A stretch of DNA of 64,000 bases. Source: Vibrio sp. MEBiC08052 (GTDB lineage: Bacteria > Pseudomonadota > Gammaproteobacteria > Enterobacterales > Vibrionaceae). Positions 1 through 64,000 of this stretch are shown here, piece after piece. The notes under the pieces were generated by a model that was not told the origin of the DNA, made no database searches, and worked only from the letters and a program-made list of their open reading frames with translations. The translations under genes and the position numbers were made by a program. The stretch's first letter is position 1; every line of letters begins with the position of its first letter. The DNA is taken from positions 3,582,660 to 3,646,659 of the forward strand of contig NZ_KQ947475.1 of assembly GCF_001506075.1 (NCBI RefSeq), read 5' to 3'.

Positions 1-485
1 GGCAGATGATGAGCTATCAAATTGCCCAATCTTTGGATAAGAAAGAGTGGTGTCGGGCGATCCGGGAAGAAACGACTTATTTTCTTGAGCGTTTACCCAA
101 GTTAAAAGAGCTGAAGTTTAAAGGCGGGCAACCGTTTGTTTCAGAAGAAGTAAATGTATGGCTGGGAGAGCAGGAGCAGGCGACCACGCAGGCTTCGGTG
201 GTCGGAAGCTGGCAGGAAAAACGTAAGGAAGCATTTACTTTGGCAAAAGAAGCCGGAATTGCTGTCGCTCTTTCCATGATTAATGGCGGCCTTGAAAAGG
301 CGGTCGAACCCCGGGATAAATTTTATTGGCGGATGATGTCTGCTGATTTGCTCAATGAACATGGTTTTTCAGCCATGGCCGAAGAGCAATATCAGACCTT
401 GTATCGTCAGGCGGGTTCAGCAAGTGTTTCAGAGTGGGAACCCTCACTCATGCAACGATTAGAGAAATATTCAACGTCAGAGTAA
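1..485 (+). CDS. tssA: TssA (VasJ/ImpA-type) T6SS baseplate protein, C-terminal part
   Basis: This is the C-terminal ~160 residues of a T6SS TssA protein; the reading frame is open to the left edge, so the gene is truncated by the window and the ATG at position 6 is probably internal. TssA proteins cap the growing sheath or baseplate in the cytoplasm. The call rests on the family-typical tail (helical, ending in a W-E-P-S-L..RLEK motif) and on the position directly upstream of tssM, with a 16-nt gap suggesting one operon. No N-terminal ImpA domain is visible here because it lies outside the window. Confidence 0.8.
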   Translation, partial: QMMSYQIAQSLDKKEWCRAIREETTYFLERLPKLKELKFKGGQPFVSEEVNVWLGEQEQATTQASVVGSWQEKRKEAFTLAKEAGIAVALSMINGGLEKAVEPRDKFYWRMMSADLLNEHGFSAMAEEQYQTLYRQAGSASVSEWEPSLMQRLEKYSTSE

Positions 486-501
486 GCGAAGGATATCGTC
501 C

Positions 502-3500
502 ATGTTGAAAAAGATTTTCGGGCTGCTAAAAAAATTAATGCCAAGCATGGTAGCACTGGTGCCGGCATTACTGTTAGTTAGCTTTATTTTAATTAATATT
601 GCCATTTGGTGGGCTGGTCCATGGCTCACAATTTATGACACAAAACCATTAGCGAGTATTACTGCGCGGCTTTTTGCCAGTCTGCTCGTCTTTTTGCTGG
701 CGGCCGCTGTATGGGGTTTCTGGCAGTGGCGGAAACTACAGAATTACGAAGCTGAACAACAAAAAGAAGAAATTTTCCGTCAAGACCCGATTAAACTGAT
801 GGAAGAGCGACAAGAAGTTGAGCTCAATCAGGTGATTACCAATATGCGTAAGAGTCTGAAGAATAAGCGCGATTTTCTCTACTCTTCCCCTTGGTATCTG
901 GTGCTCGGTCTGGAAAATGCCGGTAAAACCAGTCTGATTAACCGCTCCGGACAGAACTTTACCCTGTCTTCAGTGATGCGAGCTTCGGGGCAGCGCAGCG
1001 AAAATCAATATTCATTTGACTGGTGGATCGGCGACAAAGCCGTAGTGATTGACCCCGATGGTGAGTTGCTGACGCAAGGCAACCGTGATGAAGACAATGA
1101 CGGTGAGATGGAACGTCGTTTGTGGAAGCACTTTGTCGAATGGCTGGAGCGCACCCGTAGCCGTCGTCCGTTGAACGGTATTGTGCTGGCTCTGGATGTG
1201 TCGCATCTGGCGACAGCTAAAGCCTCTGAACGAAAAGCCTATGCCAGTATTCTGCGTGCCCGCCTGCGCGAGTTGATGGAAACCATGTCAATTCAGTTAC
1301 CGGTCTATATTGCACTGACCAAACTGGATCTGCTCTATGGCTTTGAACCCTTTTTCAGACACTATTCCAAAGCAGAACGAGAAGAAGCATTAGGATTTAC
1401 TTTTCAACTCAATCCGAATGATGACCAAGATGCTTGGTTAGGAGAGTTCGAAAACGATTATCTACAGTTCATGTCAACCATTAATGACATGCTGCCAAAA
1501 GCGGTTTCCGTGCCGATGGAAGCAGAAGAACGTCATGGTGTTTACAGTTTCAGCCGTCAAATTTCCGGGCTGAAAGATATTCTGACGCAGTTCTTCCGCG
1601 AAACATTGGGCAATGACCAATATTCCTTGTCTGCTGTGGTTCGCGGGGCTTACTTTACTTCGGTGTATCAGCAAGGTGTGCCGACCAATGCGTTTGATGA
1701 TGCGGCCTCGCGTCGCTATGGTTTAGACCATGCGATCAATCGTGCGCAAATCGCAAAAAATTCGACGGTCTATTTTACGTCGCAGTTATTTAGCAACATT
1801 ATCTATGCCGAGTCAGGTCTGGCATCGGACAACCGCCGGGTTGCCAAGCGCAAACGGCGTCTGATGATGTTGTCGGGCGTTACCTGCGCCATCGCATCAT
1901 TATTACTGTTTGGTGCGTGGCAACGTTATTATGCCGTCAACGTTGCCCATGCGGATGCGGTACTGACCAAAGTGAATGAGTTTAAAAATGAGTTGCCGAA
2001 GAATATTTATCAGGCATCGCAACGCGACATGCTCGACTCGCTCAATAAAATTCGGCAGGCCACACTGGAGTTTGGTTTCTTCCGGAATAAGTCGAGATAT
2101 TTTTCAGATATGGGTCTGTATCAAGGTCACACCATCGGGCCGATGGTTGAAAAGACCTACCTGAATCTGCTTGAAACCCGTTTTCTGCCGATCCTGCTCT
2201 CTGATGTGATCGTGAAAATGAATGAAGCCGACACCGAAGTTGAAAAACTGGATGCGCTGCGGGTTTATCGCATGATGACTGACAAAGAAGGGCGTTATAA
2301 AGACATCGTGCTGGATTACTTCGGTAAATACTGGCAGAAAGAGTTCCCGGCACGCCGTGCGGTTCAGGAAGAGCTGATGGGACACTTGGATTATGCGATG
2401 GATCATACTGACCTAACCACGGCGCGGAAGAATGGTGATCCGAACGCTGAGAAGATTATGGGAGCCTACGATCAGACCATCGCTAAAGTTCAGACTGCGC
2501 TCAATGCAATGCCGAACAAACAGCGTGTCTATCGTAACCTGAAGTTGAATGCACCGACGGTACTTGGCCCGTCACTGAACTTGCGTAATCTGGTGGGGCC
2601 GGTATTTGACCTCGTCTTTGATGAGCGGGTGATGAACGGCGACGGACTATATATTCCGCAAATGCTGACTAAACGTGGCTTTGAAGATTACTTCATTCCA
2701 CAGGTCGAATCGGTGTCGAAACTGGCGTTGATCGATGGCTGGGTTCTGGGACAAAACCGTTCTGCGGAGTTCAGTGAAGCGGACAAACAAGATCTGCGGG
2801 ATAAAATCCGGGGACTGTATGTGGCCGACTATACCAAGACTTGGCGTGCTGCTTTGGCAGAAGTGGATATCAAATACTTCAAAGATATCAACGATGCGGT
2901 GACCGTACTGGATAATATCACCAGTAGTGTTGAGCCGATTCAGCGTCTGTTGAGAACACTGGAAGCCAACACTAAAATGATCGCGGGTATTCCCGATGAT
3001 TCTGCGGCACAGAGCGAGCTGCTGAAATCACCGAAATACCGGGTTGCCTCGATGATTGATACCCCGTTTGCCGATCTGAACGGCATGTTGGATGCAGTCG
3101 GTGACAAGCCTGCTTATATCACCGAAGTGATGGGCGCGATTGATGAGCTGAAGCTGTATCTGAAAGGGATTCAGGCCTCTCCGGATATGGGAATGGCCGC
3201 GCTGAATGCGACCAAGGCGAGAATGAAACTGGTGAACGGTGATCCGATTTATACCCTCAGACGGGTGGCATCGGGACTACCGGCACCACTGGATCGCATC
3301 CTGACCAAACTGGCCGATGAAAGCTGGTATGTGATCAAGCAAGAAGCGGTTAAGTATCTGGAAGTGCGCTGGCATGATGACGTTTATCGCGTCTTCCGTG
3401 AAAAACTGGCAGATCGCTATCCGTTCAATCCAAACTCAAACAAAGATGCATCATTGACTGACTTTGAAGAGTTCTTTGCACCGAACGGTATCTTAGACAG

Positions 3501-4050
3501 CTTCTATCAGAACCAGTTGAAGATCTTCATTGATGAGAAAGTCGGCTTGTCTGATGCAGAAAGCGGTCAGAGTGTGGTGAAATCTGAAGTATTGGAGCAG
3601 ATTGAACGGGCACGACAAATTCAGGATGCATTCTTCAACCGTAAAGGTGTACTGGATGTGAGCTTCTCGATTGAGCCGATTCGCCTGACGGGCAACAAAC
3701 GTCGCAGTGTACTGAATGTTGACGGGCAGTTCTTGTCATACAGTCATGGTTCAAGAGAAAACGTCGAACTGATTTGGCCGAATACGCTGCGTGATTCTGC
3801 GATTTCTAAGATTACGCTGATCCCGACTAAGTCGAATCTGTCGCCACGGAGTATTATTATTCAGGGACCATGGGCATTCTTCCGCTTACTTGATGCGGGT
3901 GACGTACTGGCTGCAAGTACCACCTCGGTTGACTATAAGTTTACGGTTGATGGCGGTGACATGGTGTATCGCATTAACTCTGAAGCCGATGTAAATCCGT
4001 TTACCCAGCGTTTGTTTAAATCGTTCAAACTCTCAGGTAATCTATATTAA
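502..4050 (+). CDS. tssM: TssM (VasK/IcmF) T6SS inner-membrane ATPase-like protein
   Basis: This 1182-residue protein has the length and layout of TssM, part of the TssJLM membrane complex that anchors the T6SS. Two membrane segments lie at about residues 15-38 and 55-75. A cytoplasmic NTPase-like domain with a Walker A motif (GLENAGKTS, about residue 136) follows. A third membrane segment lies at about 454-476, and then a long periplasmic IcmF/DUF1215-type region runs to the C-terminus. The start ATG at 502 gives the usual double N-terminal hairpin. It is co-directional with tssA upstream and a VasL-like gene downstream. A stable intercistronic hairpin follows its stop codon. Confidence 0.95.
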   Translation: MLKKIFGLLKKLMPSMVALVPALLLVSFILINIAIWWAGPWLTIYDTKPLASITARLFASLLVFLLAAAVWGFWQWRKLQNYEAEQQKEEIFRQDPIKLMEERQEVELNQVITNMRKSLKNKRDFLYSSPWYLVLGLENAGKTSLINRSGQNFTLSSVMRASGQRSENQYSFDWWIGDKAVVIDPDGELLTQGNRDEDNDGEMERRLWKHFVEWLERTRSRRPLNGIVLALDVSHLATAKASERKAYASILRARLRELMETMSIQLPVYIALTKLDLLYGFEPFFRHYSKAEREEALGFTFQLNPNDDQDAWLGEFENDYLQFMSTINDMLPKAVSVPMEAEERHGVYSFSRQISGLKDILTQFFRETLGNDQYSLSAVVRGAYFTSVYQQGVPTNAFDDAASRRYGLDHAINRAQIAKNSTVYFTSQLFSNIIYAESGLASDNRRVAKRKRRLMMLSGVTCAIASLLLFGAWQRYYAVNVAHADAVLTKVNEFKNELPKNIYQASQRDMLDSLNKIRQATLEFGFFRNKSRYFSDMGLYQGHTIGPMVEKTYLNLLETRFLPILLSDVIVKMNEADTEVEKLDALRVYRMMTDKEGRYKDIVLDYFGKYWQKEFPARRAVQEELMGHLDYAMDHTDLTTARKNGDPNAEKIMGAYDQTIAKVQTALNAMPNKQRVYRNLKLNAPTVLGPSLNLRNLVGPVFDLVFDERVMNGDGLYIPQMLTKRGFEDYFIPQVESVSKLALIDGWVLGQNRSAEFSEADKQDLRDKIRGLYVADYTKTWRAALAEVDIKYFKDINDAVTVLDNITSSVEPIQRLLRTLEANTKMIAGIPDDSAAQSELLKSPKYRVASMIDTPFADLNGMLDAVGDKPAYITEVMGAIDELKLYLKGIQASPDMGMAALNATKARMKLVNGDPIYTLRRVASGLPAPLDRILTKLADESWYVIKQEAVKYLEVRWHDDVYRVFREKLADRYPFNPNSNKDASLTDFEEFFAPNGILDSFYQNQLKIFIDEKVGLSDAESGQSVVKSEVLEQIERARQIQDAFFNRKGVLDVSFSIEPIRLTGNKRRSVLNVDGQFLSYSHGSRENVELIWPNTLRDSAISKITLIPTKSNLSPRSIIIQGPWAFFRLLDAGDVLAASTTSVDYKFTVDGGDMVYRINSEADVNPFTQRLFKSFKLSGNLY

Positions 4051-4065
4051 TACTCAACAAATTGC

Positions 4066-4085
4066 GGAGTGCCTTCGGGCACTCC
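4066..4085 (+). promoter_or_regulatory. Intercistronic UUCG-tetraloop hairpin after tssM
   Basis: A perfect 8-bp stem (GGAGTGCC / GGCACTCC) closes a TTCG tetraloop with a C-G closing pair, one of the most stable RNA loops. There is no T-run after it, so it does not look like an efficient intrinsic terminator. It more likely protects or processes the tssM mRNA end or sets the ratio of tssM to the next gene. Confidence 0.6.
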
Positions 4086-4112
4086 CTGCATTGATTAGGG
4101 CAATTTAACGCC

Positions 4113-4823
4113 ATGTCCCCACGACTATTGATTGAAAACACACCTTTCATACTGACAGCAGAACAAGAAGAACTCCACAATCACGCCCTGTATCAGGCGG
4201 TTAAAAAAGAGATCTATCGTGAGCGTTCTCCCTTTGCGGGCGGCACCGATTGGGAACTGGTCAAACAGAACAGCGAACAGTTGGCGCAGGTCACCGGGCT
4301 TGATCTGGCGATGAGTGTCTATTACAGCATTGCTTGTCTCAAGCTGGATGGATTGCGGGGATATACCAATGGGCTGGAGCTGATGTATGGCTGTCTGGTG
4401 AGCCTGAAAGAGGAGATCAAAGAGAGCGATAAGTATATCGAGCGTTTATTCCATTGGGCCAATGCACAAGCATTGATTGAACTGCAAAACCTCCGCGCCA
4501 GTTATGAAATGCTGCGTGAGCTTTACCGTTGTGAACAGTTGTATGATCGCATCAGCTACTTACTCCAAGCGGAAAGACCGGGTGTGAAAGCTGATTTTGA
4601 GTCGATTGGGTATCTGATTTTTGAACAGATTGATCGACTGGAAACCTGTTATCAGGTCGCTTTAAAGCGGCGTGAGTTCACCGAAAGCGGTCGCCCGGCA
4701 GCGGTAGTCAAGGTCACCCAACCGGGCACGCGCTGGTGGAAGCTGATGTTGATGTTTGTGTTGGGCGGCGCGATTGCCGGCAGTGGTGTGTACTGGTGGT
4801 TATTGCAGACACTTGGCAGTTGA
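4113..4823 (+). CDS. vasL: VasL-like T6SS accessory protein (ImpA-type N-terminal domain, C-terminal membrane anchor)
   Basis: This 236-residue protein directly follows tssM in the T6SS operon, the position of vasL in V. cholerae. The N-terminal ~120 residues resemble the ImpA_N domain found in TssA-like proteins (helical, with a G-T-D-W motif and a conserved Y.S..C.K..GL.G motif). A single membrane segment near residues 208-228 ends the protein, leaving only a few residues beyond it. I recall VasL as clearly longer, so this looks like a short or trimmed version. Its role is not established. By position it is probably a membrane-anchored TssA-like component. Confidence 0.65.
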   Translation: MSPRLLIENTPFILTAEQEELHNHALYQAVKKEIYRERSPFAGGTDWELVKQNSEQLAQVTGLDLAMSVYYSIACLKLDGLRGYTNGLELMYGCLVSLKEEIKESDKYIERLFHWANAQALIELQNLRASYEMLRELYRCEQLYDRISYLLQAERPGVKADFESIGYLIFEQIDRLETCYQVALKRREFTESGRPAAVVKVTQPGTRWWKLMLMFVLGGAIAGSGVYWWLLQTLGS

Positions 4824-4856
4824 ATGACTTTTTAACGGTATAGGTTAGAATGATTG

Positions 4857-4886
4857 AAAGCCCCTGATGAAAGGGGCTTTTTTCGT
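4857..4886 (+). terminator. Rho-independent terminator of the T6SS operon
   Basis: An 8-bp perfect stem (AAAGCCCC / GGGGCTTT) with an 8-nt loop runs directly into a T-rich tract. It lies 34 nt after the vasL-like stop and marks the right end of the T6SS transcript. Confidence 0.9.
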
Positions 4887-4950
4887 TTTACAGTGTAAAT
4901 AGTGGGGATTTGTTGTATTGCTGTTGGTTGTTGTAGTCTCCGGCGTTGCA

Positions 4951-5200
4951 GTTTGACGCACAATCAGCGTCAGTGATTTCAGAGACATTGGTGCCCAGTG
5001 CGCCAGTTACTCTTGCAGAGATGCAAGCATAACCAGAAAATCTTTTTGTTTGGTTTGGTCACGCGTTGTTCAGAACCAGCTTTTACGGGCGTCCTGCCCG
5101 GAAAAGCCTAATCATTCATCCGTGAATGGTTTTCTTCGGTGGGTGGTTGATTTGAGTGTGGTGAAACACTGAATCAACGAAGCTTAATTGATCGATGTAC
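4951..5200 (+). repeat. Multi-hairpin dispersed repeat, copy A
   Basis: This stretch is closely similar to the repeat at 20741-21084 over at least 200 nt, starting at the shared motif GTTTGACGCACAA. It holds three successive hairpins: GTTACTCTTGC (5006-5016) with GCAAGCATAAC (5023-5033), GCTTTTACGGGC (5079-5090) with GCCCGGAAAAGC (5096-5107), and AATCATTCA (5110-5118) with TGAATGGTT (5123-5131, one G-T wobble). Similarity fades after about 5200, so the 3' part is diverged or missing. No coding potential is seen. It lies between the T6SS operon and the 5467-6587 gene group. Confidence 0.8.
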
Positions 5201-5466
5201 TCATGAAATGTCATTGTATATCAACAAATCAGCACATCACCTCTTTTACTGACTGTTAAAACGTTGCTGTTTCTTGCAAACCCTACCTATATCAAAGAAT
5301 GTCATGTTTGTGTCAATTATTTCTGGATGTTTTCCGTAACTTATTCAATTCTATGTACGGTGTCTGAGTGCTTATAGGTGAACCAATGGAGCTTATCTGA
5401 GAAGGGGACGACAGCAAGTTATACGGCAGGTGCTTTTTAATAATTGTTATACCTACAGGAGGATTT

Positions 5467-5844
5467 ATGCTTAGTAAAACTGAAAAGAAGGTAAGGAAAA
5501 TACTTATCAAAGTGGCTAGAGGATTATTAGATACTTATCACTTTCGAAAAATTACTTACAAAGAACTTTGGTTGACACAATATCCCAAGGAAACATGGGG
5601 GCAAGGACATACTCCGGAAGTCGTTGAATGGATTGTTAATATATCAAATGCTGATACAGATAACGGGTTACCGCCACTAAATGCTCTCGTTGTGCGTAAA
5701 GATACATCTGAACCGGGTAAAGACTGGAAATCTTGGCATAAAAGTGTAGGGAGTCCGTTTGAGTCTCAAGCACATGCACAGGCAGCTTGTTGGGCATATT
5801 GGCCGAGTATGCATGTAGTCGAAACATTCTATAGGAAGCGCTAG
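5467..5844 (+). CDS. Hypothetical protein (125 aa), AT-rich small gene group
   Basis: A good Shine-Dalgarno (AGGAGG, spacing about 5) precedes the ATG. The protein is basic at the N-terminus, with a short K-I-T-Y-K-E-L stretch that could belong to a winged helix, then a central L-P-P-L-N-A-L-V-V motif and a Trp-rich C-terminal part. I recall similar L..L.ALVV motifs in uncharacterised proteins of defence-type islands, but no function can be assigned. Base composition is clearly more AT-rich than the neighbouring T6SS genes, which suggests transfer. It is the first of three co-directional small genes. Confidence 0.65.
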   Translation: MLSKTEKKVRKILIKVARGLLDTYHFRKITYKELWLTQYPKETWGQGHTPEVVEWIVNISNADTDNGLPPLNALVVRKDTSEPGKDWKSWHKSVGSPFESQAHAQAACWAYWPSMHVVETFYRKR

Positions 5845-5927
5845 TAAAGGTATAACAAGGTGCTGAAGCAGATGTATTTGGTACTACTTATTTTGGTGTT
5901 AGGTTTACGGTAAAAACAGGAGTGTAT

Positions 5928-6146
5928 ATGCCAGCAGTTAGAAATATTGTAAGGGACTTTCGTGTAGAAGAAGCAAGGGCAGAAAGGAAGTGCCATGCGA
6001 ATTCCTCGCACAAGATTCTCGCAGGAGAAAAGCACTTTGCATACGATGATTTAGGTAGAATTAATATATGTAAAAAGTGCGCGGATAGCGTACTTAAAGT
6101 TGCATCGGATCATATAGAAAAGGTTAGGATTGAGTTGTCTAGATAA
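5928..6146 (+). CDS. Small Cys-containing hypothetical protein (72 aa)
   Basis: The start is set at the ATG at 5928 because the GTG at 5922 lies inside the AGGAG Shine-Dalgarno sequence (5918-5922). The protein has one cysteine in the N-terminal half (KCH) followed by a C-x-x-C in the C-terminal half (ICKKCA) with histidines between them, so a small zinc-binding fold is possible. It is highly charged, AT-rich in coding sequence and co-directional with the genes on both sides. I do not recognise the family. Confidence 0.6.
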   Translation: MPAVRNIVRDFRVEEARAERKCHANSSHKILAGEKHFAYDDLGRINICKKCADSVLKVASDHIEKVRIELSR

Positions 6147-6167
6147 TGTAATACATAGGGTTTTCAA

Positions 6168-6587
6168 ATGAGAAAAATATGCGGTATTGAGTTAAAAGGG
6201 CATGAAGCAATACTCACTGTGTTAGAAAAGCAAAACGATGATAGTTTTGCAGTCAAAGCAATTGATAAAAAGAAAATTGCATTGAAAGACAGTGAGAACA
6301 GAGAATGTATCAAAGAGTTTAAAAAAGAAATAAATGATTTTTTTGATACTAACGACATAAGCAAAGTTTGTATTAAAAAACGCAGTAAAAAAGGAGATTT
6401 TGCCGGAGGCGCTGATACTTTTAAAATGGAAGCGATAATTCAAGATTCAGATGTCGAGGATGTAATATTAATCTCTCCTCAAGCGATTTCTTTGTATCAA
6501 AAAAAGAACGACGCAGATGTGCCTTGTGAGCTCAATAAGTATCAACACGACGCATATTTAACAGCTTTAACTGGTGCCAAAAAGTAA
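6168..6587 (+). CDS. DUF3010 family protein
   Basis: The 139-residue protein carries the features I associate with DUF3010. It begins with C-G-I-E-L-K-G near residue 4, has a central I-K-K-R-S-K-K-G-D-F-A-G-G-A motif followed by F-K-M-E-A-I-I-Q (about residues 69-92), and ends with a Q-x-x-A-x-x-A region. The initial GIELKG strand followed by a strand-turn-strand pattern recalls RNase H/RuvC-like folds, but this is inference and no function is established for the family. It is the last gene of the AT-rich trio and is followed by a degraded repeat copy and an insertion sequence. Confidence 0.75.
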   Translation: MRKICGIELKGHEAILTVLEKQNDDSFAVKAIDKKKIALKDSENRECIKEFKKEINDFFDTNDISKVCIKKRSKKGDFAGGADTFKMEAIIQDSDVEDVILISPQAISLYQKKNDADVPCELNKYQHDAYLTALTGAKK

Positions 6588-6639
6588 AACCTTACAAAAA
6601 TGAGTATAGCGTCGATAGTTAATTTTTTTCGCCATATTC

Positions 6640-6726
6640 GCATCCAAATCCCAACTTGATCGATGCTCTCAGGGTAAAATTCATGGATGAATTTTAAGCT
6701 TTTCGTGAGCAGGAGAGAATAAAAGC
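6640..6726 (+). repeat. Multi-hairpin dispersed repeat, partial copy D (3' half)
   Basis: This piece matches the 3' half of the repeat at 20741-21084: the motif ACTTGATCGATGCTCTCAGG, then a hairpin with perfect 9-bp arms AAAATTCAT (6676-6684) and ATGAATTTT (6687-6695), then GAGCAGGAG.GAATAAAA. The equivalent hairpin in copy C has a different sequence but is equally well paired. It lies between the DUF3010 gene and the IS1111-type element. Confidence 0.7.
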
Positions 6727-6856
6727 GACCCTGATTACGCGCACCGAACTCAAAAAAGATGCTTTTGGTTACTTTAATAATATGGTCCGCCCAACCTCAC
6801 TCCCAAGCAACATCTATGACTATGCTTGAGAGTAACCCTGACAACTGAGGTGTACC

Positions 6857-7885
6857 ATGATGAGTAATATACATATTCTCGGCATCGATCTAGGCAAACG
6901 CACATTCCATTGTGTCGGACATGACCGACATGGACATGAAGTGCTTCGTAAAAAATTAAATCGTGCAAAATTGCTGCTATTTTTATCTGATTTACCGACA
7001 ACAACAATTGCATTTGAATCCTGTGGTGGCGCTCACTGGTTGGCTCGAAAATGTAAAAGCTATGGGCATGAAGTAAAACTCATCCCGCCTCAGTATGTAA
7101 AACCCTATATCAAATCAAATAAAAATGATTACATTGATGCATCGGCGATTGCTGAAGCGGCCTCCCGTCCCTCAATGCGTTTTGTCGCAATAAAATCGGA
7201 AAATGCTCAGGTGATAAGTGTCATTCTCCGAGCCAGAGATGCTTACCTCAAAGAGCGTACAGCGACGATGCTCAGGATAGGCGCGATTCTTGTTGAATTT
7301 GGACTCAGTCTTCCTAAAGGTCACGCAACTATGAAAAAGTTATTTCAATGGCTGGCTGAGCAACATGAATCCCTCCCTCATTTATTGATTCTTGAACTGA
7401 AAGAGCTTCATGAACATTACCTGTATTTGAGTGAGCGTATTCAAAGGCAAGAGACAAAGTTAATTCAGATGACGGCTGAAAATGAAGTTGGCGAGTTACT
7501 GATGACCATACCGGGAATTGCTCATATCACAGCAAGCACTTGTCTGGCGGCGATAGCCTCTCCGAGTCATTTTAAGTGTGGTCGGGATATGGCAGCGTGG
7601 ATAGGACTTGTTCCGCGACAATATTCAACTGGTGGGAAAAACACGCTCTTAGGGATTAGTAAACGAGGGAACAAACGGCTCAGAACACTGTTTATTCATT
7701 GTGCCCGCTCAATTTTGTCCAAACCGGAAACGACGGGGAAATGCTTTGAATCATGGCTCACGAAACTGAGAGCGACCAAACCTTTTAATGTTGTGATAGT
7801 CGCACTGGCAAACAAACTGGCGAGGATCGCGTGGGCGGTGATGAATACACATCAAGCGTTCAACGCCAGGATGCTTGTTTCTTAA
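6857..7885 (+). CDS. IS110/IS1111-type DEDD transposase
   Basis: This 342-residue transposase has an N-terminal RuvC-like DEDD domain. The expected acidic residues are visible at about D11 (GIDLGK), E54 (FESCGG), D91 and D94 (NDYIDA). The C-terminal Transposase_20 region includes the P-G-I-A-H-I-T-A-S helix-hairpin-helix-like motif near 219-227 (candidate catalytic serine S227) and the N-K-L-A-R-I-A-W signature near the end. A GAGGTG ribosome site at 6847-6852 supports the ATG at 6857. Enzymes of this type cut and rejoin DNA guided by a structured RNA from the element's non-coding end. The gene is full length. Confidence 0.93.
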   Translation: MMSNIHILGIDLGKRTFHCVGHDRHGHEVLRKKLNRAKLLLFLSDLPTTTIAFESCGGAHWLARKCKSYGHEVKLIPPQYVKPYIKSNKNDYIDASAIAEAASRPSMRFVAIKSENAQVISVILRARDAYLKERTATMLRIGAILVEFGLSLPKGHATMKKLFQWLAEQHESLPHLLILELKELHEHYLYLSERIQRQETKLIQMTAENEVGELLMTIPGIAHITASTCLAAIASPSHFKCGRDMAAWIGLVPRQYSTGGKNTLLGISKRGNKRLRTLFIHCARSILSKPETTGKCFESWLTKLRATKPFNVVIVALANKLARIAWAVMNTHQAFNARMLVS

Positions 7886-8110
7886 TCAACTCAATAACGA
7901 ACCAAATTTGCAATGATAATGATGACGACAACGGTCAATCGGCCAGATAGAAAACCTGACGATGTCAATAGCACTTAGCATGCTTATCCTTTTGTAAGGA
8001 TTATCTGGCGCAGATATCATCGTGGAGCTGGAATGCGGGAGCATCCAAGAGAGACTCCGAATACATTAGCGCAAACCATCCCCGTTAAAATTATAGTTGC
8101 AAAAACGGGG
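7886..8110 (+). ncRNA. Candidate guide (seek/bridge) RNA region of the IS1111-type element
   Basis: The 220-nt non-coding end contains nested complementary segments expected of a structured RNA: CCAGATA (7943-7949) with TATCTGG (8002-8008), a hairpin ATCCTT (7986-7991) / AAGGAT (7996-8001) with a TTGT loop, and CCCCGTT (8080-8086) with AACGGGG (8104-8110). For the IS1111 group the guide RNA is known to come from the downstream non-coding end. The exact RNA ends and guide segments cannot be read from one copy. Confidence 0.55.
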
Positions 8111-8360
8111 CGGACCATACATTGACATCTATCAAAAGTAACTGGGGCGCAGTCGGAGATGCAAATGAGATCGAAGAAAGTCATTGCGTCCCAAACCACA
8201 ACCTAATGATAATAAGCAGAATTTACCCCGTCTTCCCTGTTATTCCCATTCCAAAAATAACCACTCCCCATCAAAACCCCAAATTTAAACATGTTTTATA
8301 AATCCATTTGAGTATAATTATTGATTCGTATGAAAATAAATTTATCAGTAAGCATCCATC

Positions 8361-8400
8361 GATAAAACAATCACGGCTCAGTCAACAACGTCAATGAACT
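8361..8400 (+). repeat. Multi-hairpin dispersed repeat, partial copy E (right terminus)
   Basis: The 40 nt matching CGGCTCAGT.AACAACGTCAATGAAC correspond to the extreme right end of the repeat at 20741-21084 (its last ~40 nt) with only a few differences. The match stops almost exactly where the toxin operon starts, just as the ars promoter follows the same end at 21084. The ATG in this segment (8394) is also the first ATG of the 76-residue reading frame. Confidence 0.65.
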
Positions 8401-8624
8401 ATCAAACAACTCAAATCTATAATCTGATGAGTTATGAATTTGCTCAAGTTGAAGGGGATTTTGCCTCCTTACGTGAGTCAGAGATGAAATCCGTTATCCC
8501 TGCTGGAATGCGCTTTGCTGATTTTCTTGAACAACTTCACTACGGTCATCAAGTGTTACTGACGGATGTGCCATCGGTTCCGTTGCTGATTCCGGATCGG
8601 GATGAATGCCTCTGTTTCTACTGA
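8394..8624 (+). CDS. Small hypothetical protein upstream of the pyocin-type toxin
   Basis: A 76-residue reading frame overlaps the first 23 nt of the toxin gene in another frame, which suggests translational coupling. I do not recognise a domain; it has no PAAR or VgrG features. The first ATG (8394) lies in the end of the dispersed repeat, and a second ATG at 8427 (MSYEFAQV) may be the original start. No strong ribosome site precedes either. It could be a small adaptor or chaperone for the toxin, or a relic of a longer N-terminal region once fused to it. Confidence 0.5.
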   Translation: MNYQTTQIYNLMSYEFAQVEGDFASLRESEMKSVIPAGMRFADFLEQLHYGHQVLLTDVPSVPLLIPDRDECLCFY

Positions 8625-9774
8625 GCCTTATGTCGAACGAAAAACTGTGAAACTCACTTTAGAAGAGCGGCTGGTCAGGCAGCGTCAGGAACGATTACGA
8701 GAGTTGGATAAAATCCCACTGCCTTCATCTGCATGGCAGAACGTATTTAACAAACCGCCAGTCAAACCCTCCCGTTTCGCCAAATCTGCGCTGGGGGATT
8801 ATGCGGCTTATACACTGGCCGTCGGGCAGGGGATTAGTGCTGCTTCTGAAGAAGCTTTTTTGACTCGTATTGGTGGTGCGGCATTGGCAGAACTGCCGGG
8901 AATGGCGCTGAAAATCGTCGGGCGAGCCGGAATGTTGGCTGCATTTGTGCCGAACAAATTAGCGGACAGTACGCTCTATAGTGCAGCCGATATGCGCAAT
9001 AAAGACATGGTTGAAACCAATATTCGCTTAGGATTCAATGCGGAAGGGCGAATTTACGGCTATCACGTCAATGGGACGAATATCCCTAAGCGTGAAGTAA
9101 AACAGGTTGGTGAGCGGTTTGTCGTCGAGTTAGAGCCGGATATCACTATTGAATGGGTGCCGATCAGCGGCGATTTCGGCGGTAAACCGATCCTTGTCAA
9201 TCCTATCCCGGATATGGAAAAGTTCGATATCTGGATTCATCCGGAAGCGGAGCAAGGCCAAGAATTTGATAACACCTACATTACGCCAATTGCTGATGCA
9301 GATCTGCAAGACTATATTCTGACTTTTCCGGCAGAGACTGGGTTACCGCCGTTGTATGTGGTGTATAATTTGACACCTAAAACGCGATTACCACGAACGA
9401 ATGGACGGTGGATTCAAGGTGTGCCCGGTAATGGGCTATGGCAGTCTGATTTAGATGTAGTCAACAGAGTAACCAACGGTGAGGCAATCCCCTTTAAAAA
9501 TGGGAGACCGATTTTTGATAAATGGTCAAAAGGTCGTCTTATCTTTGAAAATGGCGTGTTAGACGGGACGAAAGACGATTTCACTAGAGTTTATGATGAA
9601 ATAGCAAACGCTAAAAATCTTTCTAGTAGTCATGCAGCAAAAAACCTTTTGAGAGATAAAGGATTAACACCTCACCATCATACTTTAACTGAAATACAGC
9701 TTATTCCGACGGACTTACATAGTAATATTCCACATATTGGTTCAGCATCAGACATGAGGTCACATAACAAATGA
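8602..9774 (+). CDS. S-type pyocin domain toxin with C-terminal His-rich HNH-like nuclease
   Basis: The 390-residue protein has an N-terminal charged helical region (about 1-45), a small Ala/Gly-rich segment (65-115), an S-type pyocin domain (about 140-265, with the hallmark phrases YGYHVNG, EWVPISGDFGG, FDIWIHPEAEQG, YILTFPAETGLPPLYVVY), and a variable C-terminal effector (about 290-390). The effector ends with H-H-H, then Q-L-I-P..L-H and P-H-I-G, a pattern of HNH/Endo VII-type (WHH/LHH-like) nucleases. Such modules in Vibrio are often T6SS or contact-dependent effectors. A T6SS cluster lies 4 kb upstream, but delivery by it is inferred. The immunity gene overlaps its stop codon. Confidence 0.85.
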   Translation: MNASVSTEPYVERKTVKLTLEERLVRQRQERLRELDKIPLPSSAWQNVFNKPPVKPSRFAKSALGDYAAYTLAVGQGISAASEEAFLTRIGGAALAELPGMALKIVGRAGMLAAFVPNKLADSTLYSAADMRNKDMVETNIRLGFNAEGRIYGYHVNGTNIPKREVKQVGERFVVELEPDITIEWVPISGDFGGKPILVNPIPDMEKFDIWIHPEAEQGQEFDNTYITPIADADLQDYILTFPAETGLPPLYVVYNLTPKTRLPRTNGRWIQGVPGNGLWQSDLDVVNRVTNGEAIPFKNGRPIFDKWSKGRLIFENGVLDGTKDDFTRVYDEIANAKNLSSSHAAKNLLRDKGLTPHHHTLTEIQLIPTDLHSNIPHIGSASDMRSHNK

Positions 9775-10259
9775 TCAACATAGAGAAAAAACTTGAAGAA
9801 CTCAATGTGATACTAGCTATTGAAGAGGTAAATACCGCGCTTCCACCTATGCCATCTAGTGCGAGTCATATTGTTCGCCACTACAAGAGATCAGTTCTTT
9901 TTTCTGAAAATGTCATTTTTAAACCGCAGTACAAAACGAGTTTAGAAGGCAGGAATGGAGATCTGTCATTAGAGGTTCTGTGGGGAATAGAAGATAGTCC
10001 TTTTAACATCGAGAAAGCCAACCAAAGTTTGAAAAATTTAGAAGCAGAGAGTGACCTTTACTCAATTGGCGGTAGTTCAGGAAGTAATCATATTTGTGTA
10101 TCAACGGATGACAATGCCATTTATTTGTTCACGAATGGTATTGATATGACAAGGTTTAAATTATTTGATCATGCTGATGATTTTTTTAATGCCCTGACAA
10201 TTGAAAAAAGCAGTGGTTCGGACAACTCTCAAACGGTATCTGTTCAATTGGATTTCTAG
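9771..10259 (+). CDS. SUKH (SMI1/KNR4)-type immunity protein
   Basis: The gene starts inside the toxin stop codon (4-nt overlap, ATGA), the usual arrangement of toxin and immunity genes. The 162-residue acidic protein shows the SUKH pattern: a hydrophobic strand with L-E-V-L-W-G, later I-G-G-S-S-G-S-N-H-I-C-V-S-T-D-D followed by I-Y-L-F and a terminal F-D-H-A-D-D-F-F-N-A-L helix. SUKH proteins bind and neutralise nuclease toxins of polymorphic toxin systems. Codon use is more AT-rich than that of the toxin's N-terminal part, as is common for exchanged effector/immunity tips. Confidence 0.75.
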   Translation: MINIEKKLEELNVILAIEEVNTALPPMPSSASHIVRHYKRSVLFSENVIFKPQYKTSLEGRNGDLSLEVLWGIEDSPFNIEKANQSLKNLEAESDLYSIGGSSGSNHICVSTDDNAIYLFTNGIDMTRFKLFDHADDFFNALTIEKSSGSDNSQTVSVQLDF

Positions 10260-10464
10260 ACTTAGTCAGCTTGCGGAGGCTGTTCATTCTTGGTGTCATA
10301 GCTCGAAGCCGAAGCCTGAGAAAATCATTGGGGAAAAAAATAAAAAAGAACCGCGTCGCATTTTACCTTTGAGCCGTGCTAAAACGATGATAAACGGTGT
10401 TTTTTGCTGAGTGCTTCTTTTATGCTAGCGCTATTCATCCACAACGAGCCTCAATACTGCGATT

Positions 10465-10626
10465 ATGAAAACATCTCTCGATCATCTGCCCGAATATAAA
10501 CAGCGTGAGCTGGCGGATATCTCAACGATTCTGCGCGATACACTGGAAGATTACCTGCAAGGCAAACAGGGCAGTAAGAGTGAGTTTCACATTCTGAAAA
10601 TTATTCTGTTTTTTTCATACTGCTGA
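10465..10626 (+). pseudogene. N-terminal stub of an MNT-type nucleotidyltransferase (MNT-HEPN family)
   Basis: A 53-codon frame from ATG 10465 encodes a protein start typical of the minimal nucleotidyltransferase family: an acidic helical lead, then G-K-Q-G-S-K, then L-K-I-I-L-F-x-S-Y. Functional members read L-F-G-S-Y-A-R-G at this point. Here the first Gly is replaced by Phe and the frame stops two codons after S-Y, before the catalytic aspartates. MNT/HEPN proteins act in toxin-antitoxin and defence modules. This copy is dead and nothing of the remainder is recognisable downstream. Confidence 0.65.
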
Positions 10627-10704
10627 ATATTTTTCACATACTACTCTGAGTAAATTCTTTTTATAGCCCGCTTTATTGTTTCTATCATTCAGCAATCACC
10701 GTGC

Positions 10705-11157
10705 TCATCTTTCCCGAAAATGCAGCTGCTCAGCAACTTTACCCAAATTGAAAACGGAGATACTTTGGCTTAGCCTGTGCAGTTGGGCAGAATCAAGATT
10801 CTCAACCAGCGTTTTATCCGGTGTACTCAAGAACCCCATTTCATCAAAGAGTTTGAGTAGAGTTTTGTTATGTTCATCAGAGAGTGCTTGCTTAAGCTGA
10901 GCCTGTTGTTGAGCCGAGCATTGGTACATTTTTTCCTGATAAATATACAGCACAACATATTTCTGCTGAATTGCGCTGAGTGAATGAAACCAAGCATCGT
11001 CTTCGGGGAATCTGACCGAACTATTTTGCTCTTGCGCCAGACACTGGCCGTAAGCTTTGTCCCATTGAGTGAGTGCTTGAACACTATTGACCCGATTCGC
11101 ACAACCACTCATCAACAGCATGATGAATAGATAAAAAAGGCTATAACGCAGCTTCAC
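10705..11157 (-). CDS. Small lipoprotein of unknown function
   Basis: The 150-residue product starts with a basic/hydrophobic signal and a clear lipobox L-M-S-G-C with the lipidated cysteine at residue 19. The mature part is Gln/Leu-rich and helical with two further cysteines that could form a disulfide. Its start overlaps the end of the upstream reading frame (11141-11566) by 17 nt. I do not recognise the family. Periplasmic lipoproteins are sometimes T6SS immunity proteins, but no effector partner is intact here. Confidence 0.65.
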   Translation of the reverse strand: MKLRYSLFYLFIMLLMSGCANRVNSVQALTQWDKAYGQCLAQEQNSSVRFPEDDAWFHSLSAIQQKYVVLYIYQEKMYQCSAQQQAQLKQALSDEHNKTLLKLFDEMGFLSTPDKTLVENLDSAQLHRLSQSISVFNLGKVAEQLHFRER

Positions 11158-11745
11158 TGATACATCTCCAGAATTCTCCTTCTTTTCCGCCAGTATACCA
11201 ACTCATGGGTTCTGCAACAGAACGGATTCTATAGCGAACGATTTTCGGCACAGAACCCATAGCATCGCCAAATGTTTGCCAATCATATTCGCGAATATTA
11301 ATTCCAGTCTCTAGTGGACTACTGGTGATACTCGGACTCATAAAAATCTGAACAAACGGGATAGAGCCCATGGCTGTACTGAAAAGATTAGCATGGTACA
11401 TGATGTCATGAATCTCAAACACAGCACCTTTGCTCTGACGACTCAATTTTAAATTATCGATTTCACAATACCCCAGTTTTGCCATGCTCTTTTGAATTGT
11501 ATAAATAAACTCTAATGAGAATTTTACCTGCAATTTTTCGTCAATCACAGTCTTTAAAGCGGGCAATCGGTGGTTATGAGAGGTGTTGCCTGAAAATAGA
11601 TATCGATATTCACCGAATGGTCATTTGGAAGTATTGGACTCGACCTATTGTCATATTCTTTTTGCAGGGTCTTTTGATAAATCCAATGCACCAATACCGG
11701 GTTTGACAACCTGCTGCCGATTGGCTTTAAATACCCGAAACGGCT
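11141..11745 (-). pseudogene. Frameshifted gene of unknown function
   Basis: On the minus strand protein-like sequence runs through three frames. One frame from about 11745 reads ..QPFRVFKANRQQVVKPG.. and ends near an A-run (T-run at 11658-11663 on the plus strand). A second continues with ..NIDIYFQATPLITTDCP and stops at 11554. A third continues from about 11566 with ..LKTVIDEKLQVKFSLEF.. to the stop at 11141. Joining them gives one coherent ~200-residue protein, so two frameshifts seem to have broken the gene. The last 141 codons are open and could still be expressed from a TTG. Function unknown; it precedes the lipoprotein gene and overlaps it slightly. Confidence 0.5.
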
Positions 11746-11765
11746 GAGGATGAGCGGGGTAACTG

Positions 11766-12536
11766 ATGAAATTTTGTGATGAAGCGTTGGGGCCGCCAAT
11801 TATTGCCTATGCCCATAATTATTCTCACGGAGACGTGGAAGCGTCTCATATTCATCAGTGTGCCCAGTTTTTACATCCCTTGAATGGGGTGATTCGTGTC
11901 GATACCCAAGCGGGCGCGTGGGTGGTGACGGCGAATAAGGGGTTGTGGATCCCGGCAGGGGTCTCTCATAGTCTGCGAATTACCGGCGATGTGCGCGTTC
12001 GCACACTGTTTGTCGATCCGATGGCGCGGGCCGATCTGCCGAATACCTGTGTGTTATCGACGGTCTCCCCGTTGCTGACCTGCTTAATTGTTGAAGCGGT
12101 TGCTCTCCCGGATATCCGTATGGCGGGCACCCGGGAAGAACGTATTTTTGAATTGATTCTGGACGAATTACGTCGTTTGAATCCCATCGATTTTTATTTG
12201 CCTCATCCGAGTTCTGAAGCGTTGATCACGCTCTGCCGTAATCTCTCGGAGCGTCTCTCCCATCCGTGGACGGCTTCTGATGCTGCCAAATCGCTCGGCC
12301 AGAGTGAGAGAACGGTATCCCGTCGCTTTCAGCAAGAGCTGGGATTAACCTTTACCGAATGGTTACGTCAGAAGCGTTTGCTCCACGCGTTAGAACTGTT
12401 AGCCAGCGGCTGTAGCGTGTTAGATACCGCCTTAGCCATTGGCTATGACAGCCCGAGTGCATTTAGCGCCATGTTTAAAAGCCGCACCGGGTTATCACCG
12501 AGTGAATATTGTCCGCCGACCCTGTCTCTAGCGTGA
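11766..12536 (+). CDS. AraC family transcriptional regulator with cupin sensor
   Basis: The 256-residue protein has an N-terminal AraC-type cupin (HIHQCAQF.., about residues 28-100) and a C-terminal double HTH (about 150-250), including S-E-R-T-V-S-R-R-F-Q-Q-E-L-G and the second HTH motif A-L-A-I-G-Y-D-S-P-S-A-F-S-A-M-F-K. It faces the isopropylmalate synthase gene convergently across a 26-nt gap. No ligand can be inferred. Its start codon lies on top of the decayed minus-strand gene. Confidence 0.9.
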   Translation: MKFCDEALGPPIIAYAHNYSHGDVEASHIHQCAQFLHPLNGVIRVDTQAGAWVVTANKGLWIPAGVSHSLRITGDVRVRTLFVDPMARADLPNTCVLSTVSPLLTCLIVEAVALPDIRMAGTREERIFELILDELRRLNPIDFYLPHPSSEALITLCRNLSERLSHPWTASDAAKSLGQSERTVSRRFQQELGLTFTEWLRQKRLLHALELLASGCSVLDTALAIGYDSPSAFSAMFKSRTGLSPSEYCPPTLSLA

Positions 12537-12562
12537 GTGAGCGCGCTGAGTTGATGCCTGAC

Positions 12563-14236
12563 CTAGCTCGCCTGTATGAGCTGCGCATAGGCATTCAGTA
12601 GTGCCTGTAGCGAGGCTTTGGTGGCATCTTCTTCAATGGCGACGCCGAAAATACTCACATTCGACCTTGCAGACTGCAACTGAACATAACTCGCCGCTTT
12701 ACTGTGGGTTTGGGTGCCCAGCGTATGTTCGTGGTAATCGACCACATTAGCCTGACAGTCAAATTGCTCCATTAATCCGGTTAATAAGGCCGACATCAGC
12801 CCGATACCACTGCCGACACAGACGATCTCTTGCTCGCAGTAACGGATCTGTGCCTCAATCTGTTGCCCGCCCGCGGCGGGGTGGGTGTGATAGCGTTGCA
12901 GGCTCATCACTGGCTGGTGAACTAAGCCATAAGCGGTGCGGAACAGTTGCCATAACTCGGCAATGTTCATTTCGCGCCCGGTGCTGTCGGTATGCTGTTT
13001 GACCCGTTGGCTTAAATCGACCTGAAGCATTTTGGGCAGGTGCAAGCCGTGATTTTGTTGTAGTAACCATGCTGCCCCGCTTTTTCCGGACTGGCTGTTG
13101 ACCCGAATTACTTCTTCATAAGTGCATCCCAGATCCATCGGGTCGATGGGTAAATAGGGGATATTCCAGTGGTTGGGTGAGGCGCCTTGAGCGTAGGCAA
13201 ATCCCTTTTTGATTGCATCTTGGTGAGAGCCGGAAAACGCGGTAAACACCAGTCTGCCCGCGTAAGGATGGCGCGGATGCACCGGCAGCTCGTTACACTG
13301 TTCGACCAGTTCAACTGTCTGTTGAATGTCGTCGAAGCATAATTGTGGGTTGATCCCCTGAGAGTAGAGGTTTAAGGCCAGCGTCACCAAGTCAACATTG
13401 CCGGTGCGTTCCCCGTTGCCGAATAAACAGCCTTCGACCCGTGTCGCCCCGGCGAGTATTGCCAGTTCAGCACTGGCCACCCCGGTACCGCGATCATTAT
13501 GCGGATGGACACTGATAGTGACATGATCCAAGGAATCAAAGTTGTTGATGAAGTGTTCGATTTGATCGGCAAACACATTGGGAGTGTTGCGTTCCACTGT
13601 GGTTGGCAGGTTGATAATCAATGGCCGTGACGCACACGGTTGCCATACTGCGGCTACGGCCTGACAGATTTCAAGCGCAAATTCCGGCTCGGTAAAGTTA
13701 AATGTTTCCGGTGAATATTCCAGCGTCCAGAGCGTTTCAGGATGCTGTTGACACAAATCCCGGATCTGCTGCGCGCCTTTGACCGCCAGCGCTAAAGTGG
13801 CCGCTTGATCTTGGTTGAATACAATTTCGCGAAAAGCGGGCGCGGTGGCGTTGTATAAGTGAACAATCGCCTTGGAAGCACCGATCAGCGATTCGATGGT
13901 TCGCTCAATCAGATCCGGTCTGGATTGGGTGATGACCTGAATGGTGACATCATCAGGAATCAAGGCGTTGTCGATCAGTTGGCGGACAAAGTCGAAATCC
14001 GTTTGTGAGGCGGAGGGAAATGCCACTTCAATTTCTGTGAAGCCACACGCAACCAGATGGTCAAAAAACTTCAGTTTCTTTTCGATATTCATCGGGTTCG
14101 CCAGCGATTGATTACCATCTCTTAAATCGGTCGAGCACCAACGCGGTGCTTGTGTCAACTGTTTCGACGGCCAGGTTCTTTGCGGAAACTGGATCACCGG
14201 TGCGGGCACATATTTGTCTGAAGGGGGGGCTAACAT
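12563..14236 (-). CDS. leuA: 2-isopropylmalate synthase (long LeuA2-type)
   Basis: The enzyme condenses acetyl-CoA with 2-oxoisovalerate, the first committed step of leucine synthesis. The HMGL-like TIM barrel begins with R-W-C-S-T-D-L-R-D-G-N-Q, contains the metal-binding H-P-H-N-D-R-G-T-G segment and N-G-E-R-T-G-N, and is followed by a LeuA dimer/allosteric domain (from about residue 420). The start is placed at 14236 (MLAPPSDKY), which matches the usual MLA..KY N-terminus of this class; an in-frame ATG at 14272 would add 12 residues. Neither has a strong ribosome site. It is isolated from other leu genes and belongs to the type usual in actinobacteria and some proteobacteria, not the classical enterobacterial leuA operon type. 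Confidence 0.9.
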   Translation of the reverse strand: MLAPPSDKYVPAPVIQFPQRTWPSKQLTQAPRWCSTDLRDGNQSLANPMNIEKKLKFFDHLVACGFTEIEVAFPSASQTDFDFVRQLIDNALIPDDVTIQVITQSRPDLIERTIESLIGASKAIVHLYNATAPAFREIVFNQDQAATLALAVKGAQQIRDLCQQHPETLWTLEYSPETFNFTEPEFALEICQAVAAVWQPCASRPLIINLPTTVERNTPNVFADQIEHFINNFDSLDHVTISVHPHNDRGTGVASAELAILAGATRVEGCLFGNGERTGNVDLVTLALNLYSQGINPQLCFDDIQQTVELVEQCNELPVHPRHPYAGRLVFTAFSGSHQDAIKKGFAYAQGASPNHWNIPYLPIDPMDLGCTYEEVIRVNSQSGKSGAAWLLQQNHGLHLPKMLQVDLSQRVKQHTDSTGREMNIAELWQLFRTAYGLVHQPVMSLQRYHTHPAAGGQQIEAQIRYCEQEIVCVGSGIGLMSALLTGLMEQFDCQANVVDYHEHTLGTQTHSKAASYVQLQSARSNVSIFGVAIEEDATKASLQALLNAYAQLIQAS

Positions 14237-14503
14237 ATGAATTGTCCATCGGTTTGAAAAGGGAACATTCATGCTAGAAGGGTTTGTGAATCATATCTGA
14301 ACAGAAGTTGACAGGAATCGTCGGGTTTTGGACAAAATGCAGTTGAGGCGGTGTATCGTCAGTTTGGCAAACGTCCCTGCTTAAGCATAAATAGCTGTAT
14401 GCAGAGACGTTAAACGCCTGTGAAAAGTGGACACACCCGATACAAACTGCAATCTGACATTATCTGAGTTCAGCATCCACTTCGAAGGTTGGCTTTATTA
14501 TGT

Positions 14504-15391
14504 TTATTTGCACCCGTTAGAAGCGAATTGATACAAATTGGCGGTATTACTATCAAAGTATGGGCTCCATTCATCAGAGTTATTACCTCTATAATGGAAA
14601 GAATTCAACCCGACAGCATAGTTACTACCAAGCCACGCTCCGCCACTATTGCCACTACGCATAGGGTTACCGCGCATTTCAACGACCCCACCAGTAATTT
14701 GGCCCTTGGTGCCTGTAACTTTGTACATATATTTACCGTTACCATAGTTACTAGGATAACCAATCGCAACTAATTGAGAGTATGGGATTCCTGTTTTTAA
14801 CCGCATGTATCCTGCATTTGAGTTAGCATTGGTTTTAATAAATGCGTAATCCCATTTATAACGCCCGTTACCCCCATTCACCCAGCCACTTTTTGTGCTT
14901 AAGCATCTGGTACCAACGGCTTGGCCGCCGCCATTAGAATAAGCTCTGCGAAATACGACATTCGACGCCCAAGCACCACTTGTCGCTCTGACACAATGGG
15001 CTGCAGTCATCACAACACTTGTACTGCCGACAAATTGAGCAGAACAGCTATAGTTATTCCCGTTCAAAGTAAAGAATAACTTGCCACCCTTGTTGTATGG
15101 CGATGAACTAACATCAGCTCTGCTCGGGGTACCCAAGATTCCAGGTTCAGCACCTATTATTTGTTCGGGTGCCTGTTCGATTGGAAACTCTTGGAGTGCT
15201 TTAAACTCTTCTTCTGAAATCTCCGGGGTTGGATAAGGCACCGCTTTTTCCATCTCCTCCGGAGTCCAATACTCAACGGCCGTATTGATTTGTTTTTCAC
15301 TGACCTGAAAACTTTCAGACTCATTTACATCGTTTTGAGCAAACGCGAAAACAGGCAATAGTAAAGTAGCTAGGATCAGTTTGTTTGACAT
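14504..15391 (-). CDS. Secreted trypsin-like serine protease
   Basis: The 295-residue precursor has a signal peptide (cleavage after A-F-A, about residue 18), a propeptide-like acidic region rich in Glu/Pro (20-95) and a chymotrypsin-fold domain. The catalytic triad is visible as H132 (TAAHC), D181 (WDYAF) and S249 (SGNSGGAW). Four cysteines in the mature part (116, 133, 163, 294) can form two disulfides. It resembles extracellular glutamyl-endopeptidase-like or V8-like proteases. It is flanked on its upstream side by an AT-rich tract and dispersed repeat copy C, and no operon partners are seen. Confidence 0.88.
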   Translation of the reverse strand: MSNKLILATLLLPVFAFAQNDVNESESFQVSEKQINTAVEYWTPEEMEKAVPYPTPEISEEEFKALQEFPIEQAPEQIIGAEPGILGTPSRADVSSSPYNKGGKLFFTLNGNNYSCSAQFVGSTSVVMTAAHCVRATSGAWASNVVFRRAYSNGGGQAVGTRCLSTKSGWVNGGNGRYKWDYAFIKTNANSNAGYMRLKTGIPYSQLVAIGYPSNYGNGKYMYKVTGTKGQITGGVVEMRGNPMRSGNSGGAWLGSNYAVGLNSFHYRGNNSDEWSPYFDSNTANLYQFASNGCK

Positions 15392-15575
15392 AATATTTCC
15401 CTGTTGTTTAGTTGATTAAGTTAATGATTAGACTGCTACTTCTACTTCTACTTCTCAAAATCATTCATAATTTATTATTATGAAATCTATTGTATAAATT
15501 TTATTATGAGAATTATTGTATATATCAATGAAAATACAAGTCAAATGATGAATAAAAATGATGTGAAGTAGCGAT
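15392..15575. other. AT-rich upstream region of the protease gene
   Basis: About 180 nt of strongly AT-rich, non-coding sequence between the protease start and repeat copy C. It begins with a short iterated tract near 15440 (CTACTTCTA units) upstream of the minus-strand gene. No operator can be named. Confidence 0.4.
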
Positions 15576-15740
15576 TCCTGCCCGGAAAAGCTTAATCATT
15601 CTTCCTTGAATGATTTTCTTGGTTTGGTGGTTAAGCTGATTTGAGTGAAACAGTTCGGTGAAACAATTCAGTAAAACATAGTAAAAGCGAAGCCAACTTG
15701 AACGATGCTCTCGGGTGAAAAATCCACAAATGGATTTTTT
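15576..15740 (+). repeat. Multi-hairpin dispersed repeat, copy C
   Basis: Starting at TCCTGCCCGGAAAAGC, this segment matches the middle and 3' part of the repeat at 20741-21084. Hairpin 2 is AATCATTC (15594-15601) / GAATGATT (15608-15615), whereas copy B has AACCATTC / GAATGGTT, a compensatory C-G to T-A change. Hairpin 3 is AAAAATCCA (15718-15726) / TGGATTTTT (15731-15739), again re-paired relative to copy D. The 5' hairpins are missing. Confidence 0.75.
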
Positions 15741-15763
15741 AGGATTGGATGGACAGAAAGAAA

Positions 15764-15805
15764 CAATCCCCTTCTCCTGAGGGAGGTTGGGGGAGAAGAG
15801 GATTG
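15764..15805 (-). terminator. Terminator of the beta-glucoside PTS operon
   Basis: On the minus strand CAATCCTCTTCTCC and GGAGAAGGGGATTG form a long near-perfect stem followed by TTTCTTTCTG. It lies 20-60 nt after the stop codon of the 6-phospho-beta-glucosidase gene. Confidence 0.65.
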
Positions 15806-15822
15806 TCAAACCCGGTCAGCTG

Positions 15823-18803
<2,981 letters not shown>

Positions 18804-18935
18804 TTTTCTCTCCTAGAAACGCTTCCCGGTGATGTTCATTGATGATTCGTGCGACTTTGATGAAAGATCTGAGCCGGAAAAATCCATCTATTTTGTTATT
18901 AAATTGGTTGAGCAAGTGACTTTACAGGTCTTTAG

Positions 18936-18961
18936 GTTACCGGTAACATGTTACCGGTAAA
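18936..18961. promoter_or_regulatory. Tandem GntR/LacI-type operators between ascF and gntK
   Basis: A perfect 12-bp palindrome GTTACCGGTAAC (18936-18947) is followed 14 bp later, centre to centre, by a near-copy GTTACCGGTAAA (18950-18961). The two halves between them also form GGTAACATGTTACC. This is the known type of site for GntR-like LacI-family repressors. The gene for such a repressor lies at 19563-20588. The position in the divergent promoter region suggests control of both gntK and the PTS operon. Confidence 0.8.
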
Positions 18962-19031
18962 GTTAACTGGGTAAACCCTAATTTTGACGTGAATTTCAAA
19001 AATGAGATCATGCGCAAGTTTGTGATGAGGA

Positions 19032-19562
19032 TTGAGTATGTCAGGTAGCAGTATTGTCGTGATGGGGGTTTGCGGTTGCGGTAAAAGCACGATTGGTGAG
19101 CGATTAGCCGACCGACTCGGGCGTCAGTTTATTGATGGTGACGACCTTCACCCCAGCGCCAATATTCAGAAGATGGCAGCGGGACAGCCTTTGGATGACA
19201 CTGATCGTCAACCATGGCTGGCAAGAATCCGCGAGGCTGCTCATCGTTTCGAAAGTCAGGATGAACACGGTGTGTTGGTCTGCTCGGCATTAAAAAAAGA
19301 CTATCGTGACCAAATCCGCATGGGGAACAACCATGTGACTTTTGTTTTTCTTGATGGTGATATGGCGTTGATCCTTGAACGAATGCGGATGCGACAAGGT
19401 CATTTTATGAAAGAAAATATGGTGAAAAGCCAGTTTGATACGCTGGAGCGACCCGATCAGGAACCCCAGACAATTGTCGTCAATATTGAGGGCAGTATTG
19501 AACAAGTGGTCGAGCGGATTGTGACTGCGCTTAAAAAGGCACAAGTGCCGGCGGTGATGTAA
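19032..19562 (+). CDS. gntK: Gluconokinase
   Basis: The 176-residue kinase phosphorylates gluconate to 6-phosphogluconate for the Entner-Doudoroff or pentose phosphate pathway. The P-loop is G-V-C-G-C-G-K-S-T near residue 12, with the family's D-G-D-D-L-H-P and V-C-S-A-L-K-K-D-Y-R-D motifs. In-frame ATGs occur at 19038-19043 region (MSGSS), so the start may be a codon or two later. It is divergent from ascF and convergent with the repressor gene; the two stop codons abut with no spacer. No gluconate permease gene is present in the neighbourhood. Confidence 0.93.
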   Translation: MSMSGSSIVVMGVCGCGKSTIGERLADRLGRQFIDGDDLHPSANIQKMAAGQPLDDTDRQPWLARIREAAHRFESQDEHGVLVCSALKKDYRDQIRMGNNHVTFVFLDGDMALILERMRMRQGHFMKENMVKSQFDTLERPDQEPQTIVVNIEGSIEQVVERIVTALKKAQVPAVM

Positions 19563-20588
19563 CTAAATACTTTCCCCTTCACGAATCATATAGCCCATAT
19601 CAATTATAGGATTGGCAATCGGTTCGTTCTTGAGTCGTGCGAGAATTAACTCTGCGCTTTTTTGCCCGATATCAAAACGGGGTGTATCGACACTGGTGAT
19701 TTTTGGGCGAATGGTCTTACCAATATCTAAAGCGTTATATCCCACAATCGAAAGCTGTTCAGGGACTTTGATCCCTCGCTGTTGGGCGGCGAATAAGGTG
19801 CCGATGGCGATATCGTCGTTGGTACAGAAAACGCCGTCTAGGTCAGGGTACTGTTGTATCGCCTGATCCAGTAAATCACCGGCCAGCGAAAAACTGGAGT
19901 GTTCTTTGGTGAGAATGTGTTGCGTTGCTAACCCTGCTTCGAGCATGGCTTTATCATAGCCAAGCATCCGGAGATGCGTTCGGGTATCCAGACGGGCACC
20001 AAAGTATGCGATCGAACGTTTCCCTGCGGCAATCATCCGTCGTACCACTTGGTAAGAGGCATCCAGATGATCCAGCCCGACCACCATATCAATGGGAGAA
20101 GGGGGCAACTCCATCGTTTCAACCACGGGGATTCCGGCATTGTGGATCATCTGTAAGGTTCTTGGGGTATGGTTGCTGGCAGTGAGAATTAATCCGTCCA
20201 CCTGATAAGAGAGCAGCGAGGCAATTTTACGTTCTTCTTCCTGTTCATCATAACCAAAGTGAGCCAATAGCGTTTCATAACCATTGGCCTTCGTCACGGT
20301 CTCGATACCTTGCATAAACGAAGCAAATATCTGGTTAGACAGTGAAGGAAGTAACACGCCAATTGCATTGCTGGAGGCACGAGACAGCATGGCTGGTGCG
20401 CGGTTTTCGATATACCCCAGTTGTTCAATCACTGCGGCGATTTTTTCCTGAGTCTTTTTCGCTACCGATTGTGGATTGCGCATGTAGCGAGAGACGGTCA
20501 TCTTCGTTACGCCGACCGCATCGGCTACGTCTTGTAAGGTGGTGCGGTTCTTCTTCGGTTTCGGGGGCATAACGGTTGTTTTGGTCAT
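19563..20588 (-). CDS. gntR: LacI-family repressor, GntR type
   Basis: The 341-residue regulator has a LacI HTH near residues 15-40 (T-L-Q-D-V-A-D-A-V-G-V-T-K-M-T-V-S-R-Y) and a hinge and periplasmic-binding-protein-like sensor domain to the C-terminus. Overall it resembles E. coli GntR, the gluconate repressor. The palindromes at 18936-18961 fit this family. Adjacent gntK supports gluconate or 6-phosphogluconate as effector, although coupling with a beta-glucoside PTS leaves AscG-like function possible. Confidence 0.85.
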   Translation of the reverse strand: MTKTTVMPPKPKKNRTTLQDVADAVGVTKMTVSRYMRNPQSVAKKTQEKIAAVIEQLGYIENRAPAMLSRASSNAIGVLLPSLSNQIFASFMQGIETVTKANGYETLLAHFGYDEQEEERKIASLLSYQVDGLILTASNHTPRTLQMIHNAGIPVVETMELPPSPIDMVVGLDHLDASYQVVRRMIAAGKRSIAYFGARLDTRTHLRMLGYDKAMLEAGLATQHILTKEHSSFSLAGDLLDQAIQQYPDLDGVFCTNDDIAIGTLFAAQQRGIKVPEQLSIVGYNALDIGKTIRPKITSVDTPRFDIGQKSAELILARLKNEPIANPIIDMGYMIREGESI

Positions 20589-20627
20589 ATTTCATCGGCT
20601 GCAAATCAGATCGGAGACCATCTTACC

Positions 20628-20755
20628 TTGCGTTTGCTTTTGATAGAAGGGCTGGTGGTTGAGAACGCTGCTTCTATCGGGTTTTATTCAATCAATGGTT
20701 ATATTGAGGAAGGTGAGTTTCTCCAGTCTTTGGCTCCTAAGTTTGACGCACAATT
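20628..20755 (+). pseudogene. C-terminal fragment of a GNAT acetyltransferase
   Basis: About 40 codons read as the last part of a GNAT fold (L-V-V-E-N-A-A-S-I-G-F-Y..N-G-Y-I-E-E-G-E), the acetyl-CoA-binding helix and final strands that usually follow the motif N..A..F-Y...G-F. The N-terminal two thirds are absent and the sequence runs straight into dispersed repeat copy B. It is a relic and not a gene. Confidence 0.45.
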
Positions 20756-21084
20756 TCTTTCTTCGATTTCTGTCACATCGGTACTCAGTGCGCCGGTTAC
20801 TCTTGCCAAGATGCAAGCGTAACCAGAAGACTTTTTGTTTGATTGAGTCGCACGTTATCCAGAACCGGCTTTTACGGGCGTCCTGCCCGGAAAAGCCTAA
20901 CCATTCATCCGTGAATGGTTTTCTTTGTTGGGTGGTTGATTTGAGTGGGGTGAAAGATTTTTCAGGCCAATTTGAACGATGCATTCAGGGGAAAATTCAG
21001 GACGAATTTCAAGCAGTTCTCTAGCGAAAAAGTTGAGCAGGAGCGAATAAAACCATCGCGGCTCAGTTAACAACGTCAATGAAC
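20741..21084 (+). repeat. Multi-hairpin dispersed repeat, copy B (longest)
   Basis: This is the most complete copy in the window. It has four hairpins in a row: GGTTACTCTTGC (20795-20806) / GCAAGCGTAACC (20813-20824); GGCTTTTACGGGC (20867-20879) / GCCCGGAAAAGCC (20885-20897); AACCATTCA (20899-20907) / TGAATGGTT (20912-20920) with a TCCG loop; AAATTC (20993-20998) / GAATTT (21004-21009). The left end shares GTTTGACGCACAA with copy A, and the right end shares CAACGTCAATGAAC with copy E. No open frame of note. The ars promoter begins 30 nt beyond the right end. Confidence 0.85.
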
Positions 21085-21113
21085 CAAACATTGTGACACT
21101 CTCACTTACGGAG

Positions 21114-21158
21114 TTGACATGTGGGAAAATACATATATGATATTTAATATATGTATTT
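21114..21158 (+). promoter_or_regulatory. arsR promoter with overlapping ArsR operator
   Basis: A sigma-70 promoter is visible: TTGACA (21114-21119), 16-bp spacer, TATGAT (21136-21141). Over the -10 element lies a perfect inverted repeat with 12-bp arms, AAATACATATAT (21127-21138) and ATATATGTATTT (21147-21158), typical of ArsR/SmtB operators. Repressor binding would block polymerase; arsenite binding to ArsR would release it. Confidence 0.85.
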
Positions 21159-21173
21159 TAAGAGATGTGAAAT

Positions 21174-21506
21174 GTGACTCCATTACAGTTTTTCAAATGC
21201 TTGTCTGATGACACCAGACTCAAGTCAATTCTGATTATTCATCAACTCGAAGAAGCTTGCGTGTGTGATCTCATGGCAGCACTTGAGCTTGACCAACCGA
21301 AAGTTTCACGCCATTTAGCCGAGCTACGCAAATGTAATATTTTGCGAGATGAGCGCCGTGGCAAATGGGTCTATTACCAGCTACATGAACAGCTTCCTGA
21401 CTGGGCTAAAGAGGTTGTCCGTCAAACGGCTGAAAGCAATCACAGCTATTTTGCTGAAGCTTTGTCAAAACTGAAAGCAGCCAAGCAGCAAGTTTCATCC
21501 TGTTAA
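21174..21506 (+). CDS. arsR: ArsR family arsenic-responsive repressor
   Basis: This 110-residue winged-helix repressor starts at GTG 21174 (no in-frame ATG is available). The recognition helix is L-D-Q-P-K-V-S-R-H-L-A-E-L, and the metal-sensing cysteine pair sits at C29 and C31 (EACVCDL), the usual As(III) site at the start of the DNA-binding helix. A terminal cysteine (SSC) may add a third ligand. It heads a seven-gene arsenic resistance operon whose promoter carries a 12-bp-arm palindrome. Confidence 0.93.
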   Translation: MTPLQFFKCLSDDTRLKSILIIHQLEEACVCDLMAALELDQPKVSRHLAELRKCNILRDERRGKWVYYQLHEQLPDWAKEVVRQTAESNHSYFAEALSKLKAAKQQVSSC

Positions 21507-21521
21507 TCAAAAGGAATACCC

Positions 21522-21992
21522 ATGAAAATTCTTTATATCTGCACCCACAACCGTTGTCGAAGTATCTTATCTGAAGCCATCACCAATCATGTGGCCGGAG
21601 AACGGATTGTTGCCAAAAGTGCCGGGAGCCAGCCTGCGGGGGTCGTACATCCGCTTTCTGTCCAGTACCTGAAAGAGGCCAATATTTCTGTTGAAGGTTT
21701 GCAAAGCCAGTCATGGGATGAGTTTGAAGATTTCAAACCCGATGTGGTTGTGACCGTGTGTGATTCTGCTGCCGGAGAAGCCTGCCCGGTGTGGTTTGGC
21801 AATTCCGTTAAAGTCCACTGGGGACTGGCAGACCCTTCTAAAATAGAAGGCAGTGAAGCAGAAAAAGCACAAGGGTTTCGCGCCTGTATTGCTGAAATCA
21901 CAGCACGGGTTAACCAATTACTCCCCATCGCAGCACAAGACCTCTCCCCTGCCGAACTCAAAGCGGAATTGGCGAAGTTAGGAGCGCTGTAG
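21522..21992 (+). CDS. arsC: Arsenate reductase, low-molecular-weight phosphatase type
   Basis: The 156-residue enzyme reduces arsenate to arsenite. The phosphatase-like P-loop C-T-H-N-R-C-R-S spans C7 to R13. Two further cysteines at C80 and C88 match the redox relay of thioredoxin-coupled ArsC enzymes (C10-C82-C89 in the classical case). A ~20-residue extra helix follows the core. It lies 15 nt after arsR. A second, unrelated arsenate reductase closes the same operon. Confidence 0.9.
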
Positions 21993-21994
21993 GT

Positions 21995-22711
21995 ATGCGT
22001 CAAGACATTACACTGCCGAATATTGATGAAGCGCGGCTTGATATACCAACATTTGATAAGTGTCAGAGTACACCGACTGACCATGCGCCGCGCATCCTTT
22101 TACTTTACGGCTCGTTACGAAAGCGCTCATTCAGCCGCTTAGTGGTCGAAGAATGTGCTCGCCTACTCACGCGAATGGGCGCAGATGTGAAAATATTCAA
22201 CCCCGAAGGCCTGCCACAGACAGATACCGAAGATGAAAGTCACCCCAAGGTGAAAGAACTCCGGGAATTAATGATGTGGTCAGAAGGACAAGTGTGGTGC
22301 TCGCCGGAACGTCACGGCGCCATGAGCAGCATATTCAAAAGCCAGATTGACTGGGTGCCGCTGAGCATCGGTGCCGTGCGGCCGACGCAGGGTAAAACGT
22401 TAGCGGTGATGCAGGTATGCGGTGGCTCACAGTCATTCAATGTGGTGAATCAGTTACGGATTCTTGGCCGCTGGATGCGCATGGTCACTATCCCAAATCA
22501 ATCCAGTGTGGCGAAAGCCTTTCTTGAGTTTGATGAAAACGACCGGATGAAACCTTCCTCCTATTACAATCGTATTGTTGATGTGATGGAAGAGCTCATG
22601 AAGTTCACTTTATTGCTGCGGAGTAATAAAGACTATTTCGTAGACAGGTATTCTGAACGTGTTGAGTCAGCTGAGCAGTTAAGTCAGCGTGTCAATCAGC
22701 GTTCTATTTGA
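21995..22711 (+). CDS. arsH: ArsH NADPH-dependent FMN reductase
   Basis: The 238-residue flavodoxin-like protein has the FMN-binding [13 protein letters not shown] motif (about residues 34-46) and the conserved segment [13 protein letters not shown] followed by D-W-V-P-L. ArsH oxidises trivalent methyl/aryl arsenicals or reduces metals with NADPH. It starts 2 nt after the arsC stop, so translation is probably coupled. Confidence 0.93.
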
Positions 22712-22720
22712 GGGGGAAAT

Positions 22721-23740
22721 ATGGGCTTGTTTGAACGCTATTTATCTGTGTGGGTGGGGATTGCCATTGTGATTGGTATTCTCCTTGGCAGTGTTGTCCC
22801 TGATGCTTTCGCTGTCATCGCCGGTCTCGAATATGCACACGTCAATCTGGTGATTGCCGTACTCATTTGGCTGATGATTTATCCAATGATGGTGCAGATT
22901 GACTTTTCTTCATTGAAAGACGTGGGTAAGAAACCCAAAGGTCTCGCCCTCACACTCGTGATTAACTGGTTAATCAAGCCGTTTACCATGGCTTTCCTTG
23001 GCTGGTTATTCTTCAAGGGGCTGTTTGCAGACTGGGTTGATCCACAAACGGCAACTGAATATATCGCCGGCATGATCTTACTCGGTGTTGCGCCTTGTAC
23101 CGCAATGGTGTTTGTCTGGAGTCAACTGACCAAAGGCGATGCGAACTACACGCTGGTGCAGGTTTCTATCAACGATATCGTCATGATCTTTGCCTTCGCA
23201 CCGATTGCAGGAATGCTATTAGGCGTCACTGATATTACCGTGCCGTGGGATACATTATTTCTGTCTGTCATCTTGTATGTGCTGATTCCGCTGATTGCCG
23301 GCGCAGTCACCCGCCAAAAACTGGATAAGGCAGATGACCATTCACGATTGAATCAGTTTTTAGCAACGATGAAACCTTGGTCAGTTATCGGGTTACTGGC
23401 AACCGTCGTTTTACTCTTTGGTTTTCAATCTGAAACGATACTGGCGAAACCGCAAGCGATCGTGCTGATTGCTATTCCTCTGCTTATTCAAACTTATGGA
23501 ATTTTTGCCATTGCTTACTTTATGGCAAAGCAAATGAAGCTACCTCATAACGTCGCAGCTCCTGCCTGTATGATTGGCACATCTAACTTCTTTGAACTGG
23601 CAGTTGCCGTAGCGATTTCGTTGTTTGGCCTGCATTCAGGCGCAGCACTTGCCACTGTGGTTGGGGTGTTGGTGGAAGTTCCCGTCATGCTGTCATTGGT
23701 ATGGTTTGCTAACCGTACTCGTCATTGGTTCGGAGCGTAA
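22721..23740 (+). CDS. acr3: Arsenite efflux transporter, ACR3 family
   Basis: The 339-residue membrane protein has ten predicted helices and the ACR3 hallmarks: a conserved cysteine in [13 protein letters not shown] in helix 4 and the second-half motif [10 protein letters not shown]. It expels the arsenite produced by the two reductases, driven by the proton gradient. A GAGGGGG ribosome site precedes the ATG. It is followed after 2 nt by the next permease gene. Confidence 0.95.
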
Positions 23741-23742
23741 AC

Positions 23743-24735
23743 ATGTTTGAAGTGTTCACCCAATTCGCCGACTGGCTGACTTATTCAGTGTTCTCACTGT
23801 CACCTGCGTCTAAATTGGGTGACGCTGTGCATTTTTTTATCGAAGATGTCAGTAAAATCTATGTTCTATTGGTTGTGATGATTTATGTCATCGCCTTACT
23901 GCGAGCATCTCTCAATGTTGAGCGTGTCAGAGATTATCTTGCAGGCAAGCACAAAGGTATAGGATACGTATTAGGCTCTTCTTTCGGCGCTATTACACCC
24001 TTCTGTTCCTGCTCTAGTATTCCCGTTTTTTTGGGCTTTACGTCAGCGGGGATTCCCGTTGGTATCACAATGGCCTTTCTGCTCACTTCGCCACTCATCA
24101 ATGAAGTCGCAGTTTTACTGCTGATGAGTCTGCTGGGATGGAAGTTCACGTTGGCATACGTTGCGATCGGGATGCTTGTCGGCATTTTGGGGGGCGTATT
24201 TCTGGATTTCATCAAGGCCGAACGATGGCTACAAGATTTTGCAGCAAAGGCCCTGAAAAATGCGCAAAACAGCACCGTAACCGCAACATCGGCAACACCA
24301 CAGAAAATGACGTTTTCAGCAAGACATCAGTTTGCCAAAGATGAAGCCGTCGAGATTTTTGGCCGGGTGTGGAAATGGGTGATTATTGGTGTCGGTTTGG
24401 GTGCCGCCTTACACGGTTTCATCCCTGACGGCTGGATAGCACAACACCTCGGCGACGGCCAATGGTGGTCAGTGCCTGCGGCTGTGCTCCTAGGCATTCC
24501 ACTCTATTCTAATGCCACCGGCGTCATTCCGGTAATGGAGAGTTTAGTCGTCAATGGATTACCTATCGGAACTACGTTGGCGTTTTGCATGAGTACCGTT
24601 GCGGCCAGTTTCCCTGAATTTATTTTATTGAAACAAGTGATGCAATGGCGATTATTAGTCACCGTCTTTTTGATGTTACTAGTGTCCTTTACTTTGGTCG
24701 GATGGCTATTTAACGCCTTATCCATTTATATATGA
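23743..24735 (+). CDS. arsP: ArsP-like permease (DUF318 family)
   Basis: The start is placed at ATG 23743, two nt after the acr3 stop; a TTG at 23725 would add six residues but lies inside acr3. The ~330-residue protein has eight or more membrane segments and the family's C-S-C-S-S-I-P-V-F motif (about residue 88-96) plus the repeat motif G-I-P-L-Y-S-N-A-T-G-V-I-P in the second half. ArsP members export trivalent organoarsenicals; others in the DUF318 family are uncharacterised. Operon context supports arsenic efflux. Confidence 0.85.
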   Translation: MFEVFTQFADWLTYSVFSLSPASKLGDAVHFFIEDVSKIYVLLVVMIYVIALLRASLNVERVRDYLAGKHKGIGYVLGSSFGAITPFCSCSSIPVFLGFTSAGIPVGITMAFLLTSPLINEVAVLLLMSLLGWKFTLAYVAIGMLVGILGGVFLDFIKAERWLQDFAAKALKNAQNSTVTATSATPQKMTFSARHQFAKDEAVEIFGRVWKWVIIGVGLGAALHGFIPDGWIAQHLGDGQWWSVPAAVLLGIPLYSNATGVIPVMESLVVNGLPIGTTLAFCMSTVAASFPEFILLKQVMQWRLLVTVFLMLLVSFTLVGWLFNALSIYI

Positions 24736-24743
24736 GGTGAATG

Positions 24744-24980
24744 ATGAAAAATATTAAAGTGCTCGGCAGTGGCTGTGCAAAATGCACAAAAACAGCAGAA
24801 CAGATTGAGAAAATTGCGGCTGAACTCGATGTAGAAGCCAATGTGACAAAAGAAACCGACCCACAGACGATAATGCAGTACGGCGTCATGAGTACGCCAG
24901 CCGTTGTCATTGATGAACAGCTTGTTCATTCGGGCTCGATCCCTCAACCAGCCCAGATAAAAGCGTGGCTGAATCGTTAA
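24744..24980 (+). CDS. Small thioredoxin-fold redox protein
   Basis: A 78-residue thioredoxin-like protein of the redox-active disulfide type. It has the C-A-K-C active site (C11-C14) followed by the cis-proline motif S-T-P-A-V-V-I-D. ATG 24744 is preferred over 24741 because AGG at 24735-24737 gives the better spacing. It lies 8 nt after arsP. It may recycle the thiols of the LMW-type arsenate reductase or of ArsP; this is inferred from the operon only. Confidence 0.85.
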   Translation: MKNIKVLGSGCAKCTKTAEQIEKIAAELDVEANVTKETDPQTIMQYGVMSTPAVVIDEQLVHSGSIPQPAQIKAWLNR

Positions 24981-25098
24981 GCAACTTAAGATTTGGCGTC
25001 TTAGCTCATGTGAATATTGCATTTCGATCGGCCATGGTCGTGATTGTCGAGACGCTTTTGTGATGCCGGATGTTCAATGAGAAAAATAAGGTAAAGTT

Positions 25099-25527
25099 AT
25101 GATTGTGATACATCACAACCCTGAATGTGGTACATCGAGAAATGTTTTGCAGATCATTCAGGATGCAGGATATACGCCTGTCATCGTCGAATATTTACAA
25201 GACGGATGGACCCGAAATCAGTTACTGGGGCTTTTTGCAGCGGCTAACATCACGCCCCGTGAAGCGCTGAGAACGACCAAGTCCCCAGCCAAAGAGCTGG
25301 GATTACTCGATGAAAATGTCACAGATGAAACGCTCATCACTGCAATGCTTGAGCACCCGGTTTTAGTCAATCGGCCAATCGTCTGCTCGCCGAAAGGAGT
25401 CAAATTATGTCGGCCAAGTGAAGCGGTACTGGATTTACTCGACAACTGGCCGGCGGGCCCGTACTTCAAGGAAGATGGAGAGCAAATTCTGGACGAACAG
25501 GGCTGCTTGATATCTGAGCGTAAATAA
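25099..25527 (+). CDS. arsC: Arsenate reductase, glutaredoxin-coupled ArsC (Spx/ArsC fold)
   Basis: The 142-residue protein has the single catalytic cysteine in N-P-E-C-G-T-S-R-N (C10) and the arsenate-binding segment R-P-I-V-C-S-P-K-G-V-K-L-C-R-P-S, both typical of the plasmid R773-type enzyme that uses glutaredoxin. It is unrelated to the phosphatase-like ArsC at 21522. A 118-nt gap separates it from the thioredoxin-like gene, so it could have its own promoter. Its presence gives the operon two mechanistically different reductases. Confidence 0.93.
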   Translation: MIVIHHNPECGTSRNVLQIIQDAGYTPVIVEYLQDGWTRNQLLGLFAAANITPREALRTTKSPAKELGLLDENVTDETLITAMLEHPVLVNRPIVCSPKGVKLCRPSEAVLDLLDNWPAGPYFKEDGEQILDEQGCLISERK

Positions 25528-26703
25528 AATCAATACACAAACGGGATACGACATCATCAAAATCGCTTGGTACTTATAGTGTCAGTATCCCTTAGTAATC
25601 ACACTAATACATTTTAAATACTAAGTAATAAACAGATGCTTGTGTTTTAACTTAGTTTTTCACATCTGTACTAAAATTGTTTATTAGTTTTACTGAGCTA
25701 GGCTGGATAATTACTATTCACTAAAGTTTGTTGTTCCATTGCGGGTTTCGGATAATTAGGTATCACTGATGGTGAGAAATATGACTATAATCACCACAGT
25801 TTTACCTAATGAAGAAGAAATTTCTTTGACGAAGTTCAGCTGTCACAAGTTGTAAGCTGACTACCTATCCTACAAATGTCAATATGAATCCTATTAGGAT
25901 GATATCTCCGTATTGTCTCCATAAGCTGCTATTTTAAAAGCAGCTTATAAAAACGTGTATCGAATTATCAGATAGGTAATCTACGGCAGATTTAAATTAT
26001 GAATTGGAGTCGTACTCTGATTTTATTTTTTTAAAGTATTCTTTTACTCTTTGATTATGATGTATATCTGATCCCCGAATAAGGTTTGCCTTTAAGTTAT
26101 TTATACTTTCGTTTAATAAATATTTATGCTGTTCAATATGGTTATTCCCCCATAGTTAAAGCAGCAGCGGCGGTGGAACTTGTTGTCGAGCGGAAAAATC
26201 GTCGCAAACTCCGAGTTGATTTGGACGCATAGCTTACCGAGCTTTTCAAACATTGTAGGATTTGGGCAGGTAGTTGGTGCAGGAGAGGGTACAGGCAAAG
26301 CATCTTTCAGTCGTCTGATGAAGTTCAAATACAGTTTGCTCGAGGCGTTTATCTTTCATGGCATAACCGAACATAGCGAAACTATCTTTTCCTCTTCGAA
26401 TGTCTGCACGTTTCCCCTTGAAGCATTTGTATGTTTACACGACAAGTGTTACCCCGATTTCAGTTTTGTTGAAAAATATAGAAAAAAAACACGAATGAAC
26501 TACGTTATATAATATAAATTTATATTTTGTTTGTTTTTGTTTCGATTATCTTTGTGATTTATCAAAGTATGACGGTCATCATTGTCATATGCCGGAAATT
26601 GGCAGATAAAGTCAGGATACTTTGTCATTGAAAACATATCGTCATTGAACAATATGCTCATTAGGGAATATGTTTCATCACCTCAATTAAACAAGGTGTG
26701 TCT
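25528..26703. other. 1.2-kb AT-rich region with remnants
   Basis: No credible intact gene is seen. At 25921-25948 there is a perfect hairpin with 10-bp arms (ATAAGCTGCT / AGCAGCTTAT) without a T-run. Between about 26130 and 26440 the minus strand carries protein-like sequence split over two frames (..KGKRADIRRGKDSFAMFGYAM.. and ..IRRLKDALPVPSPAPT..), which looks like a decayed gene I cannot identify. The last ~180 nt should hold the promoter of the chemoreceptor gene. Confidence 0.5.
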
Positions 26704-28590
26704 ATGTTTAAAAATCTATCATTAAAAAATAAGTTAGCGATATCTGCCAGTATTGCCATCATTGTTGGTTGCATATTGGTCGAAATCATTTCATTTAATG
26801 CCTCTTTGGATCGATTATCCGTTTCTGTCGAACAGCGATTACTGAGTACCAGTGCTTCTTATAATCAATATGTCGCTGATTGGTTGAAGTCGAAAGAACT
26901 GGCTTTGACTTCTTTATCTGAAGAAATTCAGGAAGGGGCCGTGGTTGTTCATTTGAAGCAGATGAAGCGTGCTGCGGGCTTTGAGAATGTATTCCTTGCT
27001 TACCCTGACGGCAGTCAGAAGAATGCCAATGGGGTCGTGTTGCCACCGGGCAACAATGATCCCAGAAAGTGGGGTTGGTACATCAATGCGAAGAAAAATC
27101 CGGATAAGGTTTTCATGGATAACCCGACGGTTGCTGCGGCCACCGGGAAAAATGTCGTTTCAATGGGGAAAGAGGTCAATCTGTTCGGTTCGAAATTAGT
27201 GCTGGGCATCGATATTGAACTGAATGATATTCTCCATAGCCTGAAACAGGTGATTCTACCGGGTGATGGTTATATGTTTATCACCAATAAGGTGGGGCAT
27301 ATCTTCACTCATCAAGATGTTTCTTTACTGAATCAGTCGATTGAAAAGCTGGGGATTCCTTTTGCTGATATTCAGAATATTGTCCGCTCCGGTCAAGATG
27401 AAGTGATAGAGATTCAGGGGAAAAAATATGTGGTTTACGCACGGGCGATCCAAGGCAGTGATTTGATCACGGTAGTGGTGATTGATCAGCAGTCTTTGGT
27501 CAAGCCGCTTTATCATACCTTGTATAGCCAACTTGCGGTAACGGGGGTGTTGGTCTTGATCGGTGTCGCGCTATTCAACTGGATTTGTAATATATTATTC
27601 CGTCCGTTGAAGAACGTCTCTGATGCGTTAGAGCAGATCGCAGGAGGCAGTGGTGATCTGACGCAGCGTATTGAGATCCGTAGTAATGATGAAGTGGGCA
27701 GAGTCGCGCATGGATTTAATACCTTCGTCGATAGCCTGCAACAGTTAATCGGTCATATTCGTCAGCAATCCGATGCGCTAACCATGATGTCGCAAAAGAG
27801 TACCGAACGGGTCAATCAGACCGCAGAGGAGCTCTCGGTTCAGCAGCAGGAAATTACCATGGTTGCAACCGCAGTGACGGAGATGGCTTCTGCAACGCAG
27901 GAAATTGCCTCTCATGCAGAACAGACCGCACACTCGGCTCAGAGTTCTTCTGAGAGTACCCAGCACGGGCATCAGTTGGTGATGAATACCAGAAAGTCGA
28001 TCAACCATCTGGCGAGTGAAGTGACTCAAGCCAGCTCAGTGATTTCAGAGCTTGATCAGCATTCTGCGGCAATATCGGCAGTGCTAAGCACGATTCAGGG
28101 GATTGCGGAGCAGACCAACCTGTTAGCCTTGAATGCCGCAATCGAGGCTGCCCGGGCCGGGGAACAGGGACGTGGATTTGCGGTGGTGGCTGATGAGGTT
28201 CGGATGCTGTCTCAGCGGACACATACTTCAACCGAAGAGATCAAATCGACGATTCAAACGCTGCAGGAAATGACCAAAAGAGCGGTCGGTTTTATGGAAA
28301 ATAGTGCCAAACTGGCCGAAAGCTCGGTTCAGGATGCTGATCATGCCAGTCAGGCTCTAGAGGAAATCCTGACCTCTGTCGGGCTGATTAGTGATATGGC
28401 GACGCAGATTGCTACCGCAGCAGAAGAGCAGACCCATGTTACCGGTGAGATTACCCAAAATATTACTGCGATTAAAGATGTCACGGAGGGGCTGGCAAGT
28501 GGTGCCGAAGACGGGTTGCGTCAGACCAATGAAATGAAAGATCAGGCCATCGCCCTGAATTCGAAAGTGGCAACGTTTAAACTGGATTAA
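26704..28590 (+). CDS. Methyl-accepting chemotaxis protein with Cache-type sensor
   Basis: The start is ATG 26704 with AAGG at 26693-26696; the GTG at 26698 overlaps the ribosome site. The 628-residue receptor has a first membrane segment (about 10-30), a periplasmic double-Cache-like sensor (35-270, with a typical DP..W.W Y..A motif), a second membrane segment (about 275-298), a HAMP domain, and a signalling domain whose hairpin tip reads [19 protein letters not shown]. No pentapeptide for CheR is evident at the C-terminus. The ligand is unknown, but Cache domains often bind amino or organic acids. Confidence 0.93.
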
Positions 28591-28610
28591 TCTGTCGATT
28601 GATACAACGA

Positions 28611-28640
28611 AAAAACCACGTGGATATCCATGTGGTTTTG
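28611..28640. terminator. Bidirectional terminator-like palindrome after the chemoreceptor
   Basis: A long near-perfect palindrome (AAAACCACGTGGATATCCA and its complement TGGTTTT side, one mismatch) with A-run before and T-run after. It lies 20 nt past the chemoreceptor stop and could end transcription from either side. Confidence 0.7.
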
Positions 28641-28732
28641 TTGCTTCAGTAGCGTTTATCATCAAACGGTCTGTAATGATCACAGTCGGCAATGACAATC
28701 ATCTGTTGTGGTATCTGTTATGGCAACGACGG

Positions 28733-29440
28733 TTACGATAAGAGTGCTGTAATCACACCGATGAGCCCACCGAATACACCCCCCCAAATCACCAGCCAGC
28801 CCAAATGTTCTTTAATCATTTTCTGCACCATCTCTTTGACCAGTTGCGGGGTTAACTCACTAAGCCGCTGATCGATGATCTGTTCGATGTTCTGACGGAT
28901 ATCTGCTTTCATCGTCTCGGACTCTAACTGCTCTTTCAGAGCGCTTTGGACCGAATCACTGTGACTGATTTCAACCATCGCTTGCTGCATCTTTTCGACA
29001 AAAGGCTGTTTGAGCGGCTGTAGCGCATCGGTTCCGCCAAACATTGCCAGCATTCCTCCGAAAGATGACTGAGCAATGGTTTCAACTAATGCATCGAACG
29101 TCGGATTAAAATCGACTTGCGCGATCACCGGTTCCAGACTGAATTGACTCGTTTGATTCAGTTCTTGATCGAGAAATTTATCAATATTGGTATTGGTAAA
29201 AAACTGTTCCATCATCAGAGATTTGATCGCGGAACGAAACGCATCAAAACGTTTGGGAATCACGCCTGAACCGTATAATCCGGGTACTTTCTCGAAGAGC
29301 ATATGAATGGCGAGCCAGTTGGTGATCGCACCGGAAAAGGCAAATAGTCCTGCAGTGAATAGAATATCTTCGTTCAGCTGATAGCCTGCAAATATACAGA
29401 GAATTGCAATCAGGTTGGTATAAAGGCTTTTGTTGATCAT
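28733..29440 (-). CDS. DUF445 family membrane protein
   Basis: The 235-residue protein has an N-terminal membrane hairpin (about 5-50), the DUF445 signature T-N-W-L-A-I-H-M-L-F followed by G-S-G-V-I-P-K-R, a long soluble helical region and a C-terminal membrane segment (about 212-233). The family is of unknown function and is conserved in Vibrio and other gamma-proteobacteria. It is monocistronic here, convergent with the chemoreceptor across a shared terminator. Confidence 0.85.
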   Translation of the reverse strand: MINKSLYTNLIAILCIFAGYQLNEDILFTAGLFAFSGAITNWLAIHMLFEKVPGLYGSGVIPKRFDAFRSAIKSLMMEQFFTNTNIDKFLDQELNQTSQFSLEPVIAQVDFNPTFDALVETIAQSSFGGMLAMFGGTDALQPLKQPFVEKMQQAMVEISHSDSVQSALKEQLESETMKADIRQNIEQIIDQRLSELTPQLVKEMVQKMIKEHLGWLVIWGGVFGGLIGVITALLS

Positions 29441-29610
29441 GTTGGTGTCTCATCTCCTGAAAATCTCGAAACAGGCGGATTTTAGAAGAAAACGGTCAGT
29501 TTTAGAAGGAAAGCCTTGATTGCGGAGAAAGAAACAATCAAGGCTGATTGATGAAGCGGCGCACGGATGAGAAGAGCAGCATGAGCACCGCCGTGACTCA
29601 TGCTACGGAT

Positions 29611-31440
29611 TTACTTACAACCGATAAACCCGCCAGTCTGATGTTCCCAAAGATGCGCGTAAATACCATGTTTGGCGAGTAACGCTTGATGCGTCCCTTC
29701 TTCAACGATTTTGCCTTGATCGAGCACGATCAGACGGTCCATGGCGGCGATCGTTGAGAGACGGTGAGCAATCGCAATCACGGTTTTGCCTGCCATCAAT
29801 TCATAGAGGCTTTCCTGAATGGCGGCTTCCACCTCTGAGTCGAGCGCTGAAGTCGCTTCGTCCAGAATCAGAATCGGGGCGTTTTTCAGCAACACTCGGG
29901 TAATTGCGATGCGCTGGCGTTGTCCGCCGGATAACTTGATACCGCGTTCTCCGACTTGCGCATCATAACCTCGATTACCATGCAGGTCAGAGAGGGTTTC
30001 AATAAATTCATGAGCGTGAGCCTGTCGTGCAGCGCAAATCATCTGTTCTTCAGTCGCTTGAGGATTACCGTAGAGAATGTTTTCACGGATGGAGCGATGA
30101 AGCAGAGATGTATCTTGCGTGACCATACCAATCACACGGCGGAGTGAATCTTGAGTTATCTCATCGATGGCCTGACCGTCAATGCGGATTTGACCGCTTT
30201 CGACGTCATGAAAACGTAGCAGTAGGTTGACCAGCGTTGACTTTCCGGCCCCGGAACGTCCGACAATCCCGACTTTTTCTCCGGGCCGAATATGCAAGTT
30301 TAAATCATTGATGACATTGATATCGGTGCCGTAGCGGAAACGGACGTGATCAAATTCGATCGCACCTTGGGTAATCTGTAACGGTTTGGCATCCGGTTTG
30401 TCTTGAACTGAAATCGAGCGGGAGAGCGAATTCATCCCGTCCACGACGGTACCCATGTTCTCAAACAGTCCGCCGATTTCCCACATGATCCATTTGGACA
30501 TCCCGTTGATCCGCAGTGCCAGCGAAATCGCTACGGCGATGGCACCGACGGTAATGGCTTGCTGTGACCACAGATAAATCGAAATGGCAGAAATAGAAAA
30601 TAGCAGTAGGTAATTGGCGGCTTCAACCGAGATATTAAATCCGGTGACCAGACGCATCTGGCGGTACACTGTGCCGAGAAATCCTTCCATACTCTCTTGA
30701 ACATAGCTTGTTTCCCGGTGATTGTGCGAGAAGAGTTTTACCGTCTGAATGTTGGTGTAGCTGTCAACGAACCGTCCCGTCATGGTTGAGCGGGCATCGG
30801 CTTGGAGTGACGAGACATGTTTGAGCTTCGGTACATAGAAAAACTGGATGCCGATGTAACTGATGAGCCAAAGCAACATGGGGAGCATCAGACGCCAGTC
30901 AGAATCGCCAAGCAGCACCAAAATAGCGGTGAGATAAACACTGACGTAAATAAAGACATCAACCATTTTCATCACGGTTTCGCGAATGGCCAGTGAGGTC
31001 TGCATGACTTTGGTTGCAATCCGGCCGGCAAATTCATCTTGATAAAAAGAAAGGCTTTGTTTGAGCAGGTAGCGGTGTGCCAGCCAGCGAATTGACATCG
31101 GGTAGTTGCCGAGCATCGACTGGTGGATCAACAGCGAATGAATCGCGACAATCAGTGGCATTGCGATTAGGATCAAAACCGTTAGTCCGATCAAAAGCGG
31201 TTGATTATCGGTGAGGAATGTTTCCGGCTGACTGGAAGAAAGCCAGTCCACCAATCGACCCATAAATCCGAATAGGGCGACTTCAATAATGGCGATTGCC
31301 ATACTCAATACAGCGATGATAATTAATGGTTTGATAAATCCCTGAGTGTAATGACGACAAAACGCCCATAAAGTGGCTGGCGGTTGTTGTGGCTCTTCTA
31401 AGGGAAAAGCCTGCGTAAACCCCTCAAATCGCTTAAACAT
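29611..31440 (-). CDS. ABC exporter, fused permease/ATPase (MsbA/MdlB-like)
   Basis: The 609-residue half-transporter has six membrane helices (about 35-330) and a nucleotide-binding domain with Walker A G-R-S-G-A-G-K-S-T, signature L-S-G-G-Q-R-Q-R and Walker B I-L-I-L-D-E-A-T-S-A-L-D followed by the H-loop I-A-H-R-L-S. It is expected to work as a homodimer exporting drugs or lipid-like compounds. There is no partner gene next to it, so substrate is unknown. Confidence 0.92.
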   Translation of the reverse strand: MFKRFEGFTQAFPLEEPQQPPATLWAFCRHYTQGFIKPLIIIAVLSMAIAIIEVALFGFMGRLVDWLSSSQPETFLTDNQPLLIGLTVLILIAMPLIVAIHSLLIHQSMLGNYPMSIRWLAHRYLLKQSLSFYQDEFAGRIATKVMQTSLAIRETVMKMVDVFIYVSVYLTAILVLLGDSDWRLMLPMLLWLISYIGIQFFYVPKLKHVSSLQADARSTMTGRFVDSYTNIQTVKLFSHNHRETSYVQESMEGFLGTVYRQMRLVTGFNISVEAANYLLLFSISAISIYLWSQQAITVGAIAVAISLALRINGMSKWIMWEIGGLFENMGTVVDGMNSLSRSISVQDKPDAKPLQITQGAIEFDHVRFRYGTDINVINDLNLHIRPGEKVGIVGRSGAGKSTLVNLLLRFHDVESGQIRIDGQAIDEITQDSLRRVIGMVTQDTSLLHRSIRENILYGNPQATEEQMICAARQAHAHEFIETLSDLHGNRGYDAQVGERGIKLSGGQRQRIAITRVLLKNAPILILDEATSALDSEVEAAIQESLYELMAGKTVIAIAHRLSTIAAMDRLIVLDQGKIVEEGTHQALLAKHGIYAHLWEHQTGGFIGCK

Positions 31441-31531
31441 AAAGGTCCTTTGGTTGCGGTAATATCTCGGTAAATCACGGAGAAATCGTGTTGTTCTCAG
31501 AGCAGACTGTCACCCTGCGGCGTGGAAGAAA

Positions 31532-31566
31532 ACAATAAGCCTCCATTATAATCATCTTGGGAGGCT
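31532..31566 (-). terminator. Terminator of glgX
   Basis: On the minus strand GCCTCC and GGAGGC pair around a 15-nt loop and are followed by TTATTGTTTTC. It lies just after the glgX stop. The stem is short, so confidence is moderate. Confidence 0.5.
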
Positions 31567-31577
31567 TTCACAGTCTG

Positions 31578-33581
31578 CTACGATCTGGACATTTGCTGAG
31601 ATGAACAATCCTGAGATGCACAATAGAGAATGGCAAAAGACATGGCAGGTTGTAACCGTTCATTCTTGGTGGTGGTGGACATCATTTCAAAGGATGCGGT
31701 ATCACATAAAATTTGCCATACCTGCTGACTTTCGGGGAGAGAAAACCGGGCTGGTGCCTTGGTTCGATTGATCAGGTAAAGAATTTCATCACCAGTATCG
31801 CCGATCCCCAGATGCAGCGACACACTATTGAGTTGGTTCCAGTCGTCCTGAGTCATCAGTGAGCCGTCCACTTTGCGCCAGAAAACACGGTTGGAGTTGC
31901 GTGAGTCGCCACTGAACGCCTGAATAAACGGCACCATATATTTTTCCCGGGCGGTGACGAGTTTGCCCAGCCAATCCTGAAACTGTTGTTCATCCTTGCC
32001 TAACTGCCATTTGAGCCAACTGATTTCGTTATCCTGACAGTAAGCATTGTTATTGCCTTGTTGCGTATGAGACAGTAAGTCGGCAGCCAGTAAATGCGGA
32101 ATGCCAAATGAGAACAGTACCGTGACCATAAAGTTCCGCTTTTGCTGCATCCGGATTTTATTGATCTCGGTATCTTGGGTCGGGCCTTCGATTCCATAGT
32201 TTTCAGAGCGGTTGTCTCCGTGCCCGTCTCGGTTTTGTTCACCATTAGCTTCGTTATGTTTGTGTTTGTATGACACCAGATCTTGGAGTGTGAAGCCGTC
32301 ATGATAAGTAATGTAATTAACCGTCAGTTTGAAAGGCCAGTTTGCGGCGCTGTACAAATCTCGGGAACCCATGATTCGGGTTGCGAATTCTTTGAGATAT
32401 CCCTGATCGCCACGCCAGAAGCTGCGACTGATATCTCTGAGTTTGTCGTTGGTTTCGTTCCAGCCGAACGGAAAGTTACCGACCTGATAACCGTTTGGCC
32501 CAATATCCCAAGGTTCTGCGATTAGTTTGATTTGCTTGAGCACTGGGTCTTGAGCCACGGCTTTAAAAAACGGTGCATCCGGACTGAACGTTTCTCCGGA
32601 TCTGCCGAGGGTTGCGGCAAGATCGAAACGGAAGCCGTCGATGTGATATTCACTGACCCAATAACGAAGTGTATCCATGACCAGATTGAGAGACGTCTGA
32701 TAAGCCAGATCAATCGTGTTGCCACAACCGGTGAAATTGGCGTAAGCATCTTCATGGGTGATGTAGTATTTGGGATCTAATCCTTTCAGATTGAAGATTG
32801 GCCCATCGGCACCACCTTCGGCGGTATGGTTGTATACGACATCCAGAATCACTTCAATACCGGCCTGATGCAGTGTGCGGATCACTGTTTTCAGCTCAGT
32901 GACCGGGTCGTCAATGGCGTAGCGCGGGTCGGGAACCATAAATAGATACGGATTGTATCCCCAGTAATTGACCTGCTGTGTTTCCAACAGGTGAGACTCA
33001 TGCATACACGCAGCGATAGGCAGAAGCTGTAGCGTTTTAATGTGCTGTTTTTGATAAAACGCCATCATTTCCGGGTGAATCAGACCGAGATATTTTCCGC
33101 GCAACTTGGACGGGACATCCGGATGCTGTTGTGTCAACCCTTTCACATGAGTTTCGAATAAAACGGTCTCTTCCCGCGGAATATCGGGGCGAGATGTCCC
33201 CTGCCAGTCAAAGCTGTCATCGACCACCACACATTTAGGCAGTTGAAAGCTCGATTTGATGGTGAACGGAGGTTGATAGCTGAGTGGTCCATCAAGCGAT
33301 TTCGCATAAGGGTCGGAGATATATTGCCACTTTTTTGGGTCTGGTTGCTTGATGAGATACCCATATTTTTGACCGACGCGAATCCCAGGAATATAAGTAA
33401 ACCGGATTCCGGCATATTCACCGTCGAGTGTATATGTGTCGTAGTATCCTTGTTCATTGAATAATGCGAGCCGAATGGACGGGTTACCCGGTGCATAGAT
33501 AGAAAAATTGCATCCGTCGGCATCCAGTGTGGCACCTAAAGGATAAGGTTGAGATTGGACCGTATCGTTCACTTTATGCAT
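31578..33581 (-). CDS. glgX: Glycogen debranching enzyme (GlgX-type isoamylase)
   Basis: The 667-residue GH13 enzyme hydrolyses alpha-1,6 branches of limit dextrins. It has an N-terminal CBM48/isoamylase-N domain (about 10-100), then the catalytic barrel with V-V-Y-N-H-T, F-R-F-D-L-A (nucleophile Asp), A-E-P-W-D (acid/base Glu) and Y-H-D-G-F-T. No other glycogen genes adjoin it. A small stand-alone CBM48-like protein is encoded at 57044. The region upstream (33582-33966) shows no identifiable regulatory site. Confidence 0.93.
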   Translation of the reverse strand: MHKVNDTVQSQPYPLGATLDADGCNFSIYAPGNPSIRLALFNEQGYYDTYTLDGEYAGIRFTYIPGIRVGQKYGYLIKQPDPKKWQYISDPYAKSLDGPLSYQPPFTIKSSFQLPKCVVVDDSFDWQGTSRPDIPREETVLFETHVKGLTQQHPDVPSKLRGKYLGLIHPEMMAFYQKQHIKTLQLLPIAACMHESHLLETQQVNYWGYNPYLFMVPDPRYAIDDPVTELKTVIRTLHQAGIEVILDVVYNHTAEGGADGPIFNLKGLDPKYYITHEDAYANFTGCGNTIDLAYQTSLNLVMDTLRYWVSEYHIDGFRFDLAATLGRSGETFSPDAPFFKAVAQDPVLKQIKLIAEPWDIGPNGYQVGNFPFGWNETNDKLRDISRSFWRGDQGYLKEFATRIMGSRDLYSAANWPFKLTVNYITYHDGFTLQDLVSYKHKHNEANGEQNRDGHGDNRSENYGIEGPTQDTEINKIRMQQKRNFMVTVLFSFGIPHLLAADLLSHTQQGNNNAYCQDNEISWLKWQLGKDEQQFQDWLGKLVTAREKYMVPFIQAFSGDSRNSNRVFWRKVDGSLMTQDDWNQLNSVSLHLGIGDTGDEILYLINRTKAPARFSLPESQQVWQILCDTASFEMMSTTTKNERLQPAMSFAILYCASQDCSSQQMSRS

Positions 33582-33966
33582 TTAGTTTCCCACCCGATTA
33601 TCCTTACTCGTGTTGTTTCTGCTAAAAACGGTTCTAGTAAAAAACTTTGTCGTGCATTGGTCAAGTGTTCGTCACAAAATGTATGTAGATCACGCGAGTG
33701 TCAATAGATTAACGCAAACAAAGGTGACGCACGCTATATATTTTATATACCACAGGATTTGCATTTTTGCTGCGGAAATCGATGAAAGTCCATCAGACGT
33801 GACAAATCTTCAGCATCGATTCTCATCCTTATTTTAGGTAGATATCACTTTGTGAGGAAAATGATTCGCGTCATTACATCCGTTGCTGATATTCTTTTTG
33901 ATATGGGAATCGTCAGGCATCAAAGTTTGAATGCTCTGCTTTGCAACCAACCAGAAATAGGCATGA
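33582..33966. other. Divergent intergenic region, glgX to Sel1-repeat gene
   Basis: About 385 nt between divergent genes. It must contain both promoters, but I see no clear operator, repeat or RNA gene; short open frames on the plus strand lack ribosome sites and coding character. Confidence 0.4.
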
Positions 33967-35157
33967 ATGAATATTATCGGATTTTTAATGGGACTGGCTG
34001 GTCTATCACTGATTTTATTGGTGTCCTGGATGATGGTCCTCTCGGTAAAACAAAAGCGGCTGGAAGCTGAACGTCAAGCTCGGGAAAGTTCAGATCGCCG
34101 TGCGAGAGAACAAGCTGTAGCAGAAGACCGGAAAGAGCGTCAGAGAAAAGCTGAGGAAGGCCATATTCCGACCATTCTCTATTTGGCTAAAGAAGCTGAG
34201 AAACGCGATCTGCGGGAAGCATTATTTTGGTATGAAAAAGCAGCGTCGCTAGAAAATATCACCGGGATGTATGGTGTTGTGCGAATTTGTCAGCGTTCCC
34301 GCAAGGATACGGTGCTGGAAGAAAAAGCTAAATTCTGGCAAATATATATTCGCGGCATGGAAGGGGATTTGCATTCACTTTGCGAGACAGCGAAGGCCTA
34401 TTTCGCTGGTCTGGGGATTTCGGTGGATATCGACAAAGGTGTTCAGATTCTTGAAAAGGCCGCGATGACAAACTTCATTCCGGCCCAACTGATTTTGGGA
34501 GATTGGTATGTCTCCCGCGACAATCCGGTCCCGAAGCCTGAAGATGCTTGTTTTTGGTATGCCAAGGCAGCCAGACTCGATAGCTCGGAAGGGATGATGA
34601 AATTAGGCTTGAGTTATCTCAAAGGCAATGGCGTGAGCCAGGATCATCGTAAAGGCTGCTACTGGCTGGAATGTGCCGGAGAAAGAGGCAATGCCGAGGC
34701 GATGTATCATGCCGGGAAAGCGTGGATGGATCATGGTGCGTACGGTAATTCGGTGGCTTATATCTGGCTATTTTTATCAGCGCATTGTGGTTATGAGCCG
34801 GCAAAAGGGATGCGGGATGATGTTGGCAGCCGCCTTGGGGTTGATTCGATTGTACTGTTACAAAGTTTTGCCAAACCATTGTTGAAAAAAATCCATGCAG
34901 GAACGATCGGGAAGCATCTGATTATCCGGGCTTTCAATAAGTTATATAAACGCAATGTGCCGATTCCCCAACGTGAATATCCTGATGATGACTTTCCGTC
35001 AACTGATGATAGTGATGCATTGGTTGCAGAAATGGAGGAGTTGTTGCCTGGAACGCATGACGATACGACAAGTGGTGAAGCACAAGCGGACGCTGAAAAA
35101 GATGCCGGTGAGGAGAAAAACCTCAAACTGGACTTTACCGATAAGCATATGCACTAA
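33967..35157 (+). CDS. Membrane-anchored Sel1-repeat protein
   Basis: The 396-residue protein has one N-terminal membrane segment (about 4-26), a highly charged coiled-coil linker (30-65), and several Sel1-like/TPR repeats (about 65-290; typical phrases are A-L-F-W-Y-E-K-A-A, A-C-F-W-Y-A-K-A-A-R-L and G-C-Y-W-L-E-C-A). An acidic low-complexity tail follows. Sel1 repeats mediate protein contacts. Function is unknown; it is a single-gene unit ending at a strong bidirectional hairpin. Confidence 0.8.
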   Translation: MNIIGFLMGLAGLSLILLVSWMMVLSVKQKRLEAERQARESSDRRAREQAVAEDRKERQRKAEEGHIPTILYLAKEAEKRDLREALFWYEKAASLENITGMYGVVRICQRSRKDTVLEEKAKFWQIYIRGMEGDLHSLCETAKAYFAGLGISVDIDKGVQILEKAAMTNFIPAQLILGDWYVSRDNPVPKPEDACFWYAKAARLDSSEGMMKLGLSYLKGNGVSQDHRKGCYWLECAGERGNAEAMYHAGKAWMDHGAYGNSVAYIWLFLSAHCGYEPAKGMRDDVGSRLGVDSIVLLQSFAKPLLKKIHAGTIGKHLIIRAFNKLYKRNVPIPQREYPDDDFPSTDDSDALVAEMEELLPGTHDDTTSGEAQADAEKDAGEEKNLKLDFTDKHMH

Positions 35158-35200
35158 CATCGTATTATCACAAGACGGTCAGCTCATCAATATTGATAGG

Positions 35201-35232
35201 CGCTATCCTGCCCTCATGTGGGCAGGATAGCG
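35201..35232. terminator. Bidirectional hairpin between Sel1-repeat gene and sstT
   Basis: Perfect 13-bp arms (CGCTATCCTGCCC at 35201-35213 and GGGCAGGATAGCG at 35220-35232) with a 6-nt loop, placed between convergent genes. The T-runs are weak, but the stem strength and location fit a shared terminator. Confidence 0.7.
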
Positions 35233-35243
35233 AAACGAAAGCA

Positions 35244-36461
35244 TCAGACTGTCTTCTGATGCTCTGCCTGACAGACTGCTGCGGTAAACACAACATCTGT
35301 TGAACTGTTTAGCGCGGTTTCTGCTGAATCTTGAATCACCCCGATAATAAATCCAACCGCAACGACCTGCATCGCTACATCATTGGAGATACCGAAAAGG
35401 CCACACGCCAGCGGGATGAGGAGCAGAGAGCCTCCGGCAACACCCGAAGCGCCACATGCCGAGATCGCTGCAATGATGCTGAGCAGTAATGCGCTCATCA
35501 TATCAACTTCAATCCCCATCGTATTGACCGCAGCCAGTGTCAGAACTGTGATAGTGATAGCAGCACCTGCCATGTTAATCGTCGCACCGAGAGGAATTGA
35601 CACGGAGTAGGTATCTTCATCCAATCCCAGTTTGTCACACAGGTTTAGGTTGACCGGAATATTGGCAGCACTCGAACGGGTGAAAAATGCGGTCACGCCA
35701 CTTTCACGCAGACATTGCAAAACCAGCGGATAAGGGTTACGACGCGTTTTGACATAAACGATCAGTGGATTGACAATCAGAGCGATAATCAGCATTGATG
35801 CCAGCAAGACGGCAAGCAGATGGGTATAGCCCGCAAGTGCCGAAAATCCGGTTGTCGCAAATGTTGAAGCCACCAGACCAAAGATACCGAACGGGGCGAG
35901 GCGAATCACGAAGCGGACAATCATGGCGACACCGTGGCTGAGATCTTCGAGCATCGCTTTGGTCGATGCACTGGCATGGTGTAAGGCTAACCCTAAACCA
36001 ATCGCCCAAGCCAGAATACCGATATAGTTGGCTTGAACAATGGCATTGATTGGATTATCGACAATTTTAAACAGAAGGGTATGAAGCACCTCTGTGATAC
36101 CTTGTGGTGGTGTTGTGCCATCAGCTCCGGCAACTAGTGTCAATGTGGTTGGAAACATAAAACTTAATATCACTGCGGTGAGTGCAGCGGTAAATGTTCC
36201 CAATAGATACAATCCCACAATAGGACGCATAAAGGTATGTTGGTTTCTTTTCTGATTGGCAATTGAAGCCGCAACTAAAACGAAAACGAGAACGGGTGCG
36301 ACGGCTTTCAGTGCACTGACAAAAAAGCTGCCCAGCAAGCCAGCTTTATTGGCAGCTTCGGGAGCGAATGTCGCCAGAAGTGCTCCGAGAACAATGCCTG
36401 CGATGATTTGCAGCACTAAGTTGCCTCGGGCAAAACGAGCGAAGATGTTGTTGTTTTGCAT
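35244..36461 (-). CDS. sstT: Sodium/serine-threonine symporter SstT
   Basis: The 405-residue protein belongs to the DAACS (glutamate transporter-like) family. It has eight membrane helices, the re-entrant-loop serine-rich motif [13 protein letters not shown], and the C-terminal [10 protein letters not shown] and G-A-S-G-V-A-G-G-S motifs characteristic of SstT. It imports serine and threonine with sodium. Single gene, sharing a terminator with the Sel1-repeat gene. Confidence 0.95.
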
Positions 36462-36828
36462 ACTAATTCCTGCGATTTAGTGATGGAGGGATGTTGATCG
36501 TCATTGATTTTGGCCGGAGGACGGCTTGTCTCTGTCTCAGATCACATCCAGATTCGAATTATAATATTTCTGAACAGCGGTGATACTAAGCAGCGTGTTG
36601 TGATGCATGCCACCAAAGTCCGGAAAAAGTCATATTATAGTGACAAAATGATGTGTCTAGAATTAATTAGATTTCAGGCAGGAAAATTGCTGCTTGAGGG
36701 TGGGGATGGATGATTTTGTTGCAATTATTGATTTTTTGTGACTAAAAATGTTGTAACATGTTAGCTTTATTTTTATGTATTTGGTGGGGAAGGGCGACTT
36801 CCCCAAACCGTTATGATCCCGTGATACG
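36462..36828. other. Intergenic region between sstT and the DUF368 gene
   Basis: About 367 nt. A hairpin GGGGAAG (36786-36792) / CTTCCCC (36798-36804) lies ~25 nt past the DUF368 stop and may act as its terminator, though the T-run on the minus strand is poor. The remainder should hold the sstT promoter; no operator is recognised. Confidence 0.45.
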
Positions 36829-37749
36829 CTATTTTTGTGAGGGACTGGCAAACTTGTCGAGCGCCAGAACCAGGATAATTGCGCTACACATCATCACGAT
36901 TGCCAGAAACAGTTGTGCAGATTGAGATGTGAGTTGCTCATACGCCATCGGCGACAGATTGTGTTGTACCAGCGGGACTTGCTCACCATGAGAATTGGTG
37001 CGCCAAGTCAGAGTTTCTTTCCACGGCCAGATCTTCGGTAATGTGCCGACCATGAGCCCTGTCAGAGCTGACAGTGTAATATTCCGGTGATGTTTCAGTA
37101 ACCAAGAGAGTAAGTGAGAGAAACTGAGTAACCCTGCAACACACCCGATTAGAAATACCATAAGAATATCGATTTGCATGGCTTTCACCGCATCAAGGAT
37201 CGGTGCATACATCCCAAGTAGCAGCAGAATAAAACTCCCTGAAATTCCCGGCAGAATCATGGCGCAGATCGCGATACACCCGGCAATAAAGACATTCAGG
37301 AGTGAAGGTTCTAAGTTCAGCGGTTGTAATACCGTGATGGTATAGGCGAGCGCTAGCCCAGCCCCCCATGCGACAAGATCCAATAAGCGTTTCTGTTCAA
37401 TTTGTCTGAAAATATGGTAGACGGAAACCAGAATCAGGCCGAAAAAGAAAGACCAAAGCGGGATGGGATGCGTGTCCAGTAACCACGAGATCAGTTTGGC
37501 CAGCGTGAGAATACTGACAAAAATGCCGCCGAACAGACTCATTAAGAAGAGCGCATTGATGTGACGCAATGTGGCAGCTACGCCATGTTGGCGTAGGTAG
37601 GAGATTAGTCTGGGATTAATACGACGAATACTTTCCAACAGTTTGTCATAGATACCGGTAATAAAAGCAATTGTGCCACCGGAAACACCCGGCACCACAT
37701 CAGCGGCTCCCATGGCGAGGCCTTTCAAGAAAGTGATGAAATAATTCAT
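36829..37749 (-). CDS. popT: DUF368 undecaprenyl-phosphate translocase (PopT-like)
   Basis: This membrane protein of ~306 residues has about eight helices and two related re-entrant motifs, V-V-P-G-V-S-G-G-T-I-A-F-I and I-L-P-G-I-S-G-S-F-I-L-L, the inverted-repeat hallmark of DUF368. The family recycles the cell-wall lipid carrier undecaprenyl phosphate across the inner membrane; a Vibrio cholerae member was reported to do so. Start at 37749 (MNYFITFLKG) fits the family's N-terminus; ATG 37782 would add 11 residues. It is divergent from the Qrr RNA gene. Confidence 0.88.
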   Translation of the reverse strand: MNYFITFLKGLAMGAADVVPGVSGGTIAFITGIYDKLLESIRRINPRLISYLRQHGVAATLRHINALFLMSLFGGIFVSILTLAKLISWLLDTHPIPLWSFFFGLILVSVYHIFRQIEQKRLLDLVAWGAGLALAYTITVLQPLNLEPSLLNVFIAGCIAICAMILPGISGSFILLLLGMYAPILDAVKAMQIDILMVFLIGCVAGLLSFSHLLSWLLKHHRNITLSALTGLMVGTLPKIWPWKETLTWRTNSHGEQVPLVQHNLSPMAYEQLTSQSAQLFLAIVMMCSAIILVLALDKFASPSQK

Positions 37750-37852
37750 TGAGTCAATCAAATATAAAGAGTTATCGGGCATTCAGTATATCGAATTCTG
37801 ATCGAGATCCCCATAGGCTTTGCAAAATCGGTGTTTGAATGCTGTTTGCTTT

Positions 37853-37885
37853 TTGCAAGATGAAGATATTTTTTGCAAAATGCAA
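37853..37885 (+). promoter_or_regulatory. LuxO binding sites upstream of qrr
   Basis: TTGCAAAATGCAA at 37873-37885 matches the LuxO consensus TTGCA-W3-TGCAA perfectly. A weaker half-matching copy TTGCAAGATGAA starts at 37853. They sit about 80-130 nt upstream of the sigma-54 promoter, a normal distance for a bacterial enhancer-binding protein. Confidence 0.85.
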
Positions 37886-37960
37886 TTTATTTATTCATGT
37901 GAATGCATTTAATAGCTAACTATATCGTTTAGTTCACTGTATTTAATGATTATTTTAAGT

Positions 37961-37976
37961 TGGCATGGTGTGTGCA
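37961..37976 (+). promoter_or_regulatory. Sigma-54 promoter of qrr
   Basis: TTGGCATGGTGTGTGCAT contains GG (37962-37963) and GC (37974-37975) separated by exactly 10 nt, the sigma-54 -24/-12 signature. The predicted start (12 nt after the -12 C) falls on the first base of the Qrr 5' hairpin. Confidence 0.88.
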
Positions 37977-37986
37977 TTATTAACAA

Positions 37987-38087
37987 TGACCCTCTAAACC
38001 GAGGGTCACCTAGCCAACTGACGTTGTTAGTGAACCCTGTTGTTCACATTGATTGTGCCAAGTGCAGATTGCACTTGGCTTTTTTTT
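37987..38087 (+). ncRNA. qrr: Qrr quorum-regulatory small RNA
   Basis: This RNA of about 100 nt has all four Qrr elements. A 5' hairpin TGACCCTC/GAGGGTCA is followed by the invariant central block beginning CTAGCCAACTGACG, which base-pairs with luxR/hapR-type, aphA and luxO targets with Hfq. A third hairpin GTGAAC..GTTCAC and the terminator GCCAAGTGC (38057-38065) / GCACTTGGC (38071-38079) with eight T complete it. At low cell density phosphorylated LuxO drives sigma-54 transcription. Which of the Qrr paralogues (1-5) it is cannot be decided from sequence alone. luxO is not nearby, so this is one of the unlinked copies. Confidence 0.95.
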
Positions 38088-38285
38088 GCGTGTGAATAAA
38101 CGGTTTTTCAGGCGCTGGTTTTGAGTGAATCAATGTCATTATCCCATCAGTATTTTGATAAACGATATTCATTGGATGAACAATATTGAGAGCAGACGTT
38201 GCCGTTGATATACCTGTTGACATGCGTTCTCATTTTTATCCGGACAGCGTATGATGGGGCTCTTTTGGAAATATAAGTGATCATT

Positions 38286-39467
38286 ATGTTAAATCGGCAA
38301 GCTCATGGCTGGCAGACACCGACTAACTTTTTGTTGATTGTGTCGGTGATTGTTCCGATTGCTTTCTCAAGTTGGATGGCTCTGTTGAACAATTTTGCGA
38401 TTGAAAATGCACAGTTTAATGGTGCTGATATCGGGATTTTGCAAAGTGTCCGTGAAATTCCCGGCTTACTTGCGTTTACTGTCGTATTTATTCTGCCGTT
38501 TATCAAAGAGCAACGATTTCTTGTGGTTGCTTTATTTATGTTGACGATTGGTACCGCGATAACGGGTTTCTTCCCATCGTTTTCTGGACTGCTTTGGACT
38601 ACGTTACTGATGTCGGCGGGGTTTCATTATATGGAAACACTGAAGCAGTCGCTGGCATTACAGTGGATCAACAAAGAAGATACCCCAGAAATGTTGGGGC
38701 GTATGATTTCAGTGGGTGCATTTGCATCGTTACTGACTTATGGCGCACTATGGGTCATGTTAGAAGTGTTTTCGTGGCCCTATCTGTGGGTTTACCTCGT
38801 CAGTGGGGGAATTGCCTTGTTATTGGCTCTGTTTGTCTGGATGACTTTCCCACAATATCAGGCTCATACCATTCAGAATAAGAAGTTACTGCTGAGAAAA
38901 CGTTATTGGTTGTATTACGTTTTGACTTTTCTGAGTGGTGCCCGGCGGCAGATTTTTACGGTATTTGCCGGTTTTCTGATGGTTGAAAAGTTCGGTTATT
39001 CTGCCGCAGATATCACATTACTCTTTCTCATTAACTATGTGTTTAACTTTCTGTTTGCCAAGAGGATCGGCCGGGCCATTGGCAGAATTGGTGAGCAACG
39101 CGCATTGATGATTGAATATCTGGGGTTACTGTTTGTATTTATTGGTTATGCTGTGGTCGAGAATAGCCATTATGCGGCAGGACTGTATGTGATTGATCAT
39201 CTGTTTTTTGCACTGGCGCTGGCGATCAAAACTTATTTTCAGAAAATCGCGGATCCGGCGGATATGGCATCTACAGCCGGAGTTTCTTTTACTATTAATC
39301 ATATTGCGGCAGTGGTCATTCCCGCCTCCTTCGGCTTGATCTGGATGATCTCTCCAGCGATGGTATTCTACCTTGGAGCCGGTTTGGCTTGTCTGTCTCT
39401 GCTATTGTCTCTGAACATCCCCCGGATACCAGCTCCGGGAAATGAAGTCAAAATCTTGCAGTGGTAA
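38286..39467 (+). CDS. MFS transporter
   Basis: About 393 residues with twelve membrane segments arranged 6+6 around a central basic loop (K-K-L-L-L-R-K-R). ATG 38286 is used; a GTG at 38277 would add three residues. Family signature between helices 2 and 3 is not of the classical drug-exporter kind, so substrate is unknown. It starts 200 nt after the Qrr terminator and is transcribed in the same direction, but the terminator should separate them. Confidence 0.8.
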   Translation: MLNRQAHGWQTPTNFLLIVSVIVPIAFSSWMALLNNFAIENAQFNGADIGILQSVREIPGLLAFTVVFILPFIKEQRFLVVALFMLTIGTAITGFFPSFSGLLWTTLLMSAGFHYMETLKQSLALQWINKEDTPEMLGRMISVGAFASLLTYGALWVMLEVFSWPYLWVYLVSGGIALLLALFVWMTFPQYQAHTIQNKKLLLRKRYWLYYVLTFLSGARRQIFTVFAGFLMVEKFGYSAADITLLFLINYVFNFLFAKRIGRAIGRIGEQRALMIEYLGLLFVFIGYAVVENSHYAAGLYVIDHLFFALALAIKTYFQKIADPADMASTAGVSFTINHIAAVVIPASFGLIWMISPAMVFYLGAGLACLSLLLSLNIPRIPAPGNEVKILQW

Positions 39468-39567
39468 TCGTGAGTGGTAGGCCGTGGCGGAAGGGATGAG
39501 TCGCGACCGATAGTGAGACAAGGAGCAGTCTGTCTGTAATGTAAGTTGTCCTTAACTCAACTCTCGG

Positions 39568-41151
39568 TTACTCCTCGATACAGATTTGATTACGGCCGTT
39601 CGCTTTTGCCCGATAGAGCGCCTTATCCGCGCGATAAAAGGTACGTTGCGTGTTCTCACCTTCCCGATGCAGCGTAATGCCAATACTGACCGTCAATCCT
39701 CTCTCTCCCAGAATCTCTTGCCAATTGAATTGGTATATATTTTCACGGAAGTGTCCACCATGGGCTTGCGCTTCTTCCAGCGTTACCTCTTCGAGAATGA
39801 CCAGAAATTCCTCGCCACCAAAGCGCACACAGGACGCCTGTTGAAAACTGAAATACTCGCTTAACTGTTTGGATACATTGACAATGGCTTTGTCTCCGAC
39901 AAGGTGACTGAGTTCATCATTAATCGATTTGAAATGGTCAATATCCACGACGAGAAAGGCAAACGGTATTTCATGAAGCAGCAGATCTTTGAGTTTGGCA
40001 TCCAGCCAGCGGCGATTATGGAGTTTTGTCAGCGGATCGGTAAATACATCCTGTTGTAGTTGGGCAACGGTATTCTTTTGGTTTTCCGTTGTTTCTTTGA
40101 GTTCCCGATTTTCTATCTCTGACAGAATCAATTTTAACTGAAGTTCGAAGCGAGACAGCCGACGGAGCTGAGTCGTGCCCAAATCGCCTATCGGAATCCG
40201 TTTCATCAGATCGACTTCGACCTGAAAAGCGCGCTTCTGACATTCCAGTGCTTGCTGATATTTATGTTGGAGTTCATAAATATGACTGAGAACCTGATAC
40301 AGATCTTTTTTCAATTCCGGATGGGTAAATGAAGCAATTTTCTTATTCTGACTGAGGAGCAGCATTTCTGCGAGATGGACTTTCCCGATTTGGGTGAAGC
40401 AAAGCGCCAACTCGATTTTGATTAAGCACGAGAGTGACATCAGGTAGTTATGTCGAGTGGTATAAGGGACTGAAGCAATAACCTGTAGAGCACCGGAAAC
40501 ATTATTTTTAGCAAGACAAATCCTTGCTTTGTATAATAGGATTTGGCCCGCCAGCGTTTTGTCACTGACTAGTATACTGAGTTCCTCGCACTCTTTGATA
40601 AGCTGTTCTGCCTGCTTATAATTTTTAAGGTCGATATAGCAGGCGAGCATCGATATTTTATAGCGAAGACGAAGCGCACGACTGTAGAGGGCATGATCAA
40701 TACTATCGATTTTTTGATAAAAGCGCACCGCTTTAGCCGGTTCACCATAGCGATGGCAGAGTGAGCCCATCCCCAAGACAGCCTGAGCGTATTCGTCAAT
40801 AAAACCGTATTCAACAGCGAGGTTTGAAATAGCAATATACGCTTGTAAGGCGGTTTGATAGTCCCCGATTGCGATATAGCGTTCACTTAAACTGATTTCT
40901 ATCGATAAGATTTTTTCAGCATCTTGTGGGAATTGCAGTAATGTTCGGGCGGCTTTGAGTTCCTCGATACTTTGCTGGAACTGATTGAGTGATGCCCGGT
41001 ATTCGGCACTGATAATATAACACTGGGCTTTTTGCCACGGTGTTGAGGCAATGTCATTTTTGACTTGTTCCCAGAAAGTGATGGCTTCTTCCCCACTGAC
41101 CGCAGTGACATCAAGACCTGCATCTTTTACTTTATCGAGTAAGTCCTGCAT
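39568..41151 (-). CDS. TPR-containing diguanylate cyclase
   Basis: The 527-residue protein has tetratricopeptide-like helices over about residues 20-330, a coiled-coil linker and a GGDEF domain (about 365-527). The active-site motif is G-G-E-E-F within R-F-G-G-E-E-F-L-V-I-L, and the metal/substrate motif V-D-I-D-H-F-K-S-I-N-D is intact, so it should make cyclic di-GMP. No RxxD inhibitory site precedes the active site. No membrane segment is present, suggesting a cytosolic enzyme controlled by protein partners. It overlaps operon-wise with the upstream TPR gene (1-nt gap). Confidence 0.9.
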   Translation of the reverse strand: MQDLLDKVKDAGLDVTAVSGEEAITFWEQVKNDIASTPWQKAQCYIISAEYRASLNQFQQSIEELKAARTLLQFPQDAEKILSIEISLSERYIAIGDYQTALQAYIAISNLAVEYGFIDEYAQAVLGMGSLCHRYGEPAKAVRFYQKIDSIDHALYSRALRLRYKISMLACYIDLKNYKQAEQLIKECEELSILVSDKTLAGQILLYKARICLAKNNVSGALQVIASVPYTTRHNYLMSLSCLIKIELALCFTQIGKVHLAEMLLLSQNKKIASFTHPELKKDLYQVLSHIYELQHKYQQALECQKRAFQVEVDLMKRIPIGDLGTTQLRRLSRFELQLKLILSEIENRELKETTENQKNTVAQLQQDVFTDPLTKLHNRRWLDAKLKDLLLHEIPFAFLVVDIDHFKSINDELSHLVGDKAIVNVSKQLSEYFSFQQASCVRFGGEEFLVILEEVTLEEAQAHGGHFRENIYQFNWQEILGERGLTVSIGITLHREGENTQRTFYRADKALYRAKANGRNQICIEE

Positions 41152-41152
41152 T

Positions 41153-42613
41153 TTACGACCCTTTCAGTGGTAATTCAGTGAGTTGATCTAATGTAAACGG
41201 GAAAGAAAGGATATCATGCAGCGAAATATCCGGAAGGTTGCCTGTCAGACCTTTTCTTCCCCAAGGATAAATCTGAATCATCTGCTGCAAAATATCGAAA
41301 ATCTGTTGAGCATTTTCACCGGTGTCTGCCAGTAATAGCCCGAGTCGGTCTGAGCTCAGACGGGAGACAAGATCCTGTTTTGAACAGAGTGAATGTGTTA
41401 ACTCTGTGCAGGCGTCGATATACCGAGGGGTCTCATGATAAATAATGATGACGGAATAGTTTGATGACTTCAGTGCCGTTTTAAACAAAACCAGTTGTTC
41501 CCACCAGTAGGTTTCCGAAACGACATTGGTCAGGTGCTTCTCCGGGTCATATTCATATTGACCCCTGATCCGGTTGATGAGTTTTCTCGCTCTTTGTTCC
41601 AACTGTTTCTTTAATTTACGGACTTGGTCTTTGCTTTCCCGCTTGTTTTGAATGTTTAGCTGCGACGAGGAATAGCTGCGGTAGCGCTTAAAAGCCGCTA
41701 ATGCATTTTGATAATCTTCTTGCTGTTCAGCAACCAAAGATTGTTGAAAATAAACTAACGCTAATAACTCATCATTGGCCGAATCCCGGGCTGCTTGTTC
41801 GGCTTTGGCGAGAAGTGCGACTGCTTCCGTCATATTCTGACGGAGCATTTCCAATCGGGCGCGGTTGATGTAGGAGTGTGTTTTTACCCAAGGAAGATTA
41901 TTTGCAACTGCCAAATCATGTGCATATTGAGCCGCTTCTTCGGCATCTTCCAGACGTTCCAGTCCTAGCAATGCTAAGGCTCGAAAATCCCAGACCTCCG
42001 CAACTTCCTGAAGAAAGTTTTTGTCCTCCAGAACTTCAAGCGCGCCATCTAAAACCGTCAACATATCGACATAACGGTTGAGCAGATATAAATCCCAAGC
42101 CCATAAGATTCTGGCTCTGCCTTCGAGTGATTCTTGACGAGTATTATTAGCAACTTTGACTGCCAGTTCATGGGTTGCGCAAGCGAGATGATATTCGTGA
42201 GTACTTCGCCAGATATTGCCGAGTCCGAGTAGACTCTCGATCAGAATATGGATGTCTTCTTCAAGCGTCGCCTGCTCTAAAGCATGAATCCAGTGTTGCT
42301 GGGCGGTATAAAATTTCCCTTCTTTCCATGAATGTAAAGCATGGAGGTGCAGAATTTCCGGCAAATATTCATCATTGTCGAGCTCGTTCTGAGTTGCCAG
42401 CGCTTCTTTGGCATAGCGGATTCCCTGCGCATGTTTTCCGAGTATCAAAGCACATCGGCACATGAGCATCAGGCATTGAATTGACCCCTCAGCGAAGTGA
42501 ATTTGTCTGGAGCGTATCAGACACTGTTCTGCTTTAGACAGAACGTCTGCTGGCGCAATCTCGAAACGGCGCTTGAGTTGCTCTATTTCAAGGAGATAAA
42601 GGCTTTTTTCCAA
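41153..42613 (-). CDS. TPR protein with degenerate GGDEF-like C-terminus
   Basis: The 486-residue protein resembles the TPR half of its downstream neighbour (helical repeats over about 30-320, coiled coil to 350). The last ~110 residues follow the GGDEF pattern: Y-S-V-I-I-I-Y-H-E-T in place of the D-I-D-H-F strand and L-V-S-R-L-S-S-D-R-L-G-L-L-L in place of R-x-G-G-D-E-F. All catalytic residues are lost. The two genes are one nt apart, so they are co-expressed; it may be a regulatory partner that arose by duplication. I infer this from the local similarity only. Confidence 0.75.
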   Translation of the reverse strand: MEKSLYLLEIEQLKRRFEIAPADVLSKAEQCLIRSRQIHFAEGSIQCLMLMCRCALILGKHAQGIRYAKEALATQNELDNDEYLPEILHLHALHSWKEGKFYTAQQHWIHALEQATLEEDIHILIESLLGLGNIWRSTHEYHLACATHELAVKVANNTRQESLEGRARILWAWDLYLLNRYVDMLTVLDGALEVLEDKNFLQEVAEVWDFRALALLGLERLEDAEEAAQYAHDLAVANNLPWVKTHSYINRARLEMLRQNMTEAVALLAKAEQAARDSANDELLALVYFQQSLVAEQQEDYQNALAAFKRYRSYSSSQLNIQNKRESKDQVRKLKKQLEQRARKLINRIRGQYEYDPEKHLTNVVSETYWWEQLVLFKTALKSSNYSVIIIYHETPRYIDACTELTHSLCSKQDLVSRLSSDRLGLLLADTGENAQQIFDILQQMIQIYPWGRKGLTGNLPDISLHDILSFPFTLDQLTELPLKGS

Positions 42614-43012
42614 ACTTAATTATTCCTTTGTTACGTCACTCCGACAAGTTACATTGATGAGCTTAGTTGAAATTATCAATGTGAGCGATTCTGGTCATAG
42701 TCTCCAGTCAAGGGGCATTTTACAGACTTATCTAATCGTTAAAATCATGTATTTGCATTAGCATAAAATATGCCAATAAGAGATAATTGCTGATAACGAA
42801 TGCTTCAACTGTTTATTTTTCCTGTCTATACAGTCATTATCATAAGATGATTTTAAAAAGGTGAGAAATATTTCTGATCGATATTTTGACTGGTACAAAA
42901 TTAAATGGATTACAAAATTAATTATACATGATTTTTTTTTGTACAATCTGCTATCATTGTTATACATGTGTATTTTTTGTATAACTATTTGTATGACGGT
43001 GAGGACGGAATG
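42614..43012. promoter_or_regulatory. Divergent promoter region with TTGTAYA boxes
   Basis: A very AT-rich region of about 400 nt. Near the plus-strand operon start it carries repeated TTGTA-type boxes: TTGTACAA (42939-42946), TTGTATAA (42977-42984) and TTGTATGA (42989-42996), with TTATACATG also occurring twice (about 42922 and 42960). Arrays of such boxes are used by MerR/CarH/LitR-type regulators, and a MerR-type gene is second in the operon. Autoregulation is inferred. Confidence 0.5.
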
Positions 43013-43969
43013 ATGGAAACGAAAATCCCAGTTGGTGTGAGTAGTTGTGTGACAGGTCAACAGGTTCGTTTTGACGGTGGGCATAAGAAAAGCCATTTTG
43101 TGATGGGTGAACTGGTACCATTTTGTGAGTTTATTCCGATTTGTCCTGAAGTCGGTGCTGGCATGTCAACTCCCAGACCAACCATCCGTCAGTATGAGAA
43201 GCATGGTGTGATTCGGTTAGTGGAAACGAAAAACGACACGGTTGATTATACCGAACAAATGGCAAAGTTTACCGACAGAGCGCTTCAGGAGATCGGTCAG
43301 TTTCAACAACCGTTGTGTGGTTATGTGGTTGCGGCTAAATCACCGACCTGCGGGATGAAGCAAGTGAAGATTTATCATGACGGGGGCGTTCGTAAAGAGG
43401 GGGTCGGCTTATATACACAGAAGCTGATGGCGACCATGCCTTGGTTGCCGGTTGAGGAAGATGGCCGCCTGAATGACCCGAACTTGCGTGAGAACTTTAT
43501 TTTGCGTGTTTTTTGTCTGCATGATCTCTATCAGTCGGTCGGTAATGACCCGACACCGGCCAATTTGGTTGCGTTTCACAGTCGCTATAAGTTTACGCTT
43601 ATGGCTCATCGCCCGGATGCTTATCGCTCGCTCGGAAGAATGGTTGCCCATATGGGTGATAAAACACCGACAGCATTTTTTGAACAGTACCGGTTGGCAC
43701 TGATGCAAGCATTAGCCAAACCTGCCAGCCGAAAAAATAGCACCAATGTGTTGATGCATTTCCAAGGATATTTCAAGCGGCAGCTCAAACCGGATCAAAA
43801 AGCAGAGCTGACACGCATCATTCACGAATATCGTCAAGGACTTGTCCCATTACTGGTGCCGGTCACACTGATTCAACATTATCTGACGCTTTACCCGAAT
43901 CCTTATTTGGCACAACAGCATTATCTAAATCCTTACCCACAAGCATTGAAGTTACGTTATGGACTCTAA
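43013..43969 (+). CDS. DUF523-DUF1722 (YbgA-type) protein
   Basis: About 318 residues. The N-terminal DUF523 domain (5-150) has the conserved cysteine motifs V-S-S-C-V-T-G, I-C-P-E-V-G-A-G and S-P-T-C-G-M. Some DUF523 proteins (TudS) are iron-sulfur 2-thiouracil desulfidases. The C-terminal DUF1722 domain (about 190-305, with H..Y-K and M-A-H motifs) is of unknown function. GAGGA at 43001-43005 favours ATG 43013 or 43010; an upstream in-frame ATG at 42968 lies among the operator-like boxes. It is first in an operon with a MerR regulator and photolyase, suggesting a role in nucleobase damage or light response. Confidence 0.85.
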   Translation: METKIPVGVSSCVTGQQVRFDGGHKKSHFVMGELVPFCEFIPICPEVGAGMSTPRPTIRQYEKHGVIRLVETKNDTVDYTEQMAKFTDRALQEIGQFQQPLCGYVVAAKSPTCGMKQVKIYHDGGVRKEGVGLYTQKLMATMPWLPVEEDGRLNDPNLRENFILRVFCLHDLYQSVGNDPTPANLVAFHSRYKFTLMAHRPDAYRSLGRMVAHMGDKTPTAFFEQYRLALMQALAKPASRKNSTNVLMHFQGYFKRQLKPDQKAELTRIIHEYRQGLVPLLVPVTLIQHYLTLYPNPYLAQQHYLNPYPQALKLRYGL

Positions 43970-44822
43970 AGAAAAACGTTATGCAATTCGTGAAGTCTCC
44001 GCGATCACCGGTGTAAAACCAGTGACGCTAAGAGCATGGCAGCGCCGCTACCATTTGGTCGAACCGAGGAGAACAGAAAAAGGGCACCGATTATATAGTG
44101 AACAAGATATTCAGCAGATTCAGCAGATTCAGAGTTGGCTGGCGAAAGGGATTTCGATTGGTAATGTCGCGCAACTGCTTCAAGCGACAAATACGTCGGA
44201 TCTTGAGCCTTCCGGTTCCGGGGGATTGGAAGAGTGTGAGTCATTCCTTTCCGCATTGGCTCAGTTGAATCGGGGTAAAGCTGAAGCGGTCATGGTGGCG
44301 GTATTGAAAAACTATCCGCTGGAGATTGTCAGACAGCAATTTGTGATTCCGGTCGATGAGGCGCTGCTGCGGATGAAAAGTTCCCGGCAATCGATTCAGC
44401 GTGGGTTGTTTCAGTCAATGCTGATAGGGCAGTTTGCCTGGATGATCACGACAGCAAACCGGGCCAGCCATCTGGGGAAATGTCTCTGTGTCAGCCTTGA
44501 TCCTGTGGGCAGCATCTGGGCATGGCTGCATGCGTTGCAGATTGCCGAACAGGGATATTTTACTGCATTACTCGATGGTGTCGAGGAACTGTCCGGACTG
44601 CTTGATCACGCCAACGAAGGGACATTTCAGCGGATTGATTTTTTTTCTAATCGAGCCTTGACGGGCAAACAGCAGCAAGTGATTCGTCAGCTACAGCAAT
44701 CACAAGAGCAGGACGCTGATTTACCTGAACAGATGCGACAACAGGGAAAAGAATTGCGAGGACAGACACCGCTGGTCGTGACCTGTGATGGTCTGTTACA
44801 ACCATTCGACAGCGAAGCATGA
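43959..44822 (+). CDS. MerR-family regulator with degenerate cobalamin-type domain
   Basis: The start codon overlaps the end of the preceding gene by 11 nt. The N-terminal HTH is a clear MerR domain (I-R-E-V-S-A-I-T-G-V-K-P-V-T-L-R-A-W-Q-R-R-Y; about 8-75). The remaining ~200 residues have the size and layout of the B12-binding region of CarH/LitR photoreceptors, with a helical bundle followed by a Rossmann-like part. However, the E/D-x-H-x-x-G cobalamin motif is missing and D-P-V-G-S occurs at the place expected. It probably controls this photolyase operon in response to light or stress without binding B12. Confidence 0.82.
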   Translation: MDSKEKRYAIREVSAITGVKPVTLRAWQRRYHLVEPRRTEKGHRLYSEQDIQQIQQIQSWLAKGISIGNVAQLLQATNTSDLEPSGSGGLEECESFLSALAQLNRGKAEAVMVAVLKNYPLEIVRQQFVIPVDEALLRMKSSRQSIQRGLFQSMLIGQFAWMITTANRASHLGKCLCVSLDPVGSIWAWLHALQIAEQGYFTALLDGVEELSGLLDHANEGTFQRIDFFSNRALTGKQQQVIRQLQQSQEQDADLPEQMRQQGKELRGQTPLVVTCDGLLQPFDSEA

Positions 44823-44876
44823 TATCGCTAATTAATTGATATCATTAAAAACTGAGGGATCATAAGGGGAGTAAGC

Positions 44877-46313
44877 ATGAAGCTGGTTTGGTTCAGACGT
44901 GATTTGAGAACGGTTGATCATACGGCGCTGAATGAGGCAATCGGCAGTGGAGAGCCGGTTTGTGCTATTTTTGTTGCCACACCGGAACAGTGGCGGCAAC
45001 ATGATATGGCACCGATGCAGGCTGATTTGATTGCACGGCGTTTGCCGGTGATTGGTGATGAACTTCGGCAATTGAATGTGCCTTTATACTATCGGGAAGT
45101 GAATGATTTTGCTGAGAGTGTTGAGACGGTTGCGGATTTGGCCCGGCAACTGCAGGCAAATGCGGTTTTCGTCAATATTGAATATGAACTCAATGAGCAG
45201 CGGCGAGATCAAAAACTCAAGCAGTGTTTACAACAGCATGGCATTGCTTATCAGGCATTTCATGATAAATGTTTATTCTCACCCGGGCAGGTTTTAACCA
45301 AGCAAGGGGAATTCTTTAAAGTTTTTACGCCCTTTCGCAAAGCTTGGCAAGCACAGTTCACTATACCTTCCGTGGTCGCGCCCTCATCGGCCGCAAAGGT
45401 ACCATCGTCAAAGGTACCATCACATGATGCAGTTGATCTGAATGACGTTTGTGAGCCTTTTTCTTATCCGCGAGAGTCCAGCCATGCATGGCCGGTAACA
45501 ACTCATGAGATTCGTGACCGACTCCGGGCTTTTTGCCGAGAGCGGGTCGATGTTTACCATCAACAGCGTGATTTCCCGGCACTGACCGCAACCAGTGAAT
45601 TATCTCCGTATCTGGCCATTGGGGCGTTATCGGTACGTCAGTGTCTGGCAAGGCTGTATCAGACGTCAGAACATGGCCGTTTATCTGCAGGGGCCGAGTC
45701 TTGGTTAAATGAACTGATCTGGCGAGAGTTTTATCAGCATTTAATCGCTTTTCACCCCTTACTGTGCCAAGGCAAAAGTTTTCATCCTTGGGGGGAACAA
45801 CTGCGTTGGCATGATACATCAGAAGCCCTGACGCGTTGGCAGCAGGGAATGACTGGTTATCCGATCGTTGATGCCGCGATGAGACAGTTGAACCAGACCG
45901 GATGGATGCACAATCGCCTGAGAATGGTGGTGGCGAGTTTCTTGACCAAAGATCTGCACATTGACTGGCGAGAAGGCGAGCGTTATTTCATGAGTCGGTT
46001 GATTGACGGTGATTTTGCCGCCAATAACGGCGGATGGCAGTGGTCTGCATCGACGGGATGCGACGGTCAGCCTTATTTTCGGATTTTTAATCCGGTCTCT
46101 CAAGGGAAAAAATTTGATCCGGATGGTGAGTTTGTGCGCAAGTGGGTGCCGGAGCTTGAGCCGGTATCAAACAAATGGATTCAAGAGCCTTGGCGTGATC
46201 TATCTGTGAATTATATGTCATATCCTCAGCCAATCGTTGATCATCAGGTCGAAAGAAAGCTAACCTTGTCCCTTTATCAAACAGCAAAGGATAACTGCTG
46301 CCATGATTCGTAA
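44877..46313 (+). CDS. phr: Deoxyribodipyrimidine photolyase (CPD class I)
   Basis: The 478-residue flavoenzyme repairs UV-induced cyclobutane dimers with blue light. The N-terminal antenna-binding alpha/beta domain (1-130) starts L-V-W-F-R-R-D-L-R. The C-terminal FAD domain contains W-L-N-E-L-I-W-R-E-F-Y, W-M-H-N-R-L-R-M-V-V-A-S-F-L-T-K-D and G-D-F-A-A-N-N-G-G-W-Q-W, the class I signature. It follows the MerR gene by 54 nt and overlaps the next gene by 11 nt. Confidence 0.95.
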   Translation: MKLVWFRRDLRTVDHTALNEAIGSGEPVCAIFVATPEQWRQHDMAPMQADLIARRLPVIGDELRQLNVPLYYREVNDFAESVETVADLARQLQANAVFVNIEYELNEQRRDQKLKQCLQQHGIAYQAFHDKCLFSPGQVLTKQGEFFKVFTPFRKAWQAQFTIPSVVAPSSAAKVPSSKVPSHDAVDLNDVCEPFSYPRESSHAWPVTTHEIRDRLRAFCRERVDVYHQQRDFPALTATSELSPYLAIGALSVRQCLARLYQTSEHGRLSAGAESWLNELIWREFYQHLIAFHPLLCQGKSFHPWGEQLRWHDTSEALTRWQQGMTGYPIVDAAMRQLNQTGWMHNRLRMVVASFLTKDLHIDWREGERYFMSRLIDGDFAANNGGWQWSASTGCDGQPYFRIFNPVSQGKKFDPDGEFVRKWVPELEPVSNKWIQEPWRDLSVNYMSYPQPIVDHQVERKLTLSLYQTAKDNCCHDS

Positions 46314-47205
46314 TCTGCTGTTGGCATTTGTGATGTGTTGTCTGAGTCTACCGATTCAGGCCAAAACCTATCCTTTCCCTCCTCAGGGAAGTCGTATTGT
46401 CGGCAACATTGTTTATCATGAGGTACAAAAGGGCGAAACGGTCGCGAACATCGCGGATGCTTACAATGTGGGTTTTTTGAACATGATGGAAGCAAACCCC
46501 GGTGTCGATCCGTTTTTACCGCAAGTCGGGCACGTGATGACGATTCCGGCGCGAACCATTTTACCGGATGTCCCTTGGCAAGGGATTGTGGTGAATCTGG
46601 CGGAGCTAAGACTTTATTATTTTGAACCCAAAAAGCGTCTGGTTCATATCTTCCCTGTCGGCATTGGCCGAATCGGACGCGATACACCGGAAATGGAAAC
46701 CAAAATTAGCCAGAAACGTCCCAACCCGACTTGGACACCTCCTCAGTCAATCCGGGCTGAGTATCGTAAGAAAGGAGTCGAGTTGCCAGCGATCATCCCT
46801 GCGGGGCCCGAAAACCCGCTGGGTTTATTTGCATTGCGGCTGGCTTACGGAGCCGGTGATTACCTGATCCATGGGACGAATAAAGACTTCGGCATCGGGC
46901 TGCGGGTGAGTGCCGGTTGCATTCGGATGAATCCGAAGGACATCGATTGGTTATTCCACCATGTGAATGTGGGAGAGAAAGTTCGGGTTATTGATGAACC
47001 GGTCAAAGTATCCCTTGAACCGGATCGCTCGGTGTTTGTCGAGGCTCATGAACCTCTGACACGCAGTAACGGTAGTAAGAAAGCGCTGGCTTTGCCGCAG
47101 GAATTGGTTTGGTGGATGGCGGAGTTTCACCATTCCGATCAGAAAGCCAAAGCGGCATTGGTCAGTAAAAATGGGATACCGATTGAGGTTGTCAAAGCGC
47201 AGTAG
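46303..47205 (+). CDS. Periplasmic L,D-transpeptidase (ErfK/YbiS type) with LysM
   Basis: The 300-residue precursor has a signal peptide (cleavage after I-Q-A, about residue 21), a LysM motif (about 44-87) for peptidoglycan binding, and a YkuD catalytic domain (about 95-235) with H-G-T-N and the catalytic S-A-G-C-I-R-M (C206). YbiS-type enzymes attach the Braun lipoprotein to meso-diaminopimelate. lpp lies directly downstream in convergent orientation, behind a shared terminator, which supports that role. Its start overlaps the photolyase stop by 11 nt. Confidence 0.93.
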   Translation: MIRNLLLAFVMCCLSLPIQAKTYPFPPQGSRIVGNIVYHEVQKGETVANIADAYNVGFLNMMEANPGVDPFLPQVGHVMTIPARTILPDVPWQGIVVNLAELRLYYFEPKKRLVHIFPVGIGRIGRDTPEMETKISQKRPNPTWTPPQSIRAEYRKKGVELPAIIPAGPENPLGLFALRLAYGAGDYLIHGTNKDFGIGLRVSAGCIRMNPKDIDWLFHHVNVGEKVRVIDEPVKVSLEPDRSVFVEAHEPLTRSNGSKKALALPQELVWWMAEFHHSDQKAKAALVSKNGIPIEVVKAQ

Positions 47206-47289
47206 CCAACTGAGGCAATTCAGCTCAGTGAGAGGATTTCTGTGGGTGCGAAGGAGAGACAGAGCCCTCGAAAGTACAGCCGCTGATAA

Positions 47290-47319
47290 AATTCAGGGCA
47301 ACTGATGTTGCCCTGAATT
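47290..47319. terminator. Bidirectional terminator between L,D-transpeptidase and lpp
   Basis: Perfect 13-bp arms AATTCAGGGCAAC (47290-47302) and GTTGCCCTGAATT (47307-47319) with a TGAT loop. It is placed between the two convergent stop codons. Confidence 0.8.
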
Positions 47320-47338
47320 GATATCGAAAAGAGGGGGG

Positions 47339-47608
47339 TTATTTAGTGTAAGACTGGGCAATATGATCGATACGTTCATTCGCTCTTTGTGCTTCTTCCC
47401 GTACCGCATTGACAGAGTCTGAAGTCTGATCGATTTTATCGCTAAGCATCATCTGACTGCTTTTTAGGGAAGCGACTTGGTCACTTAATTTGCTGACTTG
47501 GTTGCTCAGCTCATCCATTTTTGCCGTAGTTGCACTATCTGTGCTAGAGGCACACCCGGAAAGAAAGACAACACCTGACGCTGCTACTGCCAAAAATACT
47601 TTGTTCAT
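47339..47608 (-). CDS. lpp: Major outer-membrane (Braun-type) lipoprotein
   Basis: The 89-residue precursor has a lipobox L-S-G-C (lipidated C19), a heptad-repeat helix for coiled-coil trimerisation (about 30-80), and a C-terminal lysine, the residue cross-linked to peptidoglycan in Lpp. It ties the outer membrane to the wall. The neighbouring L,D-transpeptidase is the likely cross-linking enzyme. Confidence 0.92.
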   Translation of the reverse strand: MNKVFLAVAASGVVFLSGCASSTDSATTAKMDELSNQVSKLSDQVASLKSSQMMLSDKIDQTSDSVNAVREEAQRANERIDHIAQSYTK

Positions 47609-47915
47609 TATGAACTCCTTGATTGTTCCTTCGGATCAAAGTCACTTGCTTTCCATCATTTTGACGATACGACGGCAACAAGCAGTATGTTTTATGATTG
47701 TAGCACTGAAACAGACAATGAAAAGTCAGAGGAAAATAAGAAATATGAAAAACTTATGAGAAAATTATCTCGACTCCGCTGATTTTTACCCGCAACCGCA
47801 GATGTCTTTTTCTATTCACCTTCGGGGAATTGCGTTATGATAGCGCGTTTCATTCAGTCCCCCCCTGTTTATTGGGGATAGACATTGATTTAGTCACAAA
47901 TAATTGGAGACTCCT
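47609..47915. other. Divergent region between lpp and the DEAD-box helicase gene
   Basis: About 307 nt containing two promoters. On the plus strand the 5' leader of the helicase includes a GC-rich hairpin (CCCC..GGGG around 47862-47877) 40 nt before the start codon. No specific operator recognised. Confidence 0.4.
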
Positions 47916-49247
47916 TTGCAGTTTAAAGATTTAGGCTTAGATAATCGTTTACTTAAGAATGTCAACCATTACGATTTCAAGCAAGCAACGGAAATACAAC
48001 AGAAGGCGATTCCTCTGACGATTGCCGGAAAGGATTTATTGGCGTCATCGCAAACCGGTTCAGGCAAGACGCTTGCCTTTGTACTCCCTATGTTGCACAA
48101 GTCATTAAAGAGCAAAGCATTTTCTGCTAAAGATCCGCGAGGACTGATTCTGGCACCAACGCGTGAACTGGCAAAGCAGGTATACGGGGAGCTGCGTACC
48201 ATGCTGGGTGGACTGTTGTACGATGTGGCGTTGATCGTCGGTGGTGAAAACTTCAATGATCAAGTGAAAGCGTTGCGGCGTCATCCGCGATTCATCGTGG
48301 CAACACCGGGGCGTTTGGCCGATCACTTGGATCACCGTTCCCTGTTTCTGGAAGGCCTGGAAACCTTAATTCTGGATGAAGCGGACAGAATGCTCGATTT
48401 AGGGTTCGCTCCTCAATTGCGACGAATTCACTGCGCTGCCAAACATCGTCGGCGTCAGACGCTGATGTTTTCTGCCACACTTGACCATGCTGAAGTCAAC
48501 GATATCGCGATGGAAATGCTGAATCAACCGAAACGCATCGCTGTTGGTCTCTCGAATGAACAGCACCAAGATATTCGTCAGCGTTTTTATCTGTGTGATC
48601 ACCTTGATCATAAAGAGGCGATTCTTGATCGTGTGCTTGAGTCTGAATCTTACCGTCAGATCATTATCTTCACGGCAACCCGTGCGGATACTGAACGATT
48701 GACGACAAAAATGAATCAGCGCAATTTAAAGGCTGTGGCCTTAAGTGGTGAGCTGAATCAGACCCAACGTAATACCATCATGAGTCAGTTTGAACGGGGT
48801 GTGTTCAAGATTCTGGTGACAACGGATGTTGCTTCCCGGGGCTTGGATATCAGTACCGTGACCCATGTGATCAACTTTGATATGCCAAAGCATACCGAGG
48901 AGTATGTGCACCGAATTGGTCGTACCGGTCGGGCTGGGAGTAAAGGTGATGCTATTTCGCTGGTGGGGCCGAAAGATTGGGACAGTTTCAAACGAGTTGA
49001 AGCGTTTTTGGCACAGACCATCGAATTTTCGGTCTTTGACGATTTAAAAGGCAAGTTTAAAGGGATTACACCGAAGAAAGTTATTCCGCGTCAATCGACG
49101 AAGAAGAAAACTCCGGTTCGCAAAGCAAAACCGTCGGATCAGAAACAGGCATCGCAGCGGGATAAAAGTTTTTATCAGAATACACCGGTGGGTGATGCGG
49201 TCTTTATTCCGCGTAAAAAACCGGCCGTGCCAGATGATAACACCTGA
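47916..49247 (+). CDS. DEAD-box ATP-dependent RNA helicase
   Basis: The protein (~443 residues) carries all helicase motifs: Q motif (F..A-T-E-I-Q), motif I S-S-Q-T-G-S-G-K-T, Ia P-T-R-E-L-A, II D-E-A-D, III S-A-T, and the RecA2 motifs D-V-A-S-R-G-L-D and H-R-I-G-R-T-G-R-A-G. A basic Lys-rich tail follows (from about 375). GGAGA at 47906-47910 places the start at TTG 47916 (MQFKDLGLDN), as expected for the family; no ATG is available. RhlE/DbpA-like roles in RNA remodelling or cold adaptation are likely. Confidence 0.92.
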   Translation: MQFKDLGLDNRLLKNVNHYDFKQATEIQQKAIPLTIAGKDLLASSQTGSGKTLAFVLPMLHKSLKSKAFSAKDPRGLILAPTRELAKQVYGELRTMLGGLLYDVALIVGGENFNDQVKALRRHPRFIVATPGRLADHLDHRSLFLEGLETLILDEADRMLDLGFAPQLRRIHCAAKHRRRQTLMFSATLDHAEVNDIAMEMLNQPKRIAVGLSNEQHQDIRQRFYLCDHLDHKEAILDRVLESESYRQIIIFTATRADTERLTTKMNQRNLKAVALSGELNQTQRNTIMSQFERGVFKILVTTDVASRGLDISTVTHVINFDMPKHTEEYVHRIGRTGRAGSKGDAISLVGPKDWDSFKRVEAFLAQTIEFSVFDDLKGKFKGITPKKVIPRQSTKKKTPVRKAKPSDQKQASQRDKSFYQNTPVGDAVFIPRKKPAVPDDNT

Positions 49248-49273
49248 GTGATTTGATTGATTTTCTAACAATG

Positions 49274-49308
49274 AATGCCGTGGCAGAAAATGCCACGGCA
49301 TTTTTTTT
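49274..49308 (+). terminator. Rho-independent terminator of the helicase gene
   Basis: AATGCCGTGGCA (49274-49285) pairs with TGCCACGGCATT (49291-49302) and is followed by eight T residues. Confidence 0.93.
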
Positions 49309-49414
49309 GATATCAGTTTTCGATATCAGAATGGTACTCAACAGCACGGTACTCAATCGTATGGTGCTCAGCGTCATGCCTCTTGGGTCAAACCGCCGGA
49401 GGCATGACCATCGC

Positions 49415-51061
49415 TCAGCTCAGTTTAAAGTAACTGAGTTGTTGAGACTGTTGCTCCGCAAGCGATGAGAGTTCCTGACTGGCCTCTGCTGACTGAATCA
49501 CACCCGTTACATTCTGCGTGACCAGTTGGTAGATATTATTAATATTTTGGCTAATGTCAGCGGTTACTGAGCGCTGTTCTTCAGAAGAAGACGCAACCTG
49601 ACTATTGACGGCTTCCAAATGAGTAATCGATTCGACGATGTCATTGAGTGACGTCTGAACTTCTTGAGCCATCGCTTGGTTCTTATCCAACATTCCCAGA
49701 CTGGTCGTCATACTGTCATTTGCGAGCCCGGACTGTTGTTGGAGGGTTTCAATAATTTCTTGAATCTCCTTGGTGGACTCTTGCGTTCTGGCTGCCAACA
49801 GACGAACTTCATCGGCAACAACCGAGAAACCGCGTCCGCTTTCTCCGGCCCGAGCTGCTTCAATTGCAGCGTTGAGTGCCAACAGATTGGTTTGTTCGGA
49901 AATATTTTCGATCACTTCGATCACTGTGCCGATTTGTTCGGACTGCGCCTTCAGTGACGCAACGACTTGGGCGGCATCTCCGATTTGTCCGGCCATTTGC
50001 GTGCTGAGACGACCGGTCTGTTCGAATATATCCAGACTTTTTCTCGCGCGTTCGCTGGCTTGATGCGTAGCAACATCGGCTTCTTGGGCGTGGTTTGTCA
50101 CATCGTTGGCGGTCATCTCTAATTGAGAAACTGCCGATGCAACTTGTTCAAGATCCGCTTTCTCCTGATCAAAATTGACTTGGGATTGCGTCATGACGGT
50201 TGCGAGTTCTGTCGCTGCTGATGCCACATCGGCACTGATGGATGTCAGTGTATAAGTGGTTTGTTTTAACTGTATAACGGTGGTGTTGACATCTTGAGTA
50301 AGCGAAGACAGTTCATTATTTCCCTCGGCTGTGACGTTTACCGTCAAATCGCCTTGAGCAATTTGCCGCATCGCAGCCTGTAACTGATGAATCGGCTTGA
50401 CAATGATCCCCGCCAATACCCAAGCAAAAATAGCAATAATCACTAAAACAATCAGCAGTCCGAAAATCGAATAAGTAAGGATTGAATGGTGTTCTTGAGC
50501 GAGAATATCAATGTCTTGTAACGCAGCACGGTTCATCTGTTCTGATAATGTCTGAACGGCTTTCACCATGTTGCGTCCGGCGGTACGGTAGTTTTCAGCG
50601 GCTCGGCGGTAACGCTGTTCAAAATCAGCACGAGGTTGCTGGAGACTATGTTTTTCGTTCATCAGTGGCAGCATGACTTCGATGGAATAACGGACATATT
50701 CATCCATTGCTTGATGAAGTGCCTGAGCTTCGTTTTTGATCGCCGGTAGCTGACTTAACTGATTCAGCATCTGTGCATTCACTTGCTGCTTTTCACGTAG
50801 CGTTGCAGTCAACGTTTGTGCATCGTTGGGTTGGAAAATACTATAGATAGCACGGATCCGCATGGCATAGATATTGTCGATGATTGCAGTCAGATTATCC
50901 TTGTTCTGAATGATACGTGTTGTTGAAGTGGATACGCCATTAAAGGCCCGACTGAGATGGTTGGTCGCAAATAGGACTCCTGTTGTTAATAGGACCAGAG
51001 CTATCAGGCCCGGAATAATCACTTGGACCTTGATAGAGCATCGACTGATGATCTGGCGCAT
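49415..51061 (-). CDS. Methyl-accepting chemotaxis protein with four-helix-bundle sensor
   Basis: The 548-residue receptor has a membrane segment at about 10-32, a four-helix-bundle periplasmic sensor (35-190), a second membrane segment (about 193-215), a HAMP domain and a cytoplasmic signalling domain with [19 protein letters not shown] at the tip. No CheR-tethering pentapeptide is visible. It lies divergent from pstS. Ligand unknown. Confidence 0.93.
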
Positions 51062-51282
51062 ATTTTTACCTCTAATAATTGACTAAGTTGTCGATTCTAG
51101 CCCGTCATCTAAATAATTCAACGTCAAATAGACGTGTTACAGATGTAATTACTCATATTAATCAATATGTTGAATAGTGAGTAATTGTAGATGTAATGGT
51201 TTATCGCATTGTCTTATATAAGTTTTCAGTCAGTGAGGTTGAAACGCAGTTGGAAGCGTTATCACATAAATAATTTCATCAT

Positions 51283-51333
51283 TTGTCATACATGCTTCAA
51301 CTGATTGAAACACAATTGTCATATTTCCGTCCT
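51283..51333 (+). promoter_or_regulatory. Pho boxes upstream of pstS
   Basis: TTGTCATATTTCCGTCCT (51316-51333) resembles the 18-bp PhoB box (two 7-bp CTGTCAT-like units with a 4-bp AT spacer). A second, weaker copy beginning TTGTCATACATG lies at 51283-51300. They sit 60-110 nt upstream of the pstS start, consistent with PhoB induction under phosphate limitation. Confidence 0.75.
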
Positions 51334-51392
51334 AAAGTGACCCTCGTTGAGACAAAACACAAACGGCAATCAAGCCACTTAAGGATATAGTG

Positions 51393-52214
51393 ATGAAAAA
51401 AACAGTTATCGGTGCAGTTGCTCTTATCAGTGCATTATCAGTGAACGTTGCTTCAGCGAAGGAAACGATTTCAGCAGTGGGCTCTAGTAGTGTGACACCA
51501 TTGATGGAAGTATTTGGTGAGACTTACATGAAAAATCACTCAAATGTTTTCATTGAAGTTCAAGGCCCGGGTTCTTCTGCTGGTATCAAAGCTGCAAAAA
51601 ATGGTAGTGCAGATATCGGTATGTCTTCTCGTAATCTGAAGGCTTCTGAAAAAGAACCAACATTGGTTGAAGAAGTGATTGCTCGTGACGGTATCGCAGT
51701 TGTAGTAAACCCGAAAAACCATCTGAAAGGTCTGACTTCTGAACAGGTTTCTGCAATTTACCGTGGTGAAATCACAAACTGGAAAGATGTTGGTGGTAAC
51801 GACAAACCAATCGTTGCAATCACACGTGATACTGCATCTGGTACCCGTGGTGCATTCGAAGAAATCATGGAACTGAAGAAAAAGATTGGCGGTAAAAAAG
51901 TATCTGCTATCTCTCAACGTGCGCAAGTTGCGAATGGTAACGGTGGTCTGAAAACCATGGTTGCATCAAACCCATACGCAATTGGTTATATTTCACTTGG
52001 TTCAGTTGACTCAACAGTTCATCCTCTGTCTATCGACGGTGTTGCTGCAAACGTCACTAACGTGAAAAATGGTTCTTATAAAGTTGCACGTCCGTTCTTG
52101 GTTCTTTATCACGAAGGCAAACCTTCTGCTGCAACGAAGAAATTCCTAGACTGGATGCTGACGAAAGACGCTCAGAAAATCGTAGACCAGAAAGGCTACA
52201 TTTCTATCCACTAA
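51393..52214 (+). CDS. pstS: Phosphate ABC transporter substrate-binding protein
   Basis: The 273-residue precursor starts at ATG 51393 (AAGGA at 51381-51385). A signal peptide ends at A-S-A (about residue 23); there is no lipobox, so the mature protein is soluble periplasmic. Phosphate-binding loops are visible as G-S-S-S-V-T-P, G-P-G-S-S-A-G and R-D-T-A-S-G-T-R. It leads the pstSCAB operon behind Pho boxes. Confidence 0.95.
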   Translation: MKKTVIGAVALISALSVNVASAKETISAVGSSSVTPLMEVFGETYMKNHSNVFIEVQGPGSSAGIKAAKNGSADIGMSSRNLKASEKEPTLVEEVIARDGIAVVVNPKNHLKGLTSEQVSAIYRGEITNWKDVGGNDKPIVAITRDTASGTRGAFEEIMELKKKIGGKKVSAISQRAQVANGNGGLKTMVASNPYAIGYISLGSVDSTVHPLSIDGVAANVTNVKNGSYKVARPFLVLYHEGKPSAATKKFLDWMLTKDAQKIVDQKGYISIH

Positions 52215-52303
52215 GTTTGGCTCTTATTTGATATATTGCTCAGCCAGCATTGGCTGAGCCTTTTCTATTCACGCGGATTTGTCCGATAAGTGAGAAGAAG
52301 ATT

Positions 52304-53248
52304 ATGACCATCGCAACAACAAATAGCGACAAGTTTATGAACGATAGCTCCGCTCAAAGCTCTGTTTCTTCACCCCGTAAACTACGGATTGGCAAGCGTA
52401 TTGATTGGAAGGAAAGGATTTTTCACGGCCTGTTTCTGACCAGTGCGACCATTGGTATTGTTTCACTTTTTATCATTGCTTATTTTATTGTTAGGGAAAG
52501 TATTCCTGCGTTTGAAGAAGCCGGTGTACTGGGGATCGTCCTCGGTGAAGACTGGTTACCACCTGCCTTATACGGTGTTGCGACAATGATCGTTGCATCG
52601 GTCGTTTCTACCTTCGGTGCGGTTATGATTGGGGTTCCAATCGGGTTATTAACCGCGATATTCATTGCTGAAATTGCACCGAAACGTCTGGCGAATATCA
52701 TTCGTCCGGCAGTTGAACTGTTAGCGGGGATTCCGTCCGTCGTTTATGGTTTCTTCGGATTGATCATTATTGTCCCACTGATTCAACAGATCTTTGATGT
52801 CCCGGCCGGTAACACAATTCTGGCAGGGATGATTGTGCTGGGTGTGATGATTCTGCCGACTGTGATTACGGTTTCTGAAACATCGATTCGTGCCGTGCCT
52901 GCTGCCTATAAAGAAGGCTCTCTGGCGCTTGGCGCATCAAATATATTTACGATTTTTAAACTGCTTGTTCCGGCTGCTCGTTCAGGGATTATGACCGCAG
53001 TAATTTTGGGGATTGGTCGTGCTCTGGGTGAAACCATGGCCATTATCATGGTGATGGGGAATGCTCCTGCGATGCCTCAGGGTATCCTTGATTCCGCCCG
53101 GACATTGACTGCGAATATTGCCATTGAGATGTCCTATGCCAGTGGTATTCACGCAAATGCCCTTTATGCGACAGGTGTTGTATTGCTGGTCTTTATCATG
53201 ATGCTCAATGCTGCCCTGTTATACCTGAATAGAGAGAAGGCAAAGTAA
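52304..53248 (+). CDS. pstC: Phosphate ABC transporter permease PstC
   Basis: About 314 residues, started at ATG 52304 (preceded by GAGAAGAAG); an upstream in-frame codon at 52250 lies before the ribosome site and is unlikely. Six membrane helices and the EAA loop (A-Y-K-E-G-S-L-A-L-G-A-S) that contacts PstB are visible. A soluble N-terminal ~45 residues precede the first helix. Confidence 0.94.
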   Translation: MTIATTNSDKFMNDSSAQSSVSSPRKLRIGKRIDWKERIFHGLFLTSATIGIVSLFIIAYFIVRESIPAFEEAGVLGIVLGEDWLPPALYGVATMIVASVVSTFGAVMIGVPIGLLTAIFIAEIAPKRLANIIRPAVELLAGIPSVVYGFFGLIIIVPLIQQIFDVPAGNTILAGMIVLGVMILPTVITVSETSIRAVPAAYKEGSLALGASNIFTIFKLLVPAARSGIMTAVILGIGRALGETMAIIMVMGNAPAMPQGILDSARTLTANIAIEMSYASGIHANALYATGVVLLVFIMMLNAALLYLNREKAK

Positions 53249-53251
53249 GTT

Positions 53252-54115
53252 ATGAATCGCGTAAAATTAAAGCAGTCCCGAGTGCTGAAAGATAACATCC
53301 TCAGAGCGTTTATCTGGTTATCTGCTGCGTTTACTGTCGGGTTCTTATTCTGGATTATTTGGTACATCCTTTCCAACGGTATCCAGCATGTCGATTGGGA
53401 TTTCATCACCGACAATTATACCCGTACCGGTGATGAGCATGGGATTTTCCCAATGATTGTTGCAACCTTGTACATGGTTATTGCCTCCATTGCCGTCGCG
53501 GCACCGATGGGGATTATGACGGCTATCTATTTGACGGAATATGCCAAAGTCGGTAGCCGACTGGTAAAAGTGATTCGCTTCTGTACCGAGTCGCTGGCCG
53601 GGATTCCGTCAATTATTTTCGGTCTGTTCGGTATGACATTCTTTGTGGCCATTCTCGGATTTGGATTCTCCATTCTGTCGGGCGCACTCACCTTGAGTAT
53701 TCTGATCCTGCCGGTGATTATCCGGACCACTGAAGAAGCTCTGATGGCGGTTCCGCAAACCTACCGTGAAGGGTCATACGGTCTCGGTGCATCCAAGATC
53801 TATACGATTTGGCGTCTGATTTTACCCAGTGCGATCCCGGGAATTCTGGCATCGGTCATCCTGAGTATCGGTCGGGTTATCGGTGAGTCTGCACCGGTGT
53901 TTTTGACGGCCGGGATGGTTGCCCGGATTCCGGACTCTCTGTTTGACTCAGGACGGACACTGACGGTTCACCTGTATAAGTTAACTACCGAGCTGTTTAC
54001 TGTGGAAGAGTGGAATCAGGCTTATGGTACTGCAACCGTTCTGATCGTGGTGGTACTGCTGATTAATATGGTCACCAAGCTGATTGCTAAGCGATTCAAT
54101 ACGGCAACTTATTAA
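53252..54115 (+). CDS. pstA: Phosphate ABC transporter permease PstA
   Basis: 287 residues with six membrane helices and the EAA loop Y-R-E-G-S-Y-G-L-G-A-S-K. Begins 3 nt after pstC, so translation is coupled. Together with PstC it forms the channel for high-affinity phosphate uptake. Confidence 0.95.
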   Translation: MNRVKLKQSRVLKDNILRAFIWLSAAFTVGFLFWIIWYILSNGIQHVDWDFITDNYTRTGDEHGIFPMIVATLYMVIASIAVAAPMGIMTAIYLTEYAKVGSRLVKVIRFCTESLAGIPSIIFGLFGMTFFVAILGFGFSILSGALTLSILILPVIIRTTEEALMAVPQTYREGSYGLGASKIYTIWRLILPSAIPGILASVILSIGRVIGESAPVFLTAGMVARIPDSLFDSGRTLTVHLYKLTTELFTVEEWNQAYGTATVLIVVVLLINMVTKLIAKRFNTATY

Positions 54116-54165
54116 AATAGCCAACTTGGTTACAGGTCATAAAGAATTTTTTGAGATGAAAGACA

Positions 54166-54915
54166 ATGAATAAATTTGCGATTGAAAATTTAGATTTATA
54201 TTACGGTGATAATCAGGCATTAAAATCGATTAACCTCCCGATTCCAATGCGTCAGGTGACTGCTTTGATCGGTCCGTCCGGATGTGGCAAATCAACATTG
54301 TTACGTTGTCTGAACCGGATGAATGACCTGATCGAAGGGGTAAGAATCACCGGGAAGCTTGAGATGGACGGTGAAGATATTTACGGCAATATCGATGTGT
54401 CCGACCTACGCATTAAAGTCGGCATGGTATTCCAGAAGCCCAATCCATTCCCGATGAGCATTTATGAAAATGTCGCTTACGGACTACGTGCGCAAGGTAT
54501 CCGTGATAAAAAACATATTGATGAAGTGGTTGAACGTTCACTACGCAGCGCAGCACTGTGGGATGAAGTAAAAGATCGTCTCAAGTCTCACGCGTTTGGT
54601 TTGTCTGGCGGTCAGCAACAGCGTCTGTGTATTGCACGGACGATTGCGATGGAGCCGGACGTCATTCTGATGGATGAACCGACTTCTGCATTGGATCCGA
54701 TCGCAACGCACAAAATCGAAGAATTGATGGAAGAGCTGAAGAAAAACTACACCATCGTGATTGTGACTCACTCAATGCAACAAGCTCGTCGTATCTCTGA
54801 CCGGACCGCTTTTTTCCTGATGGGAGAACTGGTTGAACATAACGATACTCAGGTGATTTTCAGCGAGCCGAAAGATGACCGCACCCGTGGTTACGTGAAC
54901 GGTGATTTTGGTTAA
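54166..54915 (+). CDS. pstB: Phosphate ABC transporter ATPase PstB
   Basis: 249 residues with Walker [10 protein letters not shown], signature L-S-G-G-Q-Q-Q-R-L, Walker [14 protein letters not shown] and H-loop V-T-H-S-M. It is the last gene of the operon. No phoU follows, unlike the enterobacterial pstSCAB-phoU arrangement. Confidence 0.95.
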
Positions 54916-55012
54916 TGGTTAACCGGGGCCGTAAAAATCCATACTGAAGGTTCGGATTGAACCTTCAGCGCGAATGAAATAATTCATATAATAATAAGCG
55001 ATGGTAAACTTT

Positions 55013-55038
55013 GCCCCTTCATTGAAGGGGCTTTTTTA
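55013..55038 (+). terminator. Rho-independent terminator of the pst operon
   Basis: GCCCCTTC (55013-55020) pairs with GAAGGGGC (55024-55031) over a 3-nt loop, followed by TTTTTT. About 100 nt after pstB. Confidence 0.9.
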
Positions 55039-55132
55039 TATCAGGTTACAGATGCCTACAATTGGTATGCTCATACGCCGTATGCTGACGCGGACTCACT
55101 CAGGGCACGTGTCGAAAGTGCCCTGAGTGTGA

Positions 55133-56512
55133 CTAAAATATCAGATGAGCGATACCCGTGATGACCGGCAGCGTGATCAGGGTACGCAGAATAAAGATAA
55201 TAAACAGTTCGATAATATTGACCGGAATACGACTGCCCAGTAGCAAGGCACCGACTTCTGACATATAGATGAGCTGGGTGACCGACATGGCTGCGATAAT
55301 AAAACGAGTCATTTCATTATCAATCCCTGAAGCCAGAATTGCCGGGATAAACATATCGGCAAAGCCGACAACGATGGTTTCCGATGCCTGTACCGCTTCA
55401 GGCACACCGAGCCATTGTAAAAACGGGATGAAGGGTTGACCTAACGTCGCAAACACCGAGGTATGTTCTGCCACGATAAGCGCAAGCGTACCTAATCCCA
55501 TCACCACTGGTAGCACGCCAAAAACCATATCTGCGGCATTACGGAGCCCCTCGGCCACGATGGCGCGACCTGAGTTCACCTGTTGTGCCCGTTGTATTGC
55601 CAACTTCATTCCCCAGGAAAATGAATGATGTCCGTCAGGAATCGCATCCGCAGCACGGTCGGGCTGGCTGCCATCGACATACAGGTCTTTTTTCAGGCTT
55701 AAAGGGGGAATTCTCGGCAAAACAATGGCTGCGGCAAGACCGGCGAGACAGATCGTGCCATAGAATGGTAAAAACAGGTGTTCTAGCTTGACCTGAGCGA
55801 TAACCACCAGACTAAACGTAATCGATACCGCAGAGAAGGTTGTACCGACAACCGCTGCTTCTCGTTGCGTATAAAACTTCTCTTCGTACTGTTTGCTGGT
55901 CAATAAAATGCCGACACTGCCGTCTCCCAACCAAGATGCCATACAGTCGATCGCGCTGCGTCCCGGTAAATTGAAGATTGGTCGCATGACTTTACTCAGG
56001 AGAGTGCCGAATAACTCCAGCAAGCCGAAATTGAGTAATAAAGGCAGCAGTAATCCCGCAAAAATAAACACAGAAAATAGTGTTGGCAGCAGGCTTTCCA
56101 ATACCATACCACCGGTATTCTTTTCCCAAATCATCGCCGGGCCCCAGTGATATAAACTGGAGAGTGCCGCGGCACCACCGATGACCCGGACAGTCAGCCA
56201 AAGCAGCGATGGGGATAAGAGTTGCACTAAAAACGGCTGCCGACGAATGACAGTGGGTTGATAGCAGCGGTAAAGCAGCGATAACCCTGCCATACCCGCG
56301 ATGATTAGCGTAATGATCGTGACAATATATTCGTCTAGGAAATCGCGCAATGTCGCAGCAAGAATCGCAACGGGGATAGTTAAATCACCTTGATAACGTA
56401 GCGGAGCCATGAACAGGAAAATCCCTGCTAATGATGGAAGCAGAAAGCGCCAGAAATCGCTTCTGGATTCTGAAGGCTGCGCAACGTCAACCGCTTTTGT
56501 ATTGTCTTGCAT
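55133..56512 (-). CDS. YjiH-type nucleoside-recognition (Gate) domain membrane protein
   Basis: About 460 residues from the start at 56512 (MQDNTKAVDV); an upstream extension to 56701 has no protein-like features. Around ten membrane segments are predicted. The second half contains a Gate/nucleoside-recognition-type region (G-D-G-S-V-G-I-L-L-T and G-F-A-D-M-F-I-P-A-I-L-A motifs) typical of YjiH proteins. Transport substrate is unknown. Single gene, convergent with pstB. Confidence 0.8.
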   Translation of the reverse strand: MQDNTKAVDVAQPSESRSDFWRFLLPSLAGIFLFMAPLRYQGDLTIPVAILAATLRDFLDEYIVTIITLIIAGMAGLSLLYRCYQPTVIRRQPFLVQLLSPSLLWLTVRVIGGAAALSSLYHWGPAMIWEKNTGGMVLESLLPTLFSVFIFAGLLLPLLLNFGLLELFGTLLSKVMRPIFNLPGRSAIDCMASWLGDGSVGILLTSKQYEEKFYTQREAAVVGTTFSAVSITFSLVVIAQVKLEHLFLPFYGTICLAGLAAAIVLPRIPPLSLKKDLYVDGSQPDRAADAIPDGHHSFSWGMKLAIQRAQQVNSGRAIVAEGLRNAADMVFGVLPVVMGLGTLALIVAEHTSVFATLGQPFIPFLQWLGVPEAVQASETIVVGFADMFIPAILASGIDNEMTRFIIAAMSVTQLIYMSEVGALLLGSRIPVNIIELFIIFILRTLITLPVITGIAHLIF

Positions 56513-57043
56513 AGTTATTCTCAGATATGTCAGTGATCTATGCATGGTGAACGCTCTTGTTCTGAGGCGAGTCCACGATGCCTGACACCGGCAAATATTC
56601 AAAAAAGTAAGTCGTCTGTCCGGGCTTAAAATGTTTGATAGAGCCCAGATGATAAGGCGCGAAGAATATCTGTTTTCGGATACTGCCGCAACACTATTCA
56701 TCTATATTATCTATTTATTCACTATTTTTGTGCTGTAAATTCCGATTAAGTTAGGTAATTGTATCTTGGTGTTACGTTGAAGTTACGTTGATGACTCAAG
56801 ATAATATGCACTAATGGAACAGTGAAACTTGAGTAACACGAAATCAGTGCTTCATATCATTTGTATGACAGTGTGTTTGTTTTGGTCTTCATCTATGATT
56901 GTAGATGTGTGTGATATTTCTTATGATAGGTTGGTCTGGTTGTTTTTTGCTCACATGAGAGGGCGGTACTCATTTTTATCAGCAAATGATAGTGATCAGA
57001 CTAAAACAAAGATAACTGGTTATATGATAAACGGAGTTTGCAG
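56513..57043. other. Intergenic region with direct repeat upstream of the CBM48-like gene
   Basis: About 530 nt between divergent genes, AT-rich. GTTACGTTGA occurs twice in tandem with one intervening base (56771-56780 and 56782-56791), i.e. an 11-bp period that would put two regulator half-sites on the same DNA face. No other feature is seen. Confidence 0.45.
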
Positions 57044-57343
57044 ATGATTAGGAAGCGCTTTTTTAAAACTAAAGATGAAGTAGAAGTCATTTTTGAACTG
57101 GACATCCCTGAGACAGCATCCAATGTTGCGATTGTCGCGGACTTTCTGGATTGGCAACCGGAGCCGATGAAGAAAGTCGCCAAATCTTCGACATACAAAT
57201 ACAAAGCGCGTCTCCCGAAAGATAGTGAATATCAGTTTCGCTACCTGCTAGGGGGAGGTCAGTGGATGAATGATCCCAATGCTGATCAATATATTCCCAA
57301 TGGATATGGCGAATATAACGGCCTTATTTCTACATATCAGTAA
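57044..57343 (+). CDS. Stand-alone CBM48/isoamylase-N-like glycogen-binding protein
   Basis: The 99-residue protein matches the early-set/CBM48 fold of glycogen-branching enzymes and AMP-kinase beta subunits: V-A-I-V-A-D-F-L-D-W-Q-P-E-P-M-K-K, then K-A-R-L-P-K-D-S-E-Y-Q-F-R-Y-L, then W-M-N-D-P-N-A-D. GGAG at 57033-57036 supports ATG 57044. With no catalytic domain attached it probably binds glycogen or acts as an adaptor; function unknown. Confidence 0.82.
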   Translation: MIRKRFFKTKDEVEVIFELDIPETASNVAIVADFLDWQPEPMKKVAKSSTYKYKARLPKDSEYQFRYLLGGGQWMNDPNADQYIPNGYGEYNGLISTYQ

Positions 57344-57418
57344 CATTCTGATTTTGATGCTGAGTTGACTTCAACAGCGGTAAATCATGTTCGTGCGATT
57401 CACATGTCGGGTGTAGAG

Positions 57419-57440
57419 AAAGGGTACTTTGGTACCCTTT
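57419..57440. terminator. Hairpin after the CBM48-like gene
   Basis: AAAGGGTAC (57419-57427) and GTACCCTTT (57432-57440) form a perfect 9-bp stem with a 4-nt loop, 75 nt past the stop. The T-run is short, so it is a weak terminator. Confidence 0.5.
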
Positions 57441-57527
57441 GGAACATGCTTTGACTTTACTCTGATATTGATTACGTCATAAAATCCTATGCTTGAACGT
57501 CTTTGATCTATTTTGCAAGGTGGGGTT

Positions 57528-58844
57528 GTGGTTAAGTTAATCGTTGAACGAGTGATGTCACTGTCCAGACGACAGCGTGTTTTCATCCTGGGATTACCTT
57601 TATTGGTCGGGGTTTCTTTTTATACGCTACTGAACGATCACACCACTCGTCATAGTCTTGATGTCAGCATTGCTTCAGAGAAGCAGCTTGTCGATTCGCT
57701 GATTGCTGAACAAACCCAAGTCCCCGCTGAAAACCTACCTGATTACGAGTATGTTATCCGTTCCGGAGATAACCTCAGTACCATTTTTGAACAACTTGGA
57801 TTCGGCTATCGTGATTTGTTGAAAATCATGGAAACGGATTTGAACTATTTGGCACTCGATACGATTCAGCCCGGTGATACTCTGAGATTCTGGCGGAGTA
57901 AGGATGGCAATGCCTTAGCGAAAATGTCGTTGCAATTTAGCTTAGTCAAACAGGTCGTGTATACCCGTCTGGATGATGGCAGTTATGCGTATCAAGAGAT
58001 CAAAATCCCCGGGACTTGGAAACCGTTCCCACTGATTGGTGAGATAGAAGGGTCGTTTTCACAGTCTGCCTATCGACTGGGGCTCAATAGTAATGAAATT
58101 GAGCAGATGGTCGGTTTACTGAAAGATAAAGTGAATTTCACAAAAGATTTGCGCGCTGGCGATCAGCTTGAAATTGTCCAATCGAAGCAGTTTGTCGGGG
58201 ATCAACTGACTGGCAACAGTGAAATTCAGGCGATCAAAATATTTACCCGTGGAACGGTTGTTTCCGCTTACCTGCATACTGACGGACAGTATTACGATCA
58301 GGATGGTCATAGTCTGCAAAAGGCATTTCGTCGTTACCCGACCAGCCGACACTGGCGGATGAGTTCTGGGTTTAATCCTTTCCGTCGTCATCCTGTGACG
58401 GGGCGTATTATGCCACACAACGGAACTGATTTCGCAACACCGGTCGGAACCCCCGTACTGTCTACCGGTGATGGCACGGTGATTATTGTCCGTAAGCACC
58501 CATACGCAGGGAATTATATTGTAATTCGTCATGACAGCACTTATATGACGCGTTATCTGCATCTGAGTAAGATTCTGGTTCATCGCGGACAAAAAGTGTC
58601 CCGGGGGCAAAAAATCGGATTATCCGGTCAGTCGGGAAGAGTAACTGGCGCACATCTGCACTATGAGTTGATTGTGAAGGGACGTCCGGTTGATGCCATG
58701 AAAGCCAAAATCCCGATGGCAACCTCTGTTGCCAAGAAAGAGATGAAGCAATTTATTGCGCACCGGAACAAAATGAATCAGTTACTTGAACGGCAAGAGT
58801 TAAAGCTTGCTGCGCATACAGAAGACAAGACCGATCAGAGTTAG
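57528..58844 (+). CDS. Peptidoglycan DD-endopeptidase, M23 family (ShyA-like)
   Basis: The start is GTG 57528, preceded by AAGGTGG at 57517-57523. The ~438-residue protein has an N-terminal membrane segment (about 15-35), a LysM-like/OapA region (about 70-125), a middle domain, and a C-terminal M23 LytM domain. The zinc ligands are visible as H-N-G-T-D (HxxxD, about 298) and H-L-H-Y-E (HxH near 378). Such enzymes cut peptide cross-links to let the wall grow. From memory the V. cholerae main endopeptidase ShyA is encoded in an equivalent position. Confidence 0.88.
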   Translation: MVKLIVERVMSLSRRQRVFILGLPLLVGVSFYTLLNDHTTRHSLDVSIASEKQLVDSLIAEQTQVPAENLPDYEYVIRSGDNLSTIFEQLGFGYRDLLKIMETDLNYLALDTIQPGDTLRFWRSKDGNALAKMSLQFSLVKQVVYTRLDDGSYAYQEIKIPGTWKPFPLIGEIEGSFSQSAYRLGLNSNEIEQMVGLLKDKVNFTKDLRAGDQLEIVQSKQFVGDQLTGNSEIQAIKIFTRGTVVSAYLHTDGQYYDQDGHSLQKAFRRYPTSRHWRMSSGFNPFRRHPVTGRIMPHNGTDFATPVGTPVLSTGDGTVIIVRKHPYAGNYIVIRHDSTYMTRYLHLSKILVHRGQKVSRGQKIGLSGQSGRVTGAHLHYELIVKGRPVDAMKAKIPMATSVAKKEMKQFIAHRNKMNQLLERQELKLAAHTEDKTDQS

Positions 58845-58896
58845 ATGTGTTTGTGCGGAACACGATTTATTTTTAGTGCTGGATTTATTTTTAGTA

Positions 58897-60738
58897 CTAT
58901 CGGTTTGACTCTCTCCGCCCGAGCAATTGGTGAATGACCATTTCGGGCGGTAGGGGTGCAGAGAATAGATACCCCTGAATTTGCGTACAACCCATCTCAT
59001 ATAATCGCGCCAATGATTGTTCCTCTTCCACGCCTTCTGCAACTAAATCCACATCCAATTGATTGGCAAGTTGAATGATCAAACTGACGACTTTCTCGGA
59101 TGTATCATTGCATAGCATGTTTTTGATGAATGATGCATCGATCTTGATGCAGTCGATCGGATAATTATGGATATAATTCAAGCTGGAGTAGCCGGTACCG
59201 AAGTCATCCAGCGCAACCTTAAAGCCGGTATCCCGTAGGTCTCTGAGAATATTTCGGGTGACCTGTCGTTGTGATAACAGGGCTGTTTCCGTCATTTCAA
59301 TGGTGAACTCTCCCGGATAAAAACCATAGCGCGTGATCAGTTCTTTCAGCATCTGAATATAATCACCCGGCTGGTTTAACTCATAAGCTGAACAGTTAAT
59401 ACTCAGCCTAATTTTTTGGCCTAACGATTGCTCAATTTGTTTTTTGGCAAGACAGGCGAGTTCAATAACACGATGGCCGAATTCGATAATGAGACCGGAT
59501 TGTTCTGCCGCTGCGATAAACTCGACCGGAGAGACCTCACCGAGCACTTGACTCTGCCAGCGGCAGAGCACTTCAAAATAGTTCCAGATTGATTGATGCT
59601 GTTTGACGATCGGTTGGAGCACAACATAGAGTTCCTGCGGTTCGTCGAGATTTTTGCTCAGTGCATCTCTGAGTGCATCAATCACTTGATTCTTACGGTG
59701 ATATTCCTCGCTCAGATGGGTGTCGTAACAACAAATGGCGGGCTGACAGAGCTTCTTGCTATTTTTGAGTGCCAGACTGGCGTTGAGCAGCAATTGATCT
59801 GCATCGATCGATTCTTCCTTGTATCTGGCAATACCGATACTTGCTGAGATTCTGATGTGATGGGCTGTATCTTGATATCCGGCACGAATCTGGGTGAGTA
59901 TTTTTTGGCAGACCGTGGTGGGTTGTGGCTCAAAGGTGATGAAAGCAAATTCGTCTCCGGCAATCCGAAATGTCAGTTGCTCGTCTTGAATACATGCAGA
60001 AATAGTGTGAGCAACAAATCTTAACACTTGATCACCAATATAATTGCCGTAGAGATCGTTAATGTATTTGAAGTCGTTAATATCCAGCATTCCCAGCGTA
60101 AAACTGAACTGGCTTTGGGATGCTGACACTAGCCTTTCTAACGTGTCGGCAAGAAAACTACGGTTCATCAGGTTGGTCAGGTCATCGTGGGAAACTTCAT
60201 AATTCAGGCGGTTGAGTAACACATCCGTTCGGTTGGTTTGATGTTGAAAACGACGGTATTGCATCACCACCTGCGAGACCAGACGATGCCACTGTATGAT
60301 TGTGGATGGTTCAGCAATCGGTGACTGTGTTAATGAAATAAACAGATAGATCCGATCACCGGATACCGTATGGTTCACCATGGTTCCCAGATAGCCTTCG
60401 ATTCGGTGTTTTACCAGATAATTTGCATGAGGGTAGCGTTGGTGAACCTGAGCCGGAATTAGATAATATTGATGTGGTTGATGTTCAAGTTGATACGTAA
60501 TCAGTGTATCCAGATGCGTGCCGATATCTTCATCAAACAGTTCCGTCGAAGATGCAGCGAGCAAACGTCTCTGTTGTTTAATTTTGTCGATCTCAAACAG
60601 CAAAGAAGCATTCGAATTCGTTGCCTGATGCAACATTTCGGTTGATTTCTGATAGAGAGAACAATCGGTAATCGAAATCAGTTCAGAGATCGATTGCAAA
60701 TCCACTTCGTTGAACGAGAGTGGTCCTCTTATATTCAT
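58897..60738 (-). CDS. GGDEF/EAL cyclic-di-GMP protein with N-terminal sensor region
   Basis: The 613-residue protein has a cytosolic GAF-like N-terminal region (about 20-170), a GGDEF domain (about 185-345, active-site A-G-D-E-F with D-I-N-D-F-K intact) and an EAL domain (about 355-605). The EAL catalytic set is present: F-E-V-L-C-R-W, N-C-S, M-T-E-T-A, L-D-D-F-G-T-G-Y-S-S and Q-G-Y-L-F. E-V-L is an accepted variant of E-A-L, so phosphodiesterase activity is likely. Synthase activity of the AGDEF domain is uncertain, and it could instead act as a GTP sensor. Confidence 0.9.
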   Translation of the reverse strand: MNIRGPLSFNEVDLQSISELISITDCSLYQKSTEMLHQATNSNASLLFEIDKIKQQRRLLAASSTELFDEDIGTHLDTLITYQLEHQPHQYYLIPAQVHQRYPHANYLVKHRIEGYLGTMVNHTVSGDRIYLFISLTQSPIAEPSTIIQWHRLVSQVVMQYRRFQHQTNRTDVLLNRLNYEVSHDDLTNLMNRSFLADTLERLVSASQSQFSFTLGMLDINDFKYINDLYGNYIGDQVLRFVAHTISACIQDEQLTFRIAGDEFAFITFEPQPTTVCQKILTQIRAGYQDTAHHIRISASIGIARYKEESIDADQLLLNASLALKNSKKLCQPAICCYDTHLSEEYHRKNQVIDALRDALSKNLDEPQELYVVLQPIVKQHQSIWNYFEVLCRWQSQVLGEVSPVEFIAAAEQSGLIIEFGHRVIELACLAKKQIEQSLGQKIRLSINCSAYELNQPGDYIQMLKELITRYGFYPGEFTIEMTETALLSQRQVTRNILRDLRDTGFKVALDDFGTGYSSLNYIHNYPIDCIKIDASFIKNMLCNDTSEKVVSLIIQLANQLDVDLVAEGVEEEQSLARLYEMGCTQIQGYLFSAPLPPEMVIHQLLGRRESNR

Positions 60739-60971
60739 ACTGAAAGCCTACTGACATTGTGATGTTATTTTGTTTTACCATATAACTTTGGGCTAAGAGT
60801 GATGCTTTTTCCAGTTTTTGACTCGATTTACGCCCATTGTCTGAGGTCTTGCATGGGGTTAGTCTTGAGAATAAATGAATTTGTGAGAGTATACGCGGGT
60901 TACCCGATGATGCGTTTTCCGTATGTCGGGATGATTTTGAACGCCAGCAAAAAACAGAGACGGAAATATAA

Positions 60972-61322
60972 ATGTTACAGCATGATTTTGAACAGATGGT
61001 GAAGCAAGCCTGTCAGACCGGAAGTTTACCGCTTGCACTTGCCTATTTGAAGCAGGTTGACGAGGCAGAAATTGCTTCAGCGGCTGAAGCTTTAAGCGGG
61101 CAGTTTATGATTGCAGAGATTGAGGGTGAGCAACGTATTTATCATGTAACCATCCAAGAAGATGAATCGGGAACACCTGAAGAGCTTGCTGAATACGTGA
61201 TGACTGAAGGGGATGACGTGATTCGTTTTGTCGCTTGGTTTTTCGATACTCAATTCAGTATCAAAGGTAAAGAAACCTATCAGGCTGCGGGAAAAACATA
61301 TACCCAGCCAAAGCGCAAATAG
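60972..61322 (+). CDS. Conserved small acidic protein, function unknown
   Basis: The 116-residue protein has a helical N-terminal third (TPR-like single hairpin) and a beta-rich second half with E-G-E-Q-R-I-Y-H-V-T and V-A-W-F-F-D-T-Q-F. The start at ATG 60972 has a modest upstream GACGGAA. I do not recognise a family. It stands alone, divergent from the GGDEF/EAL gene. Confidence 0.6.
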   Translation: MLQHDFEQMVKQACQTGSLPLALAYLKQVDEAEIASAAEALSGQFMIAEIEGEQRIYHVTIQEDESGTPEELAEYVMTEGDDVIRFVAWFFDTQFSIKGKETYQAAGKTYTQPKRK

Positions 61323-61389
61323 CATGATGAAGGTTGGCGTTTTCAGATGAACCAGTGATCGTAAGCGCTGATTTTGGTTACATTACTGT

Positions 61390-61420
61390 AAAAAAAAAGC
61401 CTCCCTGATCAAAGGGAGGC
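61390..61420 (-). terminator. Intrinsic terminator of the candidate small RNA
   Basis: On the minus strand GCCTCCCT (61420-61413) pairs with AGGGAGGC (61406-61399) and runs into nine T residues (61398-61390). This is a textbook Hfq-type 3' end, and no annotated gene lies immediately upstream of it on this strand. Confidence 0.9.
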
Positions 61421-61492
61421 GAAGAACATGAAGTGACCAGTGATTCTGCCGTATCACTGTGAAAGAAGCACAAACGCTGCCTGCATTTGTCA
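61391..61492 (-). ncRNA. Candidate sigma-54-dependent small RNA
   Basis: Reading leftwards, a GG-N10-GC sigma-54 promoter (61517-61504) is followed at the right distance by a ~100-nt non-coding transcript. Hairpin 1 pairs ACAAACGC (61470-61477) with GCATTTGT (61483-61490); hairpin 2 pairs CAGTGAT (61438-61444) with ATCACTG (61453-61459); the 3' end is a strong terminator (61399-61420 plus an A-run read as T on this strand). It has no protein-coding potential and is separated from the porin gene by that gene's own terminator. It does not share the Qrr core sequence. I do not recognise it. Confidence 0.65.
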
Positions 61493-61503
61493 CTCTATAG
61501 ATT

Positions 61504-61519
61504 GCAGAGTTTGTGCCAA
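61504..61519 (-). promoter_or_regulatory. Sigma-54-type promoter for the candidate small RNA
   Basis: Minus-strand TTGGCACAAACTCTGCAAT has GG (61517-61516) and GC (61505-61504) separated by exactly 10 nt. The TTGGCAC -24 box is close to consensus. No LuxO-type TTGCA-W3-TGCAA site is seen upstream, so a different activator would be needed. Confidence 0.65.
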
Positions 61520-61636
61520 GTTATTAATGTTAGTTAAATCAGTAAGTTATTTTATTTTCTGTTGTGATGTACTTTTATGTGTGCGTTACAATGGGGCAAG
61601 ATAGCGATGAAATGGTGCAGTGAGCGTCGTGTCAGG

Positions 61637-61664
61637 AAAAAAGGTCAGGCATCTCTGCCTGACC
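61637..61664 (-). terminator. Terminator of the porin gene
   Basis: Minus-strand GGTCAGGCA (61664-61656) pairs with TGCCTGACC (61651-61643) and is followed by six T (61642-61637). It lies 36 nt beyond the porin stop. Confidence 0.9.
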
Positions 61665-61699
61665 AACCGTGGATTATATGGTTCTATTTGTTGTTCGGA

Positions 61700-62656
61700 T
61701 TAGAAATCGTAACGAATACCCGCTTGGAGTTGATCGTCTTTTTTCGTCAGTTGTTCGAACTTGTAGCCGGTATAAACACGCAGGTTACCATTGAATTTAT
61801 GCTCAACTTCCAGTGCAAGATGATCGACCGTATCTTTGTTATCAACTTCCTGAAAGTTGTATACAGCGATCAGTGATGTTTTGCCGAACTTGTATTTTGC
61901 ACCTAACTCATAGTCATCGGCATCAACTTCTTTGCCGCCTGAAACGGCTGTGCCAGTTCCGTATAGGGCACCTAGTGTTAATGCATCCAGTTTAAATTGT
62001 CCGCCGATATTGAATTGGTCTTCAGAGTTAGAAGATCCACTGTCTTGAGTCACGTAACCCAGACCAACAGTCAGATTTTCAGTGAAGCCATACACAGCTG
62101 AAATACCGAAACTATCATTGTCCTTTTTGTCTGACGCAATGTAGTTCGCTTGAATGCTCAGTGCATCGAATTTACCTGAATAAACAAAGTTGTTATCACG
62201 CTTATCTTTGTTACCACCGATGAGGTCGGCAGCTTCTTCATCAAATGTGTTCATCAGATCAGTAAAGTTTGTTACCTGTACCTGAGCTGAATCTTGCTTA
62301 CCATAAGAAAACTCACCGATATTTGTGCCCATACCCGCATAGAAATAACGGTTGGTCAGGTTATCGCCATCCCCGTCTCCTTTGCTGCTACTGTTATCGA
62401 GTTCTGCTTCATATTTACCAAAGCCATACAAATCATCAGATAGTGCAGTTTTACCGACCAAGTTAACCCGTGCCCGAGATTTGTCTTTAAAACGACTATT
62501 TTTAGTCGATTCATTTTCGTCGGAAAGATTGAAACGCGCTTCGGCACGACCGCCCACTTTCAGGGTTGTGCCTTTGCTATCATAGACTGTGGCAGCAATA
62601 GAAGAGCCGGATACCAATGCTGTGAGAATGGCTGTTGTCAGAACTGCTTTTTTCAT
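61700..62656 (-). CDS. Outer-membrane porin (OmpU/OmpT-like)
   Basis: The 318-residue precursor has a signal peptide (M-K-K-A-V-L..S-I-A-A, cleavage about 22), alternating amphipathic strands of a 16-stranded porin and the C-terminal phenylalanine (I-R-Y-D-F) needed for BAM assembly. Loop residues are strongly acidic. It belongs to the general Gram-negative porin family of vibrios, but I cannot decide between OmpU and OmpT classes. Confidence 0.88.
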   Translation of the reverse strand: MKKAVLTTAILTALVSGSSIAATVYDSKGTTLKVGGRAEARFNLSDENESTKNSRFKDKSRARVNLVGKTALSDDLYGFGKYEAELDNSSSKGDGDGDNLTNRYFYAGMGTNIGEFSYGKQDSAQVQVTNFTDLMNTFDEEAADLIGGNKDKRDNNFVYSGKFDALSIQANYIASDKKDNDSFGISAVYGFTENLTVGLGYVTQDSGSSNSEDQFNIGGQFKLDALTLGALYGTGTAVSGGKEVDADDYELGAKYKFGKTSLIAVYNFQEVDNKDTVDHLALEVEHKFNGNLRVYTGYKFEQLTKKDDQLQAGIRYDF

Positions 62657-62987
62657 CTTGTTTACCTTATTCCATTGTGATTGAGCTTCTTTGCTCTTTT
62701 TTGTAATGACTGGAGTAAGTTAGAGGGGAAATATGAATATCAGATTGCAATGTTATTACTATTAGATGTTGTTTTTATTTGATTTTTTTATGACTTTTGT
62801 GAAAGTATGCGTTTAAATTGCTATTGGATGCAAATGTAAACCATAAATACATTCTTTGTATTTATGGTTTATTCCTGGCTTATATGCTTTTTTATGTATA
62901 TGAACTCACCTTGCAGTCCTGACCGAGCTAGTGAATTCGCTCATTTTGTGGTTTGATGAAACATCCTGAATCACGGTGGTAAAGATT
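62657..62987. other. Divergent region with a perfect 14-bp inverted repeat
   Basis: About 330 nt upstream of both the porin and acpH. AAACCATAAATACA (62838-62851) and TGTATTTATGGTTT (62857-62870) form a perfect inverted repeat around a 5-nt spacer. It could be an operator or a cruciform/hairpin; its location 180 nt from the porin start is compatible with regulation. Confidence 0.5.
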
Positions 62988-63596
62988 ATGAATTTTTTAG
63001 CTCACCTGCATCTTGCTCAGGCCTGTCAGTCCAGTCCGCTGGGAAATTTGTTGGGGGATTTTGTCAAAGGTGACCCGCAGGGACGCTACCCGGAGTCCGT
63101 CGTTAAGGGGATTCACTTACACCGCTTTGTTGATGCGTATACGGATCGACATCCAGTGGTGCAGGAACTGAAGTCCTGTTTCCCGGCAGAGAGTCGGCGC
63201 TTCGCACCTATCGGACTCGATTTATTTTGGGATCACTGCCTGGCCCGTGACTGGCATGATTTACATGACTACCCACTCGATACATTTTGCCAAACCGTGC
63301 GTGGGCAAATTGAGCAAGAGTTGACGTTTACGCCACCGGAATCCTTCATGCAGGTTCACCAACGGATGTGGCAAGGTCGCTGGCTGGAGTCTTATGCTGA
63401 ATTCGATAATATCGAGTTTGCTTTACAGAGAATGTCGCGCCGCTCGCCACGAATGCAGGCATTGAGCAGTTGTACCCCGGCACTGAAAGCACATTATGTA
63501 CATTTGTATACCGCTTTTGCTGAGTTGTACCCACAGGTGCTGGCAGCGACAAAGACCAAATGTATGGAGATGGGGCTATCCGATACGAACAACTAA
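62988..63596 (+). CDS. acpH: Acyl carrier protein phosphodiesterase (DUF479)
   Basis: 202 residues starting M-N-F-L-A-H-L-H-L-A, the signature start of AcpH. It has G-N-L-L-G-D-F-V-K-G, a D-x-x-T-D-R-H motif and D-H-C-L-A-R-D-W, which form the HD-type metal site. The enzyme removes the 4'-phosphopantetheine group from ACP. Start ATG 62988 is preferred to a GTG four codons upstream because it gives the family's N-terminus. Confidence 0.92.
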   Translation: MNFLAHLHLAQACQSSPLGNLLGDFVKGDPQGRYPESVVKGIHLHRFVDAYTDRHPVVQELKSCFPAESRRFAPIGLDLFWDHCLARDWHDLHDYPLDTFCQTVRGQIEQELTFTPPESFMQVHQRMWQGRWLESYAEFDNIEFALQRMSRRSPRMQALSSCTPALKAHYVHLYTAFAELYPQVLAATKTKCMEMGLSDTNN

Positions 63597-63613
63597 AATT
63601 GGCGCTCACAATT

Positions 63614-64000
63614 TTATATCGTGGCTTCTTTGGCGGCATGTATCCGCCGAACTCTTTCACCAAGCATGATAAACATCAGGCAGCAGCCTCCCATACTGCA
63701 AACGACTGTCGCAAGATAGAGGGTATTGCTATCCGGCAAGCGTGCAAAGTAAGTCGAGATTAGGCTGACGAGAATCATTTGTAAACTGCTGTAGAGCGCA
63801 CTCATTTTGCCGCCGGATGTTGCCGGAAACAGTTGCAGTGCTGATGCAATGGTATTACTGAATATCAGTGCCTGACCGAATGTTGCAATCATGAACGGGA
63901 AAATCACCACATAAATATTCTGGTATCCGCTCAGATTGGCACCAATCATCACTGCACCGGCTGCAAGGATCAACAGTCCCCCGAGCACACATGAAAAGTA
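63614..64000 (-). CDS. MFS multidrug transporter (Bcr/CflA or EmrD-like), C-terminal part
   Basis: The frame is open to the right edge, so this is the last ~128 residues of a longer gene. It shows four hydrophobic segments in the pattern of helices 9-12 of MFS drug exporters, with the G-Q-A-L-I-F-S-N-T-I-A-S-A-L and S-G-G-K-M-S-A-L-Y-S-S-L-Q motifs common in Bcr/CflA-type proteins. Convergent with acpH, 17 nt apart. Confidence 0.75.
   Translation of the reverse strand, partial: YFSCVLGGLLILAAGAVMIGANLSGYQNIYVVIFPFMIATFGQALIFSNTIASALQLFPATSGGKMSALYSSLQMILVSLISTYFARLPDSNTLYLATVVCSMGGCCLMFIMLGERVRRIHAAKEATI

Follow-up and report, generated by a model that had tools for sequence, protein, structure and literature searches.

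The minus strand of Vibrio sp. MEBiC08052 (contig NZ_KQ947475.1) bears a predicted gene for a small RNA (sRNA) at 61390-61519 of the 64,000-nucleotide stretch analyzed here, the whole of which is termed the window. The gene probably encodes a stand-alone, trans-acting sRNA of nitrogen limitation, which would be activated by phosphorylated NtrC, IHF, and sigma-54. On the side of the sequence, this reading is supported by a conserved promoter, covariation in a hairpin, NtrC-like and IHF-like sites, a motif held in a loop, and synteny.

Structure of the sRNA gene

The gene and its upstream region comprise the parts below.

61700..62656, minus strand: porin gene, the conserved neighbor (Porin_4, 3.6e-30)
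61643..61664, minus strand: terminator-like stem 3' of the porin gene, before the sRNA promoter (seen in the sequence)
61603..61619, minus strand: putative upstream activating site 1, TGCACCATTTCATCGCT, which includes the NtrC half-site TGCACCA and lies 101 nt ahead of the -24 element
61582..61598, minus strand: putative upstream activating site 2, TGCCCCATTGTAACGCA, a degenerate NtrC-like palindrome, 80 nt upstream of the -24 element
61503..61519, minus strand: predicted sigma-54 promoter TTGGCAC-N5-CTGCA (minus strand, TTGGCACAAACTCTGCA), one mismatch to TTGGCAC-N5-TTGCW
61390..61492, minus strand: predicted small RNA of approximately 100 nt (fold z of -3.4; covariance-model matches in relatives)
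61470..61490, minus strand: 5' hairpin ACAAAUGC-AGGCA-GCGUUUGU (fold and covariation; sequence almost invariant in subtypes A and B)
61477..61481, minus strand: GGCAG motif of hairpin 1, within CAGGCAG (GGCAG occurs in 66 of 66 loci)
61460..61469, minus strand: linker 1, GCUUCUUUCA, a CU-rich segment predicted to be unpaired and a candidate for pairing
61438..61459, minus strand: hairpin 2 (from the fold), the upper part of which carries a second GGCAG (61450-61446)
61421..61437, minus strand: linker 2, GUCACUUCAUGUUCUUC, unpaired in the predicted fold, candidate pairing segment
61390..61420, minus strand: intrinsic terminator and U tail (stem 61420-61399, then nine T)

All of the predicted parts, namely the -24/-12 element, the 5' hairpin, hairpin 2, and the strong terminator, were found at the expected coordinates; the first-pass annotation was right in placing a GG-N10-GC promoter, two hairpins, and a strong terminator on this strand. 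The putative start lies at approximately 61492, 12 nt past the C of the -12 element, and results in an RNA of 102 nt. The fold of this RNA was calculated at -33.9 kcal/mol, as compared with -23.4 +/- 3.1 kcal/mol in shuffled sequences (z of -3.4; none of the 200 shuffles was as good). The UUCAUGU in linker 2 recurs in many members of subtype A, in the members of subtype D examined, and in locus L245 (see below for the subtypes). A 116-aa ORF with no Pfam match lies convergent with the sRNA gene on the plus strand (60972-61322), and a relative of this ORF is found near the sRNA in L004.

The promoter pattern in a single genome is weak evidence on its own. With at most one mismatch to TTGGCAC-N5-TTGCW, the sRNA promoter was the sole site in the window, and with two mismatches allowed, 16 matches appeared against 13.9 expected, i.e., at the chance level. 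The pattern TGGCAY-N6-TGCW was found three times in the window (one being the Qrr promoter) against 0.79 expected, a count reached by 4 of 100 shuffles. A sigma-70-like match extends over the same bases (61519-61492), and such matches are at the chance level in the window (3 against 3.6). We regard the sRNA locus as more than a product of chance because its promoter and hairpins are conserved across relatives, as described in the next section. At another place in the window (42760-42776, minus strand), we noticed a sigma-54-like element, TTGGCATATTTTATGCT, approximately 150 nt ahead of a 486-aa ORF (41153-42613).

Conservation of the promoter and hairpins

A DNA search of 61 genomes recovered convincing relatives of the sRNA gene in four other genomes (G010, G023, G019, and G030) and short matches in G059 and G038. 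In G010, three tandem copies follow one porin gene, each with a sigma-54 promoter of its own (positions 1500-2040 of locus L010); this is a local expansion. The covariance model R1, which was built on seven RNAs with the promoter sequence left out, gave matches with E <= 0.01 in 52 of the 227 genomes of the genus. The retrieved loci contained 54 R1 matches, 50 of which were strong (E <= 1.4e-7; seven of these are the training sequences of the model). All of the 50 strong matches were preceded by GG-N10-GC 25-27 nt upstream of the model start. Among the four weak matches (L059, L060, L061, and L062), which were left out of the counts, the element was found 43 nt upstream in L059 and was absent in the other three; L059 may be a diverged member of the family. 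In an alignment of 31 sequences, the promoter half was invariant at TGGCA and TGC alone; the spacer and the flanks varied. This pattern points to selection on the sigma-54 promoter, not to mere recent descent.

Covariation in the 5' stem was assessed with an alignment of 28 diverse sequences, covering all four subtypes and L156, across which the stem was 96.8% paired. None of 500 shuffles reached the covariation score of the stem, and the slid versions of it were all lower as well. Changes on both sides were counted in 12 cells as compared with 3.6 in shuffles, a figure exceeding all of the 500 shuffles and the slid versions. Neither the count of doubly changed pairs (3) nor that of additional pair types (8) was above the shuffles. 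Altogether, the -24/-12 element and the hairpin, the conservation of which in Vibrio relatives had been named as decisive for the first-pass annotation, turned out to be conserved (50 of 50 promoters; a covarying stem), and its proposal of a sigma-54-type sRNA gene is borne out by them. The same observations bear on the reading of the locus as a non-functional remnant, i.e., conserved promoter-like DNA that gives no working transcript. Such a remnant is very improbable, as the promoter, the 5' hairpin, and the terminator are retained together in the strong matches and the stem covaries.

The transcript of approximately 100 nt had been described as lacking coding potential, which agrees with the absence of a conserved ORF: the frame from the first ATG, located in the 5' hairpin, comprises 10 codons in the window, is likewise short in the close relatives, and shifts between the subtypes. 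Across 50 loci, this frame spanned between 8 and 37 codons within the examined stretch and had no common end. The ATG within the 5' hairpin, together with several subtype A frames that met no stop codon before the examined stretch ended (30-36 codons), would fit a leader or a short mRNA encoding a small peptide. Against a peptide stand the 10-codon frame of the window and close relatives, the frame shifts and unshared ends among the subtypes, the position of the ATG at nucleotide 7 of the putative RNA, and the covariation of the 5' stem; we find this reading hardly credible. The sRNA is thus taken as non-coding.

Subtypes and distribution

Four subtypes, A to D, were seen with the model R2, which combines the promoter and the hairpin. 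At E <= 0.01, this model reached 74 of the 227 Vibrio genomes, the weakest matches including Qrr genes. Subtype A is the type of the window and has a second hairpin with GGCAG. Subtype B has a different middle part, GUCCUUUGAAUUGG. Subtype C, found in 11 loci (L139-L144, L146-L149, and L154), is approximately 150 nt in length with a long second stem around UUUUUUAGAGGGAGAAG, bears a further GGCAG in most of the loci, and adjoins a porin gene as in the window. Subtype D is characterized by the hairpin GAAUACAUGGCAGUAUUC. The 16 loci of subtypes C and D were found with R2, so that the promoters of these loci do not count as independent evidence.

With R3, a model that takes in all subtypes, 68 of the 227 Vibrio genomes gave a match at E <= 3.7e-5; the other 159 gave no match at this strict level in a search that scores the best candidates only and does not prove absence. 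At the level of the family, R3 matched 69 of 329 genomes, the extra one being a weak match (E = 3.6e-5) in G657, which belongs to another genus. An order-wide search with R2, again scoring the best candidates only, found matches in 11 of 394 genomes, all within the genus. None of the eight examined R3 matches weaker than 1e-4 was a member of the family: one was Qrr, six were other sigma-54-type promoters, and L249 was unclear. The R3 total of 178 is therefore not the size of the family.

Two extra R2 matches, L145 and L158, proved to be Qrr genes and were dropped. L156 and L157, the status of which was ambiguous, were also left out of the 66 loci used in the analyses below, and L244, L245, and L255 lie outside them. 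L244 (near 2016-2074) appears to be a subtype D member in which the GC of the -12 element reads AC and is lost, with the RNA otherwise intact. L156 (near 2636, ACAAATGCTCCACACGTATTTGTGCTTACATCT) and L245 (near 2076) possibly represent a further subtype with a sigma-54 promoter. L157 has a sigma-54 promoter near 2594 followed within approximately 100 nt by a terminator-like sequence, perhaps another sigma-54 sRNA.

Carriers were also collected by an exact 18-mer scan, in which 19 of the 32 records were of Vibrio; the 13 others compare with approximately 7 expected by chance, as estimated from the size of the collection. The carriers detected included V. ruber, V. furnissii, V. anguillarum, V. 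ordalii, V. harveyi, V. owensii, V. jasicida, V. rotiferianus, V. diabolicus, V. mytili, V. cincinnatiensis, and V. aestuarianus. A plasmid search returned one match for the subtype B query, in a 2.06-Mb record of Vibrio campbellii filed as a plasmid and bearing no annotated genes in that collection, by which V. campbellii is also a carrier, and none for the subtype A query. No exact match to the sRNA was found in viral contigs.

NtrC and IHF as the putative activators

We studied the regions upstream of 66 loci, comprising the 50 strong R1 matches, the 11 loci of subtype C, and 5 of subtype D. These loci are related to each other, and their upstream regions form 47 clusters. The strict palindrome TGCACY-N5-RGTGCA had no match in the genome of MEBiC08052, glnA included. 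Degenerate NtrC sites are thus normal in this genome, and we used instead a matrix trained on Vibrio glnK sites. All of the 30 genomes surveyed yielded the glnA and glnK-amtB loci, and the matrix was made from 45 glnK sites of these genomes, picked by likeness to the E. coli consensus. As a positive control, glnA scored higher with the matrix than the 99% control level in 29 of the 30 genomes.

When the matrix was applied to the sRNA loci, 43 of the 66 scored above the 95% level set by 2977 control windows (approximately 3 expected) and 25 above the 99% level (approximately 1 expected), with 23 falling below the 95% level. The NtrC half-site, TGCACYA/TRGTGCA, was present in 58 of the 66 loci as compared with 4.4% of control windows, and recurred near -101, -90, -68, and -59, at spacings of roughly whole turns of the helix. 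An IHF-like site no farther than 70 nt from the -24 element was found in 55 of the 66 loci with at most one mismatch (9.3% of windows) and in 28 as an exact site (1.2% of windows). The NtrC sites are enriched as a group in the 66 loci, individual sites being often degenerate, and many single NtrC-like sites fall within the shuffle range when consensus positions are counted. In the window, the putative upstream activating site 1 has a score of 5.1 with the glnK-trained matrix, which is reached by 3.4% of control windows; site 2 agrees with 8 of 12 consensus positions, which 18% of shuffles match, and is not significant alone. The relative L023 has a better NtrC-like match at the position of site 2. 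The support for NtrC is thin in subtype D, in which one locus of five has the half-site and one of five is supported by the matrix. Among the three tandem copies of G010, two bear half-sites but lack a full site that exceeds the control.

The glnA and glnK promoters of the same genomes resemble the sRNA promoter, agreeing with it in the half-site and its position. We also observed that the Vibrio glnA upstream sites (L182-L241) often consist of one good and one poor NtrC half, and that the glnK leaders (L182-L241) have an AT-rich, IHF-like sequence immediately ahead of the -24 element. None of 10 other sigma-54 promoters of the genus bore an NtrC half-site; four of them are of qrr, and the others include those of genes which we take by their products to be norV, flgF, and pspG. 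One of the ten, a qrr promoter, passed the 95% matrix level. LuxO-like sites were found in all of the four qrr promoters and in none of the 66 sRNA loci. The earlier suggestion that the activator differs from that of Qrr is in line with these counts (LuxO-like sites in 0 and NtrC half-sites in 58 of the 66 loci).

In the genome of MEBiC08052, the NtrC gene adjoins glnA and the gene of its sensor kinase, and the encoded NtrC is approximately 71% identical to the E. coli records. The sigma-54 activator domain is matched 18 times in the genome, and the sRNA could in principle be controlled by another enhancer-binding protein with NtrC-like sites, a reading that the degeneracy of many full sites would suit and in which the signal would not be nitrogen. 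We judge this unlikely, considering the agreement in half-site and position with glnA and glnK of the same genomes, the absence of the half-site from the 10 other sigma-54 promoters, and the absence of LuxO sites from the 66 loci. The activator of the sRNA is most likely NtrC with IHF.

Comparison with Qrr and other known sRNAs

Qrr, the classic example of a sigma-54 sRNA in vibrios, can be present in multiple copies. Qrr (RF00378) and the sRNA family described here share a sigma-54 promoter, a length of approximately 100 nt, hairpins, a terminator, and their occurrence in vibrios. In contrast to Qrr, the family has neither the Qrr core nor LuxO sites, and possesses NtrC-like and IHF-like sites instead. 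A quorum-sensing RNA of the Qrr type under LuxO would account for the layout, and Qrr itself occurs in the same window (37987-38088, 91.8 bits). This explanation is extremely unlikely given that the Qrr core and, in all of the 66 loci, LuxO-like sites are missing, and that the comparison with Rfam, one of the checks proposed at the outset, gave no match at the sRNA locus even at E <= 5. Apart from Qrr, Rfam matches in the window were limited to a borderline TwoAYGGAY RNA, and a single representative of each of the subtypes B, C, and D yielded sub-threshold matches only. Thus, the description of the gene as sharing the architecture of Qrr without its core stands, the only true Qrr found by Rfam being elsewhere in the window. 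The TwoAYGGAY match (20861-20925, minus strand) is just over the Rfam gathering score and covers less than half of the model.

NrsZ of Pseudomonas aeruginosa is reportedly an sRNA dependent on NtrB/C and RpoN. According to one review, NrsZ is induced by NtrB/C with RpoN and acts via a 5' stem-loop bearing ACAGGCAG (PMC9308961), and its induction and processing have also been described in another (PMC8395346). The window sRNA is similar to NrsZ in the sigma-54 promoter and the (putative) control of NtrC type, and its hairpin 1 has CAGGCAG where the 5' stem-loop of NrsZ has ACAGGCAG. They differ in that NrsZ, as described in those reviews, is approximately 226 nt, processed, and located beside ntrC, whereas the family studied here is approximately 100-150 nt and located beside a porin gene. 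The window sRNA lies on C1 near 3.64 Mb and ntrC on C2, the two genes thus not being adjacent. Pseudomonas was absent among the 32 NtrC-bearing records in the plasmid search. The resemblance to NrsZ, compared by motif alone, is likely a likeness in working and is not proof of kinship.

GGCAG was found in all of the 66 loci, twice in 31 of them, as compared with 293 of 3693 control windows (7.9%), which were of 75 nt and hence shorter than the RNA bodies of subtype C. In L054, L149, and L154, the motif is missing from hairpin 1 and kept further downstream. CAGGCAG, i.e., seven of the eight letters of ACAGGCAG in the form quoted from the review (PMC9308961), occurs in 19 of the 66 loci. We put forward, tentatively and with more doubt than confidence, that GGCAG held in a loop is the working part as in NrsZ, that the sRNA would constitute a second sigma-54 sRNA regulon of vibrios parallel to Qrr and reporting nitrogen status, and that GGCAG may be recurrent or ancestral in the NtrC-controlled sRNAs of gammaproteobacteria. 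The survival of the motif after its loss from the first loop (in the three loci above) and the compensated changes in the surrounding stem bear on this reading.

GlnZ of Enterobacteriaceae is an NtrC-controlled sRNA made in nitrogen limitation, as proposed for the window sRNA, but is cut from the 3'UTR of glnA (PMC9731577), whereas the window sRNA has its own predicted promoter. The srvg23535 of Vibrio alginolyticus is likewise a Vibrio-restricted sRNA, of 107 nt; as described (PMC6186989), it begins with GAATAGACAA, adjoins rctB, and has a predicted sigma-70 promoter. Its start, neighbor, and promoter type differ from those of the window sRNA and rule out that the two are the same gene. In the literature searched, itself available in part, we found no report of the window sRNA; supplements and further data sets were beyond the scope of this search, and an entry among unnamed sRNAs is quite possible. 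The main text of the V. cholerae RIL-seq paper does not mention rpoN, NtrC, or nitrogen. An sRNA tying nitrogen status to post-transcriptional control in Vibrio was likewise not found in the literature searched.

The porin neighbor and candidate targets

A porin-like ORF lies upstream of the sRNA on the same strand in 52 of the 66 loci, as judged by eye from the N-termini and, for the porin of the window only, by Pfam. Among the 14 loci with no porin call, at least six have another gene at the place, and the other eight include loci that end early. In subtype D, L150, L151, and L155 have a cysM-like gene in place of the porin gene and L152 and L153 adjoin a porin gene; L055-L057 have a 591-aa ORF there. 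In the window, the sRNA has an 8-bp match to the porin leader (GCUUCUUU/AAAGAAGC); the only other loci with this match are L022, L026, and L027, along with L024, where it is 7 bp long.

The first-pass annotation had considered the adjacent porin as a possible target. We compared 38 distinct pairs of sRNA and leader from subtypes A and B with 25 single-letter shuffles of each leader, setting aside L012, L050, and L055-L057 and leaving subtypes C and D out. In 37 of the 38 pairs, at least 5 of the 25 shuffled leaders allowed an accessible pairing as good as the true one; in the remaining pair, L028, 3 of 25 did. Pairing is thus no better than with shuffled leaders in the two subtypes, and the suggestion of the adjacent porin, as a conserved target, is rejected. 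An element acting in cis, or an sRNA dedicated to the neighboring porin, would be compatible with the porin-like ORF upstream in the 52 loci and with the 8-bp match in the window, and is not exclusive of the reading preferred here. We consider it improbable to a considerable degree, as the sRNA has its own predicted promoter, a terminator-like stem separates it from the porin gene, the shuffled leaders of subtypes A and B pair as well, and another gene takes the place of the porin gene in at least six loci (L150, L151, L155, and L055-L057). The porin gene is a conserved neighbor, and targeting of it is not supported by the sequences compared.

A scan for other targets covered 49 translation starts, namely those of 46 ORFs in the window (with a crude choice of starts) and of glnA, glnK, and ntrB. 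The best total was -6.75 kcal/mol and that of ntrB -3.6 kcal/mol, and no pairing was found for glnA or glnK; as raw energies, these values say little.

Proposed role of the sRNA

Returning to the sRNA of nitrogen limitation, we propose the following course of events, in which transcription, the activation by NtrC, the involvement of Hfq, and the action by base-pairing are what we infer. In nitrogen shortage, phosphorylated NtrC would bind to the sites of the TGCACCA/TRGTGCA type approximately 60-120 bp upstream of the promoter, and IHF would bend the DNA next to it. Sigma-54 RNA polymerase would then make a transcript of approximately 100 nt (approximately 150 nt in one subtype) ending at the U-rich terminator. 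The RNA would display GGCAG in one or two hairpins along with the CU-rich, unpaired linkers, and would likely act by base-pairing with mRNAs, probably assisted by Hfq, so as to tune their translation under nitrogen limitation.

If this proposal is true, vibrios possess a second family of sRNAs controlled by sigma-54 beside the quorum-sensing Qrr, and nitrogen status is tied to post-transcriptional control in Vibrio. A loop motif common to NrsZ and the vibrio sRNA is also suggested.
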